This document shows, one piece after another, positions 1-64,000 of a DNA stretch of 64,000 nt (position 1 is its first letter; every line of letters begins with the position of its first letter). Source of the DNA: Nocardioides sp. REDSEA-S33_B3 (GTDB lineage: Bacteria; Actinomycetota; Actinomycetes; Propionibacteriales; Nocardioidaceae); contig LUPK01000038.1 in assembly GCA_001627335.1 (NCBI GenBank), positions 1 through 64,000 on the forward strand. Direction: 5' to 3'. The notes beneath the pieces were generated by a model. The model was not told where the DNA came from. It worked only from the letters and a program-made list of their open reading frames with translations, and made no database searches. The translations under genes and the position numbers were made by a program.

Positions 1-264
1 GCATCAGCCAACGTCATGGTCATCAGGTGTCTCGCTTCTCGCCCCGTGCAGGGAAGGAACTCAGAAGTGGTGTCTCACCTCAGCCTGACGCACAGGGAGG
101 GCGCGATGCGCATTGCCATCCTGCTCGTGCTGGACCGTCATGTAGTCAAGAGCGACATGAGCCTGCCACCCCTAAGTTCGGTTACCCCAAACTGAAGCGC
201 GCACTTCTGCCGCGACGCGTGCGCGAATCTGCCGGCGAGGGGGACAGATCTCTACGCTGAACTC
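1..264. other. No convincing gene in the left edge
   Basis: No reading frame here has both actinobacterial codon bias and a recognisable protein. A 77-codon frame at 27-260 has mixed third positions and an Arg/Pro-rich product typical of a chance frame. The last 12 bases look like a leaderless promoter for the next gene. Confidence 0.5.
253..258 (+). promoter_or_regulatory. Leaderless -10 box (TACGCT) of the HEAT-repeat gene
   Basis: TACGCT is followed by 6 nt and then ATG at 265. The same TANNNT plus 6-7 nt plus start geometry recurs in this window. It supports ATG 265 as the ancestral start, and hence a frameshift downstream of it. Confidence 0.4.
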
Positions 265-340
265 ATGGCCGGATCATCGTGGGGCAAGACGCCGCGAGAG
301 CGTCGAGCAGGAGTGTGCTCGCCGTGGCAAGGATGAGGTT

Positions 341-706
341 GTGGCGGGATGCGTCGAGCTCCTCACGAAAGGCGACGCGGACCCGGATCTGATCCTGGCC
401 CTGGGTGGTCCGCCGGCGCGCTGGGTCGTCACCGGCGAGCCGCCAGGCCCTCCCTACTGGCTGCGTGTCTGGGCGTTGCGAGGTCTGCTGTGGGCCTGGG
501 ATGCCAGGGCACGCTCAGCAGTGGACACGGCACTTCAGGACGAGGCTTGGCGGGTGCGGGAGATGGCGCTTCGAGTCGTGGCCCGTCACCGGCTCGAAGA
601 CGCCGTGACGACAGCAGCCGACCTCCAAGACGACCCGAACGCCCGAGTGCGAGCCGCTGCGTCACGGGCTCTGGCCCGGCTCGCCAGCGACAAGGACAGC
701 GCCTGA
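341..706 (+). CDS. HEAT-repeat protein, probably frameshifted at its 5' end
   Basis: The 121-residue frame ends in two helical HEAT-like repeats (WRVREMALRVVARH and RVRAAASRALARLA), after a domain containing GPPYWLRVWALRGLLWAWD. Such proteins are protein-binding scaffolds of unknown partner. The open frame begins at GTG 341, but family-like sequence continues upstream without a start: frame 2 encodes VEQECARRGKDEVV from 302. A matching N-terminus (MAGSSWGKTPRER) lies in frame 1 from ATG 265. Restoring 2 bp at the GAGCGTCGAG stretch near 300 would fuse the two into about 146 residues. This is therefore either a recent pseudogene or a sequencing error. A start at 341 would remove the conserved front part. 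Confidence 0.65.
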   Translation: MAGCVELLTKGDADPDLILALGGPPARWVVTGEPPGPPYWLRVWALRGLLWAWDARARSAVDTALQDEAWRVREMALRVVARHRLEDAVTTAADLQDDPNARVRAAASRALARLASDKDSA

Positions 707-813
707 GAGTCATCGGAAAGACGTCCGCACATGCCGCGATCCGCGCACTTTGACGGGCGCCTCCTCGAGGGCGGGTTTCGTCAAAGTAGCCCGCATGGAG
801 CTCGCCAATCTCC

Positions 814-843
814 CTGCATCTCGACAGAAATGTCGAGATGCAG
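814..843. repeat. Perfect hairpin with 13-bp arms and a GAAA loop
   Basis: Arms at 814-826 and 831-843 are exact reverse complements around GAAA, a GNRA-type tetraloop. There is no T-run on either side. A second inverted repeat (CTTGACA, 6 nt, TGTCAAG) follows at 849-868. The pair lies between the HEAT gene and the HAD gene and could be an operator, a processed RNA hairpin or a terminator. Confidence 0.6.
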
Positions 844-936
844 CGAATCTTGACAACTCGCTGTCAAGGTCAAGATCTACTCAGCGAATAGACATTCGGG
901 GGCGTACGGTGTCGCGGCTCTTGCAGCGGCCCCGAT

Positions 937-942
937 TAGGAT
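937..942 (+). promoter_or_regulatory. Leaderless -10 box (TAGGAT) of the HAD gene
   Basis: TAGGAT is followed by 7 nt and GTG 950, with no Shine-Dalgarno sequence. Transcription would start at or next to the start codon. Confidence 0.45.
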
Positions 943-949
943 CCGGTTC

Positions 950-1597
950 GTGCCGCTGATCGCGCTCGACCTGGATGGGACGCTCGTCGACCAGGCGTCG
1001 GCAGCGCGCGCGTGGGCTCATGGCTTCGTCCGTGGGTGGGGCCTTCCCACCCACGAGGTCGATGTGGTCACAACTGCCCTCACCGAGCGTCGCCCCAAGG
1101 ACGAGGTCTTCGCTCGACTGGTCGACCGTCTCAGGCTCCCGACGAGCGCAGACGAGGTGTGGCGTCGTTACCGCACCGAGATGCCGTCCCTGGTCACGGT
1201 CAATGACGACGACCGTCGCGCGCTCGCCGAGTTTCGCGCTGCGGGTTGGACGCTCGGCATCGTCACGAACGGCATGGCCGACAATCAAGAGGGCAAGATT
1301 CGTCGCACCGGCCTCGACACTTTGGTCGACGGCTGGGTGATCTCGGACGTGGTCGGCGCCCGCAAGCCATCCCCCGTGATCTTCCATGCCCTTGCTGAGC
1401 GGCTCGGCTGTCCACTCGATGGATGGATGATCGGCGACAGTCTCGAATTCGATGTCGCGGGAGGCGCAGGGGTCGGGTTACAGACCGCCTGGATCGACAG
1501 CGACGGATCCGACGCGACATCCTTTCAGCCAGATCTCGTCGTGCAGTCGGTCGCAGCAGCGGCGGTAACGATCCTCGACAGCTCGGCCATGGCGTAG
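950..1597 (+). CDS. HAD-superfamily hydrolase (phosphatase-like)
   Basis: This 215-residue protein has all four HAD motifs. DLDGTLVD near residue 7 provides the nucleophilic Asp and the acid/base Asp. IVTNG near 104 is motif II. The Lys in GARKPSP near 143 is motif III. GDSLEFD near 162 is the Mg2+-binding motif IV. A helical cap follows motif I, as in the phosphoglycolate phosphatase/haloacid dehalogenase type. The Asp two residues after the nucleophile favours phosphatase over dehalogenase activity. The substrate cannot be inferred. It is monocistronic, with a GTG start fixed by the -10 box at 937. Codon bias is weaker than in most of the window. Confidence 0.85.
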   Translation: MPLIALDLDGTLVDQASAARAWAHGFVRGWGLPTHEVDVVTTALTERRPKDEVFARLVDRLRLPTSADEVWRRYRTEMPSLVTVNDDDRRALAEFRAAGWTLGIVTNGMADNQEGKIRRTGLDTLVDGWVISDVVGARKPSPVIFHALAERLGCPLDGWMIGDSLEFDVAGGAGVGLQTAWIDSDGSDATSFQPDLVVQSVAAAAVTILDSSAMA

Positions 1598-1620
1598 CCG
1601 CCCACTGCGTCGCCCTGCGC

Positions 1621-1659
1621 AGCGACGAGGCGGCGCGACGAGGCGGCGCGACGAGGCGG
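1621..1659 (+). repeat. Three tandem copies of a 13-bp GACGAGGCG-containing unit
   Basis: GACGAGGCG occurs at 1624, 1637 and 1650 with exact 13-bp period. GACGAGGCGGC reappears as loop plus 3' arm of the trp attenuator hairpin at 1786-1796. The array lies just upstream of the trpL promoter. Confidence 0.6.
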
Positions 1660-1694
1660 AGCCCTGGGGCATGCGGAGAGCGCGTGAGCGTGTG

Positions 1695-1700
1695 TAACCT
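1695..1700 (+). promoter_or_regulatory. Leaderless -10 box (TAACCT) of the trp leader
   Basis: TAACCT ends 6 nt before the GTG at 1707, so the trp leader transcript probably begins at the leader-peptide start codon. No clear -35 element is visible. Confidence 0.4.
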
Positions 1701-1706
1701 GTCGCT

Positions 1707-1742
1707 GTGCTTTGTCGATCGATCAACTGGTGGCGCGCCTAG
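1707..1742 (+). CDS. trpL: trp leader peptide, 11 residues with tandem Trp codons
   Basis: GTG 1707 to TAG 1742 encodes MLCRSINWWRA, with Trp codons TGG TGG at 1728-1733. An in-frame TAA at 1695 limits the start to GTG 1707. It precedes trpD by about 100 nt with an alternative hairpin pair between them. Translation would sense charged tRNA-Trp: stalling on Trp8-Trp9 leaves segment 1745-1751 free, while termination at TAG covers it. The start lacks a Shine-Dalgarno sequence and is probably leaderless. Small size and regulatory layout, not homology, support this gene. Confidence 0.7.
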   Translation: MLCRSINWWRA

Positions 1743-1744
1743 CC

Positions 1745-1796
1745 AGGCGGCGTCCATCTGATCGATTCTTCTATCCGGCCGCCTCGACGAGGCGGC
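1745..1796 (+). promoter_or_regulatory. trp transcription attenuator (antiterminator/terminator)
   Basis: The terminator stem pairs GCCGCCTCG (1778-1786) with CGAGGCGGC (1788-1796), followed by T-containing TGTTGCGTT. AGGCGGC (1745-1751) is complementary to GCCGCCT (1778-1784) and would form the competing antiterminator. CGCCT (1736-1740) can pair with AGGCG (1745-1749) as the 1:2 hairpin overlapping the leader stop codon. Low charged tRNA-Trp should favour the antiterminator and trpD expression. The pairings are read directly from sequence; the mechanism is inferred from the classical trp attenuator. Confidence 0.65.
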
Positions 1797-1847
1797 TGTT
1801 GCGTTATGCGAGTTGTGTCGACGAGGCCCACACCCTGAGGGCAGTCA

Positions 1848-2924
1848 ATGTCGTTCACCGCACCGCACCGCGATCTCCCCGAACCCCCCAGCTCGAAAAC
1901 GTGGCCTGATCTCCTGGACGAACTCCTCCGAGGCGGTCACCTCAATCGTGCGACGGCGCACTGGGCTATGCGGCAGATCGTGCGGGGCGAGGCCACCACA
2001 ACGCAGATCGCCGGGTTCCTGGTCGCCCTCCGCGCCAAGGGTGAGACCTCCGCGGAGATCAGCGGGTTCGTCGATGCTCTCCATGAGTCGGCGACGCCAG
2101 TGATTATCCCCGGACCGACAGTCGATATCGCAGGCACCGGGGGCGACGGCACCGGCGCGATCAACGTCTCAACGATGGCCGCGATCGTCGCCGCCGCGGC
2201 GGGCATCACCGTGGTAAAGCACGGTGGCCGGTCGGCCTCATCGCTGACCTCTGGCGCCGCGGACCTGGCCGAGCATCTCGGCATCCCGCTGGACAACAAG
2301 GCCAGCGCCGCCGCCGCGACAGCCGCGAAAGCCGGCGTCACGTTCCTCTACGCGCCGCACTTCAACGCCGGACTGCGGCACGCCATCGACGCTCGTCGCG
2401 GCCTTGGGATCCCGACCGTCTTCAACACCCTCGGTCCACTGATCAATCCGGCTAACCCGCACCACAGAGTGATCGGAGCAGCCGACCGCCGGGTAGCACC
2501 ACTCATTGCAGAGGTGCTGGCGGACCGCGGGCACACCGGCCTGGTCGTACGTGGCCGGGACGGCCTCGACAAGCTCACCACGACAGAGAGCTCCGACGTG
2601 TGGGTCGTACGAGAAGGCCGGGTCTCGACAGTCGAGCTGGATCCAGCCGTGCTCAGCCTCCCTCGTGCAGAGTCAGGTGACATTCGAGGCGGGACCGCGG
2701 CCGAGAACGCGGCGGCATTTCACGCGCTCCTTGCGGGTCAAATGGGTCCGATCCGTGACGTGGTTCTCCTCAACGCCGCCGCTGTCGCGGCGACAATGAC
2801 GTTGACCGAAGACCCGCTGGAGGAACAGATCGGCGAGGCTCTGCCTCGATGCGCAGAGGCCATCGACAGCGGAGCCGCGGGTAAGGTCCTCCGCTGTCTG
2901 GTCGCACGGGGCGACGACTGGTAG
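1848..2924 (+). CDS. trpD: Anthranilate phosphoribosyltransferase (second step of Trp synthesis)
   Basis: The 358-residue product fits the family: an N-terminal helical domain, the PRPP loop GTGGDGTGAINVS at 96-108, and FNTLGPLINP at 192-201. The enzyme joins anthranilate to PRPP. ATG 1848 has GAGGG 7 nt upstream. It stands alone behind the trp attenuator. Two family-conserved positions deviate: the usual KHGNR is KHGGR (124-128), losing an Asn of the anthranilate pocket, and the usual Asp-Glu metal pair is Asp241-Lys242 in GLDKLTT. Codon choice is less GC-extreme than downstream genes. It may be the only TrpD or a divergent paralogue; trpE, trpG and trpC are not in the window. Confidence 0.85.
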   Translation: MSFTAPHRDLPEPPSSKTWPDLLDELLRGGHLNRATAHWAMRQIVRGEATTTQIAGFLVALRAKGETSAEISGFVDALHESATPVIIPGPTVDIAGTGGDGTGAINVSTMAAIVAAAAGITVVKHGGRSASSLTSGAADLAEHLGIPLDNKASAAAATAAKAGVTFLYAPHFNAGLRHAIDARRGLGIPTVFNTLGPLINPANPHHRVIGAADRRVAPLIAEVLADRGHTGLVVRGRDGLDKLTTTESSDVWVVREGRVSTVELDPAVLSLPRAESGDIRGGTAAENAAAFHALLAGQMGPIRDVVLLNAAAVAATMTLTEDPLEEQIGEALPRCAEAIDSGAAGKVLRCLVARGDDW

Positions 2925-3171
2925 GGGACCGGTCGACCGTAGCCGCGATCCGCGTGAACCGACATTGACAGGCCCCGCCAAGCGCGACCGTTTGGTCAGA
3001 GTTCCCCGCGGGGAGCTCGGCCATCTCCGTTACATCTCGACACCGCCGCTGTCGTAGCCGGACGGACCGAACCGGTGTGTCGAGCGGTCCGATGAGTCGG
3101 AGGCGGCGGCCTGCAGCACGTTTCGGTCCGTCCGGCTCCGGGCCGCTCGACCACGGGGCACACTGCGAGGT
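2925..3171. repeat. Intergenic palindromes: 2999-3018 and long inverted repeat 3056-3071/3122-3137
   Basis: GAGTTCCCCG at 2999 and CGGGGAGCTC ending at 3018 form a 10-bp stem with one mismatch, a plausible trpD terminator. Further on, 16-bp arms at 3056-3071 and 3122-3137 are exact reverse complements separated by 50 nt. They end 34 nt before the next start codon, so the following mRNA leader could fold into a long stem. Confidence 0.5.
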
Positions 3172-3576
3172 GTGAGCCGCTTCGGACGCCGCGACGAGCC
3201 CGGTACGCCGCTGGGCGCGGGTCGCCTGGCCGACATCTCCGACCCCGCCGTACCCGACTCGCTGCGGCGCATCGTCCGCCCGGCCGGTGGCCGGGCGCAC
3301 CCGCACGTGCTGCGGATGGCCGGGGACCACCCCCGGGTGCTGGTGGCGGCACGTCCGGAGGCACTGGTCCACGTCAGCTTCGCCGACCAGGGCGACGTCG
3401 AGGCCTCCGCGGCCTGGTCGGTGGCGTTCGTGCCATGGGCGCAGGTCGAGGAGATCCGGGTGACCGGGGTGTCGATCACCTTCCGCTGGCCCGGGCACAG
3501 CGTCTCGGTGGACATGACCACCCACGAGGAGGCGCTGCAGACGGGGCTGTTCTTCCTCGACGTGCCCCACGGGTGA
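3172..3576 (+). CDS. Uncharacterised 134-residue protein
   Basis: I do not recognise the family. The protein is soluble, with no signal peptide or membrane segment. Its second half (ALVHVSFADQG, WAQVEEIRVTG, ITFRWPG) reads as alternating beta strands and could be a small beta-sandwich. Strong G/C third positions support coding. GTG 3172 was chosen because conserved-looking sequence begins at once and no upstream start is available. The gene is isolated between trpD and a convergent minus-strand operon. Confidence 0.6.
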   Translation: MSRFGRRDEPGTPLGAGRLADISDPAVPDSLRRIVRPAGGRAHPHVLRMAGDHPRVLVAARPEALVHVSFADQGDVEASAAWSVAFVPWAQVEEIRVTGVSITFRWPGHSVSVDMTTHEEALQTGLFFLDVPHG

Positions 3577-3594
3577 GCAGCGGTGCTGGGGGAC

Positions 3595-3645
3595 GTGGTC
3601 TCGACGCCCGCTCCTCGCTGGCGCTCGTCGCTGCTCGACCACCGG
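3595..3645. repeat. Dispersed palindromic element, family A
   Basis: The element runs from GTGGTCTCGACGCCC to CTGCTCGACCACCGG. Its reverse complement matches 21588-21641 at all but a few positions, and related copies occur at 58114-58221 and, in diverged form, at 8325-8410. Here it separates two convergent genes and may also act as a terminator. Confidence 0.7.
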
Positions 3646-3661
3646 AGGGCGGCCGTCGCCC

Positions 3662-4540
3662 TCAGCGCCGGTGCTTGCGCCCGTGCTTGAGCACGGTCAC
3701 CAGCCCGCCGAGCAGGTGCTGGGTGAACCGGTCGTCGTAGTACATCGTGATCTCGTGGCCCAGCGCGGTGTACCAGGACCGCCCGCGCCCCACGCGGTGC
3801 GTCCAGGCCATCGGGTGGTCGCCCATGACCCCGCTGACGCCGGGGTAGGTGGGGAACGGGTTCGCCGGGCCGGTCGGCAGGTTCGAGGTGTTGGGGTCCT
3901 GCAGGTAGCTCGACTCGTCGATCGACAGCAGCACCCGTGACCGGCCGCGGACGCTGGAGGTGAAGGAGTAGAACTCCTCGATCGGGATCAGCCACTGCTC
4001 GGGCAGGTGCCGGGTCGAGCGGTGCGTGGCGCTCTCGGTCACCATCAGGCCCGGCTGCTCCAGCGGGTGCGCCAGGAACCGGCCGCCGGCCAGCAGCCGG
4101 GTGTAGAAGGGGTTGGAGTACTCCGTGTCCGCCGCCGAGTGGACCCCGGCCCAGCCGCCGCCGCGGCGTACGAACCTCTTCAGGGCGGTGCGCTGGGCGC
4201 CCTCGAGCACGTCGCCGGTGGTGTTGACGAAGGCGATCGCGTCGTAGCCGTCGAGGCCGCGGTGGGTGAAGGCGGTCGGGTCCTCGGTCGCGTTCACGTC
4301 GAAGCCGTGGGCGGTGCCGAGGTCGGCGATCGTGGCCACCGCCGTCTCGATCGACATGTGCCGGAAGCCGGTCGTCCTGCTGAAGACCAGCAGCCGCGGC
4401 CGCTCGATCCCCGCCCAGGTCGGGGGCGCCGAGAGCACCAGGGGCGCGACCGGCGCCGCCAGGGCGGCACCCAGCAGGGCGCGCCGGCTCGGGGCGGGGA
4501 CGGTGCCGGAGGAGCCGGAGCAGGTGGAGTCGGTGCACAT
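3662..4540 (-). CDS. Exported ThuA-domain protein
   Basis: This 292-residue protein has an N-terminal export signal (PSRRALLGAALAAPVAPLVLSA, residues about 17-38, Tat-like twin Arg). A ThuA fold follows: LLVFSRTTGFRH near 50, GYDAIAFVNTTG near 98, GGGWAGVHSAADTEY near 126 and the GHE segment near 262. ThuA proteins are class-I-glutaminase-like folds linked to disaccharide and 3-keto-sugar use. It is the last gene of a three-gene operon 19 bp after the GMC oxidoreductase, with AGGAG 6 nt before ATG. It may act on the product of that oxidase outside the membrane; the reaction is not established. Confidence 0.8.
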   Translation of the reverse strand: MCTDSTCSGSSGTVPAPSRRALLGAALAAPVAPLVLSAPPTWAGIERPRLLVFSRTTGFRHMSIETAVATIADLGTAHGFDVNATEDPTAFTHRGLDGYDAIAFVNTTGDVLEGAQRTALKRFVRRGGGWAGVHSAADTEYSNPFYTRLLAGGRFLAHPLEQPGLMVTESATHRSTRHLPEQWLIPIEEFYSFTSSVRGRSRVLLSIDESSYLQDPNTSNLPTGPANPFPTYPGVSGVMGDHPMAWTHRVGRGRSWYTALGHEITMYYDDRFTQHLLGGLVTVLKHGRKHRR

Positions 4541-4559
4541 GGGGGTCTCCTGGAGCGGC

Positions 4560-6266
4560 TCAGACGGCCGAGCCGTCGGCGATGCCGCGGGCGATGCGGA
4601 TCGAGTTGGCCATGATCGTCAGCGTCGGGTTGAAGCCGGGGAAGGTCGGGAACGTCGAGGCGTCGGCGACGAAGACGTTGTCGACGTCGTGCAGTCGCCC
4701 CGAGGAGGCGCACACCGAGGTGCGCGGGTCCTCGCCCATCCGCGCGGTGCCGGCCAGGTGCGCGGTGTAGGTGATGCCGGAGTTGATCAACGGGAACGGC
4801 AGCACGATCGCGCCGATCGACTCCGGGGTCGCCTGGTGGGCGGCGAGCATCTGCGCGCCGAGGTAGGTCGCGGCCGCCTGCTCGTGCCGGTGCGGGGAGT
4901 AGGTGATCCGCGCCGCCGGGTTGCCGAGGAAGTCGGTGACGTCGGGGTCGAGGTCGACCCGGTTCTCGGCCTGCGGGAGGTCCTGGTGGACCAGCTGCGA
5001 GCCGGCCACCCCGGCGTGCGGCCCGACCCGCATGGCGGCCTTGTGGGCCGCCCCGTAGCCGGCGAAGCCCGCCATCAGCTGCGCACCGTTGATCGGCGGA
5101 CCGCCCGAGCCGAGCTGGATGATGCCGCCGGTCAGGTACGGCACCCCGAGCGCGCTCACCTCCGGCCCGGTGAACGGGCCCACGAGGTCGTCGATCTGCA
5201 GCGTCGTCGACTGCGCCCGCAGCGGGTGCACCGTGAAGGGGAAGAAGGCGGCGGCGATCGTGAAGTTGTGGAACATCATGTTCCGGCCGACCTGGTCCGA
5301 ACGGTTGCCCAGCCCGGTCGGGTGGGCACGGTTCGCCGACATCAGCAGCAGCCGCGCGGTGTTGATCGGGCTGCCGGCCAGCACCACGGTCGAGGCGGGG
5401 ATGCGGTGCACCTTCCCCCGGACGTCGCGGTAGCGCACCGCCCGCGCCCGACGGCCGTTGCGCGTGGTCTCCACCCGGTCCACGAACGCCCGCTCGACCA
5501 CCCGCACCCGACCGGTCCGCATCGCGGGGTTGAGGAACGACACCAGCGCGTCGCCCCGGGCGTTGATCGGGCAGCCGAAGCCCGAGCACATCCCGCAGGA
5601 GTTGCACGCCGGACGGCCCTTGCGGTGCTCGGAGTTCACCGCCGCCGGGTAGGGGTAGGGCTCCATCCCGACCAGGCGCGCCCCCTGGGCGAGCAGGCCG
5701 GCGGCGTACCCCGTCGGGTTGGGCGGCATCGGGAAGTCGCGCCGACGCGGGGACTGCTCGAGGGTGCGCGCCGGCATCGCTGCGCGGTCGCCCTGGACGC
5801 CGACCTGGCGCTCGACGAGGTCGTAGTACGGCGCGAGGTCGTCGTAGCCGATCGGCCAGTCCGCCACCTGGGCGCCGTCGATCGGCCCCCTGTCGGAGAG
5901 CAGCGAGAAGTCCTGCTTCCAGAAGCGCGGCGTCTTGGCGTTGTAGTGCAGGCTCGTGCCGCCCACGGCCGCGCCGAGCTGACCGAGCGCGCCCTGCGCC
6001 GAGCGCGCGACCCCGGAGGAGGCCTCGGCCTGGGTGCGCGTCGTGTAGGGCTCGAGGTCGCCGTCGGGGAACCCGAAGCCGCGGTAGCCCTTCACCTCGT
6101 CCGAGCCGTACTCCGTGCCGAGCCGACCGCTCGACCGCTTGCCCAGCCCCGGGCGGAGGTTGCGTCCGCGCTCCAGGACCGTCACGTCCCACCCCTGGCG
6201 AGCCAGCTCCCACGCGGCCGCGGACCCGGCCGCGCCGGAGCCGACGACCACCGCCTCCCGGCTCAC
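4560..6266 (-). CDS. GMC-family flavoprotein oxidoreductase (sugar/alcohol dehydrogenase subunit)
   Basis: The protein has 568 residues. The FAD dinucleotide fold is VVVGSGAAGSAAAWELA (6-22). The GMC active-site pair is His503 in YTAHLAGTARMG and Asn546 in FPGFNPTLT. Four cysteines at 221, 224, 227 and 232 (CNSCGMC then GC) resemble the Fe-S-binding insert of membrane-bound FAD sugar dehydrogenases. It starts GTG 6266, overlapping the upstream subunit-3 gene by 4 bp, and lacks its own signal, so it may be exported piggyback on the Tat-signal partner. Likely role: periplasmic oxidation of a sugar or glycoside hydroxyl. A steroid or alcohol substrate is possible. Confidence 0.85.
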   Translation of the reverse strand: MSREAVVVGSGAAGSAAAWELARQGWDVTVLERGRNLRPGLGKRSSGRLGTEYGSDEVKGYRGFGFPDGDLEPYTTRTQAEASSGVARSAQGALGQLGAAVGGTSLHYNAKTPRFWKQDFSLLSDRGPIDGAQVADWPIGYDDLAPYYDLVERQVGVQGDRAAMPARTLEQSPRRRDFPMPPNPTGYAAGLLAQGARLVGMEPYPYPAAVNSEHRKGRPACNSCGMCSGFGCPINARGDALVSFLNPAMRTGRVRVVERAFVDRVETTRNGRRARAVRYRDVRGKVHRIPASTVVLAGSPINTARLLLMSANRAHPTGLGNRSDQVGRNMMFHNFTIAAAFFPFTVHPLRAQSTTLQIDDLVGPFTGPEVSALGVPYLTGGIIQLGSGGPPINGAQLMAGFAGYGAAHKAAMRVGPHAGVAGSQLVHQDLPQAENRVDLDPDVTDFLGNPAARITYSPHRHEQAAATYLGAQMLAAHQATPESIGAIVLPFPLINSGITYTAHLAGTARMGEDPRTSVCASSGRLHDVDNVFVADASTFPTFPGFNPTLTIMANSIRIARGIADGSAV

Positions 6267-7150
6267 AGCAGGTCCTCCACGTCCGCCAGCAGGGCGCTGA
6301 GCCGCTCGGTGAGCACCCGGAGGTCGCCCTCGGCCTCGGCGAGCAGTCCCATCGCGGCCTCGGAGGTCGCCAGTGCCATCGCCGGGCCGTACGCCGCGAG
6401 CGCGCTGGTCACGTCGAGCAGCGGCAGCATCTCGATCTCGGGGTCGGTGACCTCCTCGTCGGTGTAGCCGCGCGGCTGTCGGTCGCCGTCGAAGCCGATG
6501 CCCTCCCAGCCCAGGCCGTCGCGGTTGCCGCCGTACTCCGGCGCACCCCACGTGCCCTCGAAGGCGTGGGTCACCGCGACACCCATCATCGCGGTGACGT
6601 CGGGGTCCTGCGTGGTCTGCAGCGCCAGGTCGCGCAGCGGCCCGGGCAGGTCGGCGAAGCCGGGGACGCTCGCGGCGAGCGCGTCGAGGCCCCGGGTGTA
6701 GACCTTCTGCAGCCGCCGCACCCGGCGCTTCCACGCCTTGCGCTCGTAGGCGTCCAGCGGCAGGAACCGCTCGAAGTCGTTGCGCCGCGCGCCGCCGCGG
6801 TCGGAGAACGGCCCACCGGCGTAGATCCGCGGTGGGTCGGTGCGGAAGGCGCCCAGCAGGGCGTCGATGCTCTCGTGCGCCCGGGCCGCCAGCGCCCCGG
6901 GGGCGCCGTCGTCCGCCGGCACCACCCGGTCGACGACCGCCGCCAGCGTGGCCAGCTGGTCCTCGTCGAGGAAGCGCGCCCGGTCGCGGCCGACCGGGAC
7001 GGCCACCGCCGGGAGACCGGGTACGGCGAGCAGCGCGACCGTGCCCGCGGCGCCGGCCAGGACGCCGCGCCGGGTCGGCTGAGCGGAGCCGTCCGGCCGG
7101 TCCGGGAGGCCGGGCCAGGGCAGGTCGACAGCGGGTATGTCCGTGGTCAC
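6263..7150 (-). CDS. Gluconate 2-dehydrogenase subunit 3-like protein, Tat-exported
   Basis: This 295-residue protein begins with a Tat signal (TRRGVLAGAAGTVALLAVPGL, about 26-46). The helical domain of small gamma subunits follows, with DEDQLATLAAVVDRVVPADDGAPG near 62 and a C-terminal segment containing WGAPEYGGNRDGLGWEGIGF. In gluconate and FAD-glucose dehydrogenases this subunit chaperones and exports the GMC catalytic subunit, encoded here immediately downstream with a GTGA overlap. GTG 7150 is the first in-frame start. It is divergent from the LLM gene at 7303. The cytochrome partner is not in the window. Confidence 0.8.
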   Translation of the reverse strand: MTTDIPAVDLPWPGLPDRPDGSAQPTRRGVLAGAAGTVALLAVPGLPAVAVPVGRDRARFLDEDQLATLAAVVDRVVPADDGAPGALAARAHESIDALLGAFRTDPPRIYAGGPFSDRGGARRNDFERFLPLDAYERKAWKRRVRRLQKVYTRGLDALAASVPGFADLPGPLRDLALQTTQDPDVTAMMGVAVTHAFEGTWGAPEYGGNRDGLGWEGIGFDGDRQPRGYTDEEVTDPEIEMLPLLDVTSALAAYGPAMALATSEAAMGLLAEAEGDLRVLTERLSALLADVEDLL

Positions 7151-7302
7151 ACCGAGATCAACGCGCAGAACTGGAACTGGTTACACCTGCGGGCCGGGGC
7201 AGCCGCGGGACGTCATACAGCAGCAGCGGACGTCCCGTCCGCATGACGTCCCACGCCCGCGACCGTCGGGAAGATCAAGTCTTCAACCAGTGTTACGAAG
7301 GC

Positions 7303-8322
7303 ATGACCAAGAAGATCGGCTTCCTGTCCTTCGGGCACTGGACCCCCTCCCCGCACTCGGCGGCCCGCTCGGCCTCCGACGTGCTGCTCCAGTCGATCGA
7401 CCTCGCGGTCGCGGCGGAGGAGCTCGGCGTGGACGGCGCCTACTTCCGGGTGCACCACTTCGCTCGGCAACTGGCCTCGCCGTTCCCGCTCCTGGCCGCC
7501 GTCGGCGCGCGCACCAGCCGGATCGAGATCGGCACCGGCGTCATCGACATGCGCTACGAGAACCCGCTCTACATGGCCGAGGACGCCGGCGCCGCCGACC
7601 TCATCAGCGGCGGACGGCTCCAGCTCGGCATCAGCCGCGGCTCACCGGAGCAGGTCGTCGACGGCTACCGCTACTTCGGCTACGAGCCGGTCGACGGCGA
7701 CCACGCCGCGATGGCGCGGCAGCACACCTCGGTGCTGCTCGACGTGCTCACGGGCAAGGGGTTCGCCGAGCCGAGCCCACGCCCGATGTTCCCGAACCCG
7801 CCGGGCCTGCTGCGCATCGAGCCGCACTCCGAGGGTCTGCGGGACCGGATCTGGTGGGGCGCCGGCTCGCGGTCGACCGCGGAGTGGGCCGCCGAGCAGG
7901 GCATGAACCTGATGAGCTCCACGCTGCTGACCGAGGACACCGGCGTACCGTTCCACGAGCTGCAGGCCGAGCAGATCGAGATGTTCCGCAAGGCCTGGGA
8001 GGCCGCCGGCCACGAGCGCACCCCGCGGGTGAGCGTGAGCCGCAGCATCTTCCCGCTCGTCGACGACCGCGACCGCGCCTACTTCGGCACCCAGTCCGAG
8101 AGCCGCGACCAGGTCGGGCACATCGACGGCGGCATCGCGCGCTTCGGCAAGACGTACGCCGGTGAGCCGGACCGCCTGGTCGAGGAGCTCGCCGCCGACG
8201 AGGCCGTCCGCGCCGCCGACACGCTGCTGCTCACGGTGCCCAACCAGCTCGGCGTGGACTACAACGCCCACGTGCTGGAGTCGGTGATGACCCACCTGGC
8301 GCCGGCGCTCGGCTGGCGCTGA
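7303..8322 (+). CDS. LLM-class flavin-dependent oxidoreductase (luciferase-like)
   Basis: The 339-residue bacterial luciferase-like TIM barrel opens with KKIGFLSFGHW and carries DGAYFRVHHFARQLASPFPLLAAVGART, then IEIGTGVIDMRYENPLYMAEDA and LQLGISRGSPE, the FMN/F420 phosphate and sheet segments of the family. ATG 7303 is preceded by CGAAGG; longer in-frame extensions overlap the divergent promoter. It is a single gene. The substrate is unknown, and either FMN or F420 is possible. Confidence 0.8.
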   Translation: MTKKIGFLSFGHWTPSPHSAARSASDVLLQSIDLAVAAEELGVDGAYFRVHHFARQLASPFPLLAAVGARTSRIEIGTGVIDMRYENPLYMAEDAGAADLISGGRLQLGISRGSPEQVVDGYRYFGYEPVDGDHAAMARQHTSVLLDVLTGKGFAEPSPRPMFPNPPGLLRIEPHSEGLRDRIWWGAGSRSTAEWAAEQGMNLMSSTLLTEDTGVPFHELQAEQIEMFRKAWEAAGHERTPRVSVSRSIFPLVDDRDRAYFGTQSESRDQVGHIDGGIARFGKTYAGEPDRLVEELAADEAVRAADTLLLTVPNQLGVDYNAHVLESVMTHLAPALGWR

Positions 8323-8324
8323 GA

Positions 8325-8410
8325 GGTCTCGAGGCTCGCTCCGCTCGCACCTCGACCAGCACGTGCCGCTGGTCGAGGTGCGAGGAGCGTCAGCGACGAG
8401 CCAGGAGACC
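8325..8410. repeat. Dispersed palindromic element (family A-like), intergenic
   Basis: GCACCTCGACCAGC (8347-8360) and GCTGGTCGAGGTGC (8369-8382) are perfect 14-bp inverted arms around 8 nt, flanked by further complementary CTCGCT/AGCGACGAG and GGTCTC/GAGACC segments. It lies between two convergent genes. Confidence 0.65.
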
Positions 8411-8426
8411 CGGTGAGGGGACGCCC

Positions 8427-9452
8427 TCAGGACTCGTCGGTCTCCTCGACCGAGTCCGGGTGCGGCTCGTGCTCCACGGCCTGGGCGGGTGACTCGAGCA
8501 CCTCGGCGAGGTGGACCACCGCATCGCCGGAGGACACCAGGGGGGCCTCGGTACGGCCGATGACGATTCCCTCGCGGTCGGCGTGGACCAGCCGCACCCG
8601 CTTGCCGAAGGAGTCGAAGAGCCCGCCCAGACGCTCGCCCTTGGTGACCCGCTGTCCGAGCTCGGCCTCGAGGTGGAGCATCCCGGTGCCCCGGGCGCGG
8701 ACCCAGCCCGAGCGCCACGACTCCAGCGTCGGGGCGGGCGGGTCCTCCTCGGGGGGCTCGACCATCCCGAGGTGGGCGAGCACGCGGCGTACGCCGCGCA
8801 CGCCCGCGTCGACGGCCCAGCCGTCCATCCGCCACGCCTCGCCCGCCTCGTAGAGCAGCACCTTGGCGCCGGCCTCACGGGCCGCGGCGCGCAGCGACCC
8901 GTCGCGCAGCCGGGCGTGCATCATCACCGGTGCGCCGAAGGCCAGCGACAGCTCGCGGGTGCGCTCGTCCTCGAGGTCGGCGCGGATCTGCGGCAGGTTC
9001 GTGCGGCGGTCCGACCCGGTGTGCAGGTCGATGCCGACCTCGCACTTGGCGACCACCTCGGTCATCATCAGGTGCGCGATCCGGGCCGCCAGCGAGCCGC
9101 GGCGCGAGCCGGGGAAGGACCGGTTGAGGTCGCGCCGGTCGGGCAGGTAGCGGTCGCCGTTCATGAAGCCGAGCACGTTGACGATCGGCACCGCGATCAG
9201 CGTGCCGCGCAGGGACTTGGCGTCGAGGTCGGCCAGCACCTGGCGCACGACCTCGACCCCCACGGCCTCGTCGCCGTGGATGGCGGCGTCGATCCAGACG
9301 ATCGGCCCGTCGTGGCGCCCGTGGACGACGCGGATCGGCAGGTCGACGTCGGCCCCGGTCACCAGGCGCGTGATCGGCAGCGCCAAGGCCTGCTTGCGGC
9401 CGGCGCGGACCCGGACCGGACCGATCTCGAAGGAGTCGCGGGGCACGCTCAC
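8427..9452 (-). CDS. Succinylglutamate desuccinylase/aspartoacylase-family zinc carboxypeptidase
   Basis: The 341-residue protein has the M14-like zinc core: HGDE near 59 (His and Glu ligands), NRSFPG near 110, and DLHTGS near 142 with the third ligand. A C-terminal barrel-like half follows (GTGMLHLEAELGQRVTKGERL). The family cleaves N-acyl amino acids or related amides. It overlaps the upstream protease-like gene (GTGA), and that gene is divergent from rimK. This three-gene neighbourhood is common and suggests processing of alpha-linked or glutamate-type amide tails added by the ATP-grasp ligase. The exact substrate is unproven. Confidence 0.8.
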   Translation of the reverse strand: MSVPRDSFEIGPVRVRAGRKQALALPITRLVTGADVDLPIRVVHGRHDGPIVWIDAAIHGDEAVGVEVVRQVLADLDAKSLRGTLIAVPIVNVLGFMNGDRYLPDRRDLNRSFPGSRRGSLAARIAHLMMTEVVAKCEVGIDLHTGSDRRTNLPQIRADLEDERTRELSLAFGAPVMMHARLRDGSLRAAAREAGAKVLLYEAGEAWRMDGWAVDAGVRGVRRVLAHLGMVEPPEEDPPAPTLESWRSGWVRARGTGMLHLEAELGQRVTKGERLGGLFDSFGKRVRLVHADREGIVIGRTEAPLVSSGDAVVHLAEVLESPAQAVEHEPHPDSVEETDES

Positions 9453-9946
9453 CGTCCCCGGTTGCGACGGCGTACGGCGACGGGCGGGCGGGGACCGAGG
9501 TAGGACCGTCCCGGGTCCACGGCGTACCCCTGCCGCAGCGCCTCGCGCCCCACCAGCATCCGGAACCCCATCTCGTCGCGCCGCGAGAGAGTCATCTCCG
9601 CGGTCACCGTCCGCTCGAGCAGGGTGATCTCCATCGGGACGACGTAGCGCTCCTCGGCGTGACCGGAGGAGGAGCGGACCTCGCGCACGTCGATCACGGG
9701 GCAGCGGGCCTGGACGGCGTCCTCGTCGGTGCCCTGCCAGGGGTGGATGGAGAACGCGACCCAGCGCTCACCGTCCACCTGCTCCTCGACGAGGTCGAAG
9801 GCGTGGATCGCGCTGGTGCGTGCGCCGGTGTCGAGCTTGGCCTTGACCCACGGCACCCCGAGGCCGGGGAGGCTCACCCACTCACGCCAACCCGCGAGGG
9901 TGTAGGAAGGAATAGGGGGGTGGTCGCCCGTCGGCTCTGCTGGCAC
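9449..9946 (-). CDS. RimK-associated retropepsin-like protein (ATP-dependent zinc protease family)
   Basis: This 165-residue protein contains the single aspartyl-protease-like motif KLDTGARTSAIHA, the loop YVVPMEITL and the C-terminal MGFRMLVGREAL, typical of the family found beside rimK and named ATP-dependent zinc protease. GTG 9946 has GGAGAGGA about 9 nt upstream. An extension to 10009 would run into the divergent rimK promoter. It probably acts with the ligase and aspartoacylase neighbours. True proteolysis by this family is not well established. Confidence 0.75.
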   Translation of the reverse strand: MPAEPTGDHPPIPSYTLAGWREWVSLPGLGVPWVKAKLDTGARTSAIHAFDLVEEQVDGERWVAFSIHPWQGTDEDAVQARCPVIDVREVRSSSGHAEERYVVPMEITLLERTVTAEMTLSRRDEMGFRMLVGREALRQGYAVDPGRSYLGPRPPVAVRRRNRGR

Positions 9947-10025
9947 GCTGGCTCGTCCTCTCCGTCGCTCGGCACCCGTCGGGCACATGGTGGTCCACAC
10001 GTCCGGCACTCACACTCGGGTGGTC

Positions 10026-11216
10026 ATGAAACTAGCGATCCTGTCCCGCGCACCCCGCTCGTACAGTACGCAGCGCCTGCGCACCGCCGCGCTGGACCGT
10101 GGGCACACGGTCAAGGTGCTCAACACCCTGCGCTTCGGCATCGACCTGTCGGGTGACGAGCCGGACCTGCAGTTCCGCGGCAAGCAGCTCTCGCACTACG
10201 ACGCGATCCTGCCGAGGATCGGCAACTCCATCACCTACTTCGGCACCGCGGTGGTGCGGCAGTTCGAGCAGATGGACGTCTACACGCCCAACACCTCGTG
10301 GGGCATCGCCAACAGCCGCGACAAGCTCCGCGCGACCCAGATCCTGTCCCGCCACCAGATCGGGATGCCGGCCACGACCTTCGTGCAGGGCCGCGGCGAC
10401 GTGATCCCCGCGATCGAGCGGGTCGGCGGGGCGCCGGTGGTCATCAAGCTGCTCGAGGGCACCCAGGGCATCGGCGTCATCCTGGCCCCCGACATCAAGG
10501 TCGCCGAGGCGATCATCGAGACGCTGCAGTCGACCCGGCAGAACGTGCTGATCCAGCGCTTCGTCAAGGAGTCCAAGGGCCGCGACATCCGCGCCCTGGT
10601 CGTCGGAGACCGGGTCGTGGCGGCGATGCGCCGGGTCGCGCAGGGCGACGAGTTCCGCTCCAACGTGCACCGCGGCGGGTCCGTGGAGCCGGTCGACCTC
10701 GACCCGGCCTTCGAGCGCGCGGCCGTGCGCTCGGCCCAGATCATGGGCCTGCGGGTCGCCGGCGTCGACATGCTCGAGGGCAACGACGGGCCGCTGGTCA
10801 TGGAGGTCAACTCCTCGCCGGGCCTGGAGGGCATCGAGCGCGCCACCGACCTCGACGTCGCCGGCGCGATCATCGACTACATCGACAACCAGGTGGCCTT
10901 CCCCGAGATCGACGTGCGCCAGCGGCTCACCGTCTCCACCGGCTACGGCGTCGCGGAGATCCTGGTCTTCGAGGCCTCGGACATGGTGGGCAAGACCCTG
11001 GGCGACTCCGGCCTCCGCGAGCGCGACATCACCGCCCTGACCCTGCACCGCGGCACCCAGGTCATCCCCAACCCCAATGCCGGCCACGTGCTGGAGGCCG
11101 GCGACCGGTTGCTCTGCTTCGGCAAGCTCGAGGAGATGCGCTCGATGATCCCGAGCCGTCGCAAGCGGATGCGCAAGCCGAAGAAGCTGCCCGCCGAGCC
11201 GATCCACGACGCCTGA
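10026..11216 (+). CDS. rimK: RimK-type ATP-grasp ligase with C-terminal RCK-like domain
   Basis: This 396-residue protein is a RimK/GshB ATP-grasp amino-acid ligase. Residues 1-95 are the N-domain (MKLAILSRAPRSYS). The ATP-grasp core follows: VVIKLLEGTQGIGVIL near 139, RFVKESKGRDIRALVVGDR near 179, and metal-binding VMEVNSSPGLEGIE near 259. Residues about 300-380 form a TrkA-C/RCK-C-like domain (VGKTLGDSGLRERDITALTLHRG...LEAGDRLLCFG) that plain E. coli RimK lacks, perhaps a small-molecule sensor. E. coli RimK adds glutamates to ribosomal protein S6; the target here may differ. ATG 10026 fits the family N-terminus. Confidence 0.85.
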   Translation: MKLAILSRAPRSYSTQRLRTAALDRGHTVKVLNTLRFGIDLSGDEPDLQFRGKQLSHYDAILPRIGNSITYFGTAVVRQFEQMDVYTPNTSWGIANSRDKLRATQILSRHQIGMPATTFVQGRGDVIPAIERVGGAPVVIKLLEGTQGIGVILAPDIKVAEAIIETLQSTRQNVLIQRFVKESKGRDIRALVVGDRVVAAMRRVAQGDEFRSNVHRGGSVEPVDLDPAFERAAVRSAQIMGLRVAGVDMLEGNDGPLVMEVNSSPGLEGIERATDLDVAGAIIDYIDNQVAFPEIDVRQRLTVSTGYGVAEILVFEASDMVGKTLGDSGLRERDITALTLHRGTQVIPNPNAGHVLEAGDRLLCFGKLEEMRSMIPSRRKRMRKPKKLPAEPIHDA

Positions 11217-11255
11217 GATCCGCCGCCTGGGGGGTCCCCCGGCGGAGGAGCCCTG

Positions 11256-11283
11256 GCTCACCCGACCGCACGGCCGGGTGAGC
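11256..11283 (+). terminator. Hairpin after rimK
   Basis: GCTCACCCG (11256-11264) and CGGGTGAGC (11275-11283) form a 9-bp stem around 10 nt, 40 nt after the rimK stop. There is no T-run. A smaller GGGGG/CCCCC stem precedes it. Confidence 0.55.
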
Positions 11284-11316
11284 AGCCCGCGCCGATGCGT
11301 GGGCAGGGTCGTGCGC

Positions 11317-12549
11317 ATGACCCCCTCCGACGAGCGTGAGACGCCCGCCGAGCAGGAGTCCGTCGCGCTGGTCCTCGACGCGGGCGGGGCGCGCTCGGCC
11401 TACCAGGTCGGGGCGCTGGAGGTGCTGCTGCCGGCGCTGGCCGAGCGCGGCCACCGCCCCACGGTCCTGGTCGGCACGAGCGCGGGTGCGCTGATCTGCG
11501 GCGGACTGGCCGGGGTCGCGGACCGTCCCGCCCCGGCCCAGGCCGCGGCGCTGCGCGACCTGCTCGACCACGTCACCAAGCCGGCGGTGATCACGCCGCT
11601 CTGGCGGCAGGTGCCCGAGGTGGTGGCGAGGTACGCCTCGGAGACGCTCGGGCTGAGCAGGTTCCGCCTGCGCGGGCTCTTCGGCACCGGTCCGCTGCGC
11701 GCGACCCTGGCCGAGGCGCTGGACTGGGAGGCCGTGCACCGGCACCTGTCCGACGACACGCTCGACGCGGTGGCCGTGACCGCCACGACGGTGCGCACCG
11801 GGCAGGTCACGATGTTCACCGAGGGCCGCGGGGCCGACCTGCCGCGGCCGGCGCCCGGTCAGCACCGTCGCTACGTCGACACCCACCTCGAGGTCGAGCA
11901 CCTGATGGCCTCGGCGGCCATCCCCGCGCTCTTCCCCTCGGTGCAGGTGCACGCCCCCGAGGAGGCCGCCGGGTGGTACGTCGACGGCGCCACGCGTCGC
12001 CGGCACCCTCTGGTCCCCGCGCTGGAGCTCGGCGCCACCCACGTCGTGGCCGTCGGCACCGGCAGCCTGCGCGCGCCGGCCGTCGACCGCTCCGCGGACC
12101 GGGAGCCGGTCGACCTCGGCGACGGCGTGGCGACGCTGCTCGGCGCCGTGATGGACGACCCGATGCGTCACGACCTGCGGCGGCTGCGCCAGACCAACCG
12201 CCTGCTGCAGGACCCCGGCACCGCCGAGGCCGTGCAGCGGATGCGGCGCGAGGAGGGCGAGCGGGACCTGCGGGTGGTGCCGCACGTCGCGGTCGCCCCC
12301 GATCGGGGGGACGAGCTCGCGGCCGCGGCGATGGAGGTCTTCGACCGCAACCACCGCACCCTGCTGGGGACGGCGGCCGACCCGGACCTGCAGGTCGTGC
12401 ACCGGCTCCTGGGCGGGGACAGCCCGCTGCAGGGCGAGCTGCTGTCCTACTTGCTCTTCGACCGTGACTTCTTCGGGGCCGCCGCGGACCTCGGGCGCCG
12501 CGACGCCCGCCGGTGGGTCGAGGAGCACCCCGACCTCTGGGCCACCTGA
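11317..12549 (+). CDS. Patatin-like phospholipase
   Basis: The 410-residue protein has the patatin Ser-Asp dyad. The oxyanion segment is LDAGGARSAYQVGALEVL, the nucleophile elbow is GTSAGA, and the catalytic Asp is in YVDGATRR. It would hydrolyse acyl esters of phospholipids or neutral lipids. No signal peptide or membrane segment is seen, so it is likely cytosolic or membrane-peripheral. ATG 11317 was preferred to GTG 11278 because the latter lies inside the upstream hairpin. It is a single gene convergent with the DrrAB-type exporter. Confidence 0.8.
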   Translation: MTPSDERETPAEQESVALVLDAGGARSAYQVGALEVLLPALAERGHRPTVLVGTSAGALICGGLAGVADRPAPAQAAALRDLLDHVTKPAVITPLWRQVPEVVARYASETLGLSRFRLRGLFGTGPLRATLAEALDWEAVHRHLSDDTLDAVAVTATTVRTGQVTMFTEGRGADLPRPAPGQHRRYVDTHLEVEHLMASAAIPALFPSVQVHAPEEAAGWYVDGATRRRHPLVPALELGATHVVAVGTGSLRAPAVDRSADREPVDLGDGVATLLGAVMDDPMRHDLRRLRQTNRLLQDPGTAEAVQRMRREEGERDLRVVPHVAVAPDRGDELAAAAMEVFDRNHRTLLGTAADPDLQVVHRLLGGDSPLQGELLSYLLFDRDFFGAAADLGRRDARRWVEEHPDLWAT

Positions 12550-12560
12550 CCCCCCGCGGG

Positions 12561-12607
12561 GCGGGACTGCCGGGGCGGGGCTGCCGGGGCGGGGCTGCCG
12601 GGCGGGA
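12561..12607. repeat. Tandem GC-rich 14-bp repeats between convergent genes
   Basis: CTGCCGGGGCGGGG recurs about three times, the last copy imperfect. It separates the convergent patatin and permease genes and shows no other feature. Confidence 0.5.
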
Positions 12608-13450
12608 CTACTTGGTGCCGGCCGAGAGCCGGTAGCGACGCACCGAGAGCGGCACGAAGACGACCAGGATGATCGCGACCCACAGCAGGGTGTAGAGCAC
12701 CGGGTGCTGCATCGACCAGGCGTCGGGCACGGCGCCGCGCGGGTCGACGTTGCCGAACAGCTCGCGGCTGGCCTGGGTGAGCGCCGAGACCGGGTTCCAC
12801 TCGACCAACGTGCGTAGGAAGCCGTCGAAGGACTCCAGCGGCACGAAGGCGTTGGAGACGAAGGTCAGCGGCATGATGACGATGAACGAGGCGTTGTTGA
12901 TGACCTCGACGCTCGGGACCATCAGCCCGACCCAGGCCATCACCCAGCTCACGGCGTAGGCGAACAGCAGCAGCAGCGCGAAGCCGAGCACCGCGTCGAG
13001 GAAGCCCTCGCGGATGCGCCAGCCCACGAGCAGGCCGGTCAGCGCCATGATCGCCAGGCTCAGCACGTTGTAGACGACGTCGGAGGTGGTGCGGCCGACC
13101 AGCACCGCGGCCTGCGACATCGGCAGGGACCGGAACCGGTCGATGATGCCCTTCTGCATGTCCTCGGCCAGCCCGGCGCCGGTGAACGTCGCCCCGAAGA
13201 CGACGGTCTGGGCGAAGATGCCGGCGATGAGGAACTCGCGGTAGCCCACGCCGCCGGTGTCGATCGCGCCGCCGAAGACGAAGGCGAAGAGCAGCACGAA
13301 CATGATCGGGCTGATCAGCACGAAGACGAGCACCTCGGGCACCCGCTTGATCTTGATCAGGTTGCGCTTGGCGACGACCCAGCCGTCGGTCAGCGCGCGG
13401 ACCACTCCGGTGGGGCGGGACTGCTCGAAGGTCGGGGCGGGCGTGCTCAT
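12608..13450 (-). CDS. DrrB-type ABC-2 permease
   Basis: This 280-residue membrane protein has six predicted helices, including VLVFVLISPIMFVLLFAFVF near 41 and ALLLLFAYAVSWVMAWVGL. It carries the ABC-2 signature region GAGLAEDMQKGIIDRFRSLPMS that contacts the ATPase. It is the export channel partner of the upstream ATPase, with which it overlaps by ATGA. Family members pump anthracyclines or other lipophilic compounds and also some lipids. A P450 lies divergently 200 bp beyond the ATPase; the exported compound is unknown. Confidence 0.85.
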   Translation of the reverse strand: MSTPAPTFEQSRPTGVVRALTDGWVVAKRNLIKIKRVPEVLVFVLISPIMFVLLFAFVFGGAIDTGGVGYREFLIAGIFAQTVVFGATFTGAGLAEDMQKGIIDRFRSLPMSQAAVLVGRTTSDVVYNVLSLAIMALTGLLVGWRIREGFLDAVLGFALLLLFAYAVSWVMAWVGLMVPSVEVINNASFIVIMPLTFVSNAFVPLESFDGFLRTLVEWNPVSALTQASRELFGNVDPRGAVPDAWSMQHPVLYTLLWVAIILVVFVPLSVRRYRLSAGTK

Positions 13451-14436
13451 CGGGTCACCTCGGCGGTCTCGGAGGGGTCGGTCGTGGGCTGGTCGGACTC
13501 GGTCGCGTGACCGGTCAGGCTGAGGAAGACGTCGTCGAGGGTCGGGCGGCGCAGACCGATGTCGAGCACGGCGACGGACTCGCGCTCGAGGCCCTCGAGC
13601 ACCCGGCGCAGCGCCCCGACGCCACCGTCGACGGCGGCGGTGAGCTCGCGGCCGTTCTCCCCGACGCCGACCTCGCCGCTGGCGACCTCGCCCAGCAGGG
13701 ACCGGACCCGGTCGCGGTCGGCGGGGTCGGCCAGGACGACCTCGACCCTTTCGCCACCGGTCTGCGACTTCAGCTCGTCGGCGGTGCCGCGGGCGATGGC
13801 ACGACCGCGGTCGATGACCAGGATGTCGTCGGCGAGGCGGTCGGCCTCCTCGAGGTACTGGGTGGTGAGCAGCAGCGTCGCACCCGAGGCGACCAGCTCG
13901 CGGATGACGTCCCACATCTGCACCCGGCTGCGCGGGTCGAGACCGGTCGTCGGCTCGTCGAGCACCAGCACCGGCGGCGCCGCGACCAGCGCACCGGCCA
14001 GGTCGAGGCGCCGGCGCATGCCGCCGGAGTAGGTCTTCGAGGGCCGGTCGCCGGCGTCGGCGAGGGCGAAGCGCTCCAGCAGCTCGTGCGCGCGGGCTCG
14101 CGCCTGGGTGCGGCCCATGCCGTAGAGCCGACCGACCATCTCGAGGTTCTCGAACCCGGTGAGGTGCTCGTCGACCGCGGCGTACTGGCCCGAGAGGCCG
14201 ATGCGCGAGCGCACCCCGTCGGGGTCGGCGAGGATGTCGACGCCGGCGACGACCGCGGAGCCCGCGTCGGGCTTGAGCAGCGTCGTCAGCACGCGCACGG
14301 CCGTGGTCTTGCCGGCGCCGTTGGGGCCCAGCAGGGCCAGGACCGTGCCCTCGGGCACGGTGAGGTCGAGGCCGGCGAGGGCCTCCACCTCCTTGTAGCG
14401 CTTCACCAGGCCGGTGGCCGTGATCATGTCGGTCAT
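13447..14436 (-). CDS. DrrA-type ABC transporter ATPase
   Basis: The 329-residue protein has the DrrA subfamily layout: Walker A GPNGAGKTT (about 37-45), signature YSGGMRRRLDLA, Walker B VLVLDEPTTGLD, H-loop replaced by Gln (TTQYLEEAD), and the C-terminal domain ending RRPTLDDVFLSLTGH. The Gln in place of the switch His is usual for DrrA. It energises export through the permease downstream. ATG 14436 has GAGGACGCG just upstream. Expression is apparently as a two-gene operon. Confidence 0.88.
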   Translation of the reverse strand: MTDMITATGLVKRYKEVEALAGLDLTVPEGTVLALLGPNGAGKTTAVRVLTTLLKPDAGSAVVAGVDILADPDGVRSRIGLSGQYAAVDEHLTGFENLEMVGRLYGMGRTQARARAHELLERFALADAGDRPSKTYSGGMRRRLDLAGALVAAPPVLVLDEPTTGLDPRSRVQMWDVIRELVASGATLLLTTQYLEEADRLADDILVIDRGRAIARGTADELKSQTGGERVEVVLADPADRDRVRSLLGEVASGEVGVGENGRELTAAVDGGVGALRRVLEGLERESVAVLDIGLRRPTLDDVFLSLTGHATESDQPTTDPSETAEVTR

Positions 14437-14649
14437 CGCGTCCTCAGTCGTCGTGGGGTGGTCGTCGTCGGAGAGGTGGATCGAGGTGGCGGGGCATCGC
14501 CCGAGGATGCCGTCGCGACGCTACTGACCGCCACCGACATCCGAACTCATCGGATCCCGCACCGGAGTCCTCGTCGGTCGCCGTGTCCCCGGACGGGACC
14601 CTGGACGAGACCCTGGACAGGGCACGCGCGGTGCGTCAGCGTGAACCGC

Positions 14650-15858
14650 ATGAGCATCGGGACGGTGACGTTCACGCCACGAGGAGCCGACAGCTGGGCC
14701 GACCCCTGGGGCGAGTACGCCGCGCTGCGCACCCACGACCCGGTGCACCACGTGGTCCCGCCCGAGCACCCGGAGCGCGACTACTACGTGCTGTCCCGAC
14801 ACGCCGACATCCTGGCCGCCGCCGTGGACACGCAGACGTTCTCCTCCGCGCAGGGCCTGACGACGGCGTACGGCGAGATCGAAGCCATCGGCCTGGCCGA
14901 GCCGCCGCTGGTGATGCAGGACCCGCCGGCGCACACGGCGTTCCGCAAGCTGGTCGCGCGCGGGTTCACCCCGCGCCAGGTCGCCGACCTCGAGCCGGAC
15001 GTCCGCGCGTTCGTGCGGGAGCGGCTGCCCGCGCTGGCCGACGGCGGGGACGTGGTGGAGACGTTGTTCAAGCCGCTGCCGAGCATGGTGGTGGCGCACT
15101 ACCTCGGGGTGCCCGAGGAGGACCGGGTCGCCTTCGACGGCTGGACCGAGGCGATCGTCGCGGCCGGCGGTTCCGGCGACGCGCTCACCGCGGCCGACGC
15201 CGCCGGGGAGATGCTGGCGTACTTCGCGGCGCTGGTGGAGCGGCGGCGCCGCGAGCCGCTCGACGACCCCGGCCCCGACACGGTCGCCCACCTCGTCGCC
15301 GCCGGCCGGGCCGACGACCAGGACGGCCTGGTCGCGGTGCTCGGCTACGTCTTCACCATGGTCACCGGCGGCAACGACACCACCACCGGGCTGCTCGGCG
15401 GCGCGGTGCAGCTGCTGGCCGCCGACCCGGCCCAGCGGGCGCGGCTGACCTCCGGCGAGGTGCCGGTCGAGGTGGCGCTCGAGGAGCTGCTCCGCCTGAC
15501 CTCCCCCGTCCAGGGCCTCGCCCGGACCACCACCCGTGACGTCGAGCTGCACGGGGTGGAGGTCCCGGCCGGCCGCAAGGTCCTCCTGCTGTACGCCGCC
15601 GGTAACCGCGACCCGGAGCGCTACGGCCCCGACGCCGACTCGCTGGACGTCGGGCGGCGCCCCTCCCAGATCCTCACCTTCTCCCAGGGCAGCCACCACT
15701 GCCTCGGCGCTGCCGCCGCCCGGCTCCAGGGACGGGTCGCGCTGGAGGAGCTGCTGGCGGCGTACCCGGACTTCGAGGTCGACCCCGCCGGTGTCCGGTG
15801 GGCGCCCGGGCCCTACGTCCGGCGGCCCGCGGCGGTGCCGTTCGTGGGCCGCCCGTGA
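14650..15858 (+). CDS. Cytochrome P450
   Basis: This is a 402-residue class-I bacterial P450. The I-helix is VTGGNDTTT, the K-helix ExxR is EELLR, and the heme loop FSQGSHHCLG places the thiolate at Cys351. FSQG replaces the commoner FGxG. QDPPAHTAFRKLVARGFTPRQVA is the C-helix region. It needs ferredoxin and a reductase, neither encoded nearby. GTG 14641 is an alternative start three codons upstream. The 213 bp before it hold no other recognisable feature. The substrate is unknown; CYP families using terpenes, fatty acids or steroids look alike at this level. Confidence 0.85.
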   Translation: MSIGTVTFTPRGADSWADPWGEYAALRTHDPVHHVVPPEHPERDYYVLSRHADILAAAVDTQTFSSAQGLTTAYGEIEAIGLAEPPLVMQDPPAHTAFRKLVARGFTPRQVADLEPDVRAFVRERLPALADGGDVVETLFKPLPSMVVAHYLGVPEEDRVAFDGWTEAIVAAGGSGDALTAADAAGEMLAYFAALVERRRREPLDDPGPDTVAHLVAAGRADDQDGLVAVLGYVFTMVTGGNDTTTGLLGGAVQLLAADPAQRARLTSGEVPVEVALEELLRLTSPVQGLARTTTRDVELHGVEVPAGRKVLLLYAAGNRDPERYGPDADSLDVGRRPSQILTFSQGSHHCLGAAAARLQGRVALEELLAAYPDFEVDPAGVRWAPGPYVRRPAAVPFVGRP

Positions 15859-15884
15859 CGCTTCCCACCGTGGTGGGACTGGAG

Positions 15885-15890
15885 TAGCAT
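15885..15890 (+). promoter_or_regulatory. Leaderless -10 box (TAGCAT) of the mazE-like operon
   Basis: TAGCAT is followed by 6 nt and ATG 15897, without a Shine-Dalgarno site. It would drive the whole mazE-mazF-psuK-psuG set, since every junction downstream overlaps. Confidence 0.5.
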
Positions 15891-15896
15891 CGCGGC

Positions 15897-16127
15897 ATGA
15901 AGATCAGCGTCAGCCTCCCCGACGAGGACGTCGCCGCGCTCGACGAGTTTGCGCAGCGAACAGGCCTGCCGTCCCGTTCGGCGGCAGTGCTGCACGCGGT
16001 CCGGCTCCTGCGTCACCCCGATCTGGAGAGCCACTACGCCGAGGCATGGGAGGACTTCGAGTCCTCGGGCGAGGCGGCGGCCTGGGCAGCGGCGACGGCC
16101 GACGGGCTCGATCGTGCGCAGGGGTGA
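15897..16127 (+). CDS. MazE-like antitoxin (ribbon-helix-helix type)
   Basis: This 76-residue protein opens with a ribbon strand MKISVSLPDEDVAALDEFAQRTGLPSRSAAVLHAVRLL, a typical RHH DNA-binding fold. An acidic, Ala-rich C-terminal tail follows (SSGEAAAWAAATADGLD), expected to wrap the toxin. The next gene overlaps by 14 bp and encodes a MazF-family protein. As in other pairs it should repress its own promoter alone and with the toxin. The leaderless -10 box fixes the start. Confidence 0.8.
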   Translation: MKISVSLPDEDVAALDEFAQRTGLPSRSAAVLHAVRLLRHPDLESHYAEAWEDFESSGEAAAWAAATADGLDRAQG

Positions 16128-16461
16128 GATCCGTCTGGTCGACCTCGACCCGGCTCGTGGCAACGAGGCCGACAAGCGTCGCCCGGCGATCCTTGTCAGC
16201 AACGACCGGGCCAACCTCACGGCGGCGCGGCTCGGCCGCGGGGTGGTGACGGTGGTGCCGGTGACCAGCAACACCGATCGGATCCTCGCCTTCCAGGCCC
16301 TCCTGCCGGCGTCCGACACGGGGTTGCGCCTGGACTCCAAGGCCCAGGCCGAGCAGGTCCGCTCGGTCTCGGTGGAGCGCATCGGGCCGCTGCTCGGCCG
16401 GGCCTCGGCCGAGGTGTTGAGCGCCGTCGACGACGCCCTACGCCTCCACCTCGACCTGTGA
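16114..16461 (+). CDS. MazF-family mRNA interferase toxin
   Basis: The 115-residue protein carries the PemK/MazF core RRGEIRLVDLDPARGNEADKRRPAILVSND (residues 2-31), then VVTVVPVTSN and QAEQVRSVSVERIG. Such toxins cut single-stranded RNA at short motifs and arrest translation. GTG 16114 lies inside the antitoxin gene. The stop overlaps the psuK start (GTGA), so the toxin is co-translated with pseudouridine catabolism genes, which is unusual. Confidence 0.85.
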   Translation: MRRGEIRLVDLDPARGNEADKRRPAILVSNDRANLTAARLGRGVVTVVPVTSNTDRILAFQALLPASDTGLRLDSKAQAEQVRSVSVERIGPLLGRASAEVLSAVDDALRLHLDL

Positions 16462-17345
16462 GCCGGCCACTCGCCGACCGGGTGGTGGTCGTGGGCGGCA
16501 TCAACGCCGACCTCAAGGCCCGCACGACAGCGCCGCTGGTCCCCGGGACCTCCAACCCCGGCACCGCCACGCTCACCCCGGGCGGGGTGGGACGCAACGT
16601 CGCCGAGAACCTCGCACACCTGGGCCGCCCGGTCGCCCTCGTCGGCGTGGTCGGCGACGACGACCTGGGCCGGCTGGTGCTGGACGCGACCGCCGCGGCC
16701 GGGGTCGACGTGTCCCACGTCCGCACCCACCCCGGGCCGACCGGGTCCTACACCGCCCTGCTCGACCACCGCGGCGAGCTGGTCGCGGGCGTCGCCGACA
16801 TGGCGGCCGCCGACGCGACGTCGCCCGAGGACGTCCTGCGCGCCGCCGACGTCGTGGCCGGTGCCGGGATGGTCGTGCTCGACGGCAACCTGCCCGTCGC
16901 GACCTTCACGGCCGCCCGCGCCCTCGCGGCCGAGCACGGCGTGCCGGTCGTCGTCGACCCGGTGAGCGTCCCCAAGGCGGCCCGACTGGCCGAGGAGGTG
17001 CGGGACCTGCTGGCGGTCACACCCAGCCAGGGGGAGCTCGAGGCGCTCGGCGGGGTCGCCGCCCTGCTCGCCCGGGGGGTCGCGCTGGTGTGGGAGAGGC
17101 GTGGGGCGTCCGGGTCGGTGCTGCACGCGGGGTCCGGCGCTGGCGCGGTCGAGCTGGCGGCCCCGGTGACCGAGGTCGTCGACGTCACCGGCGCGGGCGA
17201 CGCGATGCTCGCGGCGTGGTGCCACGCGGTGCTGTCGGGCCGCGGCCACACTGAGGCGGCGGCGTACGCCCACGAGGCGGCGGCGCTCACCGTCGCCTCC
17301 CCGCTGACCGTCCGTCCCGACCTGGAGGAGATGCTGGCCCGATGA
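16458..17345 (+). CDS. psuK: PfkB-family kinase, probable pseudouridine kinase
   Basis: This 295-residue ribokinase-fold protein opens VVVVGGINADLKART, carries GGVGRNVAENLAHLG at the substrate face, and has the catalytic anion-hole motif VTGAGDAMLA near 238. Directly downstream, overlapping by ATGA, is a PsuG-type glycosidase, which makes phosphorylation of pseudouridine to pseudouridine 5'-phosphate the likely reaction. PfkB kinases for ribose or adenosine look similar, so the substrate rests on context. It is the third gene of the operon begun by the MazE/MazF pair. Confidence 0.82.
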   Translation: MSRPLADRVVVVGGINADLKARTTAPLVPGTSNPGTATLTPGGVGRNVAENLAHLGRPVALVGVVGDDDLGRLVLDATAAAGVDVSHVRTHPGPTGSYTALLDHRGELVAGVADMAAADATSPEDVLRAADVVAGAGMVVLDGNLPVATFTAARALAAEHGVPVVVDPVSVPKAARLAEEVRDLLAVTPSQGELEALGGVAALLARGVALVWERRGASGSVLHAGSGAGAVELAAPVTEVVDVTGAGDAMLAAWCHAVLSGRGHTEAAAYAHEAAALTVASPLTVRPDLEEMLAR

Positions 17346-18256
17346 CCGTGCACCCGATGCTGACCCTGACCGACGAGGTCGCCACCGCGCTGCGCGAGGG
17401 ACGCCCGGTCGTCGCGCTGGAGTCGACGATCATCAGCCACGGCATGCCCTACCCCGACAACGTCGCGATGGCGCTCGAGGTCGAGTCGATCGTGCGAGCC
17501 GGTGGTGCCGTGCCGGCGACCGTCGCGGTGCTCGACGGGCGGCCGCGGGTCGGGCTGTCGGCCGAGGACCTCGAGCTGCTGGCCAGCCACCCCGACGTGG
17601 TCAAGGCCAGCGTGAGGGACCTGCCGTACGTCGCCGCGCGCGGCCTGCACGGCGCCACCACCGTCGCCGCCACGATGCGACTGGCGTCGATGGCCGGCAT
17701 CGAGGTGTTCGTGACCGGCGGCCTCGGTGGCGTGCACCGGGGCGCCGAGACCTCGATGGACCTCTCCGCCGACCTCACCGAGCTCTCGCGCACCCCGGTC
17801 GCGGTGATCAGCGCGGGGGTGAAGTCGATCCTCGACATCGGCCTGACCCTCGAGGTGCTCGAGACGCTGGGGGTGCCGGTGCTGGTGGAGGGGAGCGACG
17901 AGTTCCCGTCGTTCTACTCGCGGGCCAGCGGGTTCGCCGCGCCGATGCGCGTGGACGGTGCGGCCGAGGCCGCCGCGGTGGCGCGCGCGACGTGGGACCT
18001 CGGGCTGGAGTGCGGTGTCGCGCTCGCCCACCCCGTGCCCGTCGAGGAGGAGATCCCGGCCGAGGAGATCGGCGTCGTCATCGACCGCGCCCTTGCCGAC
18101 ATGCACGCGCTCGGCATCACCGGCAAGGCGACCACGCCCTACCTGCTCGGACGCATCGTCGAGCTGACCGGCGGGTCGTCGCTGGCCACCAACATCGCGC
18201 TGGTGCGGGCCAATGCGGCGTACGGCGCGGCCGTGGCCGTCGCGCTGGCCGGCTGA
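17342..18256 (+). CDS. psuG: Pseudouridine-5'-phosphate glycosidase
   Basis: The 304-residue protein matches PsuG closely: VALESTIISHGMPYPDN (24-40), VVKASVRDLPYVAARGLHGATTVAAT with the catalytic Lys, FVTGGLGGVHRGAE, and VISAGVKSILDIG. It splits pseudouridine 5'-phosphate reversibly to uracil and ribose 5-phosphate with Mn2+. It is the last gene of the operon, overlapping the kinase. The substrate arises from turnover of modified RNA, which gives the coupling to an RNase toxin a possible rationale. Confidence 0.9.
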   Translation: MTVHPMLTLTDEVATALREGRPVVALESTIISHGMPYPDNVAMALEVESIVRAGGAVPATVAVLDGRPRVGLSAEDLELLASHPDVVKASVRDLPYVAARGLHGATTVAATMRLASMAGIEVFVTGGLGGVHRGAETSMDLSADLTELSRTPVAVISAGVKSILDIGLTLEVLETLGVPVLVEGSDEFPSFYSRASGFAAPMRVDGAAEAAAVARATWDLGLECGVALAHPVPVEEEIPAEEIGVVIDRALADMHALGITGKATTPYLLGRIVELTGGSSLATNIALVRANAAYGAAVAVALAG

Positions 18257-18263
18257 CGCCGGG

Positions 18264-18460
18264 GGCGGTGCGTGGTCAACCGTTCTGCTCGGACTGTCGG
18301 TCGATGACTCACCGCTCGACGCGGCACCGGCCGGGGCGGTGAGTGGTGAACCGATCCGGGTGGGCCGTCGGTTGATCGCCCACCGCCGGTCGCGGCCTGC
18401 CCCGAGGGCGGGTGCGTGGTCAACCGTCCCAGTTGGGCAAAGCGTTGAGGACTCACCGCC
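18264..18460. repeat. Three tandem ~52-bp imperfect palindromes, period ~72 bp (family B)
   Basis: Units at 18264-18315, 18335-18387 and 18407-18460 each begin GGCGG(G)TG(A/C)GTGGT(C/G)AACCG and end with a CACCGC motif, so each can fold back on itself. They fill the space between convergent psuG and an MFS gene. The middle parts differ among units while the ends are conserved, suggesting selection on structure or recognition of the ends. Confidence 0.7.
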
Positions 18461-18469
18461 CACCCCGGG

Positions 18470-19795
18470 TCAGCGGGCCGCGGCCGTGACCCGGTAGCGC
18501 ACGAACGACGGCACGACCAGCGCCGCGACCACGACGCCGACCACCACCAGCACGCCGCCACCCGCAGCGGCCGCACCGGCGCCGACGGCCGCGGCGGTGG
18601 CACCGTGCGCGACGTCGGCGACCCGGGGTCCACCGGCGACCACGACGATGAACACGCCCTGCAGGCGACCCCGCACCTCGTCGGCCGCGGCGCTCTGCAG
18701 CATCGAGGAGCGGAACGCCGCCGACGCCATGTCGGCCGCGCCGCCCACCACGAGCATCAGCAGCGCGGTCACGAGCATGGTCCGCTGCCAGCCCGCGCCG
18801 CCGGCGTCGGCTAGCAGCACCGCGACGCCGAAGCCGGTCATCGCCACGCCCCACACCACGATGCACACGACGACCGCCAGGCCCTGCCTCACGATCCGCG
18901 ACACCCAGCCGCTCAGCACGCCGCCGACCACCGCACCGGCCGGGATGCCGGCGAAGAGCAGCGCGAAGGTCAGGCCGCCCTCCTCGGGGCCGCCGAAGTC
19001 CAGGTGGGCGATCTCGGGGAACAGCGCGCGCGGCATCCCGAAGACCATCGCGATGATGTCGACCACGAACGACATCAGCAGCACCGGCTGGTGCCGCAGA
19101 TAGGCGAAGCCGTCCACGACCGCCCGGACGCCGGGCACCGCGGCCGCCACGCCCTCGATGCGCAGCGATGGCAGCCGCACCACCGCCCACAGCGTGGTGA
19201 GCAGCGAGACGGTGTCGAGCGCGTAGAGCCAGCCGAACCCGGTGAACGGGATGAGGATGCCGGCGACCAGCGGACCGGCGATCGCACCGGCCTGCATCAC
19301 GGTCATGTTGAGGGAGTTCGCGGCGGGCAGCTGCTCGGGCGGCACCAGCCGGGGGAGCAGCGCGCTGCGGGTCGGCTGGTTGACCGCGAAGAACGCCTGC
19401 TGGAGCGCGAACAGCCCCAGGAGCAGCCACACGTCGCCCACGCCCGCGAAGGCCTGCACGGCGAAGAGGCCGCTGGTGACGATGAGCCCGATCGTGGTGA
19501 CCAGCAGGATCGTGCGGCGGTCGAAGACGTCGGCCAGCGCACCGCCGTACAGGCCGAAGACGACGAGGGGCACCAGTCCGAAGACGCCGGTGAGCCCGAC
19601 GTACGCCGAGGAGCCGGTCATCGCGTAGATCTGCGCCGGCACCGCGACGACCGTGAGCTGCGCGCCGATGACCGTCACGATGTTGGCGGTCCACAGGCGT
19701 CGGAAGTGCGGCTCCTTCAGGGGCCGGGTGTCCGCGGTCAGCCCGCGCCACCGTCCGGCCGGCACCCCGGCCGTCGACCTGCCCGCCCTCGCCAC
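18470..19795 (-). CDS. MFS transporter (EntS-like exporter type)
   Basis: This 441-residue integral membrane protein has 10-12 predicted helices. Family landmarks are FRRLWTANIVTVIGAQLTVVAVP in helix 1, YGGALADVFDRRTILL (the loop 2-3 MFS motif A variant) and NQPTRSALLPRLVPPEQLPAANSL. The type exports siderophores, macrolides or similar compounds by proton antiport. GTG 19795 was chosen because a leaderless -10 (TAGGTT) ends 7 nt upstream. A longer frame to 19885 would cross the divergent promoter. It is divergent from the four-gene ABC operon. Confidence 0.82.
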   Translation of the reverse strand: MARAGRSTAGVPAGRWRGLTADTRPLKEPHFRRLWTANIVTVIGAQLTVVAVPAQIYAMTGSSAYVGLTGVFGLVPLVVFGLYGGALADVFDRRTILLVTTIGLIVTSGLFAVQAFAGVGDVWLLLGLFALQQAFFAVNQPTRSALLPRLVPPEQLPAANSLNMTVMQAGAIAGPLVAGILIPFTGFGWLYALDTVSLLTTLWAVVRLPSLRIEGVAAAVPGVRAVVDGFAYLRHQPVLLMSFVVDIIAMVFGMPRALFPEIAHLDFGGPEEGGLTFALLFAGIPAGAVVGGVLSGWVSRIVRQGLAVVVCIVVWGVAMTGFGVAVLLADAGGAGWQRTMLVTALLMLVVGGAADMASAAFRSSMLQSAAADEVRGRLQGVFIVVVAGGPRVADVAHGATAAAVGAGAAAAGGGVLVVVGVVVAALVVPSFVRYRVTAAAR

Positions 19796-19802
19796 GCGCC
19801 AG

Positions 19803-19808
19803 AACCTA
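19803..19808 (-). promoter_or_regulatory. Leaderless -10 box (TAGGTT) of the MFS gene
   Basis: On the minus strand TAGGTT is followed by 7 nt and GTG 19795. It fixes the start of the MFS gene. Confidence 0.4.
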
Positions 19809-19911
19809 CGCCTGCCGGTCACCAATCCTGCGCCGAGGGTCACGAGCCCACAACGAACCGGCGCCGACCGTTGCCCCGGCCGCACCCTTTACTGTCTGCT
19901 GGCCCACGGAC

Positions 19912-19917
19912 AGGAGG
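19912..19917 (+). promoter_or_regulatory. Strong Shine-Dalgarno (AGGAGG) deciding the GTG 19925 start
   Basis: AGGAGG stands 7 nt before GTG 19925. A possible -10 (TACTGT, 19890-19895) lies just upstream. It rules out the much longer in-frame extension back to 19004. Confidence 0.7.
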
Positions 19918-19924
19918 TCATCAG

Positions 19925-20845
19925 GTGACGGTCGTCGATGCCGACGTCGACTTCGGGGAGCTGGACAGGCAGGGCGGCCTGGGCGTGCGCTGCCTGGGGG
20001 TCGTGCACCTCTACCGCACCTTCGAGGGCCACGACGTCGTCGCGCTGCAGGGGGTCGACCTGTCGATCCGGCCCGGCGAGCGGGTGGCGTTCCTCGGGCC
20101 GTCGGGCTCGGGCAAGTCCACGCTGCTGACGCTGCTCGGCGGCATCCAGCGCCCCAGCGCGGGCCGGATCCTCCTCGGCGACGCCGAGATCTCCCGGCTC
20201 CCGGAGCCCGAGCTCGCCCGGCTGCGCTCCCGCCGCGTCAGCACCATGCTGCAGGGCGCGACGCGCAACCTGCTCCCCTACGCCACCGCCCGGCAGAACA
20301 TCGCCTTCGCCCGGCTCGCCCTCTCCGGCGCCGAGCGCAAGCAGGCCGTGCCCGACCGCGACCTGCTCGCCCGGGTCGGCCTCTCCGGGGTCGCCGACCA
20401 GGTCGTCTCCACCATGTCGGGCGGCCAGCGGCAGCGGCTCGCGCTCGCGTGCGCGGTCTCGACCGGCCCGCAGCTGCTGCTCGCCGACGAGCCGACCAGC
20501 CAGCTCTCCCACGAGGACCGCGACGCCGTCATCGGCCTGATCCACGAGCTCGGGGACGAGCTCGGCACCACCATCGTCGTCGTGACCCACCAGCCCGAGG
20601 TCGCCGCGACCTTCCCGCGCACCATCACGATGAAGGGCGGCCGGGTCGGCCTCGAGGGCCGCGACGGGGCGGAGTACGTCGTCATCGGCGCCGAGGGCGT
20701 CGTCCACCTGCCCACCCACCTCGCCGAGCAGTGGCCGCAGGGCACGCTGGTGCGCATCGAGCCCGAGGACGCCGACCGGCTGCTGGTCTCCCGCTCGGCT
20801 GAAGCTGTCACGGGAGCGGTCGACGGAGAGGCCCCCACCGCGTGA
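19925..20845 (+). CDS. ABC transporter ATPase (MacB/LolD type)
   Basis: The 306-residue protein has Walker A GPSGSGKSTLL, a Q-loop in STMLQGATRNLLPY, signature MSGGQRQRLALA, Walker B LLLADEPTSQL and the switch His in VVTHQPEV. SQLSHED replaces the usual SALD in the D-loop. An additional domain of about 70 residues follows (TMKGGRVGLEGRDGAEYVVIGAEGVVHLP...LVRIEPEDADRLLV). First gene of a four-gene operon (two ATPases, two FtsX permeases) with GTGA or ATGA overlaps throughout. The D-loop change suggests division of labour between the two ATPases. Confidence 0.85.
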   Translation: MTVVDADVDFGELDRQGGLGVRCLGVVHLYRTFEGHDVVALQGVDLSIRPGERVAFLGPSGSGKSTLLTLLGGIQRPSAGRILLGDAEISRLPEPELARLRSRRVSTMLQGATRNLLPYATARQNIAFARLALSGAERKQAVPDRDLLARVGLSGVADQVVSTMSGGQRQRLALACAVSTGPQLLLADEPTSQLSHEDRDAVIGLIHELGDELGTTIVVVTHQPEVAATFPRTITMKGGRVGLEGRDGAEYVVIGAEGVVHLPTHLAEQWPQGTLVRIEPEDADRLLVSRSAEAVTGAVDGEAPTA

Positions 20846-21735
20846 GCGACCTGAGACTGAGCGGGGTGCGCTACGAGCTGACCCGCACGCTGCTGCACGA
20901 CCTCGACCTGACCTTCGCGGCCGGCCGGATGACCGCGCTGTCCGGGCCGTCCGGCTCCGGCAAGACCACGCTGCTCTCCATCGCAGGCGGTCTCCTCCGT
21001 CCGACCGCCGGCGAGGCGACGTACGCTGGAGCGCCGATGTGGCGCGGCACCGGCGACCCGCGCCCGGAGGTCTCGTTCGTCCTGCAGGTCTACGGCCTGG
21101 TGCCGATCCTGTCGGCCCGAGAGAACGTCTCGGTCGCGCTGCGCGCCCGTGGCGTCGACCCCGACGAGGCCGACGAGCGGGCCGCGCAGGCGCTGGCCCG
21201 CTTCCACATCGCCGACCTCGCCGACCGTCAGGTCGAGGAGCTCTCCGGAGGTCAGATGCAACGTGTGGCACTGGCCCGCGGCCTCTGCGTCGAGGCCGGG
21301 GTGCTGCTCGCCGACGAGCCGACCTCCGAGCTCGACGAGGGCAACCGCGGGCTGGTGCTGGCCGAGCTGCGCCGCGAGGCCGACCGTGGCGCCGTCGTCG
21401 TGGTCGCCACCCACGACCCCGCCGTGGTCGACGCCTGCGACGACCACCACGCCCTCGACGAGGGGCGCCTGGTCGACCACACCGAGCCGGTGCACCTGCC
21501 CGTCACGCGGTCGTACCCCGACCCGGGGAACGGCTCGACCGGAGGGTCTCCCGTGACCCCCTCTCACGACACACCCTCCGATCCGGCCCCGGTGGTCGAG
21601 CAGGGAGGAGCGCCAGCGACGAGCGGGCGTCGAGACCACCCGGCGGAGACGTCCGATCCGGTGCGCTCGGACCTCGACCAGCCCGGGGACGACGACCCGT
21701 ACGAGCTGTTCCGCCGACCCCCGGGGAGCCCGTGA
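20842..21735 (+). CDS. ABC transporter ATPase with repeat-derived C-terminal tail
   Basis: The 297-residue protein has Walker A GPSGSGKTTLL (34-44), signature LSGGQMQRVALARGL, Walker B VLLADEPTSELDEGN and H-loop ATHDPAV, a complete MacB/LolD-type ATPase. The domain ends near 225. The remaining about 70 residues are low-complexity and include VVEQGGAPATSGRRDH, which is the in-frame translation of a family A palindromic element at 21588-21641. It pairs with the upstream ATPase or with the FtsX proteins. The overlap with its neighbours is 4 bp each side. Confidence 0.85.
   Translation: MSDLRLSGVRYELTRTLLHDLDLTFAAGRMTALSGPSGSGKTTLLSIAGGLLRPTAGEATYAGAPMWRGTGDPRPEVSFVLQVYGLVPILSARENVSVALRARGVDPDEADERAAQALARFHIADLADRQVEELSGGQMQRVALARGLCVEAGVLLADEPTSELDEGNRGLVLAELRREADRGAVVVVATHDPAVVDACDDHHALDEGRLVDHTEPVHLPVTRSYPDPGNGSTGGSPVTPSHDTPSDPAPVVEQGGAPATSGRRDHPAETSDPVRSDLDQPGDDDPYELFRRPPGSP
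21588..21641. repeat. Family A palindromic element inside a coding region
   Basis: This 54-bp element is nearly identical to the reverse complement of 3595-3645. Here it sits in frame in the 3' end of the ATPase gene and adds about 18 residues. Confidence 0.75.
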
Positions 21736-24050
21736 GCGGCACGCGGCCGCGGCTGCGGTCCCGCACCCTGCGGGGGGCGTGGGCGCGCCGGGGCACGCTG
21801 CTGCCCCTGTTCCTGCTGACCGTCGTGGTCGTCGGTGGTGTCGTGGCCGTGGTCGGGTTCGCCGCCGCCGCGGGGACCTCGCGCCTGCTGGCCGTGCCGC
21901 TGCTGCTCGTGGGGGCCGTCGCAGTGCCCGCCACCGGTCGCGAGCTGGCCGCCGCCCGGCGTACCGAGATCGCCCTGGCCCGCCTCCGCGGCCTCGAGGG
22001 CGGCGAGCTGTTCACGCTGCTGCTCGTCGAGCCGCTGCTGGTGCTCCTGCTCGGCGCCGCAGCCGGCACCGGAGCCGGCCTCGTCGTCGCCGACCTGGCC
22101 GCCCGGGCCTGGGTCGGCGACCCGATGGGGACCCCGGGTGCCGACGTCGCCGCCGCCGTCGCGGTGGTGCTGGTCGTCGCGCTGGTCGCGGTGCTCGTCG
22201 GCATGGCCGCCGCGCTGCGCGAGCCGCTGGTCGCCCAGGTCCGCGGCGCCGCCCGCCCCCGGTCCTCGGGAGTGGCCTCGGTCTTCGCCCAGGTGCTCGC
22301 GGTGGTCGGTGCGGTGGTCGCGGTCTACCGCGCCCGGGTCGTCGACGGCACCCAGTCCGACCTGCTCGTCCTCGCCGGCCCGGCCCTCATCGGGCTCGCC
22401 GCCGGGCACGTCGCGCTGTGGCTGATGGGCACCCTCGCCCGCGTCGGGGTACGCCGGACCGGCCGGCGTGGTCTGCCGGCCTACCTCGCCACGCGGCGAC
22501 TGGCCCGCTCGGCCGATGCCGCAGCGCCCCTGCGGGTGCTGGTCGCGGCGGGCGTCGTGGCCGGGCTGGCGGTCACGGGCGCGGTGCAGGTGGCGGCCTG
22601 GGCCGACGAGACGGCTCGGCTGCAGGCCGGTGCCCCGCTGCGCTATGACCTCGAGCGGGGCGCCGGTGGCGACGCGGCCTCGGTGCTGGCGCTGACCGAG
22701 CGGCTCGACCCCGAGGGCGCGTGGCTGATGGGCGCGGTGCTGGTGCCGGGCGAGGGCTCGGTGCCCGCCCGGCGCGCCTTCGTCGACGTGGACCGCTTCG
22801 ACCGGGTGGTGGGCGACTTCTACGCCGGCACGAGCGCGGCGCGGATCGGGGGGCTGGCCGACCGGCTGGTCGACCCGGCCTCCGCGGCCGGCGTGCCGAC
22901 GCCCGCGTCCCGGGTGCTGGTCGAGGTCGCGGGGGTGAGCCCCCGGGAGGAGGGCCGGCTGCGGCCGCGGGTCGAGGTGGCGCTGCGCCGTACCTCGGGG
23001 CAGGAGATGCGCGTGCGGGTGGACAGCGAGGTCGGGCTCGACGGTGCGTCCCGGACGGTCTCGACCCCGGTGGACTGCGTCGAGGGCTGCACGGTCGTCT
23101 CGATCACCCTCGCGCGCGCCGACGACGACCGCGCGCTGCCGTTCCTGGTGACCGACCTGCGGCTCGGGTCGACCTCGGTGCTCGACCGGCCCTGGTCGCC
23201 TGCCGACGCACCCAGCGCCGCCGGGCCGGGCGGACCCGTCGAGGTCGCCGAGGGACTGCTCGCGCCCGCGTCGGACGAGCCGCTCACCGCCGTGCCCTCC
23301 CGGGGCGAGGGTGCCATCCCGGTCCTGGTCACCCGCACCGCCACCTGGGACGGCGACCCGGTGCTGGAGTCCCCTGGAGGCGAGGACCTGGCGGCCCGCG
23401 TGCTGGCACGCTTCCCGGCGCTGCCGCTGGTCGAGGCCGACGGCGTCTACGCCGACCTGCCGCGGGCCGCGGCCGGGGCCCCGCCCACGATCCCGGCGGC
23501 GGAGGTGATGGTGCTGGCCCGCGACAACGCGCCGGACGCCCTCCTGGCCGCGCTGGAGGAGGAGACCGGGGCGCAGGGCCGGCCGTTGGCGCGCGTGACC
23601 GAGCAGGTGCGCGACGCGACCGGGGCTGCGCAGGCGCAGGCGTACCTGATGACCGCGATCTGCTGCCTCCTGGTCGCGCTGCTGGTGCTCGTCACCGCGG
23701 TCGCCCGGCAGCGCGAGGCCTGGGTGCGCGACGTGGCGGCCCTGCGGGCCGTCGGTGTCGACCGGGCGACGCTGCGACGCAGCACGGTCGTCGAGGCCGT
23801 GCTGCTGCTGGTGGCGACCGGGGCGGCGGTCGTGACCGGTGTCTACCTCGCGGTGGCGCTGCTGCTCGGCAGGCTCGGCCTGGTGCTGGTCCCCGAGCAC
23901 GCGGTCGCCCTGCGCACCGCCGTCGCGCCGCTGCCGCTCGTGCTCCCCGCGCTGCTCGCCTCGCTGGTGGTGGTCGTCGTGCTGTGGCGAGGCCGCGAGG
24001 TCGGTGGCCGGGAGTCCGCCCCGGCGGTGCTGCGCGAGGAGGCCCGATGA
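21732..24050 (+). CDS. FtsX-like ABC permease (first of two)
   Basis: This 772-residue membrane protein has an N-terminal helix pair (LLPLFLLTVVVVGGVVAVVGFAAAA), several further helices to about 290, then a long extracytoplasmic region (about 300-630). The C-terminal FtsX block has AYLMTAICCLLVALLVLVTAVA, the cytosolic loop DVAALRAVGVDRATLRRSTVVE and two more helices. Members of the type move lipids or lipoproteins, or export peptides. It pairs with the next permease, and the start GTG 21732 overlaps the ATPase stop. Confidence 0.8.
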   Translation: MSGTRPRLRSRTLRGAWARRGTLLPLFLLTVVVVGGVVAVVGFAAAAGTSRLLAVPLLLVGAVAVPATGRELAAARRTEIALARLRGLEGGELFTLLLVEPLLVLLLGAAAGTGAGLVVADLAARAWVGDPMGTPGADVAAAVAVVLVVALVAVLVGMAAALREPLVAQVRGAARPRSSGVASVFAQVLAVVGAVVAVYRARVVDGTQSDLLVLAGPALIGLAAGHVALWLMGTLARVGVRRTGRRGLPAYLATRRLARSADAAAPLRVLVAAGVVAGLAVTGAVQVAAWADETARLQAGAPLRYDLERGAGGDAASVLALTERLDPEGAWLMGAVLVPGEGSVPARRAFVDVDRFDRVVGDFYAGTSAARIGGLADRLVDPASAAGVPTPASRVLVEVAGVSPREEGRLRPRVEVALRRTSGQEMRVRVDSEVGLDGASRTVSTPVDCVEGCTVVSITLARADDDRALPFLVTDLRLGSTSVLDRPWSPADAPSAAGPGGPVEVAEGLLAPASDEPLTAVPSRGEGAIPVLVTRTATWDGDPVLESPGGEDLAARVLARFPALPLVEADGVYADLPRAAAGAPPTIPAAEVMVLARDNAPDALLAALEEETGAQGRPLARVTEQVRDATGAAQAQAYLMTAICCLLVALLVLVTAVARQREAWVRDVAALRAVGVDRATLRRSTVVEAVLLLVATGAAVVTGVYLAVALLLGRLGLVLVPEHAVALRTAVAPLPLVLPALLASLVVVVVLWRGREVGGRESAPAVLREEAR

Positions 24051-27000
24051 GGGGGCCGGCGCTGCTGTCCACGGTGCTGCGCGGCCTGCGCTCGCGGCTG
24101 CTGCTCTCGATCGGGTCGGTCGTCCTCACCGCGCTCGCGGTCGGCTCGGCGGTGCTCGGACCCGCCTTCCAGAGCGCGGTGACCGGGTCGTTCCTGGTCT
24201 CGCGCCTCGCGGAGGCCCCGAACAACCTCACCGGGCTGTCCTGGGTCTGGACGCCCGACGGTGGGGCCGCCTCCGACCTCGACGGCGTGCTGGACGACGC
24301 GCGGGCGGCCGCCCGCGAGGCGACCGAGGAGGGCGGCGACGGCGCGGCGCTCTACGTCGAGCCCCAGGTCTTCGTGCGGACCCAGCAGACGGAGGGGCTC
24401 GGCGGCCTGGCGCGACTCGGCTGGGCACCCGGCTACTGCGACCACCTCGTGGTGGAGGGCCGCTGCCCGCAGGCGGCCGACGAGGTCCTGCTGCTCGCCC
24501 TGGACTCCACGATCACCGGCCTGTCGATCGGCGACACCTCGCCGGTGGAGGGCATCGGCACCGTCGAGGTGGTCGGCACCTACTCCGCCCCCGGGCCGGA
24601 GGAGGCCGACTACTGGTTCGAGTCCGGCCGGCTGAGCACCCGTCCGCCCACGCCGCCGCCGGCCAACATGCCCTACCAGCCGGCCCCGATGCTGGCGACC
24701 GCCGAGGCGGTCGAGCGGGCCGCGGCCACGGTGGGCTACGAGGTGCTGGTCGACCGACGGCTCGCGGTGCCCGCGGACCTCGAGGTCGCCGACCTCGAGC
24801 GCGTCGCCGAGGTCGCCCGGGCCCAGGAGGACCTCAGCGCCGCCCTGCCCGGCGGACAGCTCGTCGAGCGCTCCATCAACGACATCGACGGGGTCGTGGA
24901 CGAGGTCCGCGACCAGCAGGCCACCGCCCGGGCCTCGGTCTCGCCGGCCGTCATCAGCCTCGTGCTGGTGGCGCTGGCGCTGCTGCTGCGCCTGCTCACC
25001 GCCGCCGCGGACCTGCGGATGCCCGAGCTCGCGCTCGCCTCGCTGCGCGGCCTGCCGCGCCGCCGGATGTGGTCGCTGGGGATGTCCGAGCCACTGACGC
25101 TGCTCGCGCTCGCGGTCCCGGTCGGGGGCCTGGTCGGCGTCGGCACGGTGCTGCTGCTGATCGAGGCCTGGTTGGTGCCGGGACTGCCGCTGCGGGTGCC
25201 GTGGACGTCGCTGGCGGCCGGCGGGCTGGTCGGGCTCGGCGCCGCCACGGTCGCCGTGGCGGCAGTCGGGCTCGTGGTGCGGATCCCCCTGGAGGACCAG
25301 CTCAGCGGCGTACGACGTCCCAGGCGGGCGCGCCGCGCCGCGGTCGTCGCGCAGCTGGCCCTGGTCGCCGCGGCGCTCGCGGTGCTGCTGAGCAAGCTCA
25401 GCTCCACCGAGCGCGGCCGTCCCGACGTCACCGACCTGGTCCTCCCGGTCCTGCTGGCCGTCGTCGCCGGTCTCGGCGCGACCCGGCTGACCTCGTCGCT
25501 GGCGACGTGGTGGACCCGCGCGGTGCCGCACACCCGCTCGCTCGGCTCGTTCGTGGCGGTGCGCGCGCTGTCGCGGCGCCAGGAGGGGACGCTGGTGATC
25601 CTGCCGGTGACGGCGGCGATCGCGATCTGCGTGTTCGGGGCGGGGGTCTACGACTCCTCCTCGGCCTGGCGCGCCTCCGTGGCGGCCACCCGTGCCCCGG
25701 CCGCGGTGCTGTGGACCTCCGAGCAGAGCCTCGACGACACCGTGGGCCTGACCCGCGGGATCGACCCCGACGGGGAGTGGCTGATGGCGGGCAGCACCAT
25801 CGCCACCCCGCAGCCGGGGCCGGTCTTCTCCGTCCTCGACACCACCCGCCTGGCCCGCGTGGGCCTCTGGAACGAGCAGTGGACGCCCGGCACCTCGGCG
25901 TCCGAGGTCGCCGGCCTGCTGGCCACCGGGCCCGTCCCCGTGGTGACGGGCAAGCGGGTGGGCCTCGACCTCGACAACCGGCTCACCACCGAGGAGCCGT
26001 TGGTCGTCCGGCTGCGGCTGGTGCCGCCGACGGACCGGCCGCGCACCGTCTTCCTCGGCCCGGTCGGTGAGGGACGCTCGGTCGTCTCGGAGCGCACGCC
26101 GTTCTGCCGCGACGGGTGCCGCCTCGAGCAGATCACCCTCGGGTCGGCCGCCGCGCTGCCGACCGCCATGGACGGCTCGCTCACGATCGAGTCGGTCACC
26201 GTCGACCGGCAGCCCGTCGCCGACGCGCTCACCGGCGGCGCCTGGGCGCTGGTGCCGGGCGCGACCGGCAACGACGCCGTCGACTCCCTCCGGCTCGACG
26301 GGGCCGGGCTGGCCGTGTCGGTCTCCAGCCGGAGCCCGGTGATCGTCCAGATCGGCGCGGGGGACCCGCCCGCGCGGCTACCGGTCGTCGCGGGGGTCGA
26401 CGCCCGCACGGAGTCCTCGGCCGACGCCTACAACGCCGGCACGCCGCTCAGCTTCGACGTCGACCCGGTGCTGGAGGCGGGCAGCGTGCCGCTGCTCGGC
26501 CCCCGGGGACTGCTCATCGACTACGACACCTTCGCCACCGGCCGGAAGGTCTACGACCAGAACACCGAGGTCTACGTCATGGCCCGCGCCGACACCCCGC
26601 CGTCGGTCGTGGGGGCGCTGCGCGACGCCGGACTCACCGAGGAGACGACGTACGCCGAGGTGAAGGCGAGCCTGGACAACACGGCGTACGCCCTGGCGCT
26701 GCGGCTCTACGCCGTCGTCGCCGCCCTCGTGCTGCTGATGGCCGTCGCCTCGTTGGCGGTCTCCACGGCGGTGCAGCTGCCCGCGCGTCGTCGCGACGCC
26801 GCCGCGCTGCGGGTGGTGGGCGTGCCGCGGCGGCAGGTGATGGGGGCGGTGCTGCGCGAGCTGGTGCTGGTGCTCGGAGGCACGGCCGTGGCCGGGCTGG
26901 CCGCCGGGTCGCTGGCGCAGTACGTCGTCCTGCGCACCGTCACGCTCGGCTACGCCGAGACCCTCTCCACCCCGGCCCTCGTCGCCGCCATCGACCCGTG

Positions 27001-27118
27001 GCGGCTGGCGTTCCTGGCGCTGGTCACCGCGTTGCTCTTCGGCGCCGTCGCCCTGGTCTCCGCGACCCTCACCGTCCGGGGTGCTCGGGGGTCGACGCTG
27101 CGGGAGTCGGCGCGGTAG
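24047..27118 (+). CDS. FtsX-like ABC permease (second, large)
   Basis: The 1023-residue permease has an N-terminal helix (LLLSIGSVVLTALAVGSAVLG), a first extracytoplasmic domain (about 40-290), helices between about 295 and 500, a second external domain (about 540-860), and a terminal FtsX block with AALRVVGVPRRQVMGAVLRELVLVLGG. Paired cysteines occur in external loops (GYCDHLVVEGRC, FCRDGCRLEQ). The first permease has a similar CVEGC pair, suggesting disulfide-bonded homologous external domains. ATGA overlap. It is the final operon gene, followed by a hairpin cluster at 27133-27226. Confidence 0.8.
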   Translation: MRGPALLSTVLRGLRSRLLLSIGSVVLTALAVGSAVLGPAFQSAVTGSFLVSRLAEAPNNLTGLSWVWTPDGGAASDLDGVLDDARAAAREATEEGGDGAALYVEPQVFVRTQQTEGLGGLARLGWAPGYCDHLVVEGRCPQAADEVLLLALDSTITGLSIGDTSPVEGIGTVEVVGTYSAPGPEEADYWFESGRLSTRPPTPPPANMPYQPAPMLATAEAVERAAATVGYEVLVDRRLAVPADLEVADLERVAEVARAQEDLSAALPGGQLVERSINDIDGVVDEVRDQQATARASVSPAVISLVLVALALLLRLLTAAADLRMPELALASLRGLPRRRMWSLGMSEPLTLLALAVPVGGLVGVGTVLLLIEAWLVPGLPLRVPWTSLAAGGLVGLGAATVAVAAVGLVVRIPLEDQLSGVRRPRRARRAAVVAQLALVAAALAVLLSKLSSTERGRPDVTDLVLPVLLAVVAGLGATRLTSSLATWWTRAVPHTRSLGSFVAVRALSRRQEGTLVILPVTAAIAICVFGAGVYDSSSAWRASVAATRAPAAVLWTSEQSLDDTVGLTRGIDPDGEWLMAGSTIATPQPGPVFSVLDTTRLARVGLWNEQWTPGTSASEVAGLLATGPVPVVTGKRVGLDLDNRLTTEEPLVVRLRLVPPTDRPRTVFLGPVGEGRSVVSERTPFCRDGCRLEQITLGSAAALPTAMDGSLTIESVTVDRQPVADALTGGAWALVPGATGNDAVDSLRLDGAGLAVSVSSRSPVIVQIGAGDPPARLPVVAGVDARTESSADAYNAGTPLSFDVDPVLEAGSVPLLGPRGLLIDYDTFATGRKVYDQNTEVYVMARADTPPSVVGALRDAGLTEETTYAEVKASLDNTAYALALRLYAVVAALVLLMAVASLAVSTAVQLPARRRDAAALRVVGVPRRQVMGAVLRELVLVLGGTAVAGLAAGSLAQYVVLRTVTLGYAETLSTPALVAAIDPWRLAFLALVTALLFGAVALVSATLTVRGARGSTLRESAR

Positions 27119-27132
27119 TCGGCTGGTGTTGG

Positions 27133-27226
27133 GCAAGGTTCATCGGCCAGCCGATGAACCCGTCCACGGGACGACAGAACTTCGTCGTCCAGCTTCCGGG
27201 TATGTCGGCCGGCCGATGAACCTTGC
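27133..27226. repeat. Compound palindrome between convergent genes
   Basis: Outer arms 27133-27148 and 27211-27226 are perfect 16-bp reverse complements. Nested alternatives include GGTTCATCGG/CCGATGAACC at 27137-27160 and GGACGAC/GTCGTCC in the middle. It probably serves as a bidirectional terminator and looks like a mobile palindromic repeat. Confidence 0.65.
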
Positions 27227-27256
27227 CGGTCCCACCGGCACCCTGCGTCACACCCT

Positions 27257-28675
27257 TCACTCCCGGCACAGCCTCCACCCACCCGGCGGCAGGTCCAGCG
27301 CGGCGTCGGGGCCCCACGAGCCCCGGGGGTAGGACTGCACCGCGGGCGGGGAGTCCAGCAGCGGCTGGCAGACCTGCCAGATCCGGTCCACCTCGTCGGC
27401 GCGGGTGAACAGCGACCGGTCCCCGCGCAGCACGTCGAGGATCAGCCGCTCGTAGGCCTCCAGCGGGTCGGCGTCGGGCACGTCGCCCAGGTCCAGGCAC
27501 ATGGTGGCCCCGGTCAGCTCCATGTCCGGGCCGGGCAGCTTGCCCTGCAGGTGCAGCGTCACCACGGGGGAGTCGGTCAGCTCCAGCACCAGCTCGTTGC
27601 AGGCGACCGAGCGCTCGAAGATCCCCGACTGCGGTGTGCGGAAGCGGATGGTGACCGTGCGTCGGGTGGCGGCCATCGCCTTGCCGGTGCGCAGCAGGAA
27701 CGGCACGCCGCGCCAGCGGTCGTTGTCGACCCAGGCCTCGAGCGCCACGAAGGTCTCGACGTCGGAGTCCGGGTCGACGTCGTCCTCCTCGCGGTAGCCC
27801 TCGAACTGGCCGAAGACGCTGCGCTCGGGGTCCAGCGGACGCATCGCCTCGAAGACCGCGGCCTTGGCGTCGCGCAGCGCGCGGGCCTCGAAGGAGCCGG
27901 GGTCCTCCAGCGCCACGAAGCCGAGGATCTGGGTGAGGTGGGTGGAGATCATGTCGCGCAGCGCGCCGGTGGACTCGTAGAACGAGCCGCGCCCCTCCAG
28001 CCCGAGCTCCTCGGGTACGTCGATCTGGACCGACTCCACCGAGCGCGCGTCCCACGCCGGCTCGAAGAGGCCGTTGGCGAAGCGGAGCGCGAGGATGTTC
28101 TGCACCGCCTCCTTGCCCAGGAAGTGGTCGATGCGGAACACCTGGTCCTCCTCGACGACGCCCTTGAGGGCGGCGTCCAGGTCGCGCGAGGACTCCAGGT
28201 CCAGGCCGAACGGCTTCTCCACGACCAGACGGGCCCGGTCCGTGAGCCCATCCTTGCCGAGCATCGCGATCATCGGCTCCATCGCGCCCGGGGGGATGGA
28301 GAGGTAGAGCAGCCGCCGGACCTCGGAGGCGTCGGCCGACATCGACTCCTCGGCCTCGCGGACGGCCTCGGCCAGGTCGGAGCCGTCCTCGGCGTCGGAG
28401 GTCTGGAAGCGCAGCCGCGAGAGCAGGTCGTCGGCGAGGTCGCCGTCGAGGTCGTCGATGCTGTCGTCGAGGGCCGAGCGGATCCGCTCGCGGAACTCCT
28501 CGTCGGTGCCGGGGGAGTGCCGCCCGGTGCCGATGACGGCGTACTCCTCGGGCAGCCGACCGGCGGCCGCGAGGTGGTAGAGCCCGGGGAGAAGCTTGCG
28601 GGAGGCCAGGTCGCCGGTCGCGCCGAAGAGGACCAGGACGTGCGGGGGCAGGGTCGAGCCGGTGGAGTCGCTCAC
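27257..28675 (-). CDS. zwf: Glucose-6-phosphate dehydrogenase
   Basis: The 472-residue enzyme of the oxidative pentose phosphate pathway carries the NADP-binding [14 protein letters not shown] (17-30), EKPFG (153-157), the signature RIDHFLGKE (181-189, with Phe where Tyr is usual), and [18 protein letters not shown] with the catalytic His. It oxidises glucose 6-phosphate to 6-phosphogluconolactone. No opcA, pgl or tal is adjacent, so this may be a second, stand-alone G6PDH. GTG 28675 gives the family-like N-terminus; GTG 28714 is an alternative. Confidence 0.88.
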
Positions 28676-28756
28676 GACCTCGAGGCTGCCCGGCGTCGCC
28701 CGCGCGGACACCACCCGCCCGGGGAGGGGCCCGTCGGGAGCCCGCGTGGGCGACCC

Positions 28757-28788
28757 TCACCCGTTCGAGCCAGAAAACGAGCGGGTGA
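28757..28788. promoter_or_regulatory. 11-bp inverted repeat between divergent zwf and small gene
   Basis: TCACCCGTTCG (28757-28767) and CGAGCGGGTGA (28778-28788) pair over 11 bp with one G-U. It lies in the divergent intergenic region and could be an operator or an attenuating hairpin. Confidence 0.35.
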
Positions 28789-28824
28789 CCCCGTCAGGGG
28801 TTCTGACCTGGCATATTGCGGGGC

Positions 28825-29016
28825 ATGAGTCTCGACAACGACACCGCCACCCGGGCCATCAGCGCCTACTTCGGGAGCTGTGTCTTCTCCGAGGAGCCCA
28901 CGTGGTGCAGCGTCCTGCTTGACGAGGTCACCGACGCGTTCGACTCCCCGGACGACCTGCACACCGCCCTGGACCTGATGAACCTACGGGTGGAGGTACC
29001 CGCCACCAGCGCCTGA
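28825..29016 (+). CDS. Small uncharacterised protein, 63 residues
   Basis: I do not recognise the family. The sequence MSLDNDTATRAISAYFGSC is followed by an acidic helical stretch LLDEVTDAFDSPDDLHTALDLMNL. There is no signal or membrane segment. CATATT ends 7 nt before ATG 28825, consistent with leaderless expression. High G/C at third positions supports coding. It is divergent from zwf. Confidence 0.55.
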   Translation: MSLDNDTATRAISAYFGSCVFSEEPTWCSVLLDEVTDAFDSPDDLHTALDLMNLRVEVPATSA

Positions 29017-29079
29017 GGCGCAGGGCAGCAGCACCGACGAGCCAGGGGGGCCCGGCAGCAGGTCCCGGTCGGTGTGGAC

Positions 29080-29238
29080 CTACGGCTGGAGCAGCTGGTC
29101 CCCGGTCCCGGGGTCGAGCACGCGGACGTACTCGGCGCTGCCGTGGATCTCGCAGTAGCTGGTGAAGGCGATCCTGACCTCGACCAGCCCCAGGTCGTCG
29201 GGACAGGAGGTCCCCCACTGCTCGACAGGAGCGGCCAC
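29080..29238 (-). CDS. Small uncharacterised protein, 52 residues
   Basis: This minus-strand frame from GTG 29238 to TAG 29080 starts MAAPVEQWGTSCPDDLGLVE and ends VRVLDPGTGDQLLQP. Nearly every third codon position is G or C, and the composition is protein-like with three scattered Cys/Trp/Tyr positions, much better than chance frames nearby. No family is recognised. It is divergent from the DUF427 gene, 31 bp away. No good Shine-Dalgarno site is visible. Confidence 0.5.
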   Translation of the reverse strand: MAAPVEQWGTSCPDDLGLVEVRIAFTSYCEIHGSAEYVRVLDPGTGDQLLQP

Positions 29239-29257
29239 GCTACGACCAGCCCCGACC

Positions 29258-29263
29258 TAGGCT
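29258..29263 (+). promoter_or_regulatory. Leaderless -10 box (TAGGCT) of the DUF427 gene
   Basis: TAGGCT ends 6 nt before GTG 29270. Confidence 0.45.
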
Positions 29264-29269
29264 GGCACC

Positions 29270-29767
29270 GTGCGACGACCTCGGCCCGAGCGGCCCGGAC
29301 CCGGCCAGGAGTCGGTGTGGGACTACCCCCGACCACCCGCCCTGGAGGAGACCCACGAGCTGGTCGAGGTCGAGCTCGGCGGCGTGGTGATCGCCCGCAG
29401 CACACGCGGCTGGCGGGTCCTGGAGACCAGCCACCCGCCCACCTACTACCTGCCGCGCGAGGCCTTCGTCGACGGCGCGCTCGTCCCCACCCAGGGCAGC
29501 TCGCACTGCGAGTGGAAGGGGCAGGCGGCGTACGCCGACCTCCACGGCGGTGACCGCGTGGCGCCCCGGGCCGCCTGGACCTACCCCGACCCCACGCCGA
29601 CCTTCCTCGAGCTGGCCGATGCGTGGGCGGTCATGCCCGGACTCGTCGACGCCTGCCGGGTCGACGGCGAGGTGGTGCGTCCGCAGGACGGCGGGTTCTA
29701 CGGCGGCTGGATCACCGACCGTGTGGTCGGGCCCTTCAAGGGGAGCCAGGGCTCTTGGGGCTGGTAG
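29270..29767 (+). CDS. DUF427-domain protein
   Basis: The 165-residue protein contains the DUF427 beta-tent fold: VEVELGGVVIARSTRGWRVLET, then PPTYYLPREAF, SSHCEWKGQAAYADLH and YPDPTPTFLELADAWAVMPG. The conserved Cys-Glu-Trp-Lys-Gly segment and Tyr-Tyr-Pro-type motif are typical. Members are soluble and of unknown biochemical role. The last residues (GPFKGSQGSWGW) end beyond the domain. The start is fixed by the leaderless promoter. Confidence 0.8.
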   Translation: MRRPRPERPGPGQESVWDYPRPPALEETHELVEVELGGVVIARSTRGWRVLETSHPPTYYLPREAFVDGALVPTQGSSHCEWKGQAAYADLHGGDRVAPRAAWTYPDPTPTFLELADAWAVMPGLVDACRVDGEVVRPQDGGFYGGWITDRVVGPFKGSQGSWGW

Positions 29768-29824
29768 CGAGGACGCGACCCGCGTGTCGAGACCCGGTGA
29801 GGTGGAAGACCACCCCAGCCCCCG

Positions 29825-30886
29825 TCAGCACCCGTTCTGGGACTTCTCGTCGCCCAGCAGCCGGTCGGCGAGCAGGTCGCACCACTGGCCCGACGCCGGG
29901 CCGCCGTTGACGGTGCCGTCGGACTCGCCGGGGTGCTTGACCCACAGGGTGCCGTCGAAGGCCTTGTCGAAGCGCAGCCGGGGCTTCTGGCCGATGCGCG
30001 CCCACGTGGGGTTGATGACGTCGCCGTCGACGGGGTTCTTGGCGCCGTTGCGCGAGGTGTCGACGACGTACTTCACGCCCTTGATGCCGAGCTTCCTCAG
30101 CTGACGCACCATCCACGCGGCGTAGTGCTTCTCGTCCTTCATCCGGCGGAAGTTGGAGACGTTGGTGCTGAAGCCGCGGGCGCCGGCGACGCCGGCCTTC
30201 TTCAGCAGCTCCGCGCGACCGTCCCAGGGCGTGTCGTCCTTGGAGGTGTCCCCGGTGGTCCAGCCGGAGTGGCCCGCGTCGATGTAGACCCAGGCGCCGG
30301 CCTTGGAGAGCTTGCGCACCGCCGAGCGGAGCGCCTTGATGCGGTTGTTCGCGTTGCCGCAGGTGCCCTGGTGGTAGAACGGCAGCGCGTCGGGCTCGAG
30401 CACCAGCATCGGCTTGCTGCTGCCGATGCCCTTGGCCACCTGGGCCACCCACTTCTTGTAGGCGTCGACCCCGGGCAGGCCACCGGAGGAGTACTGCCCG
30501 CAGTCGCGGTCGGGGATCGAGTACACGACGAGCATCGGGGTCTTGCCGGCGCTCTCGGCGAGGTCCACGTAGGTGGAGACCACGCCCGCGACCTGGTCGG
30601 TGGGGTAGTACTCCGAGCCGAGCCAGAGCGCCTGGGGCCGCTTGGCGATCTTCGAGTACGCCGGGCCCTGCTGGTGCGCGGGCATGCGCGTGTCGACGTA
30701 CAGCCCGCGCGTCTTGCGTGGGTCCTTGGCCTTGCGGGCGGCGCTCGTCACGGCCCCCCTGTCGGCCCCCGTGTCCGCCCCGTCGGCGGCGCTGGAGGGC
30801 GGTCCGACCACCGCGGACGACCCCGCCACCAGGGCGAGGGCGGGGAGCGCGAGGAGCGCGCGGCGCAGCGTCAGGGCGAGGGGCAC
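29825..30886 (-). CDS. Secreted glycoside hydrolase family 6 (endoglucanase/cellobiohydrolase)
   Basis: The 353-residue protein has a signal peptide (RRALLALPALALVAGSSAVVG, about 8-28), a charged linker, and a GH6 barrel. Both family signatures are present: VVYSIPDRDC (120-129) with the Asp that tunes pKa, and VLEPDALP (162-169) with catalytic acid Asp166. It cleaves beta-1,4-glucan with inversion. No carbohydrate-binding module is seen. GTG 30886 leads directly into the signal peptide. The final Cys and Cys129 or Cys173 could form disulfides after export. Confidence 0.88.
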   Translation of the reverse strand: MPLALTLRRALLALPALALVAGSSAVVGPPSSAADGADTGADRGAVTSAARKAKDPRKTRGLYVDTRMPAHQQGPAYSKIAKRPQALWLGSEYYPTDQVAGVVSTYVDLAESAGKTPMLVVYSIPDRDCGQYSSGGLPGVDAYKKWVAQVAKGIGSSKPMLVLEPDALPFYHQGTCGNANNRIKALRSAVRKLSKAGAWVYIDAGHSGWTTGDTSKDDTPWDGRAELLKKAGVAGARGFSTNVSNFRRMKDEKHYAAWMVRQLRKLGIKGVKYVVDTSRNGAKNPVDGDVINPTWARIGQKPRLRFDKAFDGTLWVKHPGESDGTVNGGPASGQWCDLLADRLLGDEKSQNGC

Positions 30887-30938
30887 GACACCAGGGTGCG
30901 GGACGCGACCGCCTCCTGTCCCGGCAATCCCGAGGGCT

Positions 30939-31343
30939 TCACGCGCCGGTGGGGTCACCGAGGGGGTCGAGGAACAGGCAGAACGGGTGCCCGGCCGGGT
31001 CGAGCATGACCCGCACGTCGTCCTGCGGTTGCGTGGCGGCCTGGACCGCCCCCAGCTCCTCGGCCCGCGCGACACCCGCCGGCAGGTCGGGTACGCCGAT
31101 GTCGAGGTGCGCCTGCATCTGCTGGTCACCCCCCGTGGCCGGCCAGCGCGGGGGCACGTGGTCGGCCTCGCGCTGGAAGGCCAGGCCGGTGGCGGCCCCG
31201 TGACCGGTGCCGCGCGGCTTCAGCACCACCCAGTCGGGTTCGTCGTCGCGGGTCTCCCAGTCCAGGAGCGCCCGGTAGAACGCGGCCAGCGCCCTGGGGT
31301 CGGGGGCGGCGAGCACGGTGCTGGAGAGGCGGAACCCGGTCAT
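30939..31343 (-). CDS. VOC-superfamily protein (glyoxalase/dioxygenase fold)
   Basis: This 134-residue protein has the paired beta-alpha-beta-beta-beta modules of VOC proteins: LSSTVLAAPDPRALAAFYRALLDWE, then MQAHLDIGVPDLPAGVARAEELGAV and VMLDPAGHPFCLFLDP. A His and Glu-like metal-binding pattern is incomplete (HLDI present). Function is unknown; many such actinobacterial proteins are small-molecule binding or resistance proteins. It starts 10 bp after the SDR gene and is probably co-transcribed with it. Confidence 0.78.
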   Translation of the reverse strand: MTGFRLSSTVLAAPDPRALAAFYRALLDWETRDDEPDWVVLKPRGTGHGAATGLAFQREADHVPPRWPATGGDQQMQAHLDIGVPDLPAGVARAEELGAVQAATQPQDDVRVMLDPAGHPFCLFLDPLGDPTGA

Positions 31344-31353
31344 CGCGGACCCC

Positions 31354-32214
31354 TCAACGCGAGGCGCGGCGCTCGTACTCCGCGCGGGCCTCGGTGTCGA
31401 CGGCGCTCAGCGAGCTGTCGGCCCGCAGGGCGTGGCTGATCGCGTCGCGGACCCGGCGCGGGAAGGTGTTGGTCCCGTAGAACAGGCCCTTGGCGTAGCC
31501 CGGGACCCAGGTCTCGAACTGCGGGCGGCGCACGGTCGCCAGCACTGCGTCCGCGACCTCCTCGGGCCGGCACGGTCGCATCCCGCGGGTCGCGGAGACG
31601 CCGGCGCCGAGCTCGGTGGCCACCACGGTCGGGAGCACCACGGAGACGTCGACGCCGACCGGGCGCAGCTCGCCGGCCATCGCCTCGGAGAAGCCGACCA
31701 CGCCGAACTTGCTGGCGGAGTAGACCGCGCCGCCGGCCATCCCGATCCGTCCGACTGCCGAGGCGACGTTGACGACGTGACCGTGACCGCGGGCGCCCAT
31801 CGCGCGGGCCGCCAGCCGGGTGCCGGTGATGACGCCGCGCAGGTTGATGTCGAGGACCTTGTCGATCGAGGCGTCGGACTGGTCGACCAGCGGGGAGAGC
31901 GGCATGATCCCCGCGTTGTTGACCAGCACCTCCACGGGGCCGAGCGCCTCGGCGCGGTCGAGGAAGGCGGCGAAGGACTCCCGGTCGGCCACGTCGACGA
32001 CGTACCCCTCGGCTCCGCCGCCGACCTGCGCCGCTGCCTTGGCGGCGACGTCGTCGTCGAGGTCGCCGATGACCACGATCGCGCCGGCGTCGGCGAAGCG
32101 GGCGGCCGTCGCCAGACCGATGCCGCGGCCGGCGCCGGTGATGGCGACGACCTTGCCGCGCACGTCGCGGTCGGGGGTGCGGGAGAGCAGACGTGGGGCT
32201 GTGGTCCGGGTCAC
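31354..32214 (-). CDS. Short-chain dehydrogenase/reductase
   Basis: The 286-residue classical SDR has TGAGRGIG (cofactor loop, about 26-33), DLDD after strand 2 (favouring NAD), NNAG near 98, and Ser plus YSASK (Tyr-x-x-x-Lys) near 161. The substrate is unknown. The C-terminal extension (YAKGLFYGTNTFPRRVRDAISHALRAD) is typical of mycobacterial-type SDRs near lipid or steroid genes. It is divergent from a TetR gene, with an operator-like palindrome over its promoter. GTG 32214 follows TACGCT by 6 nt. Confidence 0.83.
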   Translation of the reverse strand: MTRTTAPRLLSRTPDRDVRGKVVAITGAGRGIGLATAARFADAGAIVVIGDLDDDVAAKAAAQVGGGAEGYVVDVADRESFAAFLDRAEALGPVEVLVNNAGIMPLSPLVDQSDASIDKVLDINLRGVITGTRLAARAMGARGHGHVVNVASAVGRIGMAGGAVYSASKFGVVGFSEAMAGELRPVGVDVSVVLPTVVATELGAGVSATRGMRPCRPEEVADAVLATVRRPQFETWVPGYAKGLFYGTNTFPRRVRDAISHALRADSSLSAVDTEARAEYERRASR

Positions 32215-32220
32215 AGCCGG

Positions 32221-32226
32221 AGCGTA
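32221..32226 (-). promoter_or_regulatory. Leaderless -10 box (TACGCT) of the SDR gene
   Basis: On the minus strand, GTGACA (about -35), a 16-nt spacer, TACGCT, 6 nt and GTG 32214 give a complete leaderless promoter. Confidence 0.5.
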
Positions 32227-32229
32227 AAC

Positions 32230-32247
32230 TGACAGCGGAGGCTGTCA
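32230..32247. promoter_or_regulatory. Operator-like palindrome TGACAGC-4nt-GCTGTCA
   Basis: Perfect 7-bp arms overlap the -35/spacer of the SDR promoter. The adjacent divergent TetR regulator is the obvious candidate to bind. The same half-sites recur at 63381-63397. A second small palindrome (CACGCC/GGCGTG) is at 32270-32283. Confidence 0.6.
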
Positions 32248-32331
32248 CCAGCCTCCGCCCGTGATCCGGCACGCCTCGGCGTGATTCATTCCACCGCCCG
32301 CGACGGGTAAAGAAGTGGGATGCTGTGAGCC

Positions 32332-32949
32332 GTGGCCGTCAAGCAGGGTGTCTACCGCGGGCAGAGCGCCGAGGAGCGCTCCACCGAACGCCGCGCCCGC
32401 CTGCTCGAGGCCACGCTCGAGGTCTGGGGGAGCCTCGACGGGCCGCCGGTGACGATGACCCGGATCTGCCAGCAGGCCGGCCTCACCGAGCGCTACTTCT
32501 ACGAGCAGTTCACCGGCCTCGAGGCCGCGCTGAGCGCGGTGCTGGAGTCGATCTACGAGGAGATCCTCGACCTCACCGCCCGGGCCGTGGAGGAGACCGA
32601 GGGCGGCCCGGCCGAGCGGGCGCACGCCGCCGTCGCCGCGTTCGTCGGCATCTTCGTCGACGACCCGCGCAAGGGCCGCGCCGCGATGATCCTCGCCCCC
32701 AGCCGCCCCACCCTGCGCGCCCGCCGGCAGGCGATGCTCAAGGGCCTCGCCGACTTCGCCGAGGTCGAGGCGCTGGAGCTGTACGGCGACGAGGCCGAGC
32801 GCGGCAGCACCGGCGTGCTCGCCGCGATGCTGTTCGTCGGCGGTCTCTCCGAGCTGGTGGTGGCCTGGCTCGACGGCACCGTCGACACCACGCCCGCCGA
32901 GATCGCCGACGCCGCGACGTGGGCGTTCACGCGGCTCGCGCACCGATGA
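32332..32949 (+). CDS. TetR-family transcriptional regulator
   Basis: This 205-residue protein has an N-terminal helix-turn-helix (RRARLLEATLEVWG, then VTMTRICQQAGLTERYFYEQF) and an alpha-helical ligand domain. RYFYEQF is the recognition-helix end typical of TetR proteins near acyl-CoA genes. It is divergent from the SDR and lies upstream of an acyl-CoA dehydrogenase. It probably represses the SDR-VOC operon through the palindrome at 32230. GTG 32332 is used because GATGCT plus 7 nt precedes it. Confidence 0.83.
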   Translation: MAVKQGVYRGQSAEERSTERRARLLEATLEVWGSLDGPPVTMTRICQQAGLTERYFYEQFTGLEAALSAVLESIYEEILDLTARAVEETEGGPAERAHAAVAAFVGIFVDDPRKGRAAMILAPSRPTLRARRQAMLKGLADFAEVEALELYGDEAERGSTGVLAAMLFVGGLSELVVAWLDGTVDTTPAEIADAATWAFTRLAHR

Positions 32950-32950
32950 G

Positions 32951-33020
32951 TCGGGATAGTCCGCACGACTTCTCACCCTCAGCGCGCGCTGAGGGTGAGA
33001 TCGGATGCGGACTATCCCGA
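32951..33020. repeat. Nested 70-bp palindrome
   Basis: Outer 15-bp arms (32951-32965 and 33006-33020) are perfect complements. Inside them, after 5 nt on each side, 32971-33000 is a perfect 30-bp palindrome without loop. The whole can fold as one hairpin interrupted by a 5x5 internal loop. It lies between the TetR and acyl-CoA dehydrogenase genes, without a T-run. Confidence 0.75.
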
Positions 33021-33035
33021 GCCGACCCACTGACA

Positions 33036-33059
33036 GCGACACCGTGTCGCGGTTACTCT
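33036..33059 (+). promoter_or_regulatory. Acyl-CoA dehydrogenase promoter and palindrome
   Basis: TACTCT at 33054-33059 ends 7 nt before GTG 33067. Directly upstream GCGACAC-C-GTGTCGC (33036-33050) is a perfect palindrome in the -35/spacer region, a likely repressor site, overlapping a TGACAG half-site at 33031. Confidence 0.5.
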
Positions 33060-33066
33060 CCAGTAC

Positions 33067-34293
33067 GTGACGGACGCACCCGTGCCGAGCTTCGGCCCCT
33101 CCCCCGACCACGTCGAGCTGCAGCAGTGGCTGCACACCTTCTCCGCCGAGGTCATCCGACCCGCGGCTGCTGAGTGGGACGAGAAGGAGGAGTTCCCCTG
33201 GCCGGTGGTCGAGGAGGCCGCCAAGGTCGGGATCTACTCCCTGGACTTCTTCGCCACCCAGTCCTTCGACCCCACCGGCCTGGGCATCCCGATCTTCATG
33301 GAGGAGGTGTTCTGGGGTGACGCCGGCATCGGCCTGTCCATCGTCGGCACGGCCCTGGCCGCCGCCGGCCTGGCCAGCAACGGCACCCCCGAGCAGCTGG
33401 CCGAGTGGGCGCCGGAGATGTTCGGCGAGCCCGGCGACCTCAAGATCGCCGCCTTCTGCTCCTCCGAGCCCGACGCCGGCAGCGACGTCGGCGCGATGCG
33501 CACCCGGGCGACGTACGACGAGGCGACCGACGAGTGGGTCATCAACGGCACCAAGACCTGGGCGACCAACGGCGGCCTGGCCGACGTGCACCTGGTGACC
33601 GCCGTGGTCGACCCCGACCTGCGCACGCGCGGCCAGGCCTCGTTCATCGTCCCGCCGGGCACCAAGGGCCTCTCCCAGGGGCAGAAGTTCCACAAGCACG
33701 GCATCCGCGCCTCGCACACCGCCGAGGTCGTCCTCGACCAGGTGCGCGTGCCGGGCCGCTGCCTGCTCGGGGGCAAGGATAAGCTCGACGCCCGGCTCGC
33801 CCGGGCCCGCGAGGGCGCGTCGACCGGCGGCTCGAACGCCAGCATGGCGACCTTCGAGCGCACCCGCCCCGCGGTGGGCGCGCAGGCGGTCGGCATCGCG
33901 CGAGCGGCGTACGAGACCGCGCTGGACTACGCCAAGACCCGCGAGCAGTTCGGCAAGCCGATCATCGAGAACCAGGGCGTCGCCTTCCAGCTCGCCGACA
34001 TGGCCACCCAGATCGACGCCGCGCGGCTGATGGTGTGGCGCGCGTCGTGGAAGGCCGCGACGGGCGGGTCCTTCGACAAGGCCGAGGGGTCGATGTCGAA
34101 GCTCTTCGCCGGCGAGACCGCGATCAAGGTGACCGGCCAGGCGATGCAGATCCTCGGCGGCAACGGCTTCACGCGGGAGTACCCCGTCGAGCGCTGGGCG
34201 CGCGACGCCCGGATCTACACCATCTTCGAGGGGACCTCGGAGATCCAGCGGCTCGTCATCGCCCGCACGGTGTCGGGGGCCCCGATCAGGTGA
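33067..34293 (+). CDS. Acyl-CoA dehydrogenase
   Basis: The 408-residue flavoprotein has the family signatures AAFCSSEPDAGSDVGAMRT (FAD loop), KTWATNGG, and the C-terminal YTIFEGTSEIQRLVIART containing the catalytic Glu. It would oxidise an acyl-CoA at C2-C3 and pass electrons to ETF. FFATQSFDPTGLGIPIFMEEVFWGDAGIGLSIVG near the N-terminus resembles the branched-chain or steroid side-chain type rather than short-chain enzymes. The GTG start is fixed by the leaderless promoter. Confidence 0.88.
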   Translation: MTDAPVPSFGPSPDHVELQQWLHTFSAEVIRPAAAEWDEKEEFPWPVVEEAAKVGIYSLDFFATQSFDPTGLGIPIFMEEVFWGDAGIGLSIVGTALAAAGLASNGTPEQLAEWAPEMFGEPGDLKIAAFCSSEPDAGSDVGAMRTRATYDEATDEWVINGTKTWATNGGLADVHLVTAVVDPDLRTRGQASFIVPPGTKGLSQGQKFHKHGIRASHTAEVVLDQVRVPGRCLLGGKDKLDARLARAREGASTGGSNASMATFERTRPAVGAQAVGIARAAYETALDYAKTREQFGKPIIENQGVAFQLADMATQIDAARLMVWRASWKAATGGSFDKAEGSMSKLFAGETAIKVTGQAMQILGGNGFTREYPVERWARDARIYTIFEGTSEIQRLVIARTVSGAPIR

Positions 34294-34327
34294 GCAGCCA
34301 GGCCAGGCGGCCCGACACGATGGCTGC

Positions 34328-34414
34328 ATGAAGCTGCTGCTCGCCCTGGTGATCATCGTGGCCCTTGCCTATCTCGGCTACCGGATGTTCTTCGTCAACG
34401 CGCACAAGAAGTGA
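34328..34414 (+). CDS. 28-residue membrane microprotein
   Basis: ATG 34328 to TGA 34414 encodes MKLLLALVIIVALAYLGYR followed by a short basic tail (NAHKK). It is a single transmembrane helix with a positive C-terminus. CACGAT ends 6 nt before the ATG. Third positions are mostly G/C. It lies 34 bp after the acyl-CoA dehydrogenase and 13 bp before the next gene. Function unknown. Confidence 0.5.
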   Translation: MKLLLALVIIVALAYLGYRMFFVNAHKK

Positions 34415-34427
34415 GGCCACGGCGTCG

Positions 34428-35030
34428 ATGACCCGGCAGCGGTTCGAGGGCCGGATCGCCGGGGTGGGCTCGACGTCGGGCGTGAGGGTCGTCGTCGGCC
34501 GGTGGGAGCGCGGCCCCCTGGGGGCCTTCGCCGACGCCATGGTCGCCACGCCCGAGGGGCGCCGGATCCTCCTCGCACCGAGCCAGGAGGTCGCGGACTT
34601 CGTGGCAGCGACGTACTCCTTCGACGAGGTGCGGATCGAGCCGTTCGACGTCACGGGGGACGCCACCTGGCAGGTGCGGTCCCCCTCCCTCACGCTCGCT
34701 CTCGCGGTGGGTCGTCGCACCGTGCTCGGGCGGCTGCTGCGGCTGGTCCCGCGGCGCCTGGCCACCTCTCCCGCCTGGTGCACCGTCACCGACCCGGTCG
34801 CCCGGGTGGTGCTGCGCGGGGTGCGGACCCGGGGCTCGGCCGGGAACGGCCGACGCGAGTTCTACGCCGCCACCGACCACCGGGCGGTCGTGTCCGCCAG
34901 TGGCACGCTCGACGGGACCCCGCTCGGCGCGCTGGCGCCGGTCAGCCCCGAGCCCGGATTCGGGTTCTCCTCCACGCCGCCGCGGCCCTCTGTCACGAGC
35001 CTCGTGACGACCGTCGAGCTCCCGGCGTAG
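34428..35030 (+). CDS. Conserved-looking uncharacterised protein, 200 residues
   Basis: No named family is recognised. The N-terminus MTRQRFEGRIAGVGSTSG leads into beta-rich sequence (VRVVVGRWERGPLGAFADAMVATPEGRRILLAPSQEVADFVAATYSFDEVRIEPF), the pattern of a soluble actinobacterial protein of unknown function. No signal or membrane helix. ATG 34428 begins the plausible domain; an upstream extension would overlap the microprotein gene. Possibly co-expressed with it. Confidence 0.65.
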   Translation: MTRQRFEGRIAGVGSTSGVRVVVGRWERGPLGAFADAMVATPEGRRILLAPSQEVADFVAATYSFDEVRIEPFDVTGDATWQVRSPSLTLALAVGRRTVLGRLLRLVPRRLATSPAWCTVTDPVARVVLRGVRTRGSAGNGRREFYAATDHRAVVSASGTLDGTPLGALAPVSPEPGFGFSSTPPRPSVTSLVTTVELPA

Positions 35031-35063
35031 CGGTCGCGGCGGGGCGGTCGCGGCGGGGAGGCC

Positions 35064-36044
35064 TCAGGCCAGCGCCGGCATGACCCGCTCGCACAGCAGC
35101 CGCACGTGGTCCCACGACGGCTCGGCGGGCAGCCCGCCGCAGCCGGGGTGGCTGGTCACGAGCTGCACCTCTCCCGCGCGGCAGCGGTCGACGAGGTCCT
35201 CGGGAGTCGTGACGAGGTAGACGCCCGCCGCGCGCATCTCCTCGACGGTCCGCGAGGCGTCCAGGACGTACGACGCATTCTCGCCGTGCCACTCCTGGTA
35301 CGCCGTCGCGTCGGCCAGCAGGTGGTGGCCCCATCGCTCCCAGAACGCATAGACGTCCTCGGTGACGAACACGTTGGCCGGGCCGGGCGGCGCCAGCAGC
35401 ACGAACCCTGGGTCCCGACCGGCCTCGCGGCAGGCGGCGTCGTAGGCCTCCTTCAACGCCGGGTCGCCGTGCTGCGGCTGGAAGCCGAGCCCCAGCCGGC
35501 CGGCCCGGCGCGCTGCGGCGACCGACCCGCCGCCGTACATCAGGAAGGGGTGGGGGCGCGAGAGCGGTCTCGGCGTCACCCGCACCGTGCGGCCCTCGTG
35601 CTCGAAGGGCTCGCCGGTCCATGCCTGCAGCAGCACCTCGAGCCGCGCCTCGAGATCGCGTCCGCGGGTCTCCCACGGGCGGCCGAATAGGTCGTACTCC
35701 TCGCGCCGGTAGCCGAGCCCCACCGTGCACGAGACCCGGCCACCGGAGAGGTGGTCGAGGACGGCGAGGTCCTCGGCGAGCCGGATCGGGTCGTAGAAGT
35801 TCACCAGCAGCGCGGAGATCGTGATCGGGACGTCGGTGGTCACCGCGGCGATCGCTGCGGCGAACGGGATCGGGCTGGGCAGGTACCCGTCGTCCGAGGC
35901 GTGGTGCTCGCTGACCATGATCGGCTGCCGGCCGCGCGCCTGGAGGTACGCCGCCTGCTCGATCGAGCGGCGGTAGAGCTCGGACCGCTCCCGGCCGGTG
36001 GCGCCGGGGGCACGCAGGTCGAAGCGGGTGACGAAGGTGACCAT
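35064..36044 (-). CDS. LLM-class flavin/F420-dependent oxidoreductase
   Basis: This 326-residue luciferase-like barrel has IMVSEHHASDDGYLPSPIPFAAAIAA, ISALLVNFYDPIRLAEDLAVLDHLSGGRVSCTVGLGYRREEYDLF and PHPFLMYGGGSVAAARRAGRLGLGF. EHH near 44-46 and GxGY-type loops fit the F420/FMN monooxygenase-like branch. It is preceded by a perfect 18-bp palindrome that matches the KstR operator pattern, so it may be part of a steroid-responsive regulon. ATG 36044 is 7 nt from the operator, consistent with a leaderless message. Confidence 0.83.
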   Translation of the reverse strand: MVTFVTRFDLRAPGATGRERSELYRRSIEQAAYLQARGRQPIMVSEHHASDDGYLPSPIPFAAAIAAVTTDVPITISALLVNFYDPIRLAEDLAVLDHLSGGRVSCTVGLGYRREEYDLFGRPWETRGRDLEARLEVLLQAWTGEPFEHEGRTVRVTPRPLSRPHPFLMYGGGSVAAARRAGRLGLGFQPQHGDPALKEAYDAACREAGRDPGFVLLAPPGPANVFVTEDVYAFWERWGHHLLADATAYQEWHGENASYVLDASRTVEEMRAAGVYLVTTPEDLVDRCRAGEVQLVTSHPGCGGLPAEPSWDHVRLLCERVMPALA

Positions 36045-36051
36045 GCGCCAT

Positions 36052-36069
36052 ACTAGAACGTGTTCTAGT
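36052..36069. promoter_or_regulatory. KstR-like operator, perfect 18-bp palindrome
   Basis: ACTAGAACGTGTTCTAGT matches the KstR consensus TNNAACNNGTTNNA at 36054-36067. On the minus strand it covers the spacer and -10 of the LLM gene and overlaps the stop codon of the upstream MFS gene. KstR is the TetR-family repressor of cholesterol catabolism in actinobacteria. Confidence 0.65.
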
Positions 36070-37291
36070 CCTTGTCCTGGATCGCGATCCGGAAGCGGCG
36101 CATCGCCAGGGCGCCGAGCAGCGGGCCGGGCGCGAGGAGCCAGAAGGCGAACTGCCACCCCACCGCCTCCGCCATCGCCGGCAGCGCCTGGATGGTCAGC
36201 ACGGTCAGCGTGAAACCGACGGCGGTCTGGACCGTGAGCGCCGTCCCGACGAAGCGCTGGTCGGCGGTCTCGCTCAGCGCCGTGGAGAAGACGCCGGAGT
36301 CCGCGATCACCGAGGCTCCCCACACCGCCAGGAAGACCGCCAGCACTGCGGCCGGGACGTCGAAGACCAACGGCGAGAGCAGGCAGCTGGCACCGCTGAC
36401 CAGCATCGCGCCGGAGGCGGCCGGGGCGCGGCCCCACCGGTCGGCCGCCCACCCGCCGACCAGCGCGCCGACCAGCCCGGCGCCGCCGACCGTGGCGAAG
36501 GTGACCGCGCTGACGCCGCCGGCCGACAGGTCCCACCCCCGCTGGGCGACCAGGAAGGCCGGGAGCCAGGTCCATAGGGCGTAGAGCTCCCACATGTGCC
36601 CGAAGTAGCCGAGGTTGGCCAGCCGCGGCGCCGGCTCGCGGAACCCTGCCCACGCGTGCCGCAGCTCGGGCCTGGCGCCGCGGGCCAGCAGTGGTCCCGG
36701 ACGCACGGCCACCAGGGCCGCGAGCCCCGCGAGCAGGGTCAGGGACGCTGCGGTCAGCATCACCGCCCGCCAGGGCAGTGGGCCCGCCGCGGCCACGAGG
36801 TGGGGCAGCGCCGAGCCGAGGGTCAGGCAGCCGATGAGCAGCCCGAAGGCGCGGCCGCGGTCGACCGGTCGAGCCCACGACGCGGTCAGCTTCATCCCCA
36901 CCGGATAGAGCCCGGCCAGGAAGGCGCCGGTCAGGAAGCGCAGCGGTACGGCGGAGCCCAACCCGTCGGACACCAGGGCGAGCGTCGCCGTGCACCCCGA
37001 CGCGCCCAGCGCGCACGCGGCCGCGAGCCGGTGCGGTGGCACCCGGTCGGCGAGCGTGAGCAGCCCGGACACCACCGCGCCGGTGGCGAAGCCGAGCTGG
37101 ACCGAGGCGGTGAGCCACACCGCGGCGCCGGTCGAGAGCCCCCACTCGACCCGCAGCGTCGGCGCGATCGCGGTGGCCGAGAACCACACCGCCAGGCCGA
37201 GCACCTGCACGCCGGCGATCAGCGCCAGCTGCCGCCGGGCCCCCTCGGGCTGCGGGACCGGACCGAGCCGACCCTCCTGCGTCCTGTCCAC
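36065..37291 (-). CDS. MFS transporter
   Basis: The 408-residue membrane protein has about 12 helices. Landmarks are LALIAGVQVLGLAVWFSATAIAPTL, GLYPVGMKLTASW, and the mid-protein loop GGWAADRWGRAPAASGAMLVSG (motif A-like). The closest general type is CynX/NimT or NarK-like uptake carriers; the substrate is not deducible. The gene ends inside the KstR-like box of the following gene. Upstream, CACACT stands 6 nt before GTG 37291, a weak leaderless -10. Confidence 0.8.
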   Translation of the reverse strand: MDRTQEGRLGPVPQPEGARRQLALIAGVQVLGLAVWFSATAIAPTLRVEWGLSTGAAVWLTASVQLGFATGAVVSGLLTLADRVPPHRLAAACALGASGCTATLALVSDGLGSAVPLRFLTGAFLAGLYPVGMKLTASWARPVDRGRAFGLLIGCLTLGSALPHLVAAAGPLPWRAVMLTAASLTLLAGLAALVAVRPGPLLARGARPELRHAWAGFREPAPRLANLGYFGHMWELYALWTWLPAFLVAQRGWDLSAGGVSAVTFATVGGAGLVGALVGGWAADRWGRAPAASGAMLVSGASCLLSPLVFDVPAAVLAVFLAVWGASVIADSGVFSTALSETADQRFVGTALTVQTAVGFTLTVLTIQALPAMAEAVGWQFAFWLLAPGPLLGALAMRRFRIAIQDKD

Positions 37292-37357
37292 CGGGCCAGT
37301 GTGCGGGAGCCCGGTTCTGGTGGGTCGACCCGACGTGTTGATGCGCCGGTTCGGCAG

Positions 37358-38305
37358 TCAGACGGCGATGGCGCGGTTGACCCAGGTCTGGGTGACGACC
37401 ATGCCGACCTTCTCGTAGAGGCCCAGCGCGCCGGTGCGGGAGTCGGTGGAGAGCGAGCTGCCGACGGCCCCGTGCTCGGCAGCGATGCCGAACGCGTCGA
37501 CGAGCAGCGCCTGCGCCAGGCCGCGGCCGCGCTGGTCGCCCCGGGTGGCCAGTCTGTCGACGTACGCCTCGAGCTGGCCGTCCTCGCGGGGGAACATGAC
37601 CAGGAACGCCATCGCCACGACCGCGCCGTCGCCGTCGAGGACGACCCGCAGGTGCCAGGGCTCGAAACCGGGGCGCAGGACGGTGCCGGCCCGCCACTCC
37701 TCGAAGGTGTCCCGCTCGCGGACCGACCACTCCAGGAAGGCGTCCTCCTGGACGGCGTGGACCTGGGGGTGCTCCTCCTCGGTCGCCGCGCGGAGCGTGT
37801 AGCCCTCCGGCAACGGCCGCTCGGGGACGACCGTGCCCTCGGGCAGCCGGAGCACCCAGGAGTGCCACCGCACGTGGTAGCCGAGCTGCTCCATCAGGCG
37901 GTCGCCGGGCGAGCCCTCGGGCTGCGGCATGCCGACCTCGGGGACGCCCTGCTCGCGGGCCTTGGCCTGCATCCAGTGCGCCAGCCAGGTGCCGATGCCC
38001 CGGCCGCGGTGGTCGGGGTGCACGCCGGCGTCGCCGCGCCCGGCGGCCATCACCTCCGCGCACGCGATGAGGCGGTCGCCGTCGAGCACGCCGACGCTGC
38101 TGGCGGAGAGGTCGTAGGAGGGTCGCTGCCAGTCGGCGACGATGTCGGCGACCTCGATCTCGGCGGTCCCGATGTCGGCGCGCTGCTGGGCGGCCATCAC
38201 CTCGTAGACGGCCCGGGCGTCCTCGAGGGTGAGCGGGCGAGCCGTGAGACCGGCCGGGAGCGACGGTGCTCCGGTGGTGCCCGCGGGGTGGTCGGTCGTG
38301 GTCAT
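37358..38305 (-). CDS. Tandem GNAT acetyltransferase
   Basis: This 315-residue protein holds two GNAT domains. The first has VHPDHRGRGIGTWLAHWMQ (acetyl-CoA loop, about 98-116). The second has VDRLATRGDQRGRGLAQALLVDAFGIA and a C-terminal GLYEKVGMVV. The arrangement resembles mycothiol synthase MshD, but the sequence is not clearly MshD, so the acceptor amine is unknown. ATG 38305 begins MTTTDHPAG; five upstream in-frame codons are less likely. Confidence 0.78.
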   Translation of the reverse strand: MTTTDHPAGTTGAPSLPAGLTARPLTLEDARAVYEVMAAQQRADIGTAEIEVADIVADWQRPSYDLSASSVGVLDGDRLIACAEVMAAGRGDAGVHPDHRGRGIGTWLAHWMQAKAREQGVPEVGMPQPEGSPGDRLMEQLGYHVRWHSWVLRLPEGTVVPERPLPEGYTLRAATEEEHPQVHAVQEDAFLEWSVRERDTFEEWRAGTVLRPGFEPWHLRVVLDGDGAVVAMAFLVMFPREDGQLEAYVDRLATRGDQRGRGLAQALLVDAFGIAAEHGAVGSSLSTDSRTGALGLYEKVGMVVTQTWVNRAIAV

Positions 38306-38331
38306 GGCGGCATCGTGCACCAGGACGTGGC

Positions 38332-38363
38332 GAGGGGGCCGCCCATTTTCGGGCGGCCCCCTC
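38332..38363 (-). terminator. Strong hairpin terminator after the YceI gene
   Basis: Perfect 13-bp arms (38332-38344 and 38351-38363) flank a 6-nt loop (ATTTTC). It is 33 nt after the YceI stop on the minus strand. No T-run, as common in actinobacteria. Confidence 0.8.
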
Positions 38364-38396
38364 GGGCACGTTCACGCCGGACGGACAGGCCGGGGA

Positions 38397-38969
38397 TCAG
38401 GCGTTGCGGATCGCCGAGATGTCGAACTCGAGCTTGATCTTGTCGGAGACCAGGACGCCGCCGGTCTCGAGCGCGGCGTTCCACGTCAGGCCCCAGTCCT
38501 TGCGGTTGATGGTCGTCGAGCCCTCGAAGCCGATGCGCAGGTTGCCGAACGGGTCGCGCGCGGAGCCGGTCGACTCGAAGTCGATGGTGACCGGCTTGGA
38601 GACGCCCTTGATGGTGAGGTCGCCGGTGATGGTCCAGTCGTCGCCGTCGCGGGAGATGTCGGTGGAGACGAAGGTGATCTCGGGGTTGTTCTCGGCGTCG
38701 AAGAAGTCCGCGGAGACCAGGTGGCCGTCGCGGTCGGCGCTGCCGGTCTCGATCGAGGCGGTCTTGATGGTGAGCTCGACCTTCGAGGCGGCGGGGTTCG
38801 CGGTGTCGACGTGGGCGGTGCCCGACCAGTCGGCGAAGTGGCCGCGGACCTTGGTCACCATCGCGTGGCGGGCGGTGAAGCCGAGGCGGCTGTGGCTGAC
38901 GTCGAGGGTGTAGTCCCCGGCGATGTCGTCGAGGGCGGTGGTCGGGGTGTCGAAGTCGGAGGTGCTCAT
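38397..38969 (-). CDS. YceI-family lipid-binding protein
   Basis: This 190-residue lipocalin-like protein of the YceI family has GDYTLDVSHSRLGFTARHAMVTKVRGHF, then KVELTIKTASIETGSADRDGHLVSADFFDAENNPEITF and LTIKGVSKPVTIDFE. The family binds amphiphilic or polyisoprenoid ligands. No signal peptide is seen, so it is probably cytosolic in this organism. CAGGAG lies 6-7 nt before ATG 38969, which is preferred over an upstream start. Terminated by the hairpin at 38332. Confidence 0.88.
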   Translation of the reverse strand: MSTSDFDTPTTALDDIAGDYTLDVSHSRLGFTARHAMVTKVRGHFADWSGTAHVDTANPAASKVELTIKTASIETGSADRDGHLVSADFFDAENNPEITFVSTDISRDGDDWTITGDLTIKGVSKPVTIDFESTGSARDPFGNLRIGFEGSTTINRKDWGLTWNAALETGGVLVSDKIKLEFDISAIRNA

Positions 38970-39110
38970 GGGGTGCTCCTGGCGTAGTGGGTGAAGGTTC
39001 AACCACTCTAACCGGACCCGGGTCCGGATTCATTCCCCGGTGGTGCGGAGGTGCTCGGACCGGTCTGGACCGGCCCGCGCCGGCCGGCGCGACGAGCCCC
39101 CGGACATGAC

Positions 39111-39139
39111 GAGAGCCCCGCCCGGGGGGCGAGGCTCTC
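39111..39139 (-). terminator. Hairpin terminator after the 49-residue gene
   Basis: GAGAGCC (39111-39117) and GGCTCTC (39133-39139) close a stem extended by CCGCC/GGCG. It lies 57 nt beyond the stop of the small minus-strand gene. Confidence 0.6.
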
Positions 39140-39195
39140 GACAGCGGCGGTGCGGGGGAGCGGGGCTCCGGCGTACCGCCTGATGGAGTGGGGGA

Positions 39196-39345
39196 TCAGG
39201 CGGCGTGCGTGGCGTGCATTGCTGCGGCCAGCTCGGCCGTCGTCCAGCGCGACTCCAGACGGGGGGACCCGTCGATGCCGGTCACCGTGGTCCACACCTG
39301 GACCAGGTCCTGCGAACCGCCGGCGGTCATCTGCGTGCCCATCAT
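39196..39345 (-). CDS. Small uncharacterised protein, 49 residues
   Basis: This minus-strand frame encodes MMGTQMTAGGSQDLVQVWTT then a middle with SPRLESRWTTAELAAAMHAT. It has an ideal AGGAGG (39352-39357) 6 nt before ATG 39345 and its own downstream hairpin terminator, strong signs of an expressed gene. No signal, membrane helix or known domain. Possibly a small regulator; role unknown. Confidence 0.65.
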   Translation of the reverse strand: MMGTQMTAGGSQDLVQVWTTVTGIDGSPRLESRWTTAELAAAMHATHAA

Positions 39346-39578
39346 GAGACACCTCCTGTTCACCTTCTGTTCACCAAGGTAGCACGGCCCCCACCGGGAC
39401 CGCCAGATTCGGCAAAGAAGTGGGCCCCGCGCTCCACCTGGAGGGTCGACGGGCCGAGGGACCCGTGCGTCCCGCTCCCCCGACCGGGTGAGGAGACGAC
39501 GTACGCCGTCGCCCGGCCCCACTCCCTGGTGACCGACCCCACCGCGCCGACGAAGCGAGCCACGGCGGGTGGTGCCAC

Positions 39579-39584
39579 TACCGT
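39579..39584 (+). promoter_or_regulatory. Leaderless -10 box (TACCGT) of the helicase gene
   Basis: TACCGT ends 6 nt before GTG 39591. Confidence 0.45.
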
Positions 39585-39590
39585 GGACGG

Positions 39591-41456
39591 GTGAGTGATA
39601 CAGCAGCACCCGGCAGCACCGACAACCCCGAGGGCTCCGGCAGCCCCGACGCGCCCGTCGAGCCCGCCACCTTCGCGGACCTCGGACTGTCCGAGCCCGT
39701 GCTGCGTGCGCTGTCCGACGTCGGCTACGAGTCGCCCTCGGCGATCCAGGCCGCGACCATCCCGACGCTGCTCTCCGGCCGCGACGTCGTCGGGCTCGCG
39801 CAGACCGGCACCGGCAAGACCGCGGCGTTCGCGCTGCCGATCCTCTCCAACCTCGACGTCTCCCAGAAGTCGCCGCAGGCGCTGGTCCTCGCGCCCACCC
39901 GCGAGCTCGCGCTGCAGGTCTGCGAGGCCTTCGAGCGCTACGCCGCGCACCTCAAGGGCGTGCACGTGCTGCCCGTCTACGGCGGCCAGGGCTACGGCGT
40001 GCAGCTCTCCGCGCTGCGCCGCGGCGTCCACGTGGTCGTCGGCACCCCGGGCCGGATCATGGACCACCTGGAGAAGGGCACCCTCGACCTCTCCGAGCTG
40101 CGCTTCATGGTGCTCGACGAGGCCGACGAGATGCTCAACATGGGCTTCGCAGAGGACGTCGAGACGATCCTGGCCGACACCCCCGAGACGAAGCAGGTCG
40201 CGCTGTTCTCCGCGACCATGCCGCCGCAGATCCGCCGGCTCTCCAAGTCCTACCTCTCCGACCCGGCCGAGATCACCGTCAAGAACAAGACGGCGACCGC
40301 CAGCAACATCACCCAGCGCTACCTGCTGGTGTCCTACCCGCAGAAGGTCGACGCCCTCACGCGCATCCTCGAGGTCGAGAACTTCGAGGGGATGATCGTC
40401 TTCGTCCGCACCAAGAGCGAGACCGAGCTGCTCGCCGAGAAGCTGCGGGCCCGGGGCTTCGCGGCCGCGGCCATCAACGGCGACGTACCCCAGAACGTGC
40501 GCGAGCGGACCGTCCAGCAGCTCAAGGACGCCAAGCTCGACATCCTCGTCGCCACCGACGTCGCCGCCCGCGGCCTCGACGTCGAGCGGATCAGCCACGT
40601 CGTCAACTACGACATCCCCACCGACACCGAGTCCTACGTCCACCGCATCGGCCGCACCGGCCGGGCCGGGCGCAGCGGTGACGCCATCTCCTTCGTCACC
40701 CCGCGCGAGCGCTACCTGCTGCGCCACATCGAGAAGGCCACCAAGCAGCCGCTCACGGAGATGTCGCTGCCCAGCGTCGAGGACGTCAACAGCACCCGGC
40801 TCACGCGCTTCGACGACCAGATCACCGAGGCGCTGCAGCAGACCGACCGGATCGAGGGCTTCCGCGACATCATCGCCCACTACGTCCGCAACCACGACGT
40901 GCCGGAGACCGACGTCGCCGCCGCGCTGGCCGTGGTCGCCCAGGGCGAGACGCCGCTGCTGCTCGACCCCAACGCCGACCAGGTGCGGATGCCCAAGTCC
41001 CGCCCCGGCGACCGCGACGACCGCGACCGCCCGGCGCGTCCGGCGCGCGAGCGGCACGGCGACACCCCGATGGCGATGTACCGCATCTCCGTCGGCAAGC
41101 GGCACAAGGTCGAGCCGCGCCAGATCGTCGGCGCCCTCGCCAACGAGGGCGGGCTGAACCGCAAGGACTTCGGCAAGATCCTCATCAAGCCCGACTTCTC
41201 CCTCGTCGAGCTCCCCGCGGACCTGCCTGCCGGCACCTTCGCCGCACTCGAGCAGACCCGGATCTCCGGCAAGCTGATCGAGCTCGCCCCCGACTCCGGC
41301 CCCCCGAGCCGGGGCGCCCGGTCCGGTCCGCGTGGTGGCCAGGGCGGCCCCCGCCGCGATGACCGGGGCGACCGGGGCGACCGGGGCGACCGGGGCGACC
41401 GGGGCGGCAGGTCCTGGGACGACAAGCCGCGCAAGAAGCCCCGCCACAAGGGCTGA
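39591..41456 (+). CDS. deaD: DEAD-box RNA helicase (DeaD/CsdA type)
   Basis: The 621-residue helicase has every core motif: Q-motif in FADLGLSEPVLRALSDVGYESPSAIQ, AQTGTGKT (I), PTRELA (Ia), TPGR, VLDEADEML (II), SAT (III), ATDVAARGLDV (V) and HRIGRTGRAGR (VI). Residues about 490-560 (MAMYRISVGKRHKVEPRQIVGALANEGGLNRKDFGKI) form the DbpA-type RNA-binding domain. The tail is Arg/Gly/Asp-rich with five DRG repeats encoded by a 9-bp tandem repeat (41361-41405). It unwinds rRNA or structured mRNA, classically in cold adaptation and ribosome assembly. Leaderless GTG start. Confidence 0.9.
   Translation: MSDTAAPGSTDNPEGSGSPDAPVEPATFADLGLSEPVLRALSDVGYESPSAIQAATIPTLLSGRDVVGLAQTGTGKTAAFALPILSNLDVSQKSPQALVLAPTRELALQVCEAFERYAAHLKGVHVLPVYGGQGYGVQLSALRRGVHVVVGTPGRIMDHLEKGTLDLSELRFMVLDEADEMLNMGFAEDVETILADTPETKQVALFSATMPPQIRRLSKSYLSDPAEITVKNKTATASNITQRYLLVSYPQKVDALTRILEVENFEGMIVFVRTKSETELLAEKLRARGFAAAAINGDVPQNVRERTVQQLKDAKLDILVATDVAARGLDVERISHVVNYDIPTDTESYVHRIGRTGRAGRSGDAISFVTPRERYLLRHIEKATKQPLTEMSLPSVEDVNSTRLTRFDDQITEALQQTDRIEGFRDIIAHYVRNHDVPETDVAAALAVVAQGETPLLLDPNADQVRMPKSRPGDRDDRDRPARPARERHGDTPMAMYRISVGKRHKVEPRQIVGALANEGGLNRKDFGKILIKPDFSLVELPADLPAGTFAALEQTRISGKLIELAPDSGPPSRGARSGPRGGQGGPRRDDRGDRGDRGDRGDRGGRSWDDKPRKKPRHKG
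41361..41405 (+). repeat. Five tandem 9-bp repeats (GACCGGGGC) coding for DRG
   Basis: Exact 9-bp units at 41361, 41370, 41379, 41388 and 41397 encode Asp-Arg-Gly five times in the helicase tail. In-frame copy-number change would lengthen or shorten the tail without a frameshift. Confidence 0.85.
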
Positions 41457-41463
41457 CCCGTCC

Positions 41464-41584
41464 GCCGAGAGGTCGCTCGCGCACGGCCGAGAGGTCGCTC
41501 GCGCACGGCCGAGAGGTCGCTCGCGCACGGGGGCCGCCACCGAGCGTGCATGAGTGACGTCTCGAGCGTGCGTGAGTGACGGCT
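41464..41584. repeat. 22-bp repeat array (3 direct units plus 2 inverted, diverged units)
   Basis: Three contiguous units GCCGAGAGGTCGCTCGCGCACG fill 41464-41529. After 11 bp, two 22-bp units CGAGCGTGCRTGAGTGACGKCT fill 41541-41584; their reverse complement matches the first unit at about 16 of 22 positions. The first unit type recurs three times at 56890-56955. There are no unique spacers, so this is not a CRISPR. Confidence 0.8.
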
Positions 41585-41622
41585 CGGCAGGTCGGTCGGT
41601 GGGCGGTGGCAGGATCGCGGCC

Positions 41623-43536
41623 ATGGTTTGCACTCGGGTCCCACAGCTGCTCTCCGTGCTGGCGTTGACGGGCGCGGTGCTGCTGGCGGGCTGCACCGAG
41701 GTCAAGGACGCCGTCGCGGGCCCGGACCCCGAGCCGACGGCCACGGCGTTCGTGGAGGCGCTGGCCGCCCAGGACCTGGCGGCGGCTCCGGTGGCCGACC
41801 CGCAGGCAGCCGAGGCCGAGCGGGCGCGGATCGTCGACGGCATGGGCGGGGTCACCCCGCAGGTGGGGCTGATCGACCTCGACGAGTCCGGTGACACCGC
41901 CACCGCGACCCTGCAGTGGCGCTGGCCGCTGGTCACCTCGGGGACCGCGGCCGACTGGACCTACGAGGCCCCGCTGCGGCTGGAGCGTGAGGGCGACGGC
42001 TGGGTCGCGGTGTGGGCGCCCTCGGTCGTCGAGCCGTCCCTGGTGAAGGGCGAGACGCTCGACCTCACCACGCTGACGCCGATGCGCGGGGACATCGTCG
42101 GGGCCCGTGGACTCGCGATCGTCACCCAGCGCCCGGTCAACCGGATCGGCATCGACAAGACGCTGGTCGGCCCGAGCCGCGCGCTCGCCGACGCCAGGAA
42201 GCTCGCGCAGGCCGTCGGCATCGACGCGGCCGGCTTCGTCAAGAGTGTGAAGGCCGCCGGCGACGCCGCCTTCGTCGAGGCGATCGTGCTGCGCGTCGAG
42301 GAGGTCTCCTCCCCGATGAGCATGGCCATCTCGCGCCTCAAGGGCGCGCGACGGATCGGCGCCGAGATCCCGCTCGCCCCCTCGCGCGGCTTCGCCGCGC
42401 CGATCCTCGGCTCCGTCGGCCAGGTCACCGCGGAGATGGTCGAGGAGGACCCCGACAGCTACCGCCCGGGAGACGTGGCGGGCCTCTCGGGCCTCCAGGC
42501 CAGGTACGACGACCAGCTGCGCGGCACCCCGGGCGCGAGCGTCGACGTGGTGCCCGCCGAGGGGTCGGGCGCCGAGGTGCGCGAGGTCTTCCGGGCCGAG
42601 CCCGAGAAGGGCTCGACGCTCAAGATCAGCCTCGACGTCGACCTGCAGGCCGAGGCCGAGGCGGTGCTGCGACGCACCGGACCTGCCAGTGCCCTGGTCG
42701 CGATCGACCCGGGCACCGGCGCCGTGCTCGCCGCGGCCAACGGGCCGGGCACCGGAGGCACCAACCTGGCGACGTACGGCCAGGCCGCGCCGGGCTCGAC
42801 CTTCAAGACCGTCTCCTCGCTCGCGCTGCTGCGCGCCGGGCTCGACCCGACCTCGGCCGTGCAGTGCCCGGCGACGACGGTGGTCGACGGCAAGACCTTC
42901 GGCAACTACTCCGACTACCCCTCCGGGGCCACCGGGCGGATCACCCTGCGTCAGGCCGTCGCCAACTCGTGCAACACCGCCTTCATCACCAGCCGGGGCA
43001 AGATCCGGGGCACCGGCCTGTACGACGCCGCCGCCTCCCTCGGCTTCGGCATCGACCACGACCTCGGCTTCCCGGCGTACTTCGGCCAGGTGCCGCAGCC
43101 GGAGACCGAGACCGAGGCCGCCGCCGACCTGATCGGCCAGGGCAGGGTGCTGGCCAGCCCGATGGTGATGGCCACGGTCGTGGCGTCGGTGCAGGCCGGC
43201 GAGACCGTCGTGCCGTGGCTGGTCAAGGACTACCGCGACGGCCCGCCGGAGGGTGCGAAGCCGCTGACCGGGGGCGAGGCGTCCGCGCTGCGCTCGATGC
43301 TGCGCGCCGTCGTCACCGACGGCAGCGGCCGCGGCCTGCTCGACGTGCCGGGGCCCGAGCTGATCGCCAAGACCGGCACCGCGGAGTTCGAGAAGGACGG
43401 CAAGGTGCTCACCCACGCCTGGATGGTCGCCGCGGGGTCCGACCTGGCCGTGGCGGTCTACGTCGACGAGGGCGAGTCCGGCTCGCGGACCGCGGGTCCG
43501 CTGCTCGAGGCGTTCCTGCGCGCCGCGCGCCGCTGA
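41623..43536 (+). CDS. Lipoprotein penicillin-binding protein (transpeptidase with NTF2-like domain)
   Basis: The 637-residue protein has a lipobox LLAGC near 24 after a hydrophobic signal. An NTF2-like MecA_N domain (about 35-140) follows, then a dimerisation domain and the transpeptidase. Active-site motifs are STFK (Ser392, Lys395), SCN (449-451) and KTG (583-585). It resembles PbpA2/MecA-like class B PBPs and cross-links peptidoglycan outside the membrane. The SxN motif has Cys in the middle. ATG 41623 was taken because it starts the signal peptide. Single gene followed by a strong terminator. Confidence 0.87.
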   Translation: MVCTRVPQLLSVLALTGAVLLAGCTEVKDAVAGPDPEPTATAFVEALAAQDLAAAPVADPQAAEAERARIVDGMGGVTPQVGLIDLDESGDTATATLQWRWPLVTSGTAADWTYEAPLRLEREGDGWVAVWAPSVVEPSLVKGETLDLTTLTPMRGDIVGARGLAIVTQRPVNRIGIDKTLVGPSRALADARKLAQAVGIDAAGFVKSVKAAGDAAFVEAIVLRVEEVSSPMSMAISRLKGARRIGAEIPLAPSRGFAAPILGSVGQVTAEMVEEDPDSYRPGDVAGLSGLQARYDDQLRGTPGASVDVVPAEGSGAEVREVFRAEPEKGSTLKISLDVDLQAEAEAVLRRTGPASALVAIDPGTGAVLAAANGPGTGGTNLATYGQAAPGSTFKTVSSLALLRAGLDPTSAVQCPATTVVDGKTFGNYSDYPSGATGRITLRQAVANSCNTAFITSRGKIRGTGLYDAAASLGFGIDHDLGFPAYFGQVPQPETETEAAADLIGQGRVLASPMVMATVVASVQAGETVVPWLVKDYRDGPPEGAKPLTGGEASALRSMLRAVVTDGSGRGLLDVPGPELIAKTGTAEFEKDGKVLTHAWMVAAGSDLAVAVYVDEGESGSRTAGPLLEAFLRAARR

Positions 43537-43567
43537 GGCACAGGCCCGGGGACGTCCGCAGGAACAA

Positions 43568-43596
43568 CGAAGGGCCCGGGGTGCCCGGGCCCTTCG
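43568..43596 (+). terminator. Terminator after the penicillin-binding protein gene
   Basis: 13-bp perfect arms (43568-43580 and 43584-43596) around GTG, 31 nt after the stop. Confidence 0.85.
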
Positions 43597-43643
43597 CGGC
43601 GGCGTCTGGCGGAGGGACGTGGGGACGTGCCGCCGGACGTAGA

Positions 43644-43725
43644 TGAACCCCTCGCCGCATGGGGTCAGCAAGGGGTTCACAGCCGTCTTCTGAGTGCTCC
43701 CTCCGAAGTCGACAACACCTATAGT
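43644..43725 (+). promoter_or_regulatory. Inverted repeat and -10 (TATAGT) upstream of the aldehyde dehydrogenase
   Basis: TGAACCCCT (43644-43652) and AGGGGTTCA (43671-43679) are perfect 9-bp arms 18 nt apart. TATAGT at 43720-43725 is the best sigma-A-like -10 in the window and would give a leader of about 57 nt. The repeat lies about 40 bp before the -10 box and could bind an activator. Confidence 0.45.
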
Positions 43726-43788
43726 GCCACGCCCGGACACGCTGTGACGTGGATTGGTCCGAAGTCCCGGAAGTGCCAGGATTCGACC

Positions 43789-45264
43789 ATGACTGGTCCA
43801 GACGTCCACGCCCTGCTCGACCGCCTCCTGCCCGCCGAGCAGCGCCGCCTGTGGGTGGCCGGGGAGTGGCGCGACGCCGAGGGCGGCGACACCTTCGAGG
43901 TGGTCGACCCCGCCGACGGTCAGCTGCTGGCGCGGGTGGCCGACGGGTCGGTCACCGACGCGGTCGAGGCGCTCGACGCCGCGGTCGCCGCCCAGGCCGA
44001 CTGGGCCGCCACGGCCCCGCGCGAGCGCGGCGAGATCCTGCGCTCGGCGTTCGAGCTGATCGCCTCCCGCGCCGACGACCTGGCGATGCTGATGAGCCTG
44101 GAGATGGGCAAGGCCGTCGCCGAGGCCAAGGGGGAGGTCGCCTACGGCAACGAGTTCTTCCGGTGGTTCTCCGAGGAGGCGGTGCGCGTCCACGGCCGCT
44201 GGATGCAGGCCCCGGCCGGCGGCTCGCGGCTGCTGACGATCAAGAAGCCGGTCGGCCCGTGCTTCTTCGTCACCCCGTGGAACTTCCCGCTCGCGATGGG
44301 CACCCGCAAGATCGGCCCCGCGATCGCCGCCGGGTGCACGATGGTCGTCAAGCCCGCGCACCAGACCCCGCTGACGATGCTCGCGCTGGCCGGCCTGCTG
44401 ACCGAGGCCGGGCTCCCCGACGGGGTCCTCAACGTCGTACCCACCACGCGGGCCAAGGAGATGAGCGAGGCGCTGCAGGGCGACGACCGGCTGCGCAAGG
44501 TTTCCTTCACCGGCTCGACCGGGGTGGGCCGCACGTTGGTGCGCCAGTCCGCCGACCAGCTGCAGCGGGTGAGCATGGAGCTCGGTGGCAACGCGCCGTT
44601 CGTGGTCTTCGAGGACGCCGACGTCGACGCCGCCGTCGACGGGGCGATGACGGCGAAGATGCGCAACATGGGCGAGGCGTGCACGGCCGCCAACCGGTTC
44701 CTCGTGCACGCGAGCGTGGCCGAGGAGTTCGCCGAGAAGCTCGCCGCCCGGATGGGCGCGCTGACCGTCGGCCGCGGCCAGGACGAGGGTGTCGACGTGG
44801 GTCCGCTGATCGAGGAGAAGGCCGTCGAGTCGGTCTCGCAGCTGGTCACCGACGCGGTACACGACGGCGCCCGGCTGCTGACCGGCGGCACCGTCCCCGA
44901 CGGCCCCGGCTTCTTCTACCCCCCGACCGTCCTGCTCGGGGTGCCGGCCGACTCGGCCATCAACGCCGAGGAGATCTTCGGACCGGTCGCGCCGATCACG
45001 ACCTTCGAGACCGAGGACGAGGCGGTGGCCCGCGCCAACGACACCGAGTACGGCCTGGCCTCCTACGTCTACACCCGCGACCTGTCGCGCACGATCCGGA
45101 TGGCCGAGCGCCTGGAGTACGGCATGGTCGGCATCAACACCGGCCTGATCTCCAACCCCGCGGCGCCCTTCGGCGGCGTCAAGGCCTCCGGGTTCGGTCG
45201 CGAGGGGGGCTTCGAGGGCATCGAGGAGTACCTCGAGACGACGTACGTCGCCCTCCCGGTCTGA
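43789..45264 (+). CDS. NAD(P)-dependent aldehyde dehydrogenase (succinate-semialdehyde type)
   Basis: This 491-residue ALDH has PWNFPLAMGTRKIGPAIAAGC, FTGSTGVG (cofactor), catalytic Glu264 in MELGGNAPF, and nucleophile Cys298 in GEACTAANRF. KPAHQTPLTMLALAGLLTEAGLP (with Lys after VV) and the end APFGGVKASGFGREGGFEGIEEYLETTYVAL match the GabD/succinate-semialdehyde branch. It converts succinate semialdehyde or a similar aldehyde to the acid. GabT is absent here. ATG 43789 has CAGGAT upstream. Confidence 0.88.
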   Translation: MTGPDVHALLDRLLPAEQRRLWVAGEWRDAEGGDTFEVVDPADGQLLARVADGSVTDAVEALDAAVAAQADWAATAPRERGEILRSAFELIASRADDLAMLMSLEMGKAVAEAKGEVAYGNEFFRWFSEEAVRVHGRWMQAPAGGSRLLTIKKPVGPCFFVTPWNFPLAMGTRKIGPAIAAGCTMVVKPAHQTPLTMLALAGLLTEAGLPDGVLNVVPTTRAKEMSEALQGDDRLRKVSFTGSTGVGRTLVRQSADQLQRVSMELGGNAPFVVFEDADVDAAVDGAMTAKMRNMGEACTAANRFLVHASVAEEFAEKLAARMGALTVGRGQDEGVDVGPLIEEKAVESVSQLVTDAVHDGARLLTGGTVPDGPGFFYPPTVLLGVPADSAINAEEIFGPVAPITTFETEDEAVARANDTEYGLASYVYTRDLSRTIRMAERLEYGMVGINTGLISNPAAPFGGVKASGFGREGGFEGIEEYLETTYVALPV

Positions 45265-45269
45265 CGCGG

Positions 45270-46253
45270 GTGGAGCTCTTCGCCGGCACCCGCCAGACCT
45301 ACGCCGAGTTCGCGACCCAGGCCACGGACTCGCCCACGTTCGTGACGTGGACGCTCGGCGTCGTCGACGACCCCGAGGTGCTGGCCTGGCTCGACACGCT
45401 GCCGGCGCTCAAGCGGCAGCCCAACCTCGTCTTCGCGGCGGCGCGCTGGCACGGGCTCCCCGACGACGCGACGTACGCCGACCTGCGCGAGGTCCTGTTG
45501 GGCGACGACGGGTCCGTCCGCGCGACGGTGCTGTCCCGGGCGACCCAGACCAACGAGGCCGGCCGGCTCGCGACGCTGCTCCCCCTGCTGCGTCGGGTCG
45601 CGCTCGAGGACGGGCCTATCGCGCTGGTCGAGGTCGGCGCCAGCGGCGGGCTGACCCTCCACCCTGACCGGTGGTCCTACCGCTACCGCACCCCGGAGGG
45701 CGAGCTGCGGGTCGGCGACCCGGGAGCGCCGACGCTGGACTGCGTGGCCGAGGGTCCGGGCCCGTGGCCGGACGGTCTCCCGGAGGTCGCCTGGCGCGGC
45801 GGGATCGACCTGAACCCGCTCGACGTCACCGACCCGGACACCGCGCGCTGGCTGGAGGTGCTCGTCTGGCCCGAGCACGACGACCGCCGGGCACTCCTGC
45901 GGCGTGCCATCGAGGTGGCCCGGCAGGACCCACCGCACCTCGTGCGCGGCGACCTGCTCACCGACCTCGACCCGCTGCTGGACGAGGCCTCCGAGCACGG
46001 TCGGGTCGTGGTGCAGCACAGCGCGGTCATCGCCTACCTCGAGCGTGAGGACCGCGAGCGGTTCACCGACCAGATGCTCGCGCGCGTCGCCGAGGGTCGG
46101 TGCCGGTGGATCAGCAACGAGGGCTCCCGCGTGCTGCCCCGGGTCAGTGCGACCGGACCCGCGGCACCGGCGGACCGCTTCGTGCTGGCGCTCGACGGCC
46201 GCGCCGTCGCCTGGACTCACGGGCACGGGCGCTCGATCACCTGGTGCGCCTGA
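45270..46253 (+). CDS. DUF2332-family protein
   Basis: This 327-residue soluble protein has the DUF2332 landmarks QTNEAGRLATLLPLLRRVA, IALVEVGASGGLTLHPDRWSYRY, GGIDLNPLDVTD and VVVQHSAVIAYL. The VEVGASGG segment resembles a nucleotide- or SAM-binding loop, but no reaction is known. GTG 45270 follows the ALDH stop by 5 bp, so the two are probably co-transcribed. The 3' end overlaps a convergent gene by 17 bp. Confidence 0.8.
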   Translation: MELFAGTRQTYAEFATQATDSPTFVTWTLGVVDDPEVLAWLDTLPALKRQPNLVFAAARWHGLPDDATYADLREVLLGDDGSVRATVLSRATQTNEAGRLATLLPLLRRVALEDGPIALVEVGASGGLTLHPDRWSYRYRTPEGELRVGDPGAPTLDCVAEGPGPWPDGLPEVAWRGGIDLNPLDVTDPDTARWLEVLVWPEHDDRRALLRRAIEVARQDPPHLVRGDLLTDLDPLLDEASEHGRVVVQHSAVIAYLEREDRERFTDQMLARVAEGRCRWISNEGSRVLPRVSATGPAAPADRFVLALDGRAVAWTHGHGRSITWCA

Positions 46254-46836
46254 GCGGCCGATCAGCCTCGCGCCCCACCGCCCCGAGCAGTCGTACGCCG
46301 CTGGGCGCGCCGGGATCGCCGGCCACGGCAAGCGCCGGGGCGAACCGACCCTCCCCGACCAGGGCGCGTGCCACAGGGAGCAGGTCGACGGCGAGCGCCG
46401 GGGGGACGGGGTGGTCGAGGTCCAGGGCCCGTGCCACGTCCCACCCGTGGACGGTGATCTCCAGTGCGGCGGTGAGCACCAGCAGCCCGGGGTCCATGAC
46501 GACACCGGCCCCACGCCCGGCCCTGCCAAGGGTGACGGGTCGCGGCGGCGCGTCGGTCCAGGCACCGAGCAGGGCGCAGGCCTTGGTGCACAGGGAGTCG
46601 GTGCCACCGGGCCGCGGGGCCCCACCGGGGCCGGTCGGGGGTGCGACCGTGCCGCCCGCGGCCTCGAGGAACGCGTCGAGGGCGTCGTCCATGTGGGCGA
46701 GCAGCGCGGCGAGGTCCCACCGGTCGCACGGGGTCGGCCGGGTCAGGTCGGTCGGCCCGACCCGTGCCAGGGCGGTGCGGGTGTAGCCCAGGGAACGCTC
46801 GAGCAGCTCGACGCCCGCGTCGAGCCGGGAGGACAC
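46237..46836 (-). CDS. TIGR03086-family metal-binding protein (DinB/maleylpyruvate isomerase fold)
   Basis: This 199-residue protein is an all-helical DinB-like bundle with TPCDRWDLAALLAHMDDALDAF (His metal ligand) and ALEITVHGWDVARAL (second His). Such proteins are often thiol (mycothiol)-dependent enzymes in actinobacteria. GTG 46836 was chosen because a family-like N-terminus (LDAGVELLERSLGYTRTALARV) follows. It lies 7 bp downstream of the sigma factor gene and is probably co-expressed. Confidence 0.78.
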   Translation of the reverse strand: MSSRLDAGVELLERSLGYTRTALARVGPTDLTRPTPCDRWDLAALLAHMDDALDAFLEAAGGTVAPPTGPGGAPRPGGTDSLCTKACALLGAWTDAPPRPVTLGRAGRGAGVVMDPGLLVLTAALEITVHGWDVARALDLDHPVPPALAVDLLPVARALVGEGRFAPALAVAGDPGAPSGVRLLGAVGREADRPLRRTR

Positions 46837-46843
46837 GGCGGTC

Positions 46844-47854
46844 TCAGGCCGGTGGGGCTGCGGACGCGGCGACGCCCGCGGGGCGGTCGGGCCGGTAGTC
46901 CGCGGGCAGGCTCATGGGCAGCCCGAAGGTCTCGAAGAGCCGGGTGTCGAAGAACGCGTCGACCTGCGCGACCTCGGGGTGGTCGGGGTCGCCGTCCCAC
47001 TGGAGCACCTGCAGCTGGAACGGCACGAACCCGCCCTCCGGCGTACGCATGTAGAGGCCGAAGGCGGGCTGGCCGTTGGCCCGCGTCTCGATCATCGGCA
47101 TGTCCTCGGACCCGCCCGGGCACTCGTTGCCGATGAGCCAGGCGATGTTGGCGCGGCCCTTGAACCAACTGGTGAACGGCGGCATCTCCCACACCGCCTC
47201 CGCGGTGAGCATCGAGACGATGGTGTCGACGTCCTTGCGCCAGAACGCCTCGGTGTAGCGCTCGAGAAGCTGTCGCTGCGCGGTCGTCAGCTCGTCGGCG
47301 ACGGTGTCCTCGGTCAGGGCGCGCGTCCTCATCTGCGCGTGCGCGCGCTGGAGGGCGGAGTTGACCGCCGCGACCGTCGTGTCGAGCGCCTCGGCGGCGC
47401 TCCAGCGCAGCACGTCGCGCAGGATCAGCACGGCGCGCTGCTTGGCCGGCAGGTGCTGCAGGGCGGCGACGAAGGCCAGCCGGATCGAGTCGCGCTCGGC
47501 CACGGTCACCGCGGCGTCGGGCACCGGCTCGAGCCAGGTGATCTCGTGGTCCTGCTCGAGGGCGTCGCCGGCCGGCTGGTCGGCGGTGCCGATGCCCGAG
47601 GGCAGCGGTCGGCGGGGACGACCCTCCAGGTTGGTCAGGCAGACGTTGGTGGCGATCCGGTAGAGCCACGTGCGCACCGAGCTGCGGCCCTGGAAGTCCG
47701 CGGAGGCCTTCCACGCACGCAGCAGCGTCTCCTGCACCAGGTCCTCGGCCTCGTGCACCGACCCGCTCATCCGGTAGCAGTGCGCGAGCAGCTCGCGCTG
47801 GTAGCGCTCGGTGAGCCGCGGGAAGTCCGCCAGCTCGTCGTCGGTCGTCGTCAT
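46844..47854 (-). CDS. ECF sigma factor with C-terminal SnoaL-like domain (ECF41/SigJ type)
   Basis: The 336-residue protein has sigma region 2 (LLAHCYRMSGSVHEAEDLVQETLLRAWKA...RTWLYRIATNVCL), region 4 (LPAKQRAVLILRDVLRWSAAEALDTTVAAVNSALQRAHAQM) and a SnoaL/NTF2-like tail (about 205-325) containing LLERYTEAFWRKDVDTIVSML. In such sigma factors the tail acts as an inbuilt modulator in place of an anti-sigma. ATG 47854 has GGGAGG 8 nt upstream; ATG 47926 would add a low-complexity Gly/Ala leader. Co-transcribed with the TIGR03086 gene. Confidence 0.85.
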   Translation of the reverse strand: MTTTDDELADFPRLTERYQRELLAHCYRMSGSVHEAEDLVQETLLRAWKASADFQGRSSVRTWLYRIATNVCLTNLEGRPRRPLPSGIGTADQPAGDALEQDHEITWLEPVPDAAVTVAERDSIRLAFVAALQHLPAKQRAVLILRDVLRWSAAEALDTTVAAVNSALQRAHAQMRTRALTEDTVADELTTAQRQLLERYTEAFWRKDVDTIVSMLTAEAVWEMPPFTSWFKGRANIAWLIGNECPGGSEDMPMIETRANGQPAFGLYMRTPEGGFVPFQLQVLQWDGDPDHPEVAQVDAFFDTRLFETFGLPMSLPADYRPDRPAGVAASAAPPA

Positions 47855-48000
47855 CGTCGCGCCCTCCCGGGTCCGCACCGCCGTGCCCACGGCCGTCCCC
47901 GCCGCACCCGTGCCCACTGCACCCATGTCCTGCCTCCGCTCATCCTGCCCGCCCGCGGGCATATCGGACAGTGCAGACCTCCGACCGGCCCAGGACTCAT

Positions 48001-48034
48001 CGCCGAGCCGGCGTATCAATGCGCCGGCTCGGCG
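48001..48034 (-). terminator. Terminator after glpD
   Basis: 13-bp perfect arms (48001-48013 and 48022-48034) around an 8-nt loop, 12 nt after the glpD stop on the minus strand. Confidence 0.75.
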
Positions 48035-48045
48035 GGTGAGGTGGG

Positions 48046-49587
48046 TCAGGAGGAGGGACGGGCCAGGGAGAGTGCGCGTCGGGCGAGCGGCTCGGCGGCA
48101 GCGCGGTCCTCGGGGACCAGGCCGACGCGGGTACGCCGGTCCAGCAGGTCGTCGACGTCGTGGGCGCCCTCGTGGGTGACCCCGAAGAGCAGCTCGGCGA
48201 GCGTGATCGGCACGGTGGCCGAGACGGGGGCGAGCAGCTCCTGGTCGGGGAGCCCGGTCAGCTCCCGGGCCGAGGACAGCACGAGCGCGGCGTCCGCGCC
48301 GTAGCGGCGCACCAGCCGGGCCGGCTCCTCCAGCGTGGCCAGCACCGACCGGGGCGCGGCGCCGGCCAGCGGCAGGGTCACGGTCACGCACGGCCCGGCC
48401 GCGAGGCCGTGGTGCTCGACCGCGGCGTCCACGGCGTCCTGCGCCATCCGGCGGTACGTCGTCAGCTTGCCGCCCACGACCGTCGTCACGCCCGAGGGGC
48501 CGGTCACGACGGCGTGCCGGCGCGACAGGTCGGCGGTGGAGCCGTCGCCACCGTCCAGCAGCGGCCGCAGCCCGGCGAAGGTCCCGACCACATCGGCGCG
48601 GTGCAGCGGCCGCGCGAACGCGGCGGACACGACGTCGAGCAGGAAGCCGATCTCGGTCTCGGTCGGCTCCGGCACGTCGGGGACCGGTCCGGGGGCGGGC
48701 TCGTCGGTGAGGCCGACGTACACCGTGCCGTCGGGCTGGGGGAGGACCATCACGAACCGGTTGGTCTCGCCGGGGACGGGTGCGAAGACACTGGCCCCCA
48801 GGCCGGGCAGCGTGTTGGCGCGCAGCACCAGGTGGGTGCCGCGACTGGGGCGCAGCCGGATGCCGTCGCTGCGGCTGCCCTCCTCGCCGAGGACCTGGTC
48901 GGCCCAGACGCCGGCGGCGTTGATGATCGCGCGGGCGCGCACGGTGTGCTCGGCCCCGGTCACCTCGTCGCGCAGGACCACCTCGCCGCGCGCGGCGCGC
49001 AGCACGCGTGCTCGGGTGCGCACGTGGGCCCCCCGGTCGGCGGCGGTGCGACCCATGGTCACGACCAGGCGGGCGTCGTCCTCGAGCTGGCCGTCCCAGC
49101 CGAGCAGGCCGCCACGCAACCCGGAGGGCCGCAGGGCGGGCACCATCGCCAGCGTCTCGGTCGCCGACATGTGGCGCGGCTGGGGGAGCGTCTCGGCGTC
49201 GGTGCGGGCGCCGCGGCGCAGCAGGTCGCCCGCCCGCAGACCGGCTCGCGCGAGCCCGCCCTGCAGGCGCGACATCGAGGAGTTGATCGGGATGACCATC
49301 GGCATCGACCGGGTCAGGTGGGGCGCGGTGACCTCCATGAGGATGCCGCGCTCGACGGCGCTCTCGTGCGCGACCCCGACCTGCCCCTTGGCCAGGTAGC
49401 GCAGGCCGCCGTGCACCATCTTCGAGCTCCAGCGCGAGGTGCCGAAGGCGAGGTCGTGGGCGTCCACGGCCAGCACCGACAGCCCGCGCGTCACGGCGTC
49501 GAGGGCCACGCCCGCGCCGGTCACGCCCAGGCCGACGACCAGGACGTCGACCTCGGTCGGCGCGCCGGCCAGGCCGGCCCGGATCAC
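48046..49587 (-). CDS. glpD: FAD-dependent glycerol-3-phosphate dehydrogenase
   Basis: The 513-residue protein has the FAD fold VDVLVVGLGVTGAGVALDAVTRGLSVLAVDAHDLAFGTSRWSSKMVHGGLRYLAKGQ, covering the GTSxxSSK and HGGxRYL signatures. The C-terminal G3PDH domain (PRSVLATLEEPARLVRRYGADAALV...) is present. It oxidises glycerol 3-phosphate to DHAP at the membrane. GTG 49587 overlaps the TetR stop (GTGA). Divergent from an alkyl-DHAP-synthase-like gene, which may use the DHAP made here. Confidence 0.88.
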   Translation of the reverse strand: MIRAGLAGAPTEVDVLVVGLGVTGAGVALDAVTRGLSVLAVDAHDLAFGTSRWSSKMVHGGLRYLAKGQVGVAHESAVERGILMEVTAPHLTRSMPMVIPINSSMSRLQGGLARAGLRAGDLLRRGARTDAETLPQPRHMSATETLAMVPALRPSGLRGGLLGWDGQLEDDARLVVTMGRTAADRGAHVRTRARVLRAARGEVVLRDEVTGAEHTVRARAIINAAGVWADQVLGEEGSRSDGIRLRPSRGTHLVLRANTLPGLGASVFAPVPGETNRFVMVLPQPDGTVYVGLTDEPAPGPVPDVPEPTETEIGFLLDVVSAAFARPLHRADVVGTFAGLRPLLDGGDGSTADLSRRHAVVTGPSGVTTVVGGKLTTYRRMAQDAVDAAVEHHGLAAGPCVTVTLPLAGAAPRSVLATLEEPARLVRRYGADAALVLSSARELTGLPDQELLAPVSATVPITLAELLFGVTHEGAHDVDDLLDRRTRVGLVPEDRAAAEPLARRALSLARPSS

Positions 49588-50192
49588 GACGCACCCCCGG
49601 CGAGGCCGCGGGTCAGCAGCAGCCGCAGCTCGTCGTCGAGCGCGTCGGCCTCGACCTCGCCGTCGACCATGGTGTGGGCCGACAGCACGAAGCCGTGGGC
49701 GGTCAGCACCATCGAGCGAGCCATCGCGACCGGGTCGCCGGCGCGCACCGAGCCCGCCGCCTGACCCTCGCGCAGCGCCTCGGTGAGCAGCCCGAGGATG
49801 AGGTCCTGCGAGCGGCCGCGCCGGCTCAGCAGGTAGGGCAGCACGAGCTCGGGGTCCAGCTCGACGATGCGCACGAAGAGCTCGTTCTCCCGCAGGGCGC
49901 GGATCGTGGCGACCACGTCATCGACCAGGCGGGTCAACGCGTCGTCGGCGGTCGAGGTGCCCACGGTGGTGGCCACCAGCCCGGTCCACTCGCGGGTCAT
50001 CAGGTCGCCGAGCAGCGTGGGCATGTCGGCCCAGGAGCGGTAGATCGTCATCCGGCTGACGCCGGCCCGTCGGGCGACCTCGGTCAGCGTCGTGCGCCGC
50101 CAACCCACGTCGAGGATGCAGGCCCGCGCGGCGTCGAGGTAGGCGTCGCGGGGGCCGGGCGAAGATTCGTCGTTGTGACGAAGTGACGTCAT
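49584..50192 (-). CDS. TetR-family regulator
   Basis: The 202-residue protein has a helix-turn-helix at about 25-60 (RRTTLTEVARRAGVSRMTIYRSWADM) and a helical ligand domain. It shares a 17-bp divergent intergenic region with the FAD oxidase gene, entirely occupied by a palindrome that should be its operator. TACAGT ends 7 nt before ATG 50192, giving a leaderless autoregulated message. It probably controls both glpD and the oxidase-kinase pair. Ligand unknown. Confidence 0.87.
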   Translation of the reverse strand: MTSLRHNDESSPGPRDAYLDAARACILDVGWRRTTLTEVARRAGVSRMTIYRSWADMPTLLGDLMTREWTGLVATTVGTSTADDALTRLVDDVVATIRALRENELFVRIVELDPELVLPYLLSRRGRSQDLILGLLTEALREGQAAGSVRAGDPVAMARSMVLTAHGFVLSAHTMVDGEVEADALDDELRLLLTRGLAGGAS

Positions 50193-50214
50193 GTGTCACA
50201 CTGTAACACATGAC
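50188..50214. promoter_or_regulatory. 27-bp near-perfect palindrome covering both divergent start codons
   Basis: Twelve of 13 base pairs match around the centre at 50201, including core GTGTcACAcTGTaACAC (50193-50209). It contains both ATG codons (50190-50192 minus, 50210-50212 plus). Binding by the TetR protein would block both leaderless promoters at once. Confidence 0.75.
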
Positions 50215-51817
50215 GACCGACACCACCCCTGCTCCGCTGCCCGGCGGCCTGGGCGAGATGCACCCCCAGCGCTGGGGCGCCCCGACCGCTGCGACCGACC
50301 TCCCCGAGAGCGCGCGCGGCCTGGTCGAGATGGCCTTCGGCCTGCACCCCACGCCCGCGGTCGAGACGCCCGCCGTGCCCGCCTCCGCCCTCGGCGAGGC
50401 CCCGCTGGCGGCCCTTCGCGACGTGGTCGGCGAGCAGCACGTCCTCCTCGACGACGACGTACGCCGGCTGCGCACCCGCGGGAAGTCCACGCCCGACCTG
50501 CTGCGGGCCCGCAGCGGCGACCTGGCCGACGCCCCCGACGCCGTCGTCCGCCCCGGCAGCCACGACGACGTGGCCGCGGTGCTGGCCGTCGCCGTCGAGC
50601 ACCACCTCGCGGTCGTCCCCTTCGGCGGTGGCACCTGCGTGACCGGCGGCCTCGCCGCGCGTCGTGACGGCTACGCCGGGCTCGTCTCCCTGGACCTGGT
50701 GCGGATGAAGCAGCTGCTCGCCGTCGACGAGGAATCGATGACCGCCACTCTCGAGCCGGGCCTGCGCGGCCCCGAGGCCGAGGCGCTGCTGGGCGAGCGC
50801 GGCCTGATGCTCGGTCACTTCCCGCAGTCCTTCCAGTTCGCCTCGATCGGCGGCTTCGCCGCGACCCGCTCCAGCGGCCAGTCCTCGGCCGGCTACGGCC
50901 GCTTCGACGCGATGGTCGTCGGCCTGCGCGTCGCCACCCCGCGCGGGGAGTGGGTGCTCGGCTCCTCCCCGGCCAACGCCGCCGGCCCCGACCTGCGCCA
51001 GCTGGTCCTCGGCTCCGAGGGCGCCTTCGGCGTCATCACCGCCGTCACCGTCCGGGTCCGTCGCCTGCCCGAGGTCAAGGTCTACGAGGGCTGGCGCTGG
51101 GACTCCTTCGCCGAGGGCCGCGACGCCATGCGCCACCTCGCCCAGAGCGGCTTGCTGCCCACGGTCCTGCGCCTCTCCGACGAGTCCGAGACCGCGATCA
51201 ACCTCGCCCGCCCCGACGCCATCGGCGGCGAGAGCGAGTCCGAGGGCGCGTGCCTGATGATCGTCGGCCACGAGGGCACCGCCGCCCAGGTCGCGTCCCG
51301 CCGCACGTCCGTCACCGAGGCGCTCACCGCGCTCGGCGGCCGCCCCCAGGGCGAGGGTCCGGGCGAGTCGTGGGCGCACGGACGCTTCGACGCGCCGTAC
51401 CTCCGCGACTCCCTCCTCGACGTCGGCGTGCTCGTCGAGACCCTGGAGACCGCGACGTTCTGGTCCAACGCCGAGGCGCTGTACGCCGGCGTGAAGCAGG
51501 CCCTGGAGTCGCACCTGCCCGGCGCGCTGGTGCTGTGCCACGTCAGCCACGTCTACGAGACCGGCTGCTCGCTGTACTTCACCGTGGCCAGCTCCCAGGG
51601 GGAGCAGCCGCTGGAGACCTGGCTGGCCGCGAAGTCCGCCGCCAACGACGCGATCGTCGCCGCCGGCGCGACCATCACCCACCACCACGCGGTCGGCACC
51701 GACCACAAGCCGTGGCTCTCCGCCGAGATCGGTGACCTGGGCGCCTCGGTGCTGCGGGCCGTCAAGGCCGACCTCGACCCGACCGGCGTGCTCAACCCGG
51801 GGGTGCTCGTCCCGTGA
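50210..51817 (+). CDS. Alkyl-DHAP-synthase-like FAD-binding oxidase
   Basis: This 535-residue vanillyl-alcohol-oxidase-fold protein has PGSHDDVAAVLAVAVEHHLAVVPFGGGTCVTGG (FAD), LEPGLRGPEAEALLGERGLMLGHFPQSFQFASIGGFAATRSSGQSSAGYG and the C-terminal ITHHHAVGTDHKPWL. The three-His loop is characteristic of alkyldihydroxyacetonephosphate synthase, which makes the ether bond of ether lipids from acyl-DHAP. Together with GlpD and a lipid kinase this suggests ether-lipid synthesis. A D-lactate dehydrogenase-like role is the alternative. Confidence 0.85.
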   Translation: MTTDTTPAPLPGGLGEMHPQRWGAPTAATDLPESARGLVEMAFGLHPTPAVETPAVPASALGEAPLAALRDVVGEQHVLLDDDVRRLRTRGKSTPDLLRARSGDLADAPDAVVRPGSHDDVAAVLAVAVEHHLAVVPFGGGTCVTGGLAARRDGYAGLVSLDLVRMKQLLAVDEESMTATLEPGLRGPEAEALLGERGLMLGHFPQSFQFASIGGFAATRSSGQSSAGYGRFDAMVVGLRVATPRGEWVLGSSPANAAGPDLRQLVLGSEGAFGVITAVTVRVRRLPEVKVYEGWRWDSFAEGRDAMRHLAQSGLLPTVLRLSDESETAINLARPDAIGGESESEGACLMIVGHEGTAAQVASRRTSVTEALTALGGRPQGEGPGESWAHGRFDAPYLRDSLLDVGVLVETLETATFWSNAEALYAGVKQALESHLPGALVLCHVSHVYETGCSLYFTVASSQGEQPLETWLAAKSAANDAIVAAGATITHHHAVGTDHKPWLSAEIGDLGASVLRAVKADLDPTGVLNPGVLVP

Positions 51818-52719
51818 GGTCCTTCTCCTTCCTGGTCAACCCGGCCTCCGGCGGGGGAGCGGCGCCCGACGCCGTCGTCCCCGTCGCGCGGCTGCTGCGC
51901 GAGGCGGGCGCGACCGTCGACGTGACCTACTCGCCCGGTCCGCGGGCCACCGACGACCTCGTGCGCGCCGCCGTCGCCCGCGGTGACGTCGTGGTCAGCG
52001 TCGGCGGCGACGGGATGCTCTCCCACCTCGCCGGTGCCGTCTCCGAGGCCGGCGGCGTGCTCGGCGTGCTGCCGGCCGGCCGCGGCAACGACTTCGCGCG
52101 GATGCTCGGCCTTCCCGGCGAGCCCGACGCGGTCGCGCGGATCCTCCTCGAGGCCCCCGAGCGTCCCGTCGACCTGCTCCGCCTGACCGCCCCGGGCCAG
52201 GCGCCCCGGCTGGTCGCCGGGTCGGTCTACTCCGGTGTGGACGCCCGCGCCGCCGAGATCGTCGACGCGATGCGCTGGACGCCCAAGAAGCTGCAGTACC
52301 CCCTCGCCGCGATGCGCGCGATCCTGACCTACTCCCCGGGTCGCTTCCGGGTGAGCGTGGACGGCAGCACGCAGGAGTACGCCGCCGCCACGGTCGTGGT
52401 CGCCAACTCCGGCTACTACGGCAAGGGCATGCACATCGCCCCCGACGCGGCGGTCGACGACGGTCTGATCGACGTCGTGGTCGTCGAAGCGGCCTCGCGC
52501 TCGGCGCTGGTGCGCAGCTTCCCGAAGATCTACGACGGCTCGCACGTGGGGCTCGACGAGGTGCACGTGCTGCGGGGCACCCGCGTGGAGGTCGCGGCCG
52601 ACGGCGTACGCCCGATCGCGGTGGGAGGTGACGGCGAGCCGCTGGGCACCCTGCCGGCCCTCACGTCGGCGCCCGCGGTCGTCGAGCTGGTCCCGGGGGC
52701 CCTACGCGTCCTGTTCTGA
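51814..52719 (+). CDS. Diacylglycerol kinase-family lipid kinase
   Basis: This 301-residue protein of the DagK/YegS/sphingosine kinase fold has FLVNPASGGG (10-19 region), VVSVGGDGMLSHLAGAV with the GGDG nucleotide motif, LPAGRGNDFARMLG and IAPDAAVDDGLIDVVVV. It phosphorylates a lipid alcohol, for example diacylglycerol or an alkyl analogue. GTG 51814 overlaps the oxidase stop by 4 bp, so they form a bicistron under the TetR operator. Confidence 0.87.
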   Translation: MRSFSFLVNPASGGGAAPDAVVPVARLLREAGATVDVTYSPGPRATDDLVRAAVARGDVVVSVGGDGMLSHLAGAVSEAGGVLGVLPAGRGNDFARMLGLPGEPDAVARILLEAPERPVDLLRLTAPGQAPRLVAGSVYSGVDARAAEIVDAMRWTPKKLQYPLAAMRAILTYSPGRFRVSVDGSTQEYAAATVVVANSGYYGKGMHIAPDAAVDDGLIDVVVVEAASRSALVRSFPKIYDGSHVGLDEVHVLRGTRVEVAADGVRPIAVGGDGEPLGTLPALTSAPAVVELVPGALRVLF

Positions 52720-52740
52720 CCAGGTGGTCCCCCGCTGGGG

Positions 52741-53415
52741 CTACGGCAGGAGCCACACCAGCAGCTCGGAGTCCACGGCCGGTGTGACCTCCCGCGCGGG
52801 CTCGTCGACGAAGCAGAAGGCGTCGCCGGCCTCCAGCGGCTCGGCCAACGACGAGCGCAGCAGCGCACCGCGGGCGACGAAGCAGTGCATCCTCGGTGCC
52901 TGCGGCAGCGTGACGGGCCGGTGGGCGGGGAGCCGGCCGACCAGCAGCCGGGCGCCGTCCACCCCCACGGGCAGCCCGGTCTCGACCAGCGTCTCGGCGC
53001 CGAGGTCGGGCACCGCGCGCTCGTACCGCGGCTCCGCGCCGGGGTCGTCGGCCGCCAGCCACACCTGCACGAAGCGCGTCGGGCCCTCGCCCGCGAGGGC
53101 CATCTCGGAGTGCTCGACCCCGCTGCCGGCCGAGAGCAGGGCCACCTCGCCGGCCCGGAGCACGGTGTCGGTGCCCAGCGAGTCGCGGTGGTGCAGCGCT
53201 CCGGAGACGACCCAGGTGACGATCTCGACGCCGGCGTGGCGGTGGGTCTCGAAACCGGTGCCTCCGCGCAGGTGGTGGTCGTCGTGGCAGACCATCGCGC
53301 CGAAGCCGGTGCGCTCGGGGTCGTAGTGGTCCCCGAAGGAGAAGGAGTGCCGGGTCTGACGACCGGTGTCGCGGCTGGTGAAGCGCGTGGCACTGCGACG
53401 GATCTCGACACTCAT
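52741..53415 (-). CDS. Pirin-family bicupin
   Basis: The 224-residue protein has an N-terminal cupin with metal ligands in GFETHRHAGVEIVTWVVSGALHHRDSLG (His-x-His) and GVEHSEM (His-x-x-Glu), and a degenerate C-terminal cupin. Pirins are iron-binding proteins with quercetinase or transcriptional cofactor roles. ATG 53415 (MSVEIRR) fits the family; ATG 53424 is 3 codons longer. CAGGAT 7 nt upstream of 53415 is a possible leaderless -10. Confidence 0.85.
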   Translation of the reverse strand: MSVEIRRSATRFTSRDTGRQTRHSFSFGDHYDPERTGFGAMVCHDDHHLRGGTGFETHRHAGVEIVTWVVSGALHHRDSLGTDTVLRAGEVALLSAGSGVEHSEMALAGEGPTRFVQVWLAADDPGAEPRYERAVPDLGAETLVETGLPVGVDGARLLVGRLPAHRPVTLPQAPRMHCFVARGALLRSSLAEPLEAGDAFCFVDEPAREVTPAVDSELLVWLLP

Positions 53416-53509
53416 GACAGCCATCCTGCCGGGCCGGAGGAGTGACCGCTCGCCGGGGCGGGTCCGCGAAGTCCTGCGCGGGGGCCGCCTCGTCGGCATG
53501 ATGGAGACT

Positions 53510-54853
53510 GTGCCCGACCGACCCTCCTTGGCGTTGCCTCCCGGCTTCCGGATCGGGACGGCCACCTCGGCGTACCAGGTCGAGGGTGCGGCGCAGGGGC
53601 GTGGGCCGTCGATCTGGGACACCTTCACCGCCGCCCCGGGCGTGGTGAGGGACGGCACCTCGGGCGCGACGGCGTCGGGTCACCTCGACCGCTACGTCGA
53701 GGACGTCGGGCTGATGAAGCAGCTCGGCACCAGTGACTACCGCTTCTCGATCTCCTGGCCGCGGGTCCAGCCCGACGGGCGCGGACCCGTCAACCCCGAG
53801 GGCCTGGACTTCTACGACCGGCTCGTCGACGAGCTGCTGGCCGCCGGGATCGACCCGATGGCCACGCTCTACCACTGGGACCTGCCCCAGGCGCTCGAGG
53901 ACGACGGCGGCTGGCTCAATCGCGGCACCGTCGACCGGTTCGAGGAGTACGCCGCGATCGTGGCTGAGCGTCTCGCCGACCGCGTCGCCCACTGGGTGCC
54001 GGTCAACGAGCCCAACGTCGCCACGATGTTCGGGTACGCCGTGGGGATCCACGCTCCGGGGCGGCGCCTGATGTTCGACGCGCTGCACGTCTCGCACCAC
54101 CTGCTGCTCGCCCACGGACGCGGGGCGGTCGCGCTGCGCGCGGCGGGGGCGCAGAGCGTGGGGTGCGCCAACCACCACGCCCCGATGTGGCCGGCGACCG
54201 AGGACGAGGCCGACGTCGGGGCCACCAAGCTCTTCGACGCGCTGTGGAACGGGATGTTCCTCGAGCCGATGCTGCTGGGTCGCTACCCGGCCGACCTGCA
54301 GCCGCTGCTCGAGGGCCTGGTCCGGGAGGGCGACCTGGCCACGATCCGCCAGCCGCTGGACTTCTACGGCGTCAACTACTTCATGCCGATGCGGGTCGGG
54401 GCCGCGCCGGAGGACTCCGAGATGTTCTTCGCGCTCTACGACCTCGTGGGCTACCCCGAGACCGACTTCGGCTGGCCGGTCGTCCCGGACGCGATGCGCG
54501 AGTGGCTGATCACCTTCCGGGCCCGCTACCGGGCGGCGCTGCCGCCGCTGGTCGTGACCGAGTGCGGCGCCGCCTACTCCGGGGACCCCGACGCCGACGG
54601 TCGCGTCGAGGACGAGGCCCGGATCGACTACCTGCACGGCCACCTCGAGGCGGTCGCGGCCGCGTGCCGCCGCGGCGTGGACGTGCGGGCGCTGTACGTC
54701 TGGTCGCTCCTGGACACCTTCGAGTGGACCGAGGGCTACGCCCAGCGGTTCGGGCTGGTGCACGTGGACCCGGCCACCCAGCGGCGTACCCCCAAGAAGT
54801 CCTTCCACTGGCTGGCCGGACTCATCGCGTCCCAGAGCCCGTCGGTCGGCTGA
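53510..54853 (+). CDS. GH1 beta-glucosidase
   Basis: The 447-residue family 1 glycosidase opens with the N-terminal signature FRIGTATSAYQVEGA. The acid/base is Glu167 in VNEPN and the nucleophile Glu351 in VTECGAAY, with Cys in place of the usual Asn after it. WSLLDTFEWTEGYAQRFGLVHVD matches the aglycone/glycone site. It hydrolyses beta-glucosides such as cellobiose, which the secreted GH6 enzyme at 29.8 kb could supply. GTG 53510 follows CATGAT by 7 nt; ATG 53498 and 53501 are alternatives. Confidence 0.88.
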   Translation: MPDRPSLALPPGFRIGTATSAYQVEGAAQGRGPSIWDTFTAAPGVVRDGTSGATASGHLDRYVEDVGLMKQLGTSDYRFSISWPRVQPDGRGPVNPEGLDFYDRLVDELLAAGIDPMATLYHWDLPQALEDDGGWLNRGTVDRFEEYAAIVAERLADRVAHWVPVNEPNVATMFGYAVGIHAPGRRLMFDALHVSHHLLLAHGRGAVALRAAGAQSVGCANHHAPMWPATEDEADVGATKLFDALWNGMFLEPMLLGRYPADLQPLLEGLVREGDLATIRQPLDFYGVNYFMPMRVGAAPEDSEMFFALYDLVGYPETDFGWPVVPDAMREWLITFRARYRAALPPLVVTECGAAYSGDPDADGRVEDEARIDYLHGHLEAVAAACRRGVDVRALYVWSLLDTFEWTEGYAQRFGLVHVDPATQRRTPKKSFHWLAGLIASQSPSVG

Positions 54854-54860
54854 GGCTCGT

Positions 54861-54866
54861 TACGCT
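54861..54866 (+). promoter_or_regulatory. Leaderless -10 box (TACGCT) of the sulfotransferase gene
   Basis: TACGCT ends 7 nt before ATG 54874. Confidence 0.45.
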
Positions 54867-54873
54867 GTCGGGC

Positions 54874-55950
54874 ATGGTCGACGCCCCCAGCCCCTCCGCG
54901 GGACCGGCTCAGCTCCTCGACACCGCGGCCGGCCGCAGGATCGTCTTCGTCGTCGGCTCGGGCCGCAGCGGCACCAGCACGCTCTCGGGCTCCCTGCAGG
55001 CGCTCGGCATGCACGTGCCGCAGCCGGAGGTCGACGCCGACGAGACCAACCCCAAGGGCTTCGGCGAGCCGCAGTGGGTCGTGGACTTCCACGACGAGCT
55101 GCTGCGCCGCGCGAACGTCGCGGTCTCCGACGCCCGGCCGTCGGCGTGGTTCGAGGCCGGCAAGCTCAACAACGTCGAGCCCGTGCGGCGGCGGCTGCAG
55201 GAGTGGATGGAGCAGCAGTTCGTCGAGGGCGGCCCCGAGCTGGTCGTGAAGGACCCGCGCCTGGCGTGGTTCATGGGGCTGTGGCGCGGGGCGGCGCTGC
55301 GCTGCGACGCGCAGCCCGGCTACGTCACGATGCTGCGCCCGGTGACCGAGGTGGTCGGCTCCAAGCAGCGCTACTACGACGCCCGCTTCGGGGAGGTCAA
55401 CCGCACCGCCGCCTGGGTCAACATGATGCTGCACTGCGAGCGCGCCACCCGTGGCTTCGATCGCGCGTTCGTGCGCTACCACGACCTCCTCGACGACTGG
55501 ACGGTCCCGGTCTTCGGCCTCGGCCAGCGCTTCGACCTCGACGCCGTGAAGTCGGCGGCGGCCAACGACATCCGCAAGGTGCACGCCTACATCGACCCCT
55601 CGCTGCGCCGGGTCCGGCTCACGTGGGACGACCTCGACGTGCCCAAGCGGCTGCGCGAGATCGCCCAGGAGACCTGGGAGGCGCTCGACCAGCTCCCCGA
55701 CGACGGCGGCGACACCCCCGAGGTCCGGGAGACGCTCGACCAGCTGCGCGAGGCCTACGCGGAGATGTACGAGGAGGCCGCGGCGATCAGCCAGTCCACC
55801 GCGCTCGCCTCGCGCCGCGAGGGCTTCGGTGAGGGCGTGCGGTCGACCCAGAAGCGCGGCGTCGAGCGCATCCCGCACTGGGTCCGCGCGCTCGTCCCGG
55901 GATTCCTGCGTCGCGGGGCCCGCAGGGCCGTCGGTCGGGAGAGAGGGTGA
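54874..55950 (+). CDS. Sulfotransferase-family protein
   Basis: This 358-residue protein starts with the PAPS 5'-phosphosulfate loop in FVVGSGRSGTSTLSGSLQALG (25-45). LVVKDPRLAWFMGLW serves the 3'-phosphate side and VGSKQRYYDARFGEV adds a basic patch. Arg-Ser-Gly-Thr-Ser is the P-loop-like core of the sulfotransferase/glycolipid sulfotransferase fold. A C-terminal helical region of about 100 residues (WEALDQLPDDGGDTPEVRETLDQLREAYAEMYEE) follows. Next to a glycosyltransferase, the acceptor may be a cell-envelope glycolipid or polysaccharide. Confidence 0.8.
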   Translation: MVDAPSPSAGPAQLLDTAAGRRIVFVVGSGRSGTSTLSGSLQALGMHVPQPEVDADETNPKGFGEPQWVVDFHDELLRRANVAVSDARPSAWFEAGKLNNVEPVRRRLQEWMEQQFVEGGPELVVKDPRLAWFMGLWRGAALRCDAQPGYVTMLRPVTEVVGSKQRYYDARFGEVNRTAAWVNMMLHCERATRGFDRAFVRYHDLLDDWTVPVFGLGQRFDLDAVKSAAANDIRKVHAYIDPSLRRVRLTWDDLDVPKRLREIAQETWEALDQLPDDGGDTPEVRETLDQLREAYAEMYEEAAAISQSTALASRREGFGEGVRSTQKRGVERIPHWVRALVPGFLRRGARRAVGRERG

Positions 55951-55957
55951 GCGCGGC

Positions 55958-56887
55958 GTGAGCCCCGTCCGGGGCGCCGACATCCCCTGCCTCGAGCAGG
56001 ATCCGGCGTACGACGTGCACTGGCCGTGGCGCGACGGCCCGCTCTCGCAGGGCCTGACCTGCGTGTTCCGCGTCAAGAACGAGGCCCGCAACCTGCCGTG
56101 GGTCATCCCGCCGATGCTCGAGGCCGTCCAGCACGTCGTGCTGGTCGACAACCTCTCCGACGACGGCACCCCCGACGTCGCCCGCGAGGCCGCGGCGTCG
56201 ATCGGCGCGGCCGACCGGCTCGAGGTGCACTCCTACCCCCACCGCGTCTCGCGTGCCGGCACCGAGCACCTCGCCACCCGGCACGACTCGGTGCACTCGC
56301 TGACGCACTTCTACAACTGGTCCTTCTCCCACGTCCGCACCGCCTACTCGATGAAGTGGGACGGCGACATGGTGCTGACCACCGAGGGCGTCGGCGTGCT
56401 GCGCGACCTGTCCTGGCAGCTGCACGACTCCGGCGCGATCGTGGCGATCCCGCGGCACCCGCTCTGGATCGAGCCCGGCGGGCAGGTGGCCTGGCTCGAC
56501 CTCGGATTCAAGTTCCTCGAGCCGTGGGTCTACCCCATGGGTCCGGAGTTCACCTTCGTGAAGGCCTTCGAGTGGGAGGTGCGGGAGTTCCCCGAGACCT
56601 CCCAGCGCCTCATCGCTCCCGAGGGTCTGTGCGTGGAGCTGAAGTGGCTGGACCAGGACGAGTTCTCCCACTGGTCGGCGATGGACTTCGACGAGTCCCG
56701 GGCCCCGCGCAAGCGGCGCGAGTGGCAGGTCTACTCCGCGCTGAAGGAGGGCCGGGGCGAGGAGGTCCAGGGCCTGCACCGCATCGAGGCGCCTCCCGGG
56801 GTCCACGTCATCGACTACGTCACCGACACCTGGCTGCCCCACGCCGAGCGTCCCCTGGTGCGCCGGGGCCGCCGCATCGAGTCCTGA
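55958..56887 (+). CDS. Glycosyltransferase family 2-like protein
   Basis: The 309-residue GT-A protein has LTCVFRVKNEARNLPWVIPPML, the nucleotide loop VLVDNLSDDGT, and the metal-binding DGD in SMKWDGDMVL. No membrane segment, so cytosolic. Acceptor unknown. It starts 7 nt after the sulfotransferase gene with GAGAGGG upstream of GTG 55958, so the two form an operon for a sulfated or decorated glycan. It is followed by a 22-bp repeat array. Confidence 0.8.
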   Translation: MSPVRGADIPCLEQDPAYDVHWPWRDGPLSQGLTCVFRVKNEARNLPWVIPPMLEAVQHVVLVDNLSDDGTPDVAREAAASIGAADRLEVHSYPHRVSRAGTEHLATRHDSVHSLTHFYNWSFSHVRTAYSMKWDGDMVLTTEGVGVLRDLSWQLHDSGAIVAIPRHPLWIEPGGQVAWLDLGFKFLEPWVYPMGPEFTFVKAFEWEVREFPETSQRLIAPEGLCVELKWLDQDEFSHWSAMDFDESRAPRKRREWQVYSALKEGRGEEVQGLHRIEAPPGVHVIDYVTDTWLPHAERPLVRRGRRIES

Positions 56888-56889
56888 CC

Positions 56890-56955
56890 GCCGAGAGGTC
56901 GCTCGCGCACGGCCGAGAGGTCGCTGACGCACGGCCGAGAGGTCGCTCGCGCACG
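56890..56955. repeat. 22-bp repeat array (three units), second site
   Basis: Three contiguous copies of GCCGAGAGGTCGCTCGCGCACG, the middle one with GA for CG at one site. Identical to units at 41464-41529. It separates the convergent GT2 and MalY genes. Confidence 0.8.
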
Positions 56956-56956
56956 G

Positions 56957-58090
56957 TCAGGTCAACGCTGCCCCGAGCCGGCGCACGACCTCGGCGAGCC
57001 GGTCGGCGCTGGTGGCGATGTTGAGCCGCAGGTGGCCGTCCAGCCCCGGGTGGTAGTCGTGCCCGGCCGCGGCCATCACCCCGTGCTCGAGCCCAACGGC
57101 GGCCGGGTCGGCGACGTCGTACGCGCGGAGGTCGAGCCAGGCCAGGTACGTCGCCTCGAGCGGTCGCATCCGGGCCTGGGGCAGGTGGGTGGCGAGCAGG
57201 TCGGCCAGGTCCTCGCGCAGCACGTCGAGACGCTGGCGCAGGGTGAGCAGCCACAGGTCGGAGTTGCGCCACGCAGCGGTGCCGGCCAGGATGCCGAGCC
57301 CGGTGTAGCCGTGGTTGGCCTCGAACGGGATCCCGCGGATCGCCTCCTGGTCGTCCTCGCGCAGGGTGATGACGTGCGCGGCCTTGAGACCCGGGGTGTT
57401 GAACGACTTGGTGTGGCTGGTGACGACGATGCCGTCGGGGTCGACGGTCAGGTAGGGGGCGAACCCAGCACCCGGGAGCACCAGCGGGGCGTGGATCTCG
57501 TCGGCCACGACGCGCGCGCCGTACTCCGCGGCGAGGTCGCGGACCGCCTCCAGCTCCGCGCGGGTGAAGACCCGGCCCCAGGGGTTGTGCGGCGTGCACA
57601 GCAGCAGGGTGCGCGCGCCCGCCTCGAAGTGGGCGCGCACGGCCGCCAGGTCGAGGGCGGCGGTCTCGGCGTCCGGGTCGAGCTCGACGTACGCCGCCTC
57701 GCGACCGGCCAGCGACACGATCGTCCGGAAGGGCGGGTAGCAGGGCAGCGGCACCACGACGGGTCCCGGCGGGCACAGGTGCTCCAGCACCAGCCGCATG
57801 CCGGTGATGACGTCGCCGGTGAGGGTCGACGCACCGGCCGGCACCTGCCAGCCCCAGTGCCGCTCGGCGAAGCCCGCGAACGCCTCCTCGAGCCCGGTGA
57901 CCATCGGGTGGTCGAACGGCGGGTAGCCGAGCATGCCCCTGCCCACGGCGGCGTTGACCGCCGCCGAGATCGCGGGTGCCGGGGCGTAGTCCATCTCCGC
58001 GACCCACGCGGGGATCGTGCCCTCCGGGGCGCGGCCCCACTTCAGCGGCAGCGCGGCCCGGGCCTCGGCGTCGGTGTAGTCGCGGATCAC
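56957..58090 (-). CDS. MalY/PatB-type PLP-dependent C-S lyase (cystathionine beta-lyase)
   Basis: The 377-residue fold-type-I enzyme has internal aldimine Lys228 in SHTKSFNTPGLKAA, Asp in VVADEIHAPL (pyridine N contact), and PHNPWGRVF, typical of MalY/PatB rather than standard aminotransferases. It cleaves cystathionine or other cysteine S-conjugates to homocysteine or thiols, pyruvate and ammonia. TACCGT ends 7 nt before GTG 58090. Convergent with the GT2 gene. Confidence 0.85.
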   Translation of the reverse strand: MIRDYTDAEARAALPLKWGRAPEGTIPAWVAEMDYAPAPAISAAVNAAVGRGMLGYPPFDHPMVTGLEEAFAGFAERHWGWQVPAGASTLTGDVITGMRLVLEHLCPPGPVVVPLPCYPPFRTIVSLAGREAAYVELDPDAETAALDLAAVRAHFEAGARTLLLCTPHNPWGRVFTRAELEAVRDLAAEYGARVVADEIHAPLVLPGAGFAPYLTVDPDGIVVTSHTKSFNTPGLKAAHVITLREDDQEAIRGIPFEANHGYTGLGILAGTAAWRNSDLWLLTLRQRLDVLREDLADLLATHLPQARMRPLEATYLAWLDLRAYDVADPAAVGLEHGVMAAAGHDYHPGLDGHLRLNIATSADRLAEVVRRLGAALT

Positions 58091-58113
58091 CCCGCCGACG
58101 GTAGCCCCGACCC

Positions 58114-58221
58114 GGGTGGTCGAGCAGCGAGCGTCAGCGAGCGGGCGTCGAGACCCTTCCGGTGAGGGTGGTCTCGACGCTCGCCTCGTCGCTGGCGCTC
58201 CTCGGCTGCTCGACCACCGGA
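58114..58221. repeat. Paired family A palindromic elements in opposite orientation
   Basis: 58114-58156 and 58170-58221 are two family A units facing each other around CTTCCGGTGAGGG, so the whole 108 bp forms a large imperfect hairpin between the MalY and FadH-like genes. Confidence 0.7.
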
Positions 58222-58224
58222 GGA

Positions 58225-60237
58225 TCAGAGGGCGGCGGCCACCCGGGTGCCCTGCTCGATCGCGCGCTTGGCGTCCAGCTCGGCGGCGACGTCCGCGCCG
58301 CCGATGAGGTGCGCGGAGTCGTGGGTGAGGCCGTCGAAGACCGAGCGCACCGACTCCTGGCCGGCGCAGACGACCACGTGGTCGACGAGCAGCTCGTGCT
58401 GTTCCCCGTCGACGGAGTACTGCAGCACCACGCCCTCAGGATGGTCCACCACGGCGGTGTAGCTGGCGCCGGAGACCTTGGTGACGCCCGCCTGCTTCAG
58501 CACCGCACGGTGCGCCCAGCCCGAGGTCTTGCCGAGGTTCTTGCCGATCACCGAGGTCTTGCGCTGCAGCAGCGTCACCTCGCGAGCGGCGGTGCGGGGC
58601 TTGGCCTCGGTGAGGCCGCCGGGGTGGATCGCCGGGTCGCCGACACCCCAGACCTCCATGAAGTCGTCGTGCTCGTCGTGGGTCAGCCAGTGCGACACGT
58701 CGACGCCGATGCCGCCGGCGCCGATGACGGCCACCCGGTGGCCCGGCACGACGCGGCCGGCCAGCACGTCGGCGTACGACACGACGCGCTCGTGGTCCGC
58801 GCCGGGCAGGTCGAGCACGCGTGGCTCCACGCCGGTCGCGACGACGACGTCGTCGAAGCCGGCCAGGTCGTCGGGAGCGGCGTACGTCGAGAGGCGCACG
58901 TCCACGCCGAGCACCTCGAGCCGGCGGGTGAAGTAGCGCAGCGTCTCGGCGAACTCCTCCTTGCCGGGCACCGCCATCGCCAGCCGGAACTGGCCGCCGA
59001 TCTCCGGCGAGGCCTCGAAGAGCGTGACCGCGTGGCCGCGCTCGGCAGCGCTGACGGCGGCCGACAGTCCGGCCGGGCCGGCGCCGACGACGGCGACGGA
59101 CCGCTTGGTGCGGGTGGGGGAGAGGACCAGCGTGGTCTCGCGACCGGCCCGCGGGTTGACCAGGCAGGACGCCAACTTGTTCTGGAACACGTGGTCCAGG
59201 CACGCCTGGTTGCAGGCGATGCAGGTGTTGATCTCGTCGGCGCGGTCCTCGGCGGCCTTGTTCACGAAGAACGGGTCGGCCAGCAGCGGCCGGGCCATCG
59301 AGACCAGGTCGGCGGTGCCGTCGGCCAGCACCTGCTCGGCGAGCTCGGGGGTGTTGATCCGGTTGGACGCGCAGACCGGCACCGACACCTGGGCCTTGAG
59401 CCGCGCGGTCGCCGAGAGCCAGGCGCCGCGGGGGACCTGGGTGATGATCGTGGGCACCCGCGCCTCGTGCCAGCCGATGCCGGTGTTGAGCACGGTGGCG
59501 CCGGCCTCGACGAGCCGGTGCGCGAGCTCGAGCACCTCGTCCCAGGTCTGGCCGCCCTCGACCAGGTCGAGCAGCGAGATGCGGTACATGATCGGCAGGT
59601 CGGGCCCGACCAGCTCGCGCGTACGCCGCACGACCTCGACCGGGAAGCGCATCCGCTTCTCCGCGCTGCCGCCCCACGCGTCGGTGCGGTCGTTGGTGCG
59701 CGCGGCGAGGAACTGGTTGATGAGGTAGCCCTCGGAGCCCATCACCTCGATGGCGTCGTAGCCGGCGCGCTGCGCGAGCGCTGCGGTGCGGGCGAACGCC
59801 GTGGCGGTCTTGTCGACGCCCTTGGTCGAGAGCGCCGAGGGCTTGAACGGGGTGATCGGGCTCTTGCGGCCCGACGCCGACACCGAGATCGGGGTGTAGC
59901 CGTAGCGGCCGGCGTGCAGCACCTGCAGCGCGATGGCGCCGCCGTGCTCGTGCACCGCACCGGTCACCGCCTTGTGCCGCTCGGCCTGCAGCCGGGTGCG
60001 CAGCTCGGAGGCGAACGGCTTGAGCCACCCGCGACGGGTCGGGGCGTATCCGCCGGTGACGATCAGGCCGGTGCCGCCCTTGGCCCGCTCACCGACGTAC
60101 GCCGCCAGCTTGGGGATGTCCCACGGGGCGTCCTCGAGGCCGGTGTGCATGGAGCCCATGACGACGCGGTTGCGCAGGGTCAGGTTCCCGAGCGTCAGCG
60201 GGCTGAGCAGGTGCGGGTAGGGGGAGTGGTCGTTCAC
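58225..60237 (-). CDS. FadH-type NADPH-dependent enoate/2,4-dienoyl-CoA reductase-like flavoprotein
   Basis: This 670-residue protein has an OYE-like FMN barrel (about 8-330) with ALQVLHAGRYGY and EVMGSEGYLINQFLAARTNDRTDAWGGSAEKRMRFP. Fe-S cysteines in CIACNQACLDHVFQ plus ASCLVNP follow. FAD and NAD(P)H domains come next (VAVVGAGPAGLSAAVSAAERGH; VAVIGAGGIGVDVSHWL). The architecture is that of 2,4-dienoyl-CoA reductase or dimethylamine dehydrogenase; absence of the usual catalytic pair was not checked. GTG 60237 overlaps the PadR stop, so it is under that regulator. Confidence 0.85.
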   Translation of the reverse strand: MNDHSPYPHLLSPLTLGNLTLRNRVVMGSMHTGLEDAPWDIPKLAAYVGERAKGGTGLIVTGGYAPTRRGWLKPFASELRTRLQAERHKAVTGAVHEHGGAIALQVLHAGRYGYTPISVSASGRKSPITPFKPSALSTKGVDKTATAFARTAALAQRAGYDAIEVMGSEGYLINQFLAARTNDRTDAWGGSAEKRMRFPVEVVRRTRELVGPDLPIMYRISLLDLVEGGQTWDEVLELAHRLVEAGATVLNTGIGWHEARVPTIITQVPRGAWLSATARLKAQVSVPVCASNRINTPELAEQVLADGTADLVSMARPLLADPFFVNKAAEDRADEINTCIACNQACLDHVFQNKLASCLVNPRAGRETTLVLSPTRTKRSVAVVGAGPAGLSAAVSAAERGHAVTLFEASPEIGGQFRLAMAVPGKEEFAETLRYFTRRLEVLGVDVRLSTYAAPDDLAGFDDVVVATGVEPRVLDLPGADHERVVSYADVLAGRVVPGHRVAVIGAGGIGVDVSHWLTHDEHDDFMEVWGVGDPAIHPGGLTEAKPRTAAREVTLLQRKTSVIGKNLGKTSGWAHRAVLKQAGVTKVSGASYTAVVDHPEGVVLQYSVDGEQHELLVDHVVVCAGQESVRSVFDGLTHDSAHLIGGADVAAELDAKRAIEQGTRVAAAL

Positions 60238-60776
60238 TGGTGAGCCTCCAGGTACTCGGTGAGCCAGGTGATCCAGGTCTGCTCCATCAGCACCCCGCCG
60301 CGCAGGACGAGGTACTGGTCGAGCTCGAGGCTCGGCCCCGAGGAGAGCAGGGTGGTCGGGTCGGGGTAGTCGCGCTTCATCAGCTGCTCGTAGTGGTCGA
60401 GCCGCACGTGGTGGTCGGCGAGGTTGGCGCGCACCACGTCGAGGACGGCCTCGCGGTCACCGAAGGACGCGGCGCGCATCTTCACGGCGAGCTCCGAGCG
60501 CAGGGACTGGGTGTCGGTGGGCTGGGCCAGCCAGTCGGCCAGCGCCGCGCGACCGAGCTCGGTGACGGCGTACACCTTCTTGTCGGGGCGGCCCTCCTGG
60601 GCCACGGCCTCGACGCTGACCCAGCCGTCGCCGTCCATGCGCCCGAGCACCCGGTAGATCTGCTGGTGCGTGGCGCTCCAGAAGAAGCCGATCGAACGAC
60701 CGAACCGCTTGGTCAGGTCGAGGCCGGAAGCAGGCTGCTCGCACAGGGCGACCAGCAGGGCGTGCTCGAGGGCCAT
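60234..60776 (-). CDS. PadR-family transcriptional regulator
   Basis: The 180-residue protein has the PadR winged helix (MALEHALLVALCEQPASGLDLTKRFGRSIGFFWSATHQQIYRVLGRMDGDGWV, wing DKKVYAVTELG) and a C-terminal dimerisation helix region (PadR subfamily 2, VirR-like). It probably represses its operon with the FadH-like reductase through the palindrome at 60799. ATG 60776 matches the family start; ATG 60785 is possible. Confidence 0.84.
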   Translation of the reverse strand: MALEHALLVALCEQPASGLDLTKRFGRSIGFFWSATHQQIYRVLGRMDGDGWVSVEAVAQEGRPDKKVYAVTELGRAALADWLAQPTDTQSLRSELAVKMRAASFGDREAVLDVVRANLADHHVRLDHYEQLMKRDYPDPTTLLSSGPSLELDQYLVLRGGVLMEQTWITWLTEYLEAHQ

Positions 60777-60798
60777 GGGCAGCATCGTGCCGCACCTA

Positions 60799-60812
60799 TG
60801 CAACGAGTTGCA
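60799..60812. promoter_or_regulatory. PadR operator candidate (TGCAACGAGTTGCA)
   Basis: Perfect 6-bp arms around GA lie about 23 nt upstream of the PadR start, in the expected core promoter. They are also 80 nt from the divergent substrate-binding protein gene. Confidence 0.6.
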
Positions 60813-60879
60813 ATGACCGGGCGGTGTGGTGCCGGTCTCGCCGTGGCCGCGGTGCGGACGCCGGTGATCCGCAAGACCC

Positions 60880-60885
60880 TACGAT
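60880..60885 (+). promoter_or_regulatory. Leaderless -10 box (TACGAT) of the ABC importer operon
   Basis: TACGAT ends 6 nt before ATG 60892. Confidence 0.5.
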
Positions 60886-60891
60886 CGGCGT

Positions 60892-61773
60892 ATGCGCCGC
60901 ACCCTCGCCTCCGCCGCCGTCCTCGCACTCGGGGCGATGGCCCTGACCGCCTGTGCCCCCGTCGAGGAGGCGTCCGACCCGGCCGCCGCCCCCAGCGCGC
61001 CGGCCGACGACCTGGACCCCGCGAGCTGCGTCACCGACGAGATGCTCCTGGAGCCCGGTGTGCTCACCGTCGGCACCGACTCCCCGGCCTACGAGCCGTG
61101 GTTCGTCGACAACGACCCCACCAACGGGGAGGGCTACGAGAGCGCTGTCGCCTACGAGGTCGCCGACCGCCTCGGCTTCTCCGAGGACCAGGTCACCTGG
61201 GTGAAGGTCCCCTTCAACACCTCATACGCGCCCGGCGCGAAGGAGTTCGACCTCGACATCAACCAGATCTCGATCACTCCGAAGCGGGCCGAGGTCGTGG
61301 ACTTCTCCGAGGGCTACTACCAGGCCGCGCAGGCCGTGATCGCCCTCGACGGGACCGCCGGTGCAGAGGCCACCAGCCTGGACGACCTCGCCGCCCTGCG
61401 GCTCGGTGCCCAGACGGGCACCACCTCGCTGACGGCGATCCGCGACATCATCGCGCCCACGGAGGACCCGGCCGTCTTCGAGGACACCAACGCCGCGAAG
61501 CAGGCGTTGGTCAACGACCAGGTCGACGCGATCCTGGCCGACCTGCCCACCGCGTTCTACATCTCCGCCGTGGAGATCGAGGACAGCGTGATCGTCGGGC
61601 AGTTCCAGCCCGACACCGGCGACCAGGAGGAGTTCGGGATGCTCTTCGAGAAGGGCTCCCCGCTGGTCCCCTGCGTGGACGCCGCGCTCCTCGCGATGCG
61701 CGAGGACGGCGCGCTGGAGGCCATCGAGACCGAGTGGCTCTCCGACGTCGTCGACGTCCCCGAGCTCCAGTAG
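60892..61773 (+). CDS. Amino-acid ABC transporter substrate-binding lipoprotein
   Basis: The 293-residue lipoprotein has lipobox LTAC (18-21), then a type-II periplasmic binding fold with LTVGTDSPAYEPWFVDN, FDLDINQISITPKRAEVVDFSEGYYQAAQAVIA and LGAQTGTTSLTAIRDII. The ITPKRAEVVDFSEGYY motif is that of polar amino-acid binding proteins (family 3). It is anchored outside the membrane and feeds the permease. First gene of a three-gene PAAT importer. Confidence 0.88.
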   Translation: MRRTLASAAVLALGAMALTACAPVEEASDPAAAPSAPADDLDPASCVTDEMLLEPGVLTVGTDSPAYEPWFVDNDPTNGEGYESAVAYEVADRLGFSEDQVTWVKVPFNTSYAPGAKEFDLDINQISITPKRAEVVDFSEGYYQAAQAVIALDGTAGAEATSLDDLAALRLGAQTGTTSLTAIRDIIAPTEDPAVFEDTNAAKQALVNDQVDAILADLPTAFYISAVEIEDSVIVGQFQPDTGDQEEFGMLFEKGSPLVPCVDAALLAMREDGALEAIETEWLSDVVDVPELQ

Positions 61774-62630
61774 TGGGCCCCGCCGGCGGCTGGACCCCCA
61801 GCGACCACGAGCTGGGCCGCCGCGAGGTCCGTCGCCGTCAGCGGCGGCGCTCCCTGCTGGTCTCCACCGGCACCACCGTGGTCGTCCTCGGGCTGCTGCT
61901 CCTCGGGCTCCTCGCCGCGCCCGGGTGGCCGCGGGTGCAGGCGCTGTTCTTCTCCTGGGAGGACGCTCGCGAGTCGTTCCCGGCGATCCTCGACGGGATC
62001 TGGCTCAACATCCGGCTCTTCGTCCTGTGCCAGCTGGCGATCCTGCCACTGGCCCTCCTGATCGCCGTCTCGCGCGGCACGCGGTCTCCCTGGCTCGCGC
62101 CGGTGCGGGTCGTGGCCGTCACCTACACCGACGTGGTGCGCGGCATCCCCACGATCCTGCTGGTGGTGCTGCTGGGGTTCGGGGTCCCGGCGCTGCAGCT
62201 GGAGGGGCTCACCAACGACCGGACCTTCTGGGCCGGTGTCGCCCTGGTGATCTCCTACTCCGCCTACGTCGCGGAGGTGTTCCGGGCCGGGATCGACTCC
62301 GTCCACCCCTCGCAGGTGGCCAGCGCCCAGGCCCTCGGCCTGGGCCACGTGCGCACGCTGCGCCACGTGGTGGTGCCGCAGGCGGTGCGCCGCGTCGTCC
62401 CGCCGCTGCTCAACGACTTCGTCTCGCTGCAGAAGGACACGGCGCTGGTCTCCGCGGTCGGGGTCTTCGACGCCGTCTACACCGCGCGGGACTACGGCGC
62501 CTACAACTTCAACTACACCCCGCTCGTGGTGGTCGCGGCGTTCTTCGTCGCGATGACGGTGCCGCTGGCGCGGCTCACCGACTGGTTGCAGCGGCGCCTG
62601 GTCGAGCGCGAGAGGGCGGGGGCACGATGA
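61773..62630 (+). CDS. Amino-acid ABC transporter permease
   Basis: This 285-residue permease has a cytosolic basic N-terminus and 5-6 helices, including TTVVVLGLLLLGLLAAPGW and NIRLFVLCQLAILPLALLIAV. The EAA loop AQALGLGHVRTLRHVVVPQAVRRVVPPLLNDFV contacts the ATPase. Only one permease gene is present, so it should be a homodimer. GTG 61773 overlaps the stop of the binding protein by 1 bp (TAGTG). Confidence 0.88.
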   Translation: MGPAGGWTPSDHELGRREVRRRQRRRSLLVSTGTTVVVLGLLLLGLLAAPGWPRVQALFFSWEDARESFPAILDGIWLNIRLFVLCQLAILPLALLIAVSRGTRSPWLAPVRVVAVTYTDVVRGIPTILLVVLLGFGVPALQLEGLTNDRTFWAGVALVISYSAYVAEVFRAGIDSVHPSQVASAQALGLGHVRTLRHVVVPQAVRRVVPPLLNDFVSLQKDTALVSAVGVFDAVYTARDYGAYNFNYTPLVVVAAFFVAMTVPLARLTDWLQRRLVERERAGAR

Positions 62631-63364
62631 GTGGGTTGCTGGAGGTCCGCGGCCTGCGCAAGGCGTACGGCGAGCGCCTGGTCCTCGATGACGTCTCCCT
62701 GAGCGTGGCCGCCGGTGACGTCGTGTGCCTGATCGGCTCCTCGGGGTCCGGCAAGTCCACGCTGCTGCGCTGCCTGGACCTGCTCGAGCCCGTCGACGAC
62801 GGCACCATCCATCTCGACGGCGTGGAGATCACCGACCCGGAGGTGGACCTGCGCGCGGTTCGTCGCCGGATGGGCATGGTCTTCCAGGCCTACAACCTCT
62901 TCCCGCACCTGACGATCCTGGAGAACTGCACGCTCGCGCCGCGACGAGCCCACGGCGTGGGTCGTCGCGAGGCCCGGGACCGGGCCCTGGACCTGCTGGG
63001 TCGCTTCGGGCTGGCCGAGCACGTGGACAAGCACCCCGACCGGCTCTCGGGTGGCCAGCAGCAGCGCGCCGCCGTCGTACGAGCCCTGTGCACGCAGCCG
63101 ACCCTGCTGCTGCTCGACGAGATCACCGCCGCGCTCGACCCCGAGCTGGTGGGTGAGGTGCTCGACATCGTCCGCGACCTCGCCGCGGGCGGGACGACCA
63201 TGGTGCTGGCCACTCACGAGATGGCCTTCGCCCGGGAGGTGGCGACCACCGTGTGCTTCCTGGAGGGCGGCCGCATCCTCGAGCAGGGTCCGCCCGACCG
63301 GATCTTCACCCGCCCCGGGCAGGAGCGCACCCGCGCCTTCCTGCGCCGCGTGCTCCCATCCTGA
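62627..63364 (+). CDS. Amino-acid ABC transporter ATPase
   Basis: The 245-residue GlnQ-like ATPase has Walker A GSSGSGKSTLLRCL, Q-loop VFQAYNLFPHLT, signature LSGGQQQRAAVVRAL, Walker B LLLLDEITAALDPEL and switch His in LATHEMAFAREVA. AITAALD carries Ile after Glu where Pro is usual. ATGA overlap with the permease. Completes the importer. Confidence 0.9.
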   Translation: MSGLLEVRGLRKAYGERLVLDDVSLSVAAGDVVCLIGSSGSGKSTLLRCLDLLEPVDDGTIHLDGVEITDPEVDLRAVRRRMGMVFQAYNLFPHLTILENCTLAPRRAHGVGRREARDRALDLLGRFGLAEHVDKHPDRLSGGQQQRAAVVRALCTQPTLLLLDEITAALDPELVGEVLDIVRDLAAGGTTMVLATHEMAFAREVATTVCFLEGGRILEQGPPDRIFTRPGQERTRAFLRRVLPS

Positions 63365-63379
63365 ACGCCCCGTCGCACG

Positions 63380-63401
63380 ATGACAGTTTTGCTGTCATGA
63401 T
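63380..63401 (+). promoter_or_regulatory. Operator-like palindrome and -10 of the racemase gene
   Basis: ATGACAG-5nt-CTGTCAT (63380-63398) has the same half-sites as the operator at 32230-32247. CATGAT (63396-63401) overlaps its right arm and ends 7 nt before ATG 63409, consistent with a repressible leaderless promoter. Confidence 0.6.
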
Positions 63402-63408
63402 CGCGCCC

Positions 63409-64000
63409 ATGAGTATCGAGCTGGGTCAGGGCACGGGTCCGCTGAAGGGCGTCAAGGTCGTCGAGATCGCGGGCATCGGGCCCGGCCCGCACGCCTGCAT
63501 GCTGCTGGCCGACCTCGGGGCCGACGTGATCCGCGTGGACCGGCCCGGCGGCCAGGCGATGACGGGCGGCTCGCACGACCTGCTCAACCGCGGTCGCCCC
63601 AGCGTGGCCCTCAACCTCAAGGATCCCGAGGCCGTCGCCACGGTGCTCGACCTCGTCGAGGGGGCGGACGTGCTGATCGAGGGCATGCGCCCCGGCGTCG
63701 CGGAGCGGCTCGGCTTCGGCCCCGAGCAGTGCCACGAGCGCAACCCGCGCCTGGTCTACGGGCGAATGACCGGGTGGGGCCAGGACGGTCCGCTGGCCAC
63801 CGCCGCCGGTCACGACATGAACTACATCGCGATCACCGGCACCCTCTTCGGCCTCGGCCAGGACAAGGGCCGCCCGCACTTCCCGGCCAACCTGGTCGGC
63901 GACTTCGGCGGCGGCTCGACGTACCTCGTCATCGGCATCCTCGCCGCGCTGCTCGAGGCGAAGGTCTCGGGCCGGGGCCAGGTCATCGACGCCGCGATCG
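63409..64000 (+). CDS. Alpha-methylacyl-CoA racemase (CaiB/BaiF family), truncated by the window
   Basis: The first 197 residues of a type III CoA-transferase-fold protein. KVVEIAGIGPGPHACMLLADLGADVIRVDRPG is the CoA-binding front. His135 in GHDMNYIAITG and Asp165 in VGDFGGGS are spaced by 30, exactly as the catalytic His126/Asp156 pair of mycobacterial MCR. It epimerises 2-methylacyl-CoA esters, needed before beta-oxidation of steroid or pristanic side chains. The 3' end lies outside the window. Confidence 0.88.
   Translation, partial: MSIELGQGTGPLKGVKVVEIAGIGPGPHACMLLADLGADVIRVDRPGGQAMTGGSHDLLNRGRPSVALNLKDPEAVATVLDLVEGADVLIEGMRPGVAERLGFGPEQCHERNPRLVYGRMTGWGQDGPLATAAGHDMNYIAITGTLFGLGQDKGRPHFPANLVGDFGGGSTYLVIGILAALLEAKVSGRGQVIDAAI

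Follow-up and report, generated by a model that had tools for sequence, protein, structure and literature searches.

The closest described counterparts of the element reported here are trp leaders in Streptomyces, Corynebacterium, and Sinorhizobium. In the parts of the Streptomyces lividans TK24 study considered here (PMC8079986), trpL1 (peptide MFAHSTRNWWWTAHPAAH, with three Trp codons) precedes trpE and trpL2 (with one) precedes trpS; as at our locus, each is a short, leaderless ORF with Trp codons, followed by hairpins and a monocistronic gene. The targets there are trpE and trpS, unlike the trpD found here, and the main text of that paper does not contain the name trpD. The attenuators predicted by Seliverstov et al. 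in 2005, for trp operons and trpS2, include examples in Corynebacterium and Streptomyces that share with our locus a double or triple UGG and a G+C-rich complementary triple common to antiterminator and terminator (PMC1262725, in part). Their terminators run into poly-U tracts, unlike the weak U-tract described below, and the sections of that paper considered here mention neither a stand-alone trpD nor a leaderless start. In Sinorhizobium meliloti, according to the portions of PMC7298713 considered, the trpLE(G) transcript likewise begins at the leader ATG and so is leaderless, but trpL controls trpE(G), not trpD, and the released RNA and peptide also act in trans. A preliminary description of our locus had called a leaderless leader peptide an unusual design; given trpL1, trpL2, and S. 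meliloti trpL, as presented in those parts of PMC8079986 and PMC7298713, that view does not stand.

The window, a 64,000-nucleotide stretch of Nocardioides DNA, carries at positions 1695 to 1798 what we take, with a probability of roughly 0.85, to be a ribosome-mediated trp attenuator whose leader peptide is leaderless. The switch would very probably turn on a spare trpD when tryptophan is low. Its parts are as follows.

1695-1700, + strand: -10-like box TAACCT, read from the letters
1707-1742, + strand: leader ORF GTG...TAG, VLCRSINWWRA, 11 codons, predicted leaderless
1717-1767, + strand: 1:2 hairpin; an outer helix (1717-1725/1759-1767) encloses an inner stem at the stop codon
1728-1733, + strand: TGG TGG, tandem sensor codons, invariant in 32/32 aligned leaders
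1745-1751, + strand: segment 2, AGGCGGC, 5′ half of the antiterminator, complementary to GCCGCCT at 1778-1784
1776-1798, + strand: 3:4 terminator stem-loop, 10 bp, 1776-1785 pairing with 1789-1798
1778-1784, + strand: segment 3, GCCGCCT, 3′ half of the antiterminator
1837-1841, + strand: GAGGG, putative Shine-Dalgarno (SD)-like site of trpD
1848-2924, + strand: second trpD, anthranilate phosphoribosyltransferase paralogue, with K242 for the Mg-binding Glu and G127 for Asn

The leader and its conservation among relatives

The letters named in the preliminary description are all present: TAACCT, a GTG (1707) 6 nt after it, a peptide with tandem Trp codons ending at TAG (1740-1742), and complementarity between 1745-1751 and 1778-1784. 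Both of its hairpins appear in the predicted fold, and both turn out longer than proposed. The 1:2 hairpin over the stop codon gains the outer helix, and the terminator stem, given as 9 bp at 1778-1796 (GCCGCCTCGACGAGGCGGC), has 10 bp; it is followed by the weak U-tract TTGCGTT. The predicted fold of the RNA from 1707 to 1805 has an energy of -46.8 kcal/mol, compared to -34.7 ± 3.5 in 200 shuffles (z = -3.5), and none of the 200 was as stable. When window positions 1-6000 were searched with the Rfam models (4,227, presumably including the proteobacterial trp leader family), four unrelated weak matches were returned, with E values up to 5 and no overlap with 1695-1850. A tandem repeat, GACGAGGCGGCGC, lies directly upstream of the promoter (window 1624-1658) and resembles the 3′ arm of the terminator; its copy number differs between the window and its relatives L033/L210 and L211.

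The preliminary description proposed looking for covariation and conserved TGG TGG codons in relatives. We aligned 32 leaders, that of the window and 31 from relatives (30 from a genus inferred to be Kribbella and one from another family), giving 31 distinct rows. Both Trp codons proved invariant, and one antiterminator pair was exchanged between A-U and G-C; the peptide and the stems are thus conserved, and the attenuator reading, with a leaderless start and antiterminator and terminator segments, is borne out by the relatives' leaders. Typical leader peptides among them are VITRLSSWWPVD and MFQRAGMWWAVD. A covariance model built from 31 leaders with the window left out (R2) finds window 1707-1806 with 48.0 bits (E = 3.8e-8 in 64 kb); its next best match in the 64 kb has 17.3 bits and lies on the opposite strand, overlapping the same positions. 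On the strength of this leave-window-out match, a chance origin of the attenuator was rejected. In two other Nocardioides genomes, G724 and G714, the -10-like box reads TAATCT instead of TAACCT, and leader and stems do not differ; being identical, the three Nocardioides leaders add almost no independent support.

In the antiterminator, every readable cell of the 31 distinct rows is paired; columns 41 and 83 hold an A-U pair in 23 of these rows and a G-C pair in the other 8. In the terminator, one C-G pair becomes U-A in three rows and another pair is U-G, C-G, or U-A. From these changes in antiterminator and terminator, segment 2 varies together with segment 3. The inner 1:2 stem is conserved, with U-A, C-G, and U-G pairs. 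The observed covariation score was reached by none of 500 shuffles, for the structure and for the antiterminator alike, a control that is weakened by kinship among the rows. Two-sided changes are few (one antiterminator pair and two pairs in the remaining structure) because the stems are so conserved; the counts of two-sided pairs and of pair types did not rise above the shuffles, and a version of the structure slid by +2 had four two-sided pairs, compared to two in the real one. The outer 1:2 helix of the window, of nine pairs, sits in other columns than that of the relatives, so that this helix is conserved as a feature rather than pair by pair.

The predicted switch and rival modes of control

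Termination and a response to tryptophan would follow for the window leader from its sequence, its conservation, the covariation, and the predicted switch. We imagine that transcription starts at or beside 1707 and that ribosomes initiate on the 5′-terminal GUG. A shortage of charged tRNA-Trp would stall the ribosome at the UGG codons (1728-1733), where it would cover the transcript to about 1740-1743 and keep the 1:2 hairpin open; segment 2 (1745-1751) would then be free to pair with segment 3 (1778-1784) ahead of the synthesis of segment 4, and with that pairing in place the terminator could not form and trpD would be transcribed. When tryptophan is plentiful, a ribosome at UAG would cover segment 2, the 3:4 stem would form, and transcription would stop near 1800. 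If the leader is not translated at all, the 1:2 hairpin would form and have the same effect, termination.

The ribosome is assumed to cover 15 nt past the first base of the P-site codon. With that part barred from pairing and the RNA folded to the terminator loop only, a stall at either Trp codon gave an antiterminator probability above 0.5 in all 32 leaders, compared to 0/32 for free RNA or for a ribosome at the stop codon, zeros that in the latter state arise partly by construction. When the stall position was moved codon by codon, the median probability was about 1 within one codon of the first Trp codon (offsets -1 to +1), dropped to 0.94 at -2 and 0.58 at +2, and was near 0 at offsets of three or more codons in either direction. 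The window leader is less sharp in this respect (0.97 at -3 and 0.25 to 0.27 at -4 to -6). Full-length equilibrium folding keeps the terminator in 30/32 leaders despite the stall, so that the switch is absent there; of the two exceptions, one (L025) switches, and the other (L015) gives up the terminator but gains no antiterminator. Given that the terminator is kept at equilibrium, the switch must be kinetic.

In 28 of the 32 trpD leaders, the 10 nt that follow the stem have a longest T run of 1 or 2. Such a weak U-tract would suit control mainly at the level of trpD translation, with an inefficient 3:4 terminator and a downstream helix hiding the SD site of trpD; on a Trp stall, segment 4 would pair with the CCTCG arm of this helix and free the ribosome site. 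Across 31 rows the helix CCTCG...CGAGG over the SD site (5:6) is 98.1% paired, as is the alternative pairing of segment 4 with the CCTCG arm (4:5), but two-sided changes occur in neither, and because segment 4 resembles segment 6, the two pairings are not independent evidence. Moreover, the window (row L001) has no CCTC arm, and in full-length folding the median predicted accessibility of the SD site is nearly constant between states. We therefore regard control of this kind as unlikely for the window. The helix between terminator and trpD start, exchangeable with the 4:5 pairing, is seen in L114-L122 and other Kribbella loci. Because the window is without the CCTC arm and two-sided changes are absent, a second layer is suggested for Kribbella only, where an SD-hiding helix possibly provides extra translational control, outside the system of the window.

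A TAnnnT motif, which occurs at 0.04% of positions in these loci, stands before the leader start codon in 32/32 leaders, with a gap of 6 nt in 10 and 7 nt in 22. The start codon used for each leader was the one aligning with the other leaders, a choice made for the first 22 before the upstream letters were known and for ten later leaders afterwards; 28/32 leaders, the window not among them, have more than one possible in-frame start. No -35 box was obvious by eye in nine upstream regions. This arrangement points to a transcription start in the window at about 1707 and to a leaderless leader. It could instead be that the attenuator is real but its leader is translated from an SD site and a start further upstream, and AAGG or AGG inside many Kribbella -10 boxes can indeed be read as a weak SD. 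Yet an SD-like tetramer (GGAG, GAGG, or AGGA) is found in only three of the 32 leaders and not in that of the window, in contrast to the 6- or 7-nt gap in all of them, and the variants TATCTT, TACTGT, TATCGT, TATGTT, and TAACCT keep TAnnnT while losing any SD. An SD-led leader is thus improbable, and we rejected it.

Rho-dependent uORF systems are known in mycobacteria, and the poor U-tract would also fit termination by Rho, with the translated leader shielding or exposing a Rho site and the 3:4 stem secondary; Rho alone would not demand a 10-bp stem that is nearly invariant and varies in step with segment 2 and internally, and we give this account very little credence. Equally remote is the idea that an attenuator real in Kribbella is a mere carried-over relic in the lineage of the window, one that draws on the apparently recent movement of its segment between Nocardioides species and on identical leaders that leave selection within the genus invisible, since the window leader, although much of its sequence has changed after the split from the Kribbella copies (trpD 51 to 58% identical), retains the two Trp codons, the distance from TAnnnT to the start, and six of six antiterminator pairs, and has a nine-pair outer 1:2 helix that is particular to it.

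The gene downstream and the wider family of leaders

The attenuator, as we read it, controls an extra trpD, so that tryptophan starvation would likely bring an extra anthranilate phosphoribosyltransferase, or a re-tooled relative of one. The preliminary description had this gene as stand-alone. No other trp gene adjoins it, consistent with that; the genome has, however, another trpD besides this one, and a HAD-family hydrolase gene lies with it in a common segment. The predicted protein passes the TrpD model TIGR01245 (307.4 bits; cut-off, 199.05). The ordinary trpD of the same genome (G000:C2:70315-71340) is 52% identical to it, scores 359 bits with the same model, and lacks a tandem-Trp leader. 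A search of 341 genomes of the family turned up a 99% identical copy of the second trpD in two more, G724 and G714. The next relatives, 51 to 59% identical, are the second trpDs of genus g3 (the inferred Kribbella) and of G108, which belongs to another family; in 38 genomes of the Kribbella genus, 32 gave a full-length match, two gave fragments, and four gave none.

Compared to the Mycobacterium tuberculosis enzyme (PDB 1zvw and others; 254 bits), the window protein has the same GTGGD and KHGxR motifs, and it has K242 and G127 where the former has E252 and N138. Proteins of this clade read DGLDK[LV], in contrast to DGLDEL elsewhere. Lys replaces Glu in 36 of 37 attenuated rows (one genome is represented twice, and G100 is the sole exception) and in none of the 82 other copies read, a set with 4 further copies unread and with 23 re-fetched copies of attenuated genes left out. 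The replaced residue corresponds by alignment to E252, which ligates an Mg essential for catalysis, as stated in the part of PMC9835598 considered here. The same part gives Gly for the yeast enzyme at the position of Asn138 (in KHGN; G127 in the window). Some housekeeping copies also have Gly or Ser there, and with Gly found in yeast and in these copies, the change from Asn to Gly says little by itself. In the tree, 19 attenuated Lys-type rows group together with 100/98 support, apart from housekeeping copies that include eight of the Kribbella genus itself. From its sequence, the paralogue may be an anthranilate phosphoribosyltransferase or a re-tooled relative, and its predicted control by tryptophan speaks for a function in the Trp pathway.

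The leader goes with this type of trpD. A short ORF with TGG TGG lies upstream in 36/36 intact Lys-type copies examined (three from Nocardioides, 32 from the Kribbella genus, and that of G108), and nine housekeeping trpD copies scanned showed no tandem-Trp leader. In a scan of 80 loci, nearly all of them housekeeping trpD, no locus outside the Nocardioides and Kribbella members of this clade showed the leader, except for a stray ORF in L095 (MRSTAARRCWW, 366 nt upstream). Two damaged Lys-type copies (G103:C112:9611-10315 and G093:C1:162952-163792, both from another family of the order) gave no significant attenuator match; in both, decay of trpD goes along with absence of the leader. Outside the clade, G100 carries an attenuated trpD of a separate lineage (L200, G100:C1:944477-945595) that keeps the Glu, reads KHGGR, and has its own leaderless leader, MRTFLGWWAAD. 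Its branch is long and its placement unsure; it is possible that the attenuator was recruited independently there.

With an E value of 0.1 as the limit, a model built from all 32 leaders, window included (R1), matched 54 of 145 relatives; with 0.01 as the limit, it matched 16 of 396 genomes across the phylum. Both counts include the genome of the window itself, and some weak matches probably arose by chance. Six fetched phylum matches from five genomes, probably of that kind, were left out (L161, L162, L163, L165, L166, and L168); none of L162, L163, L165, and L166 combined a convincing leader with a trp gene downstream. Of 35 matches read that do not precede trpD, 30 precede trpS and 5 precede TrpE-like genes. 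The trpS leaders, found in the Kribbella genus, Nocardioides, G108, and genomes of family f6, comprise 29 assigned by pattern and L177, with four of the 30 (L177 included) checked with TIGR00233. All five TrpE-like genes match Pfam Chorismate_bind, a family that does not alone separate TrpE from related chorismate enzymes, and NCBIfam at an E value of 1e-40 gave them no name. TAnnnT stands 5 to 8 nt before a usable start in 24 of the 35; the other 11 all precede trpS and come from genus g1. Within the genome of the window, the trpD leader is the only strong R1 match (others have E values of 0.66 or more). Its trpS gave no significant model match (best, 12.9 bits), and its assembly, 88% complete, had no Chorismate_bind gene and no match to the trpE model TIGR00564.

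A run of T5 or T6 follows the terminator in 9 of 11 Kribbella trpS leaders read (L147, L149, L151, L169-L174, L185, and L186), compared to T runs of at most 3 in nearly all trpD leaders. This contrast suggests differing termination strength within one regulon.

A shared segment in Nocardioides

The trpD of the window lies in a segment with these features.

770-3042, + strand: segment common to the window and two other Nocardioides genomes, with HAD hydrolase gene, attenuator, and trpD
818-839, + strand: dyad ATCTCGACA-GAAA-TGTCGAGAT, left boundary
950-1597, + strand: HAD-family hydrolase gene, inside the shared segment
3034-3042, + strand: half-site ATCTCGACA, right boundary
733-881 and 2942-3042: ~110-bp repeats in the window
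65170, 67372, 73281, 79772, and 83271 of G724:C19: ~110-bp repeats
4319, 6542, and 10919 of G714:C13: ~110-bp repeats

The segment is 97.3% identical to that of G724 over 2,301 nt and, from position 747, 95.9% identical to that of G714 over 2,352 nt; outside it, there were only short repeat-like matches in the 20 kb and 15 kb compared. The tree path between the window and G724 is 0.006 for the second trpD, compared to about 0.43 for the housekeeping trpDs. Given a 2.3-kb segment 96 to 97% identical in three genomes with unrelated surroundings, the unit of trpD, attenuator, and HAD hydrolase gene is probably mobile.

In addition, repeats of ~110 bp, all in one orientation, separate gene segments of 2 to 7 kb and mark the ends of the trpD segment. 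Each contains a dyad resembling CTTTGACG..CGTCAAAG and, as its core, ATCTCGACA-N(0-7)-TGTCGAGAT; further ATCTCGACA-N-TGTCGAGAT dyads in G724 likewise lie in one orientation, 2 to 7 kb apart. As judged from the letters, the array looks integron-like or Xer-module-like, a candidate cassette array in Nocardioides. A tyrosine recombinase in G714 scored 47 bits, compared to the integron-integrase cut-off of 265; a search for its relatives found none in the other four stretches searched and so brought up no recombinase common to the arrays. The shared segment matched nothing among plasmid or phage records, and the trpD matched nothing in viral contigs.

Among the titles listed in a search of the open-access literature, none dealt with attenuation of a stand-alone trpD, or of a second one, in Actinobacteria. 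The mechanism is a known one, with leaderless trp leaders at trpE and trpS, while the target trpD, the change in the enzyme, and the mobile setting appear to be new. As a tentative overall picture, one can envision a re-tooled TrpD, with Lys for the Mg ligand, that is inducible by Trp starvation and stands under a leaderless Trp attenuator wherever it is intact, with an SD-hiding layer in Kribbella and, in Nocardioides, a mobile cassette that includes the HAD hydrolase gene and has ATCTCGACA/TGTCGAGAT dyads at its ends.

If this is true, it would be a portable amino acid biosynthesis gene bearing its own Trp sensor. A second trpD would join trpE and trpS as targets of leaderless Trp attenuation, and the covariance model finds such leaders in several families of Actinobacteria. 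The tie between a regulatory element and a paralogue with a changed Mg ligand raises the question of whether the enzyme can work with Lys in place of Glu. Finally, a small and probably mobile unit of gene and sensor suggests that attenuators may travel with the genes they control.
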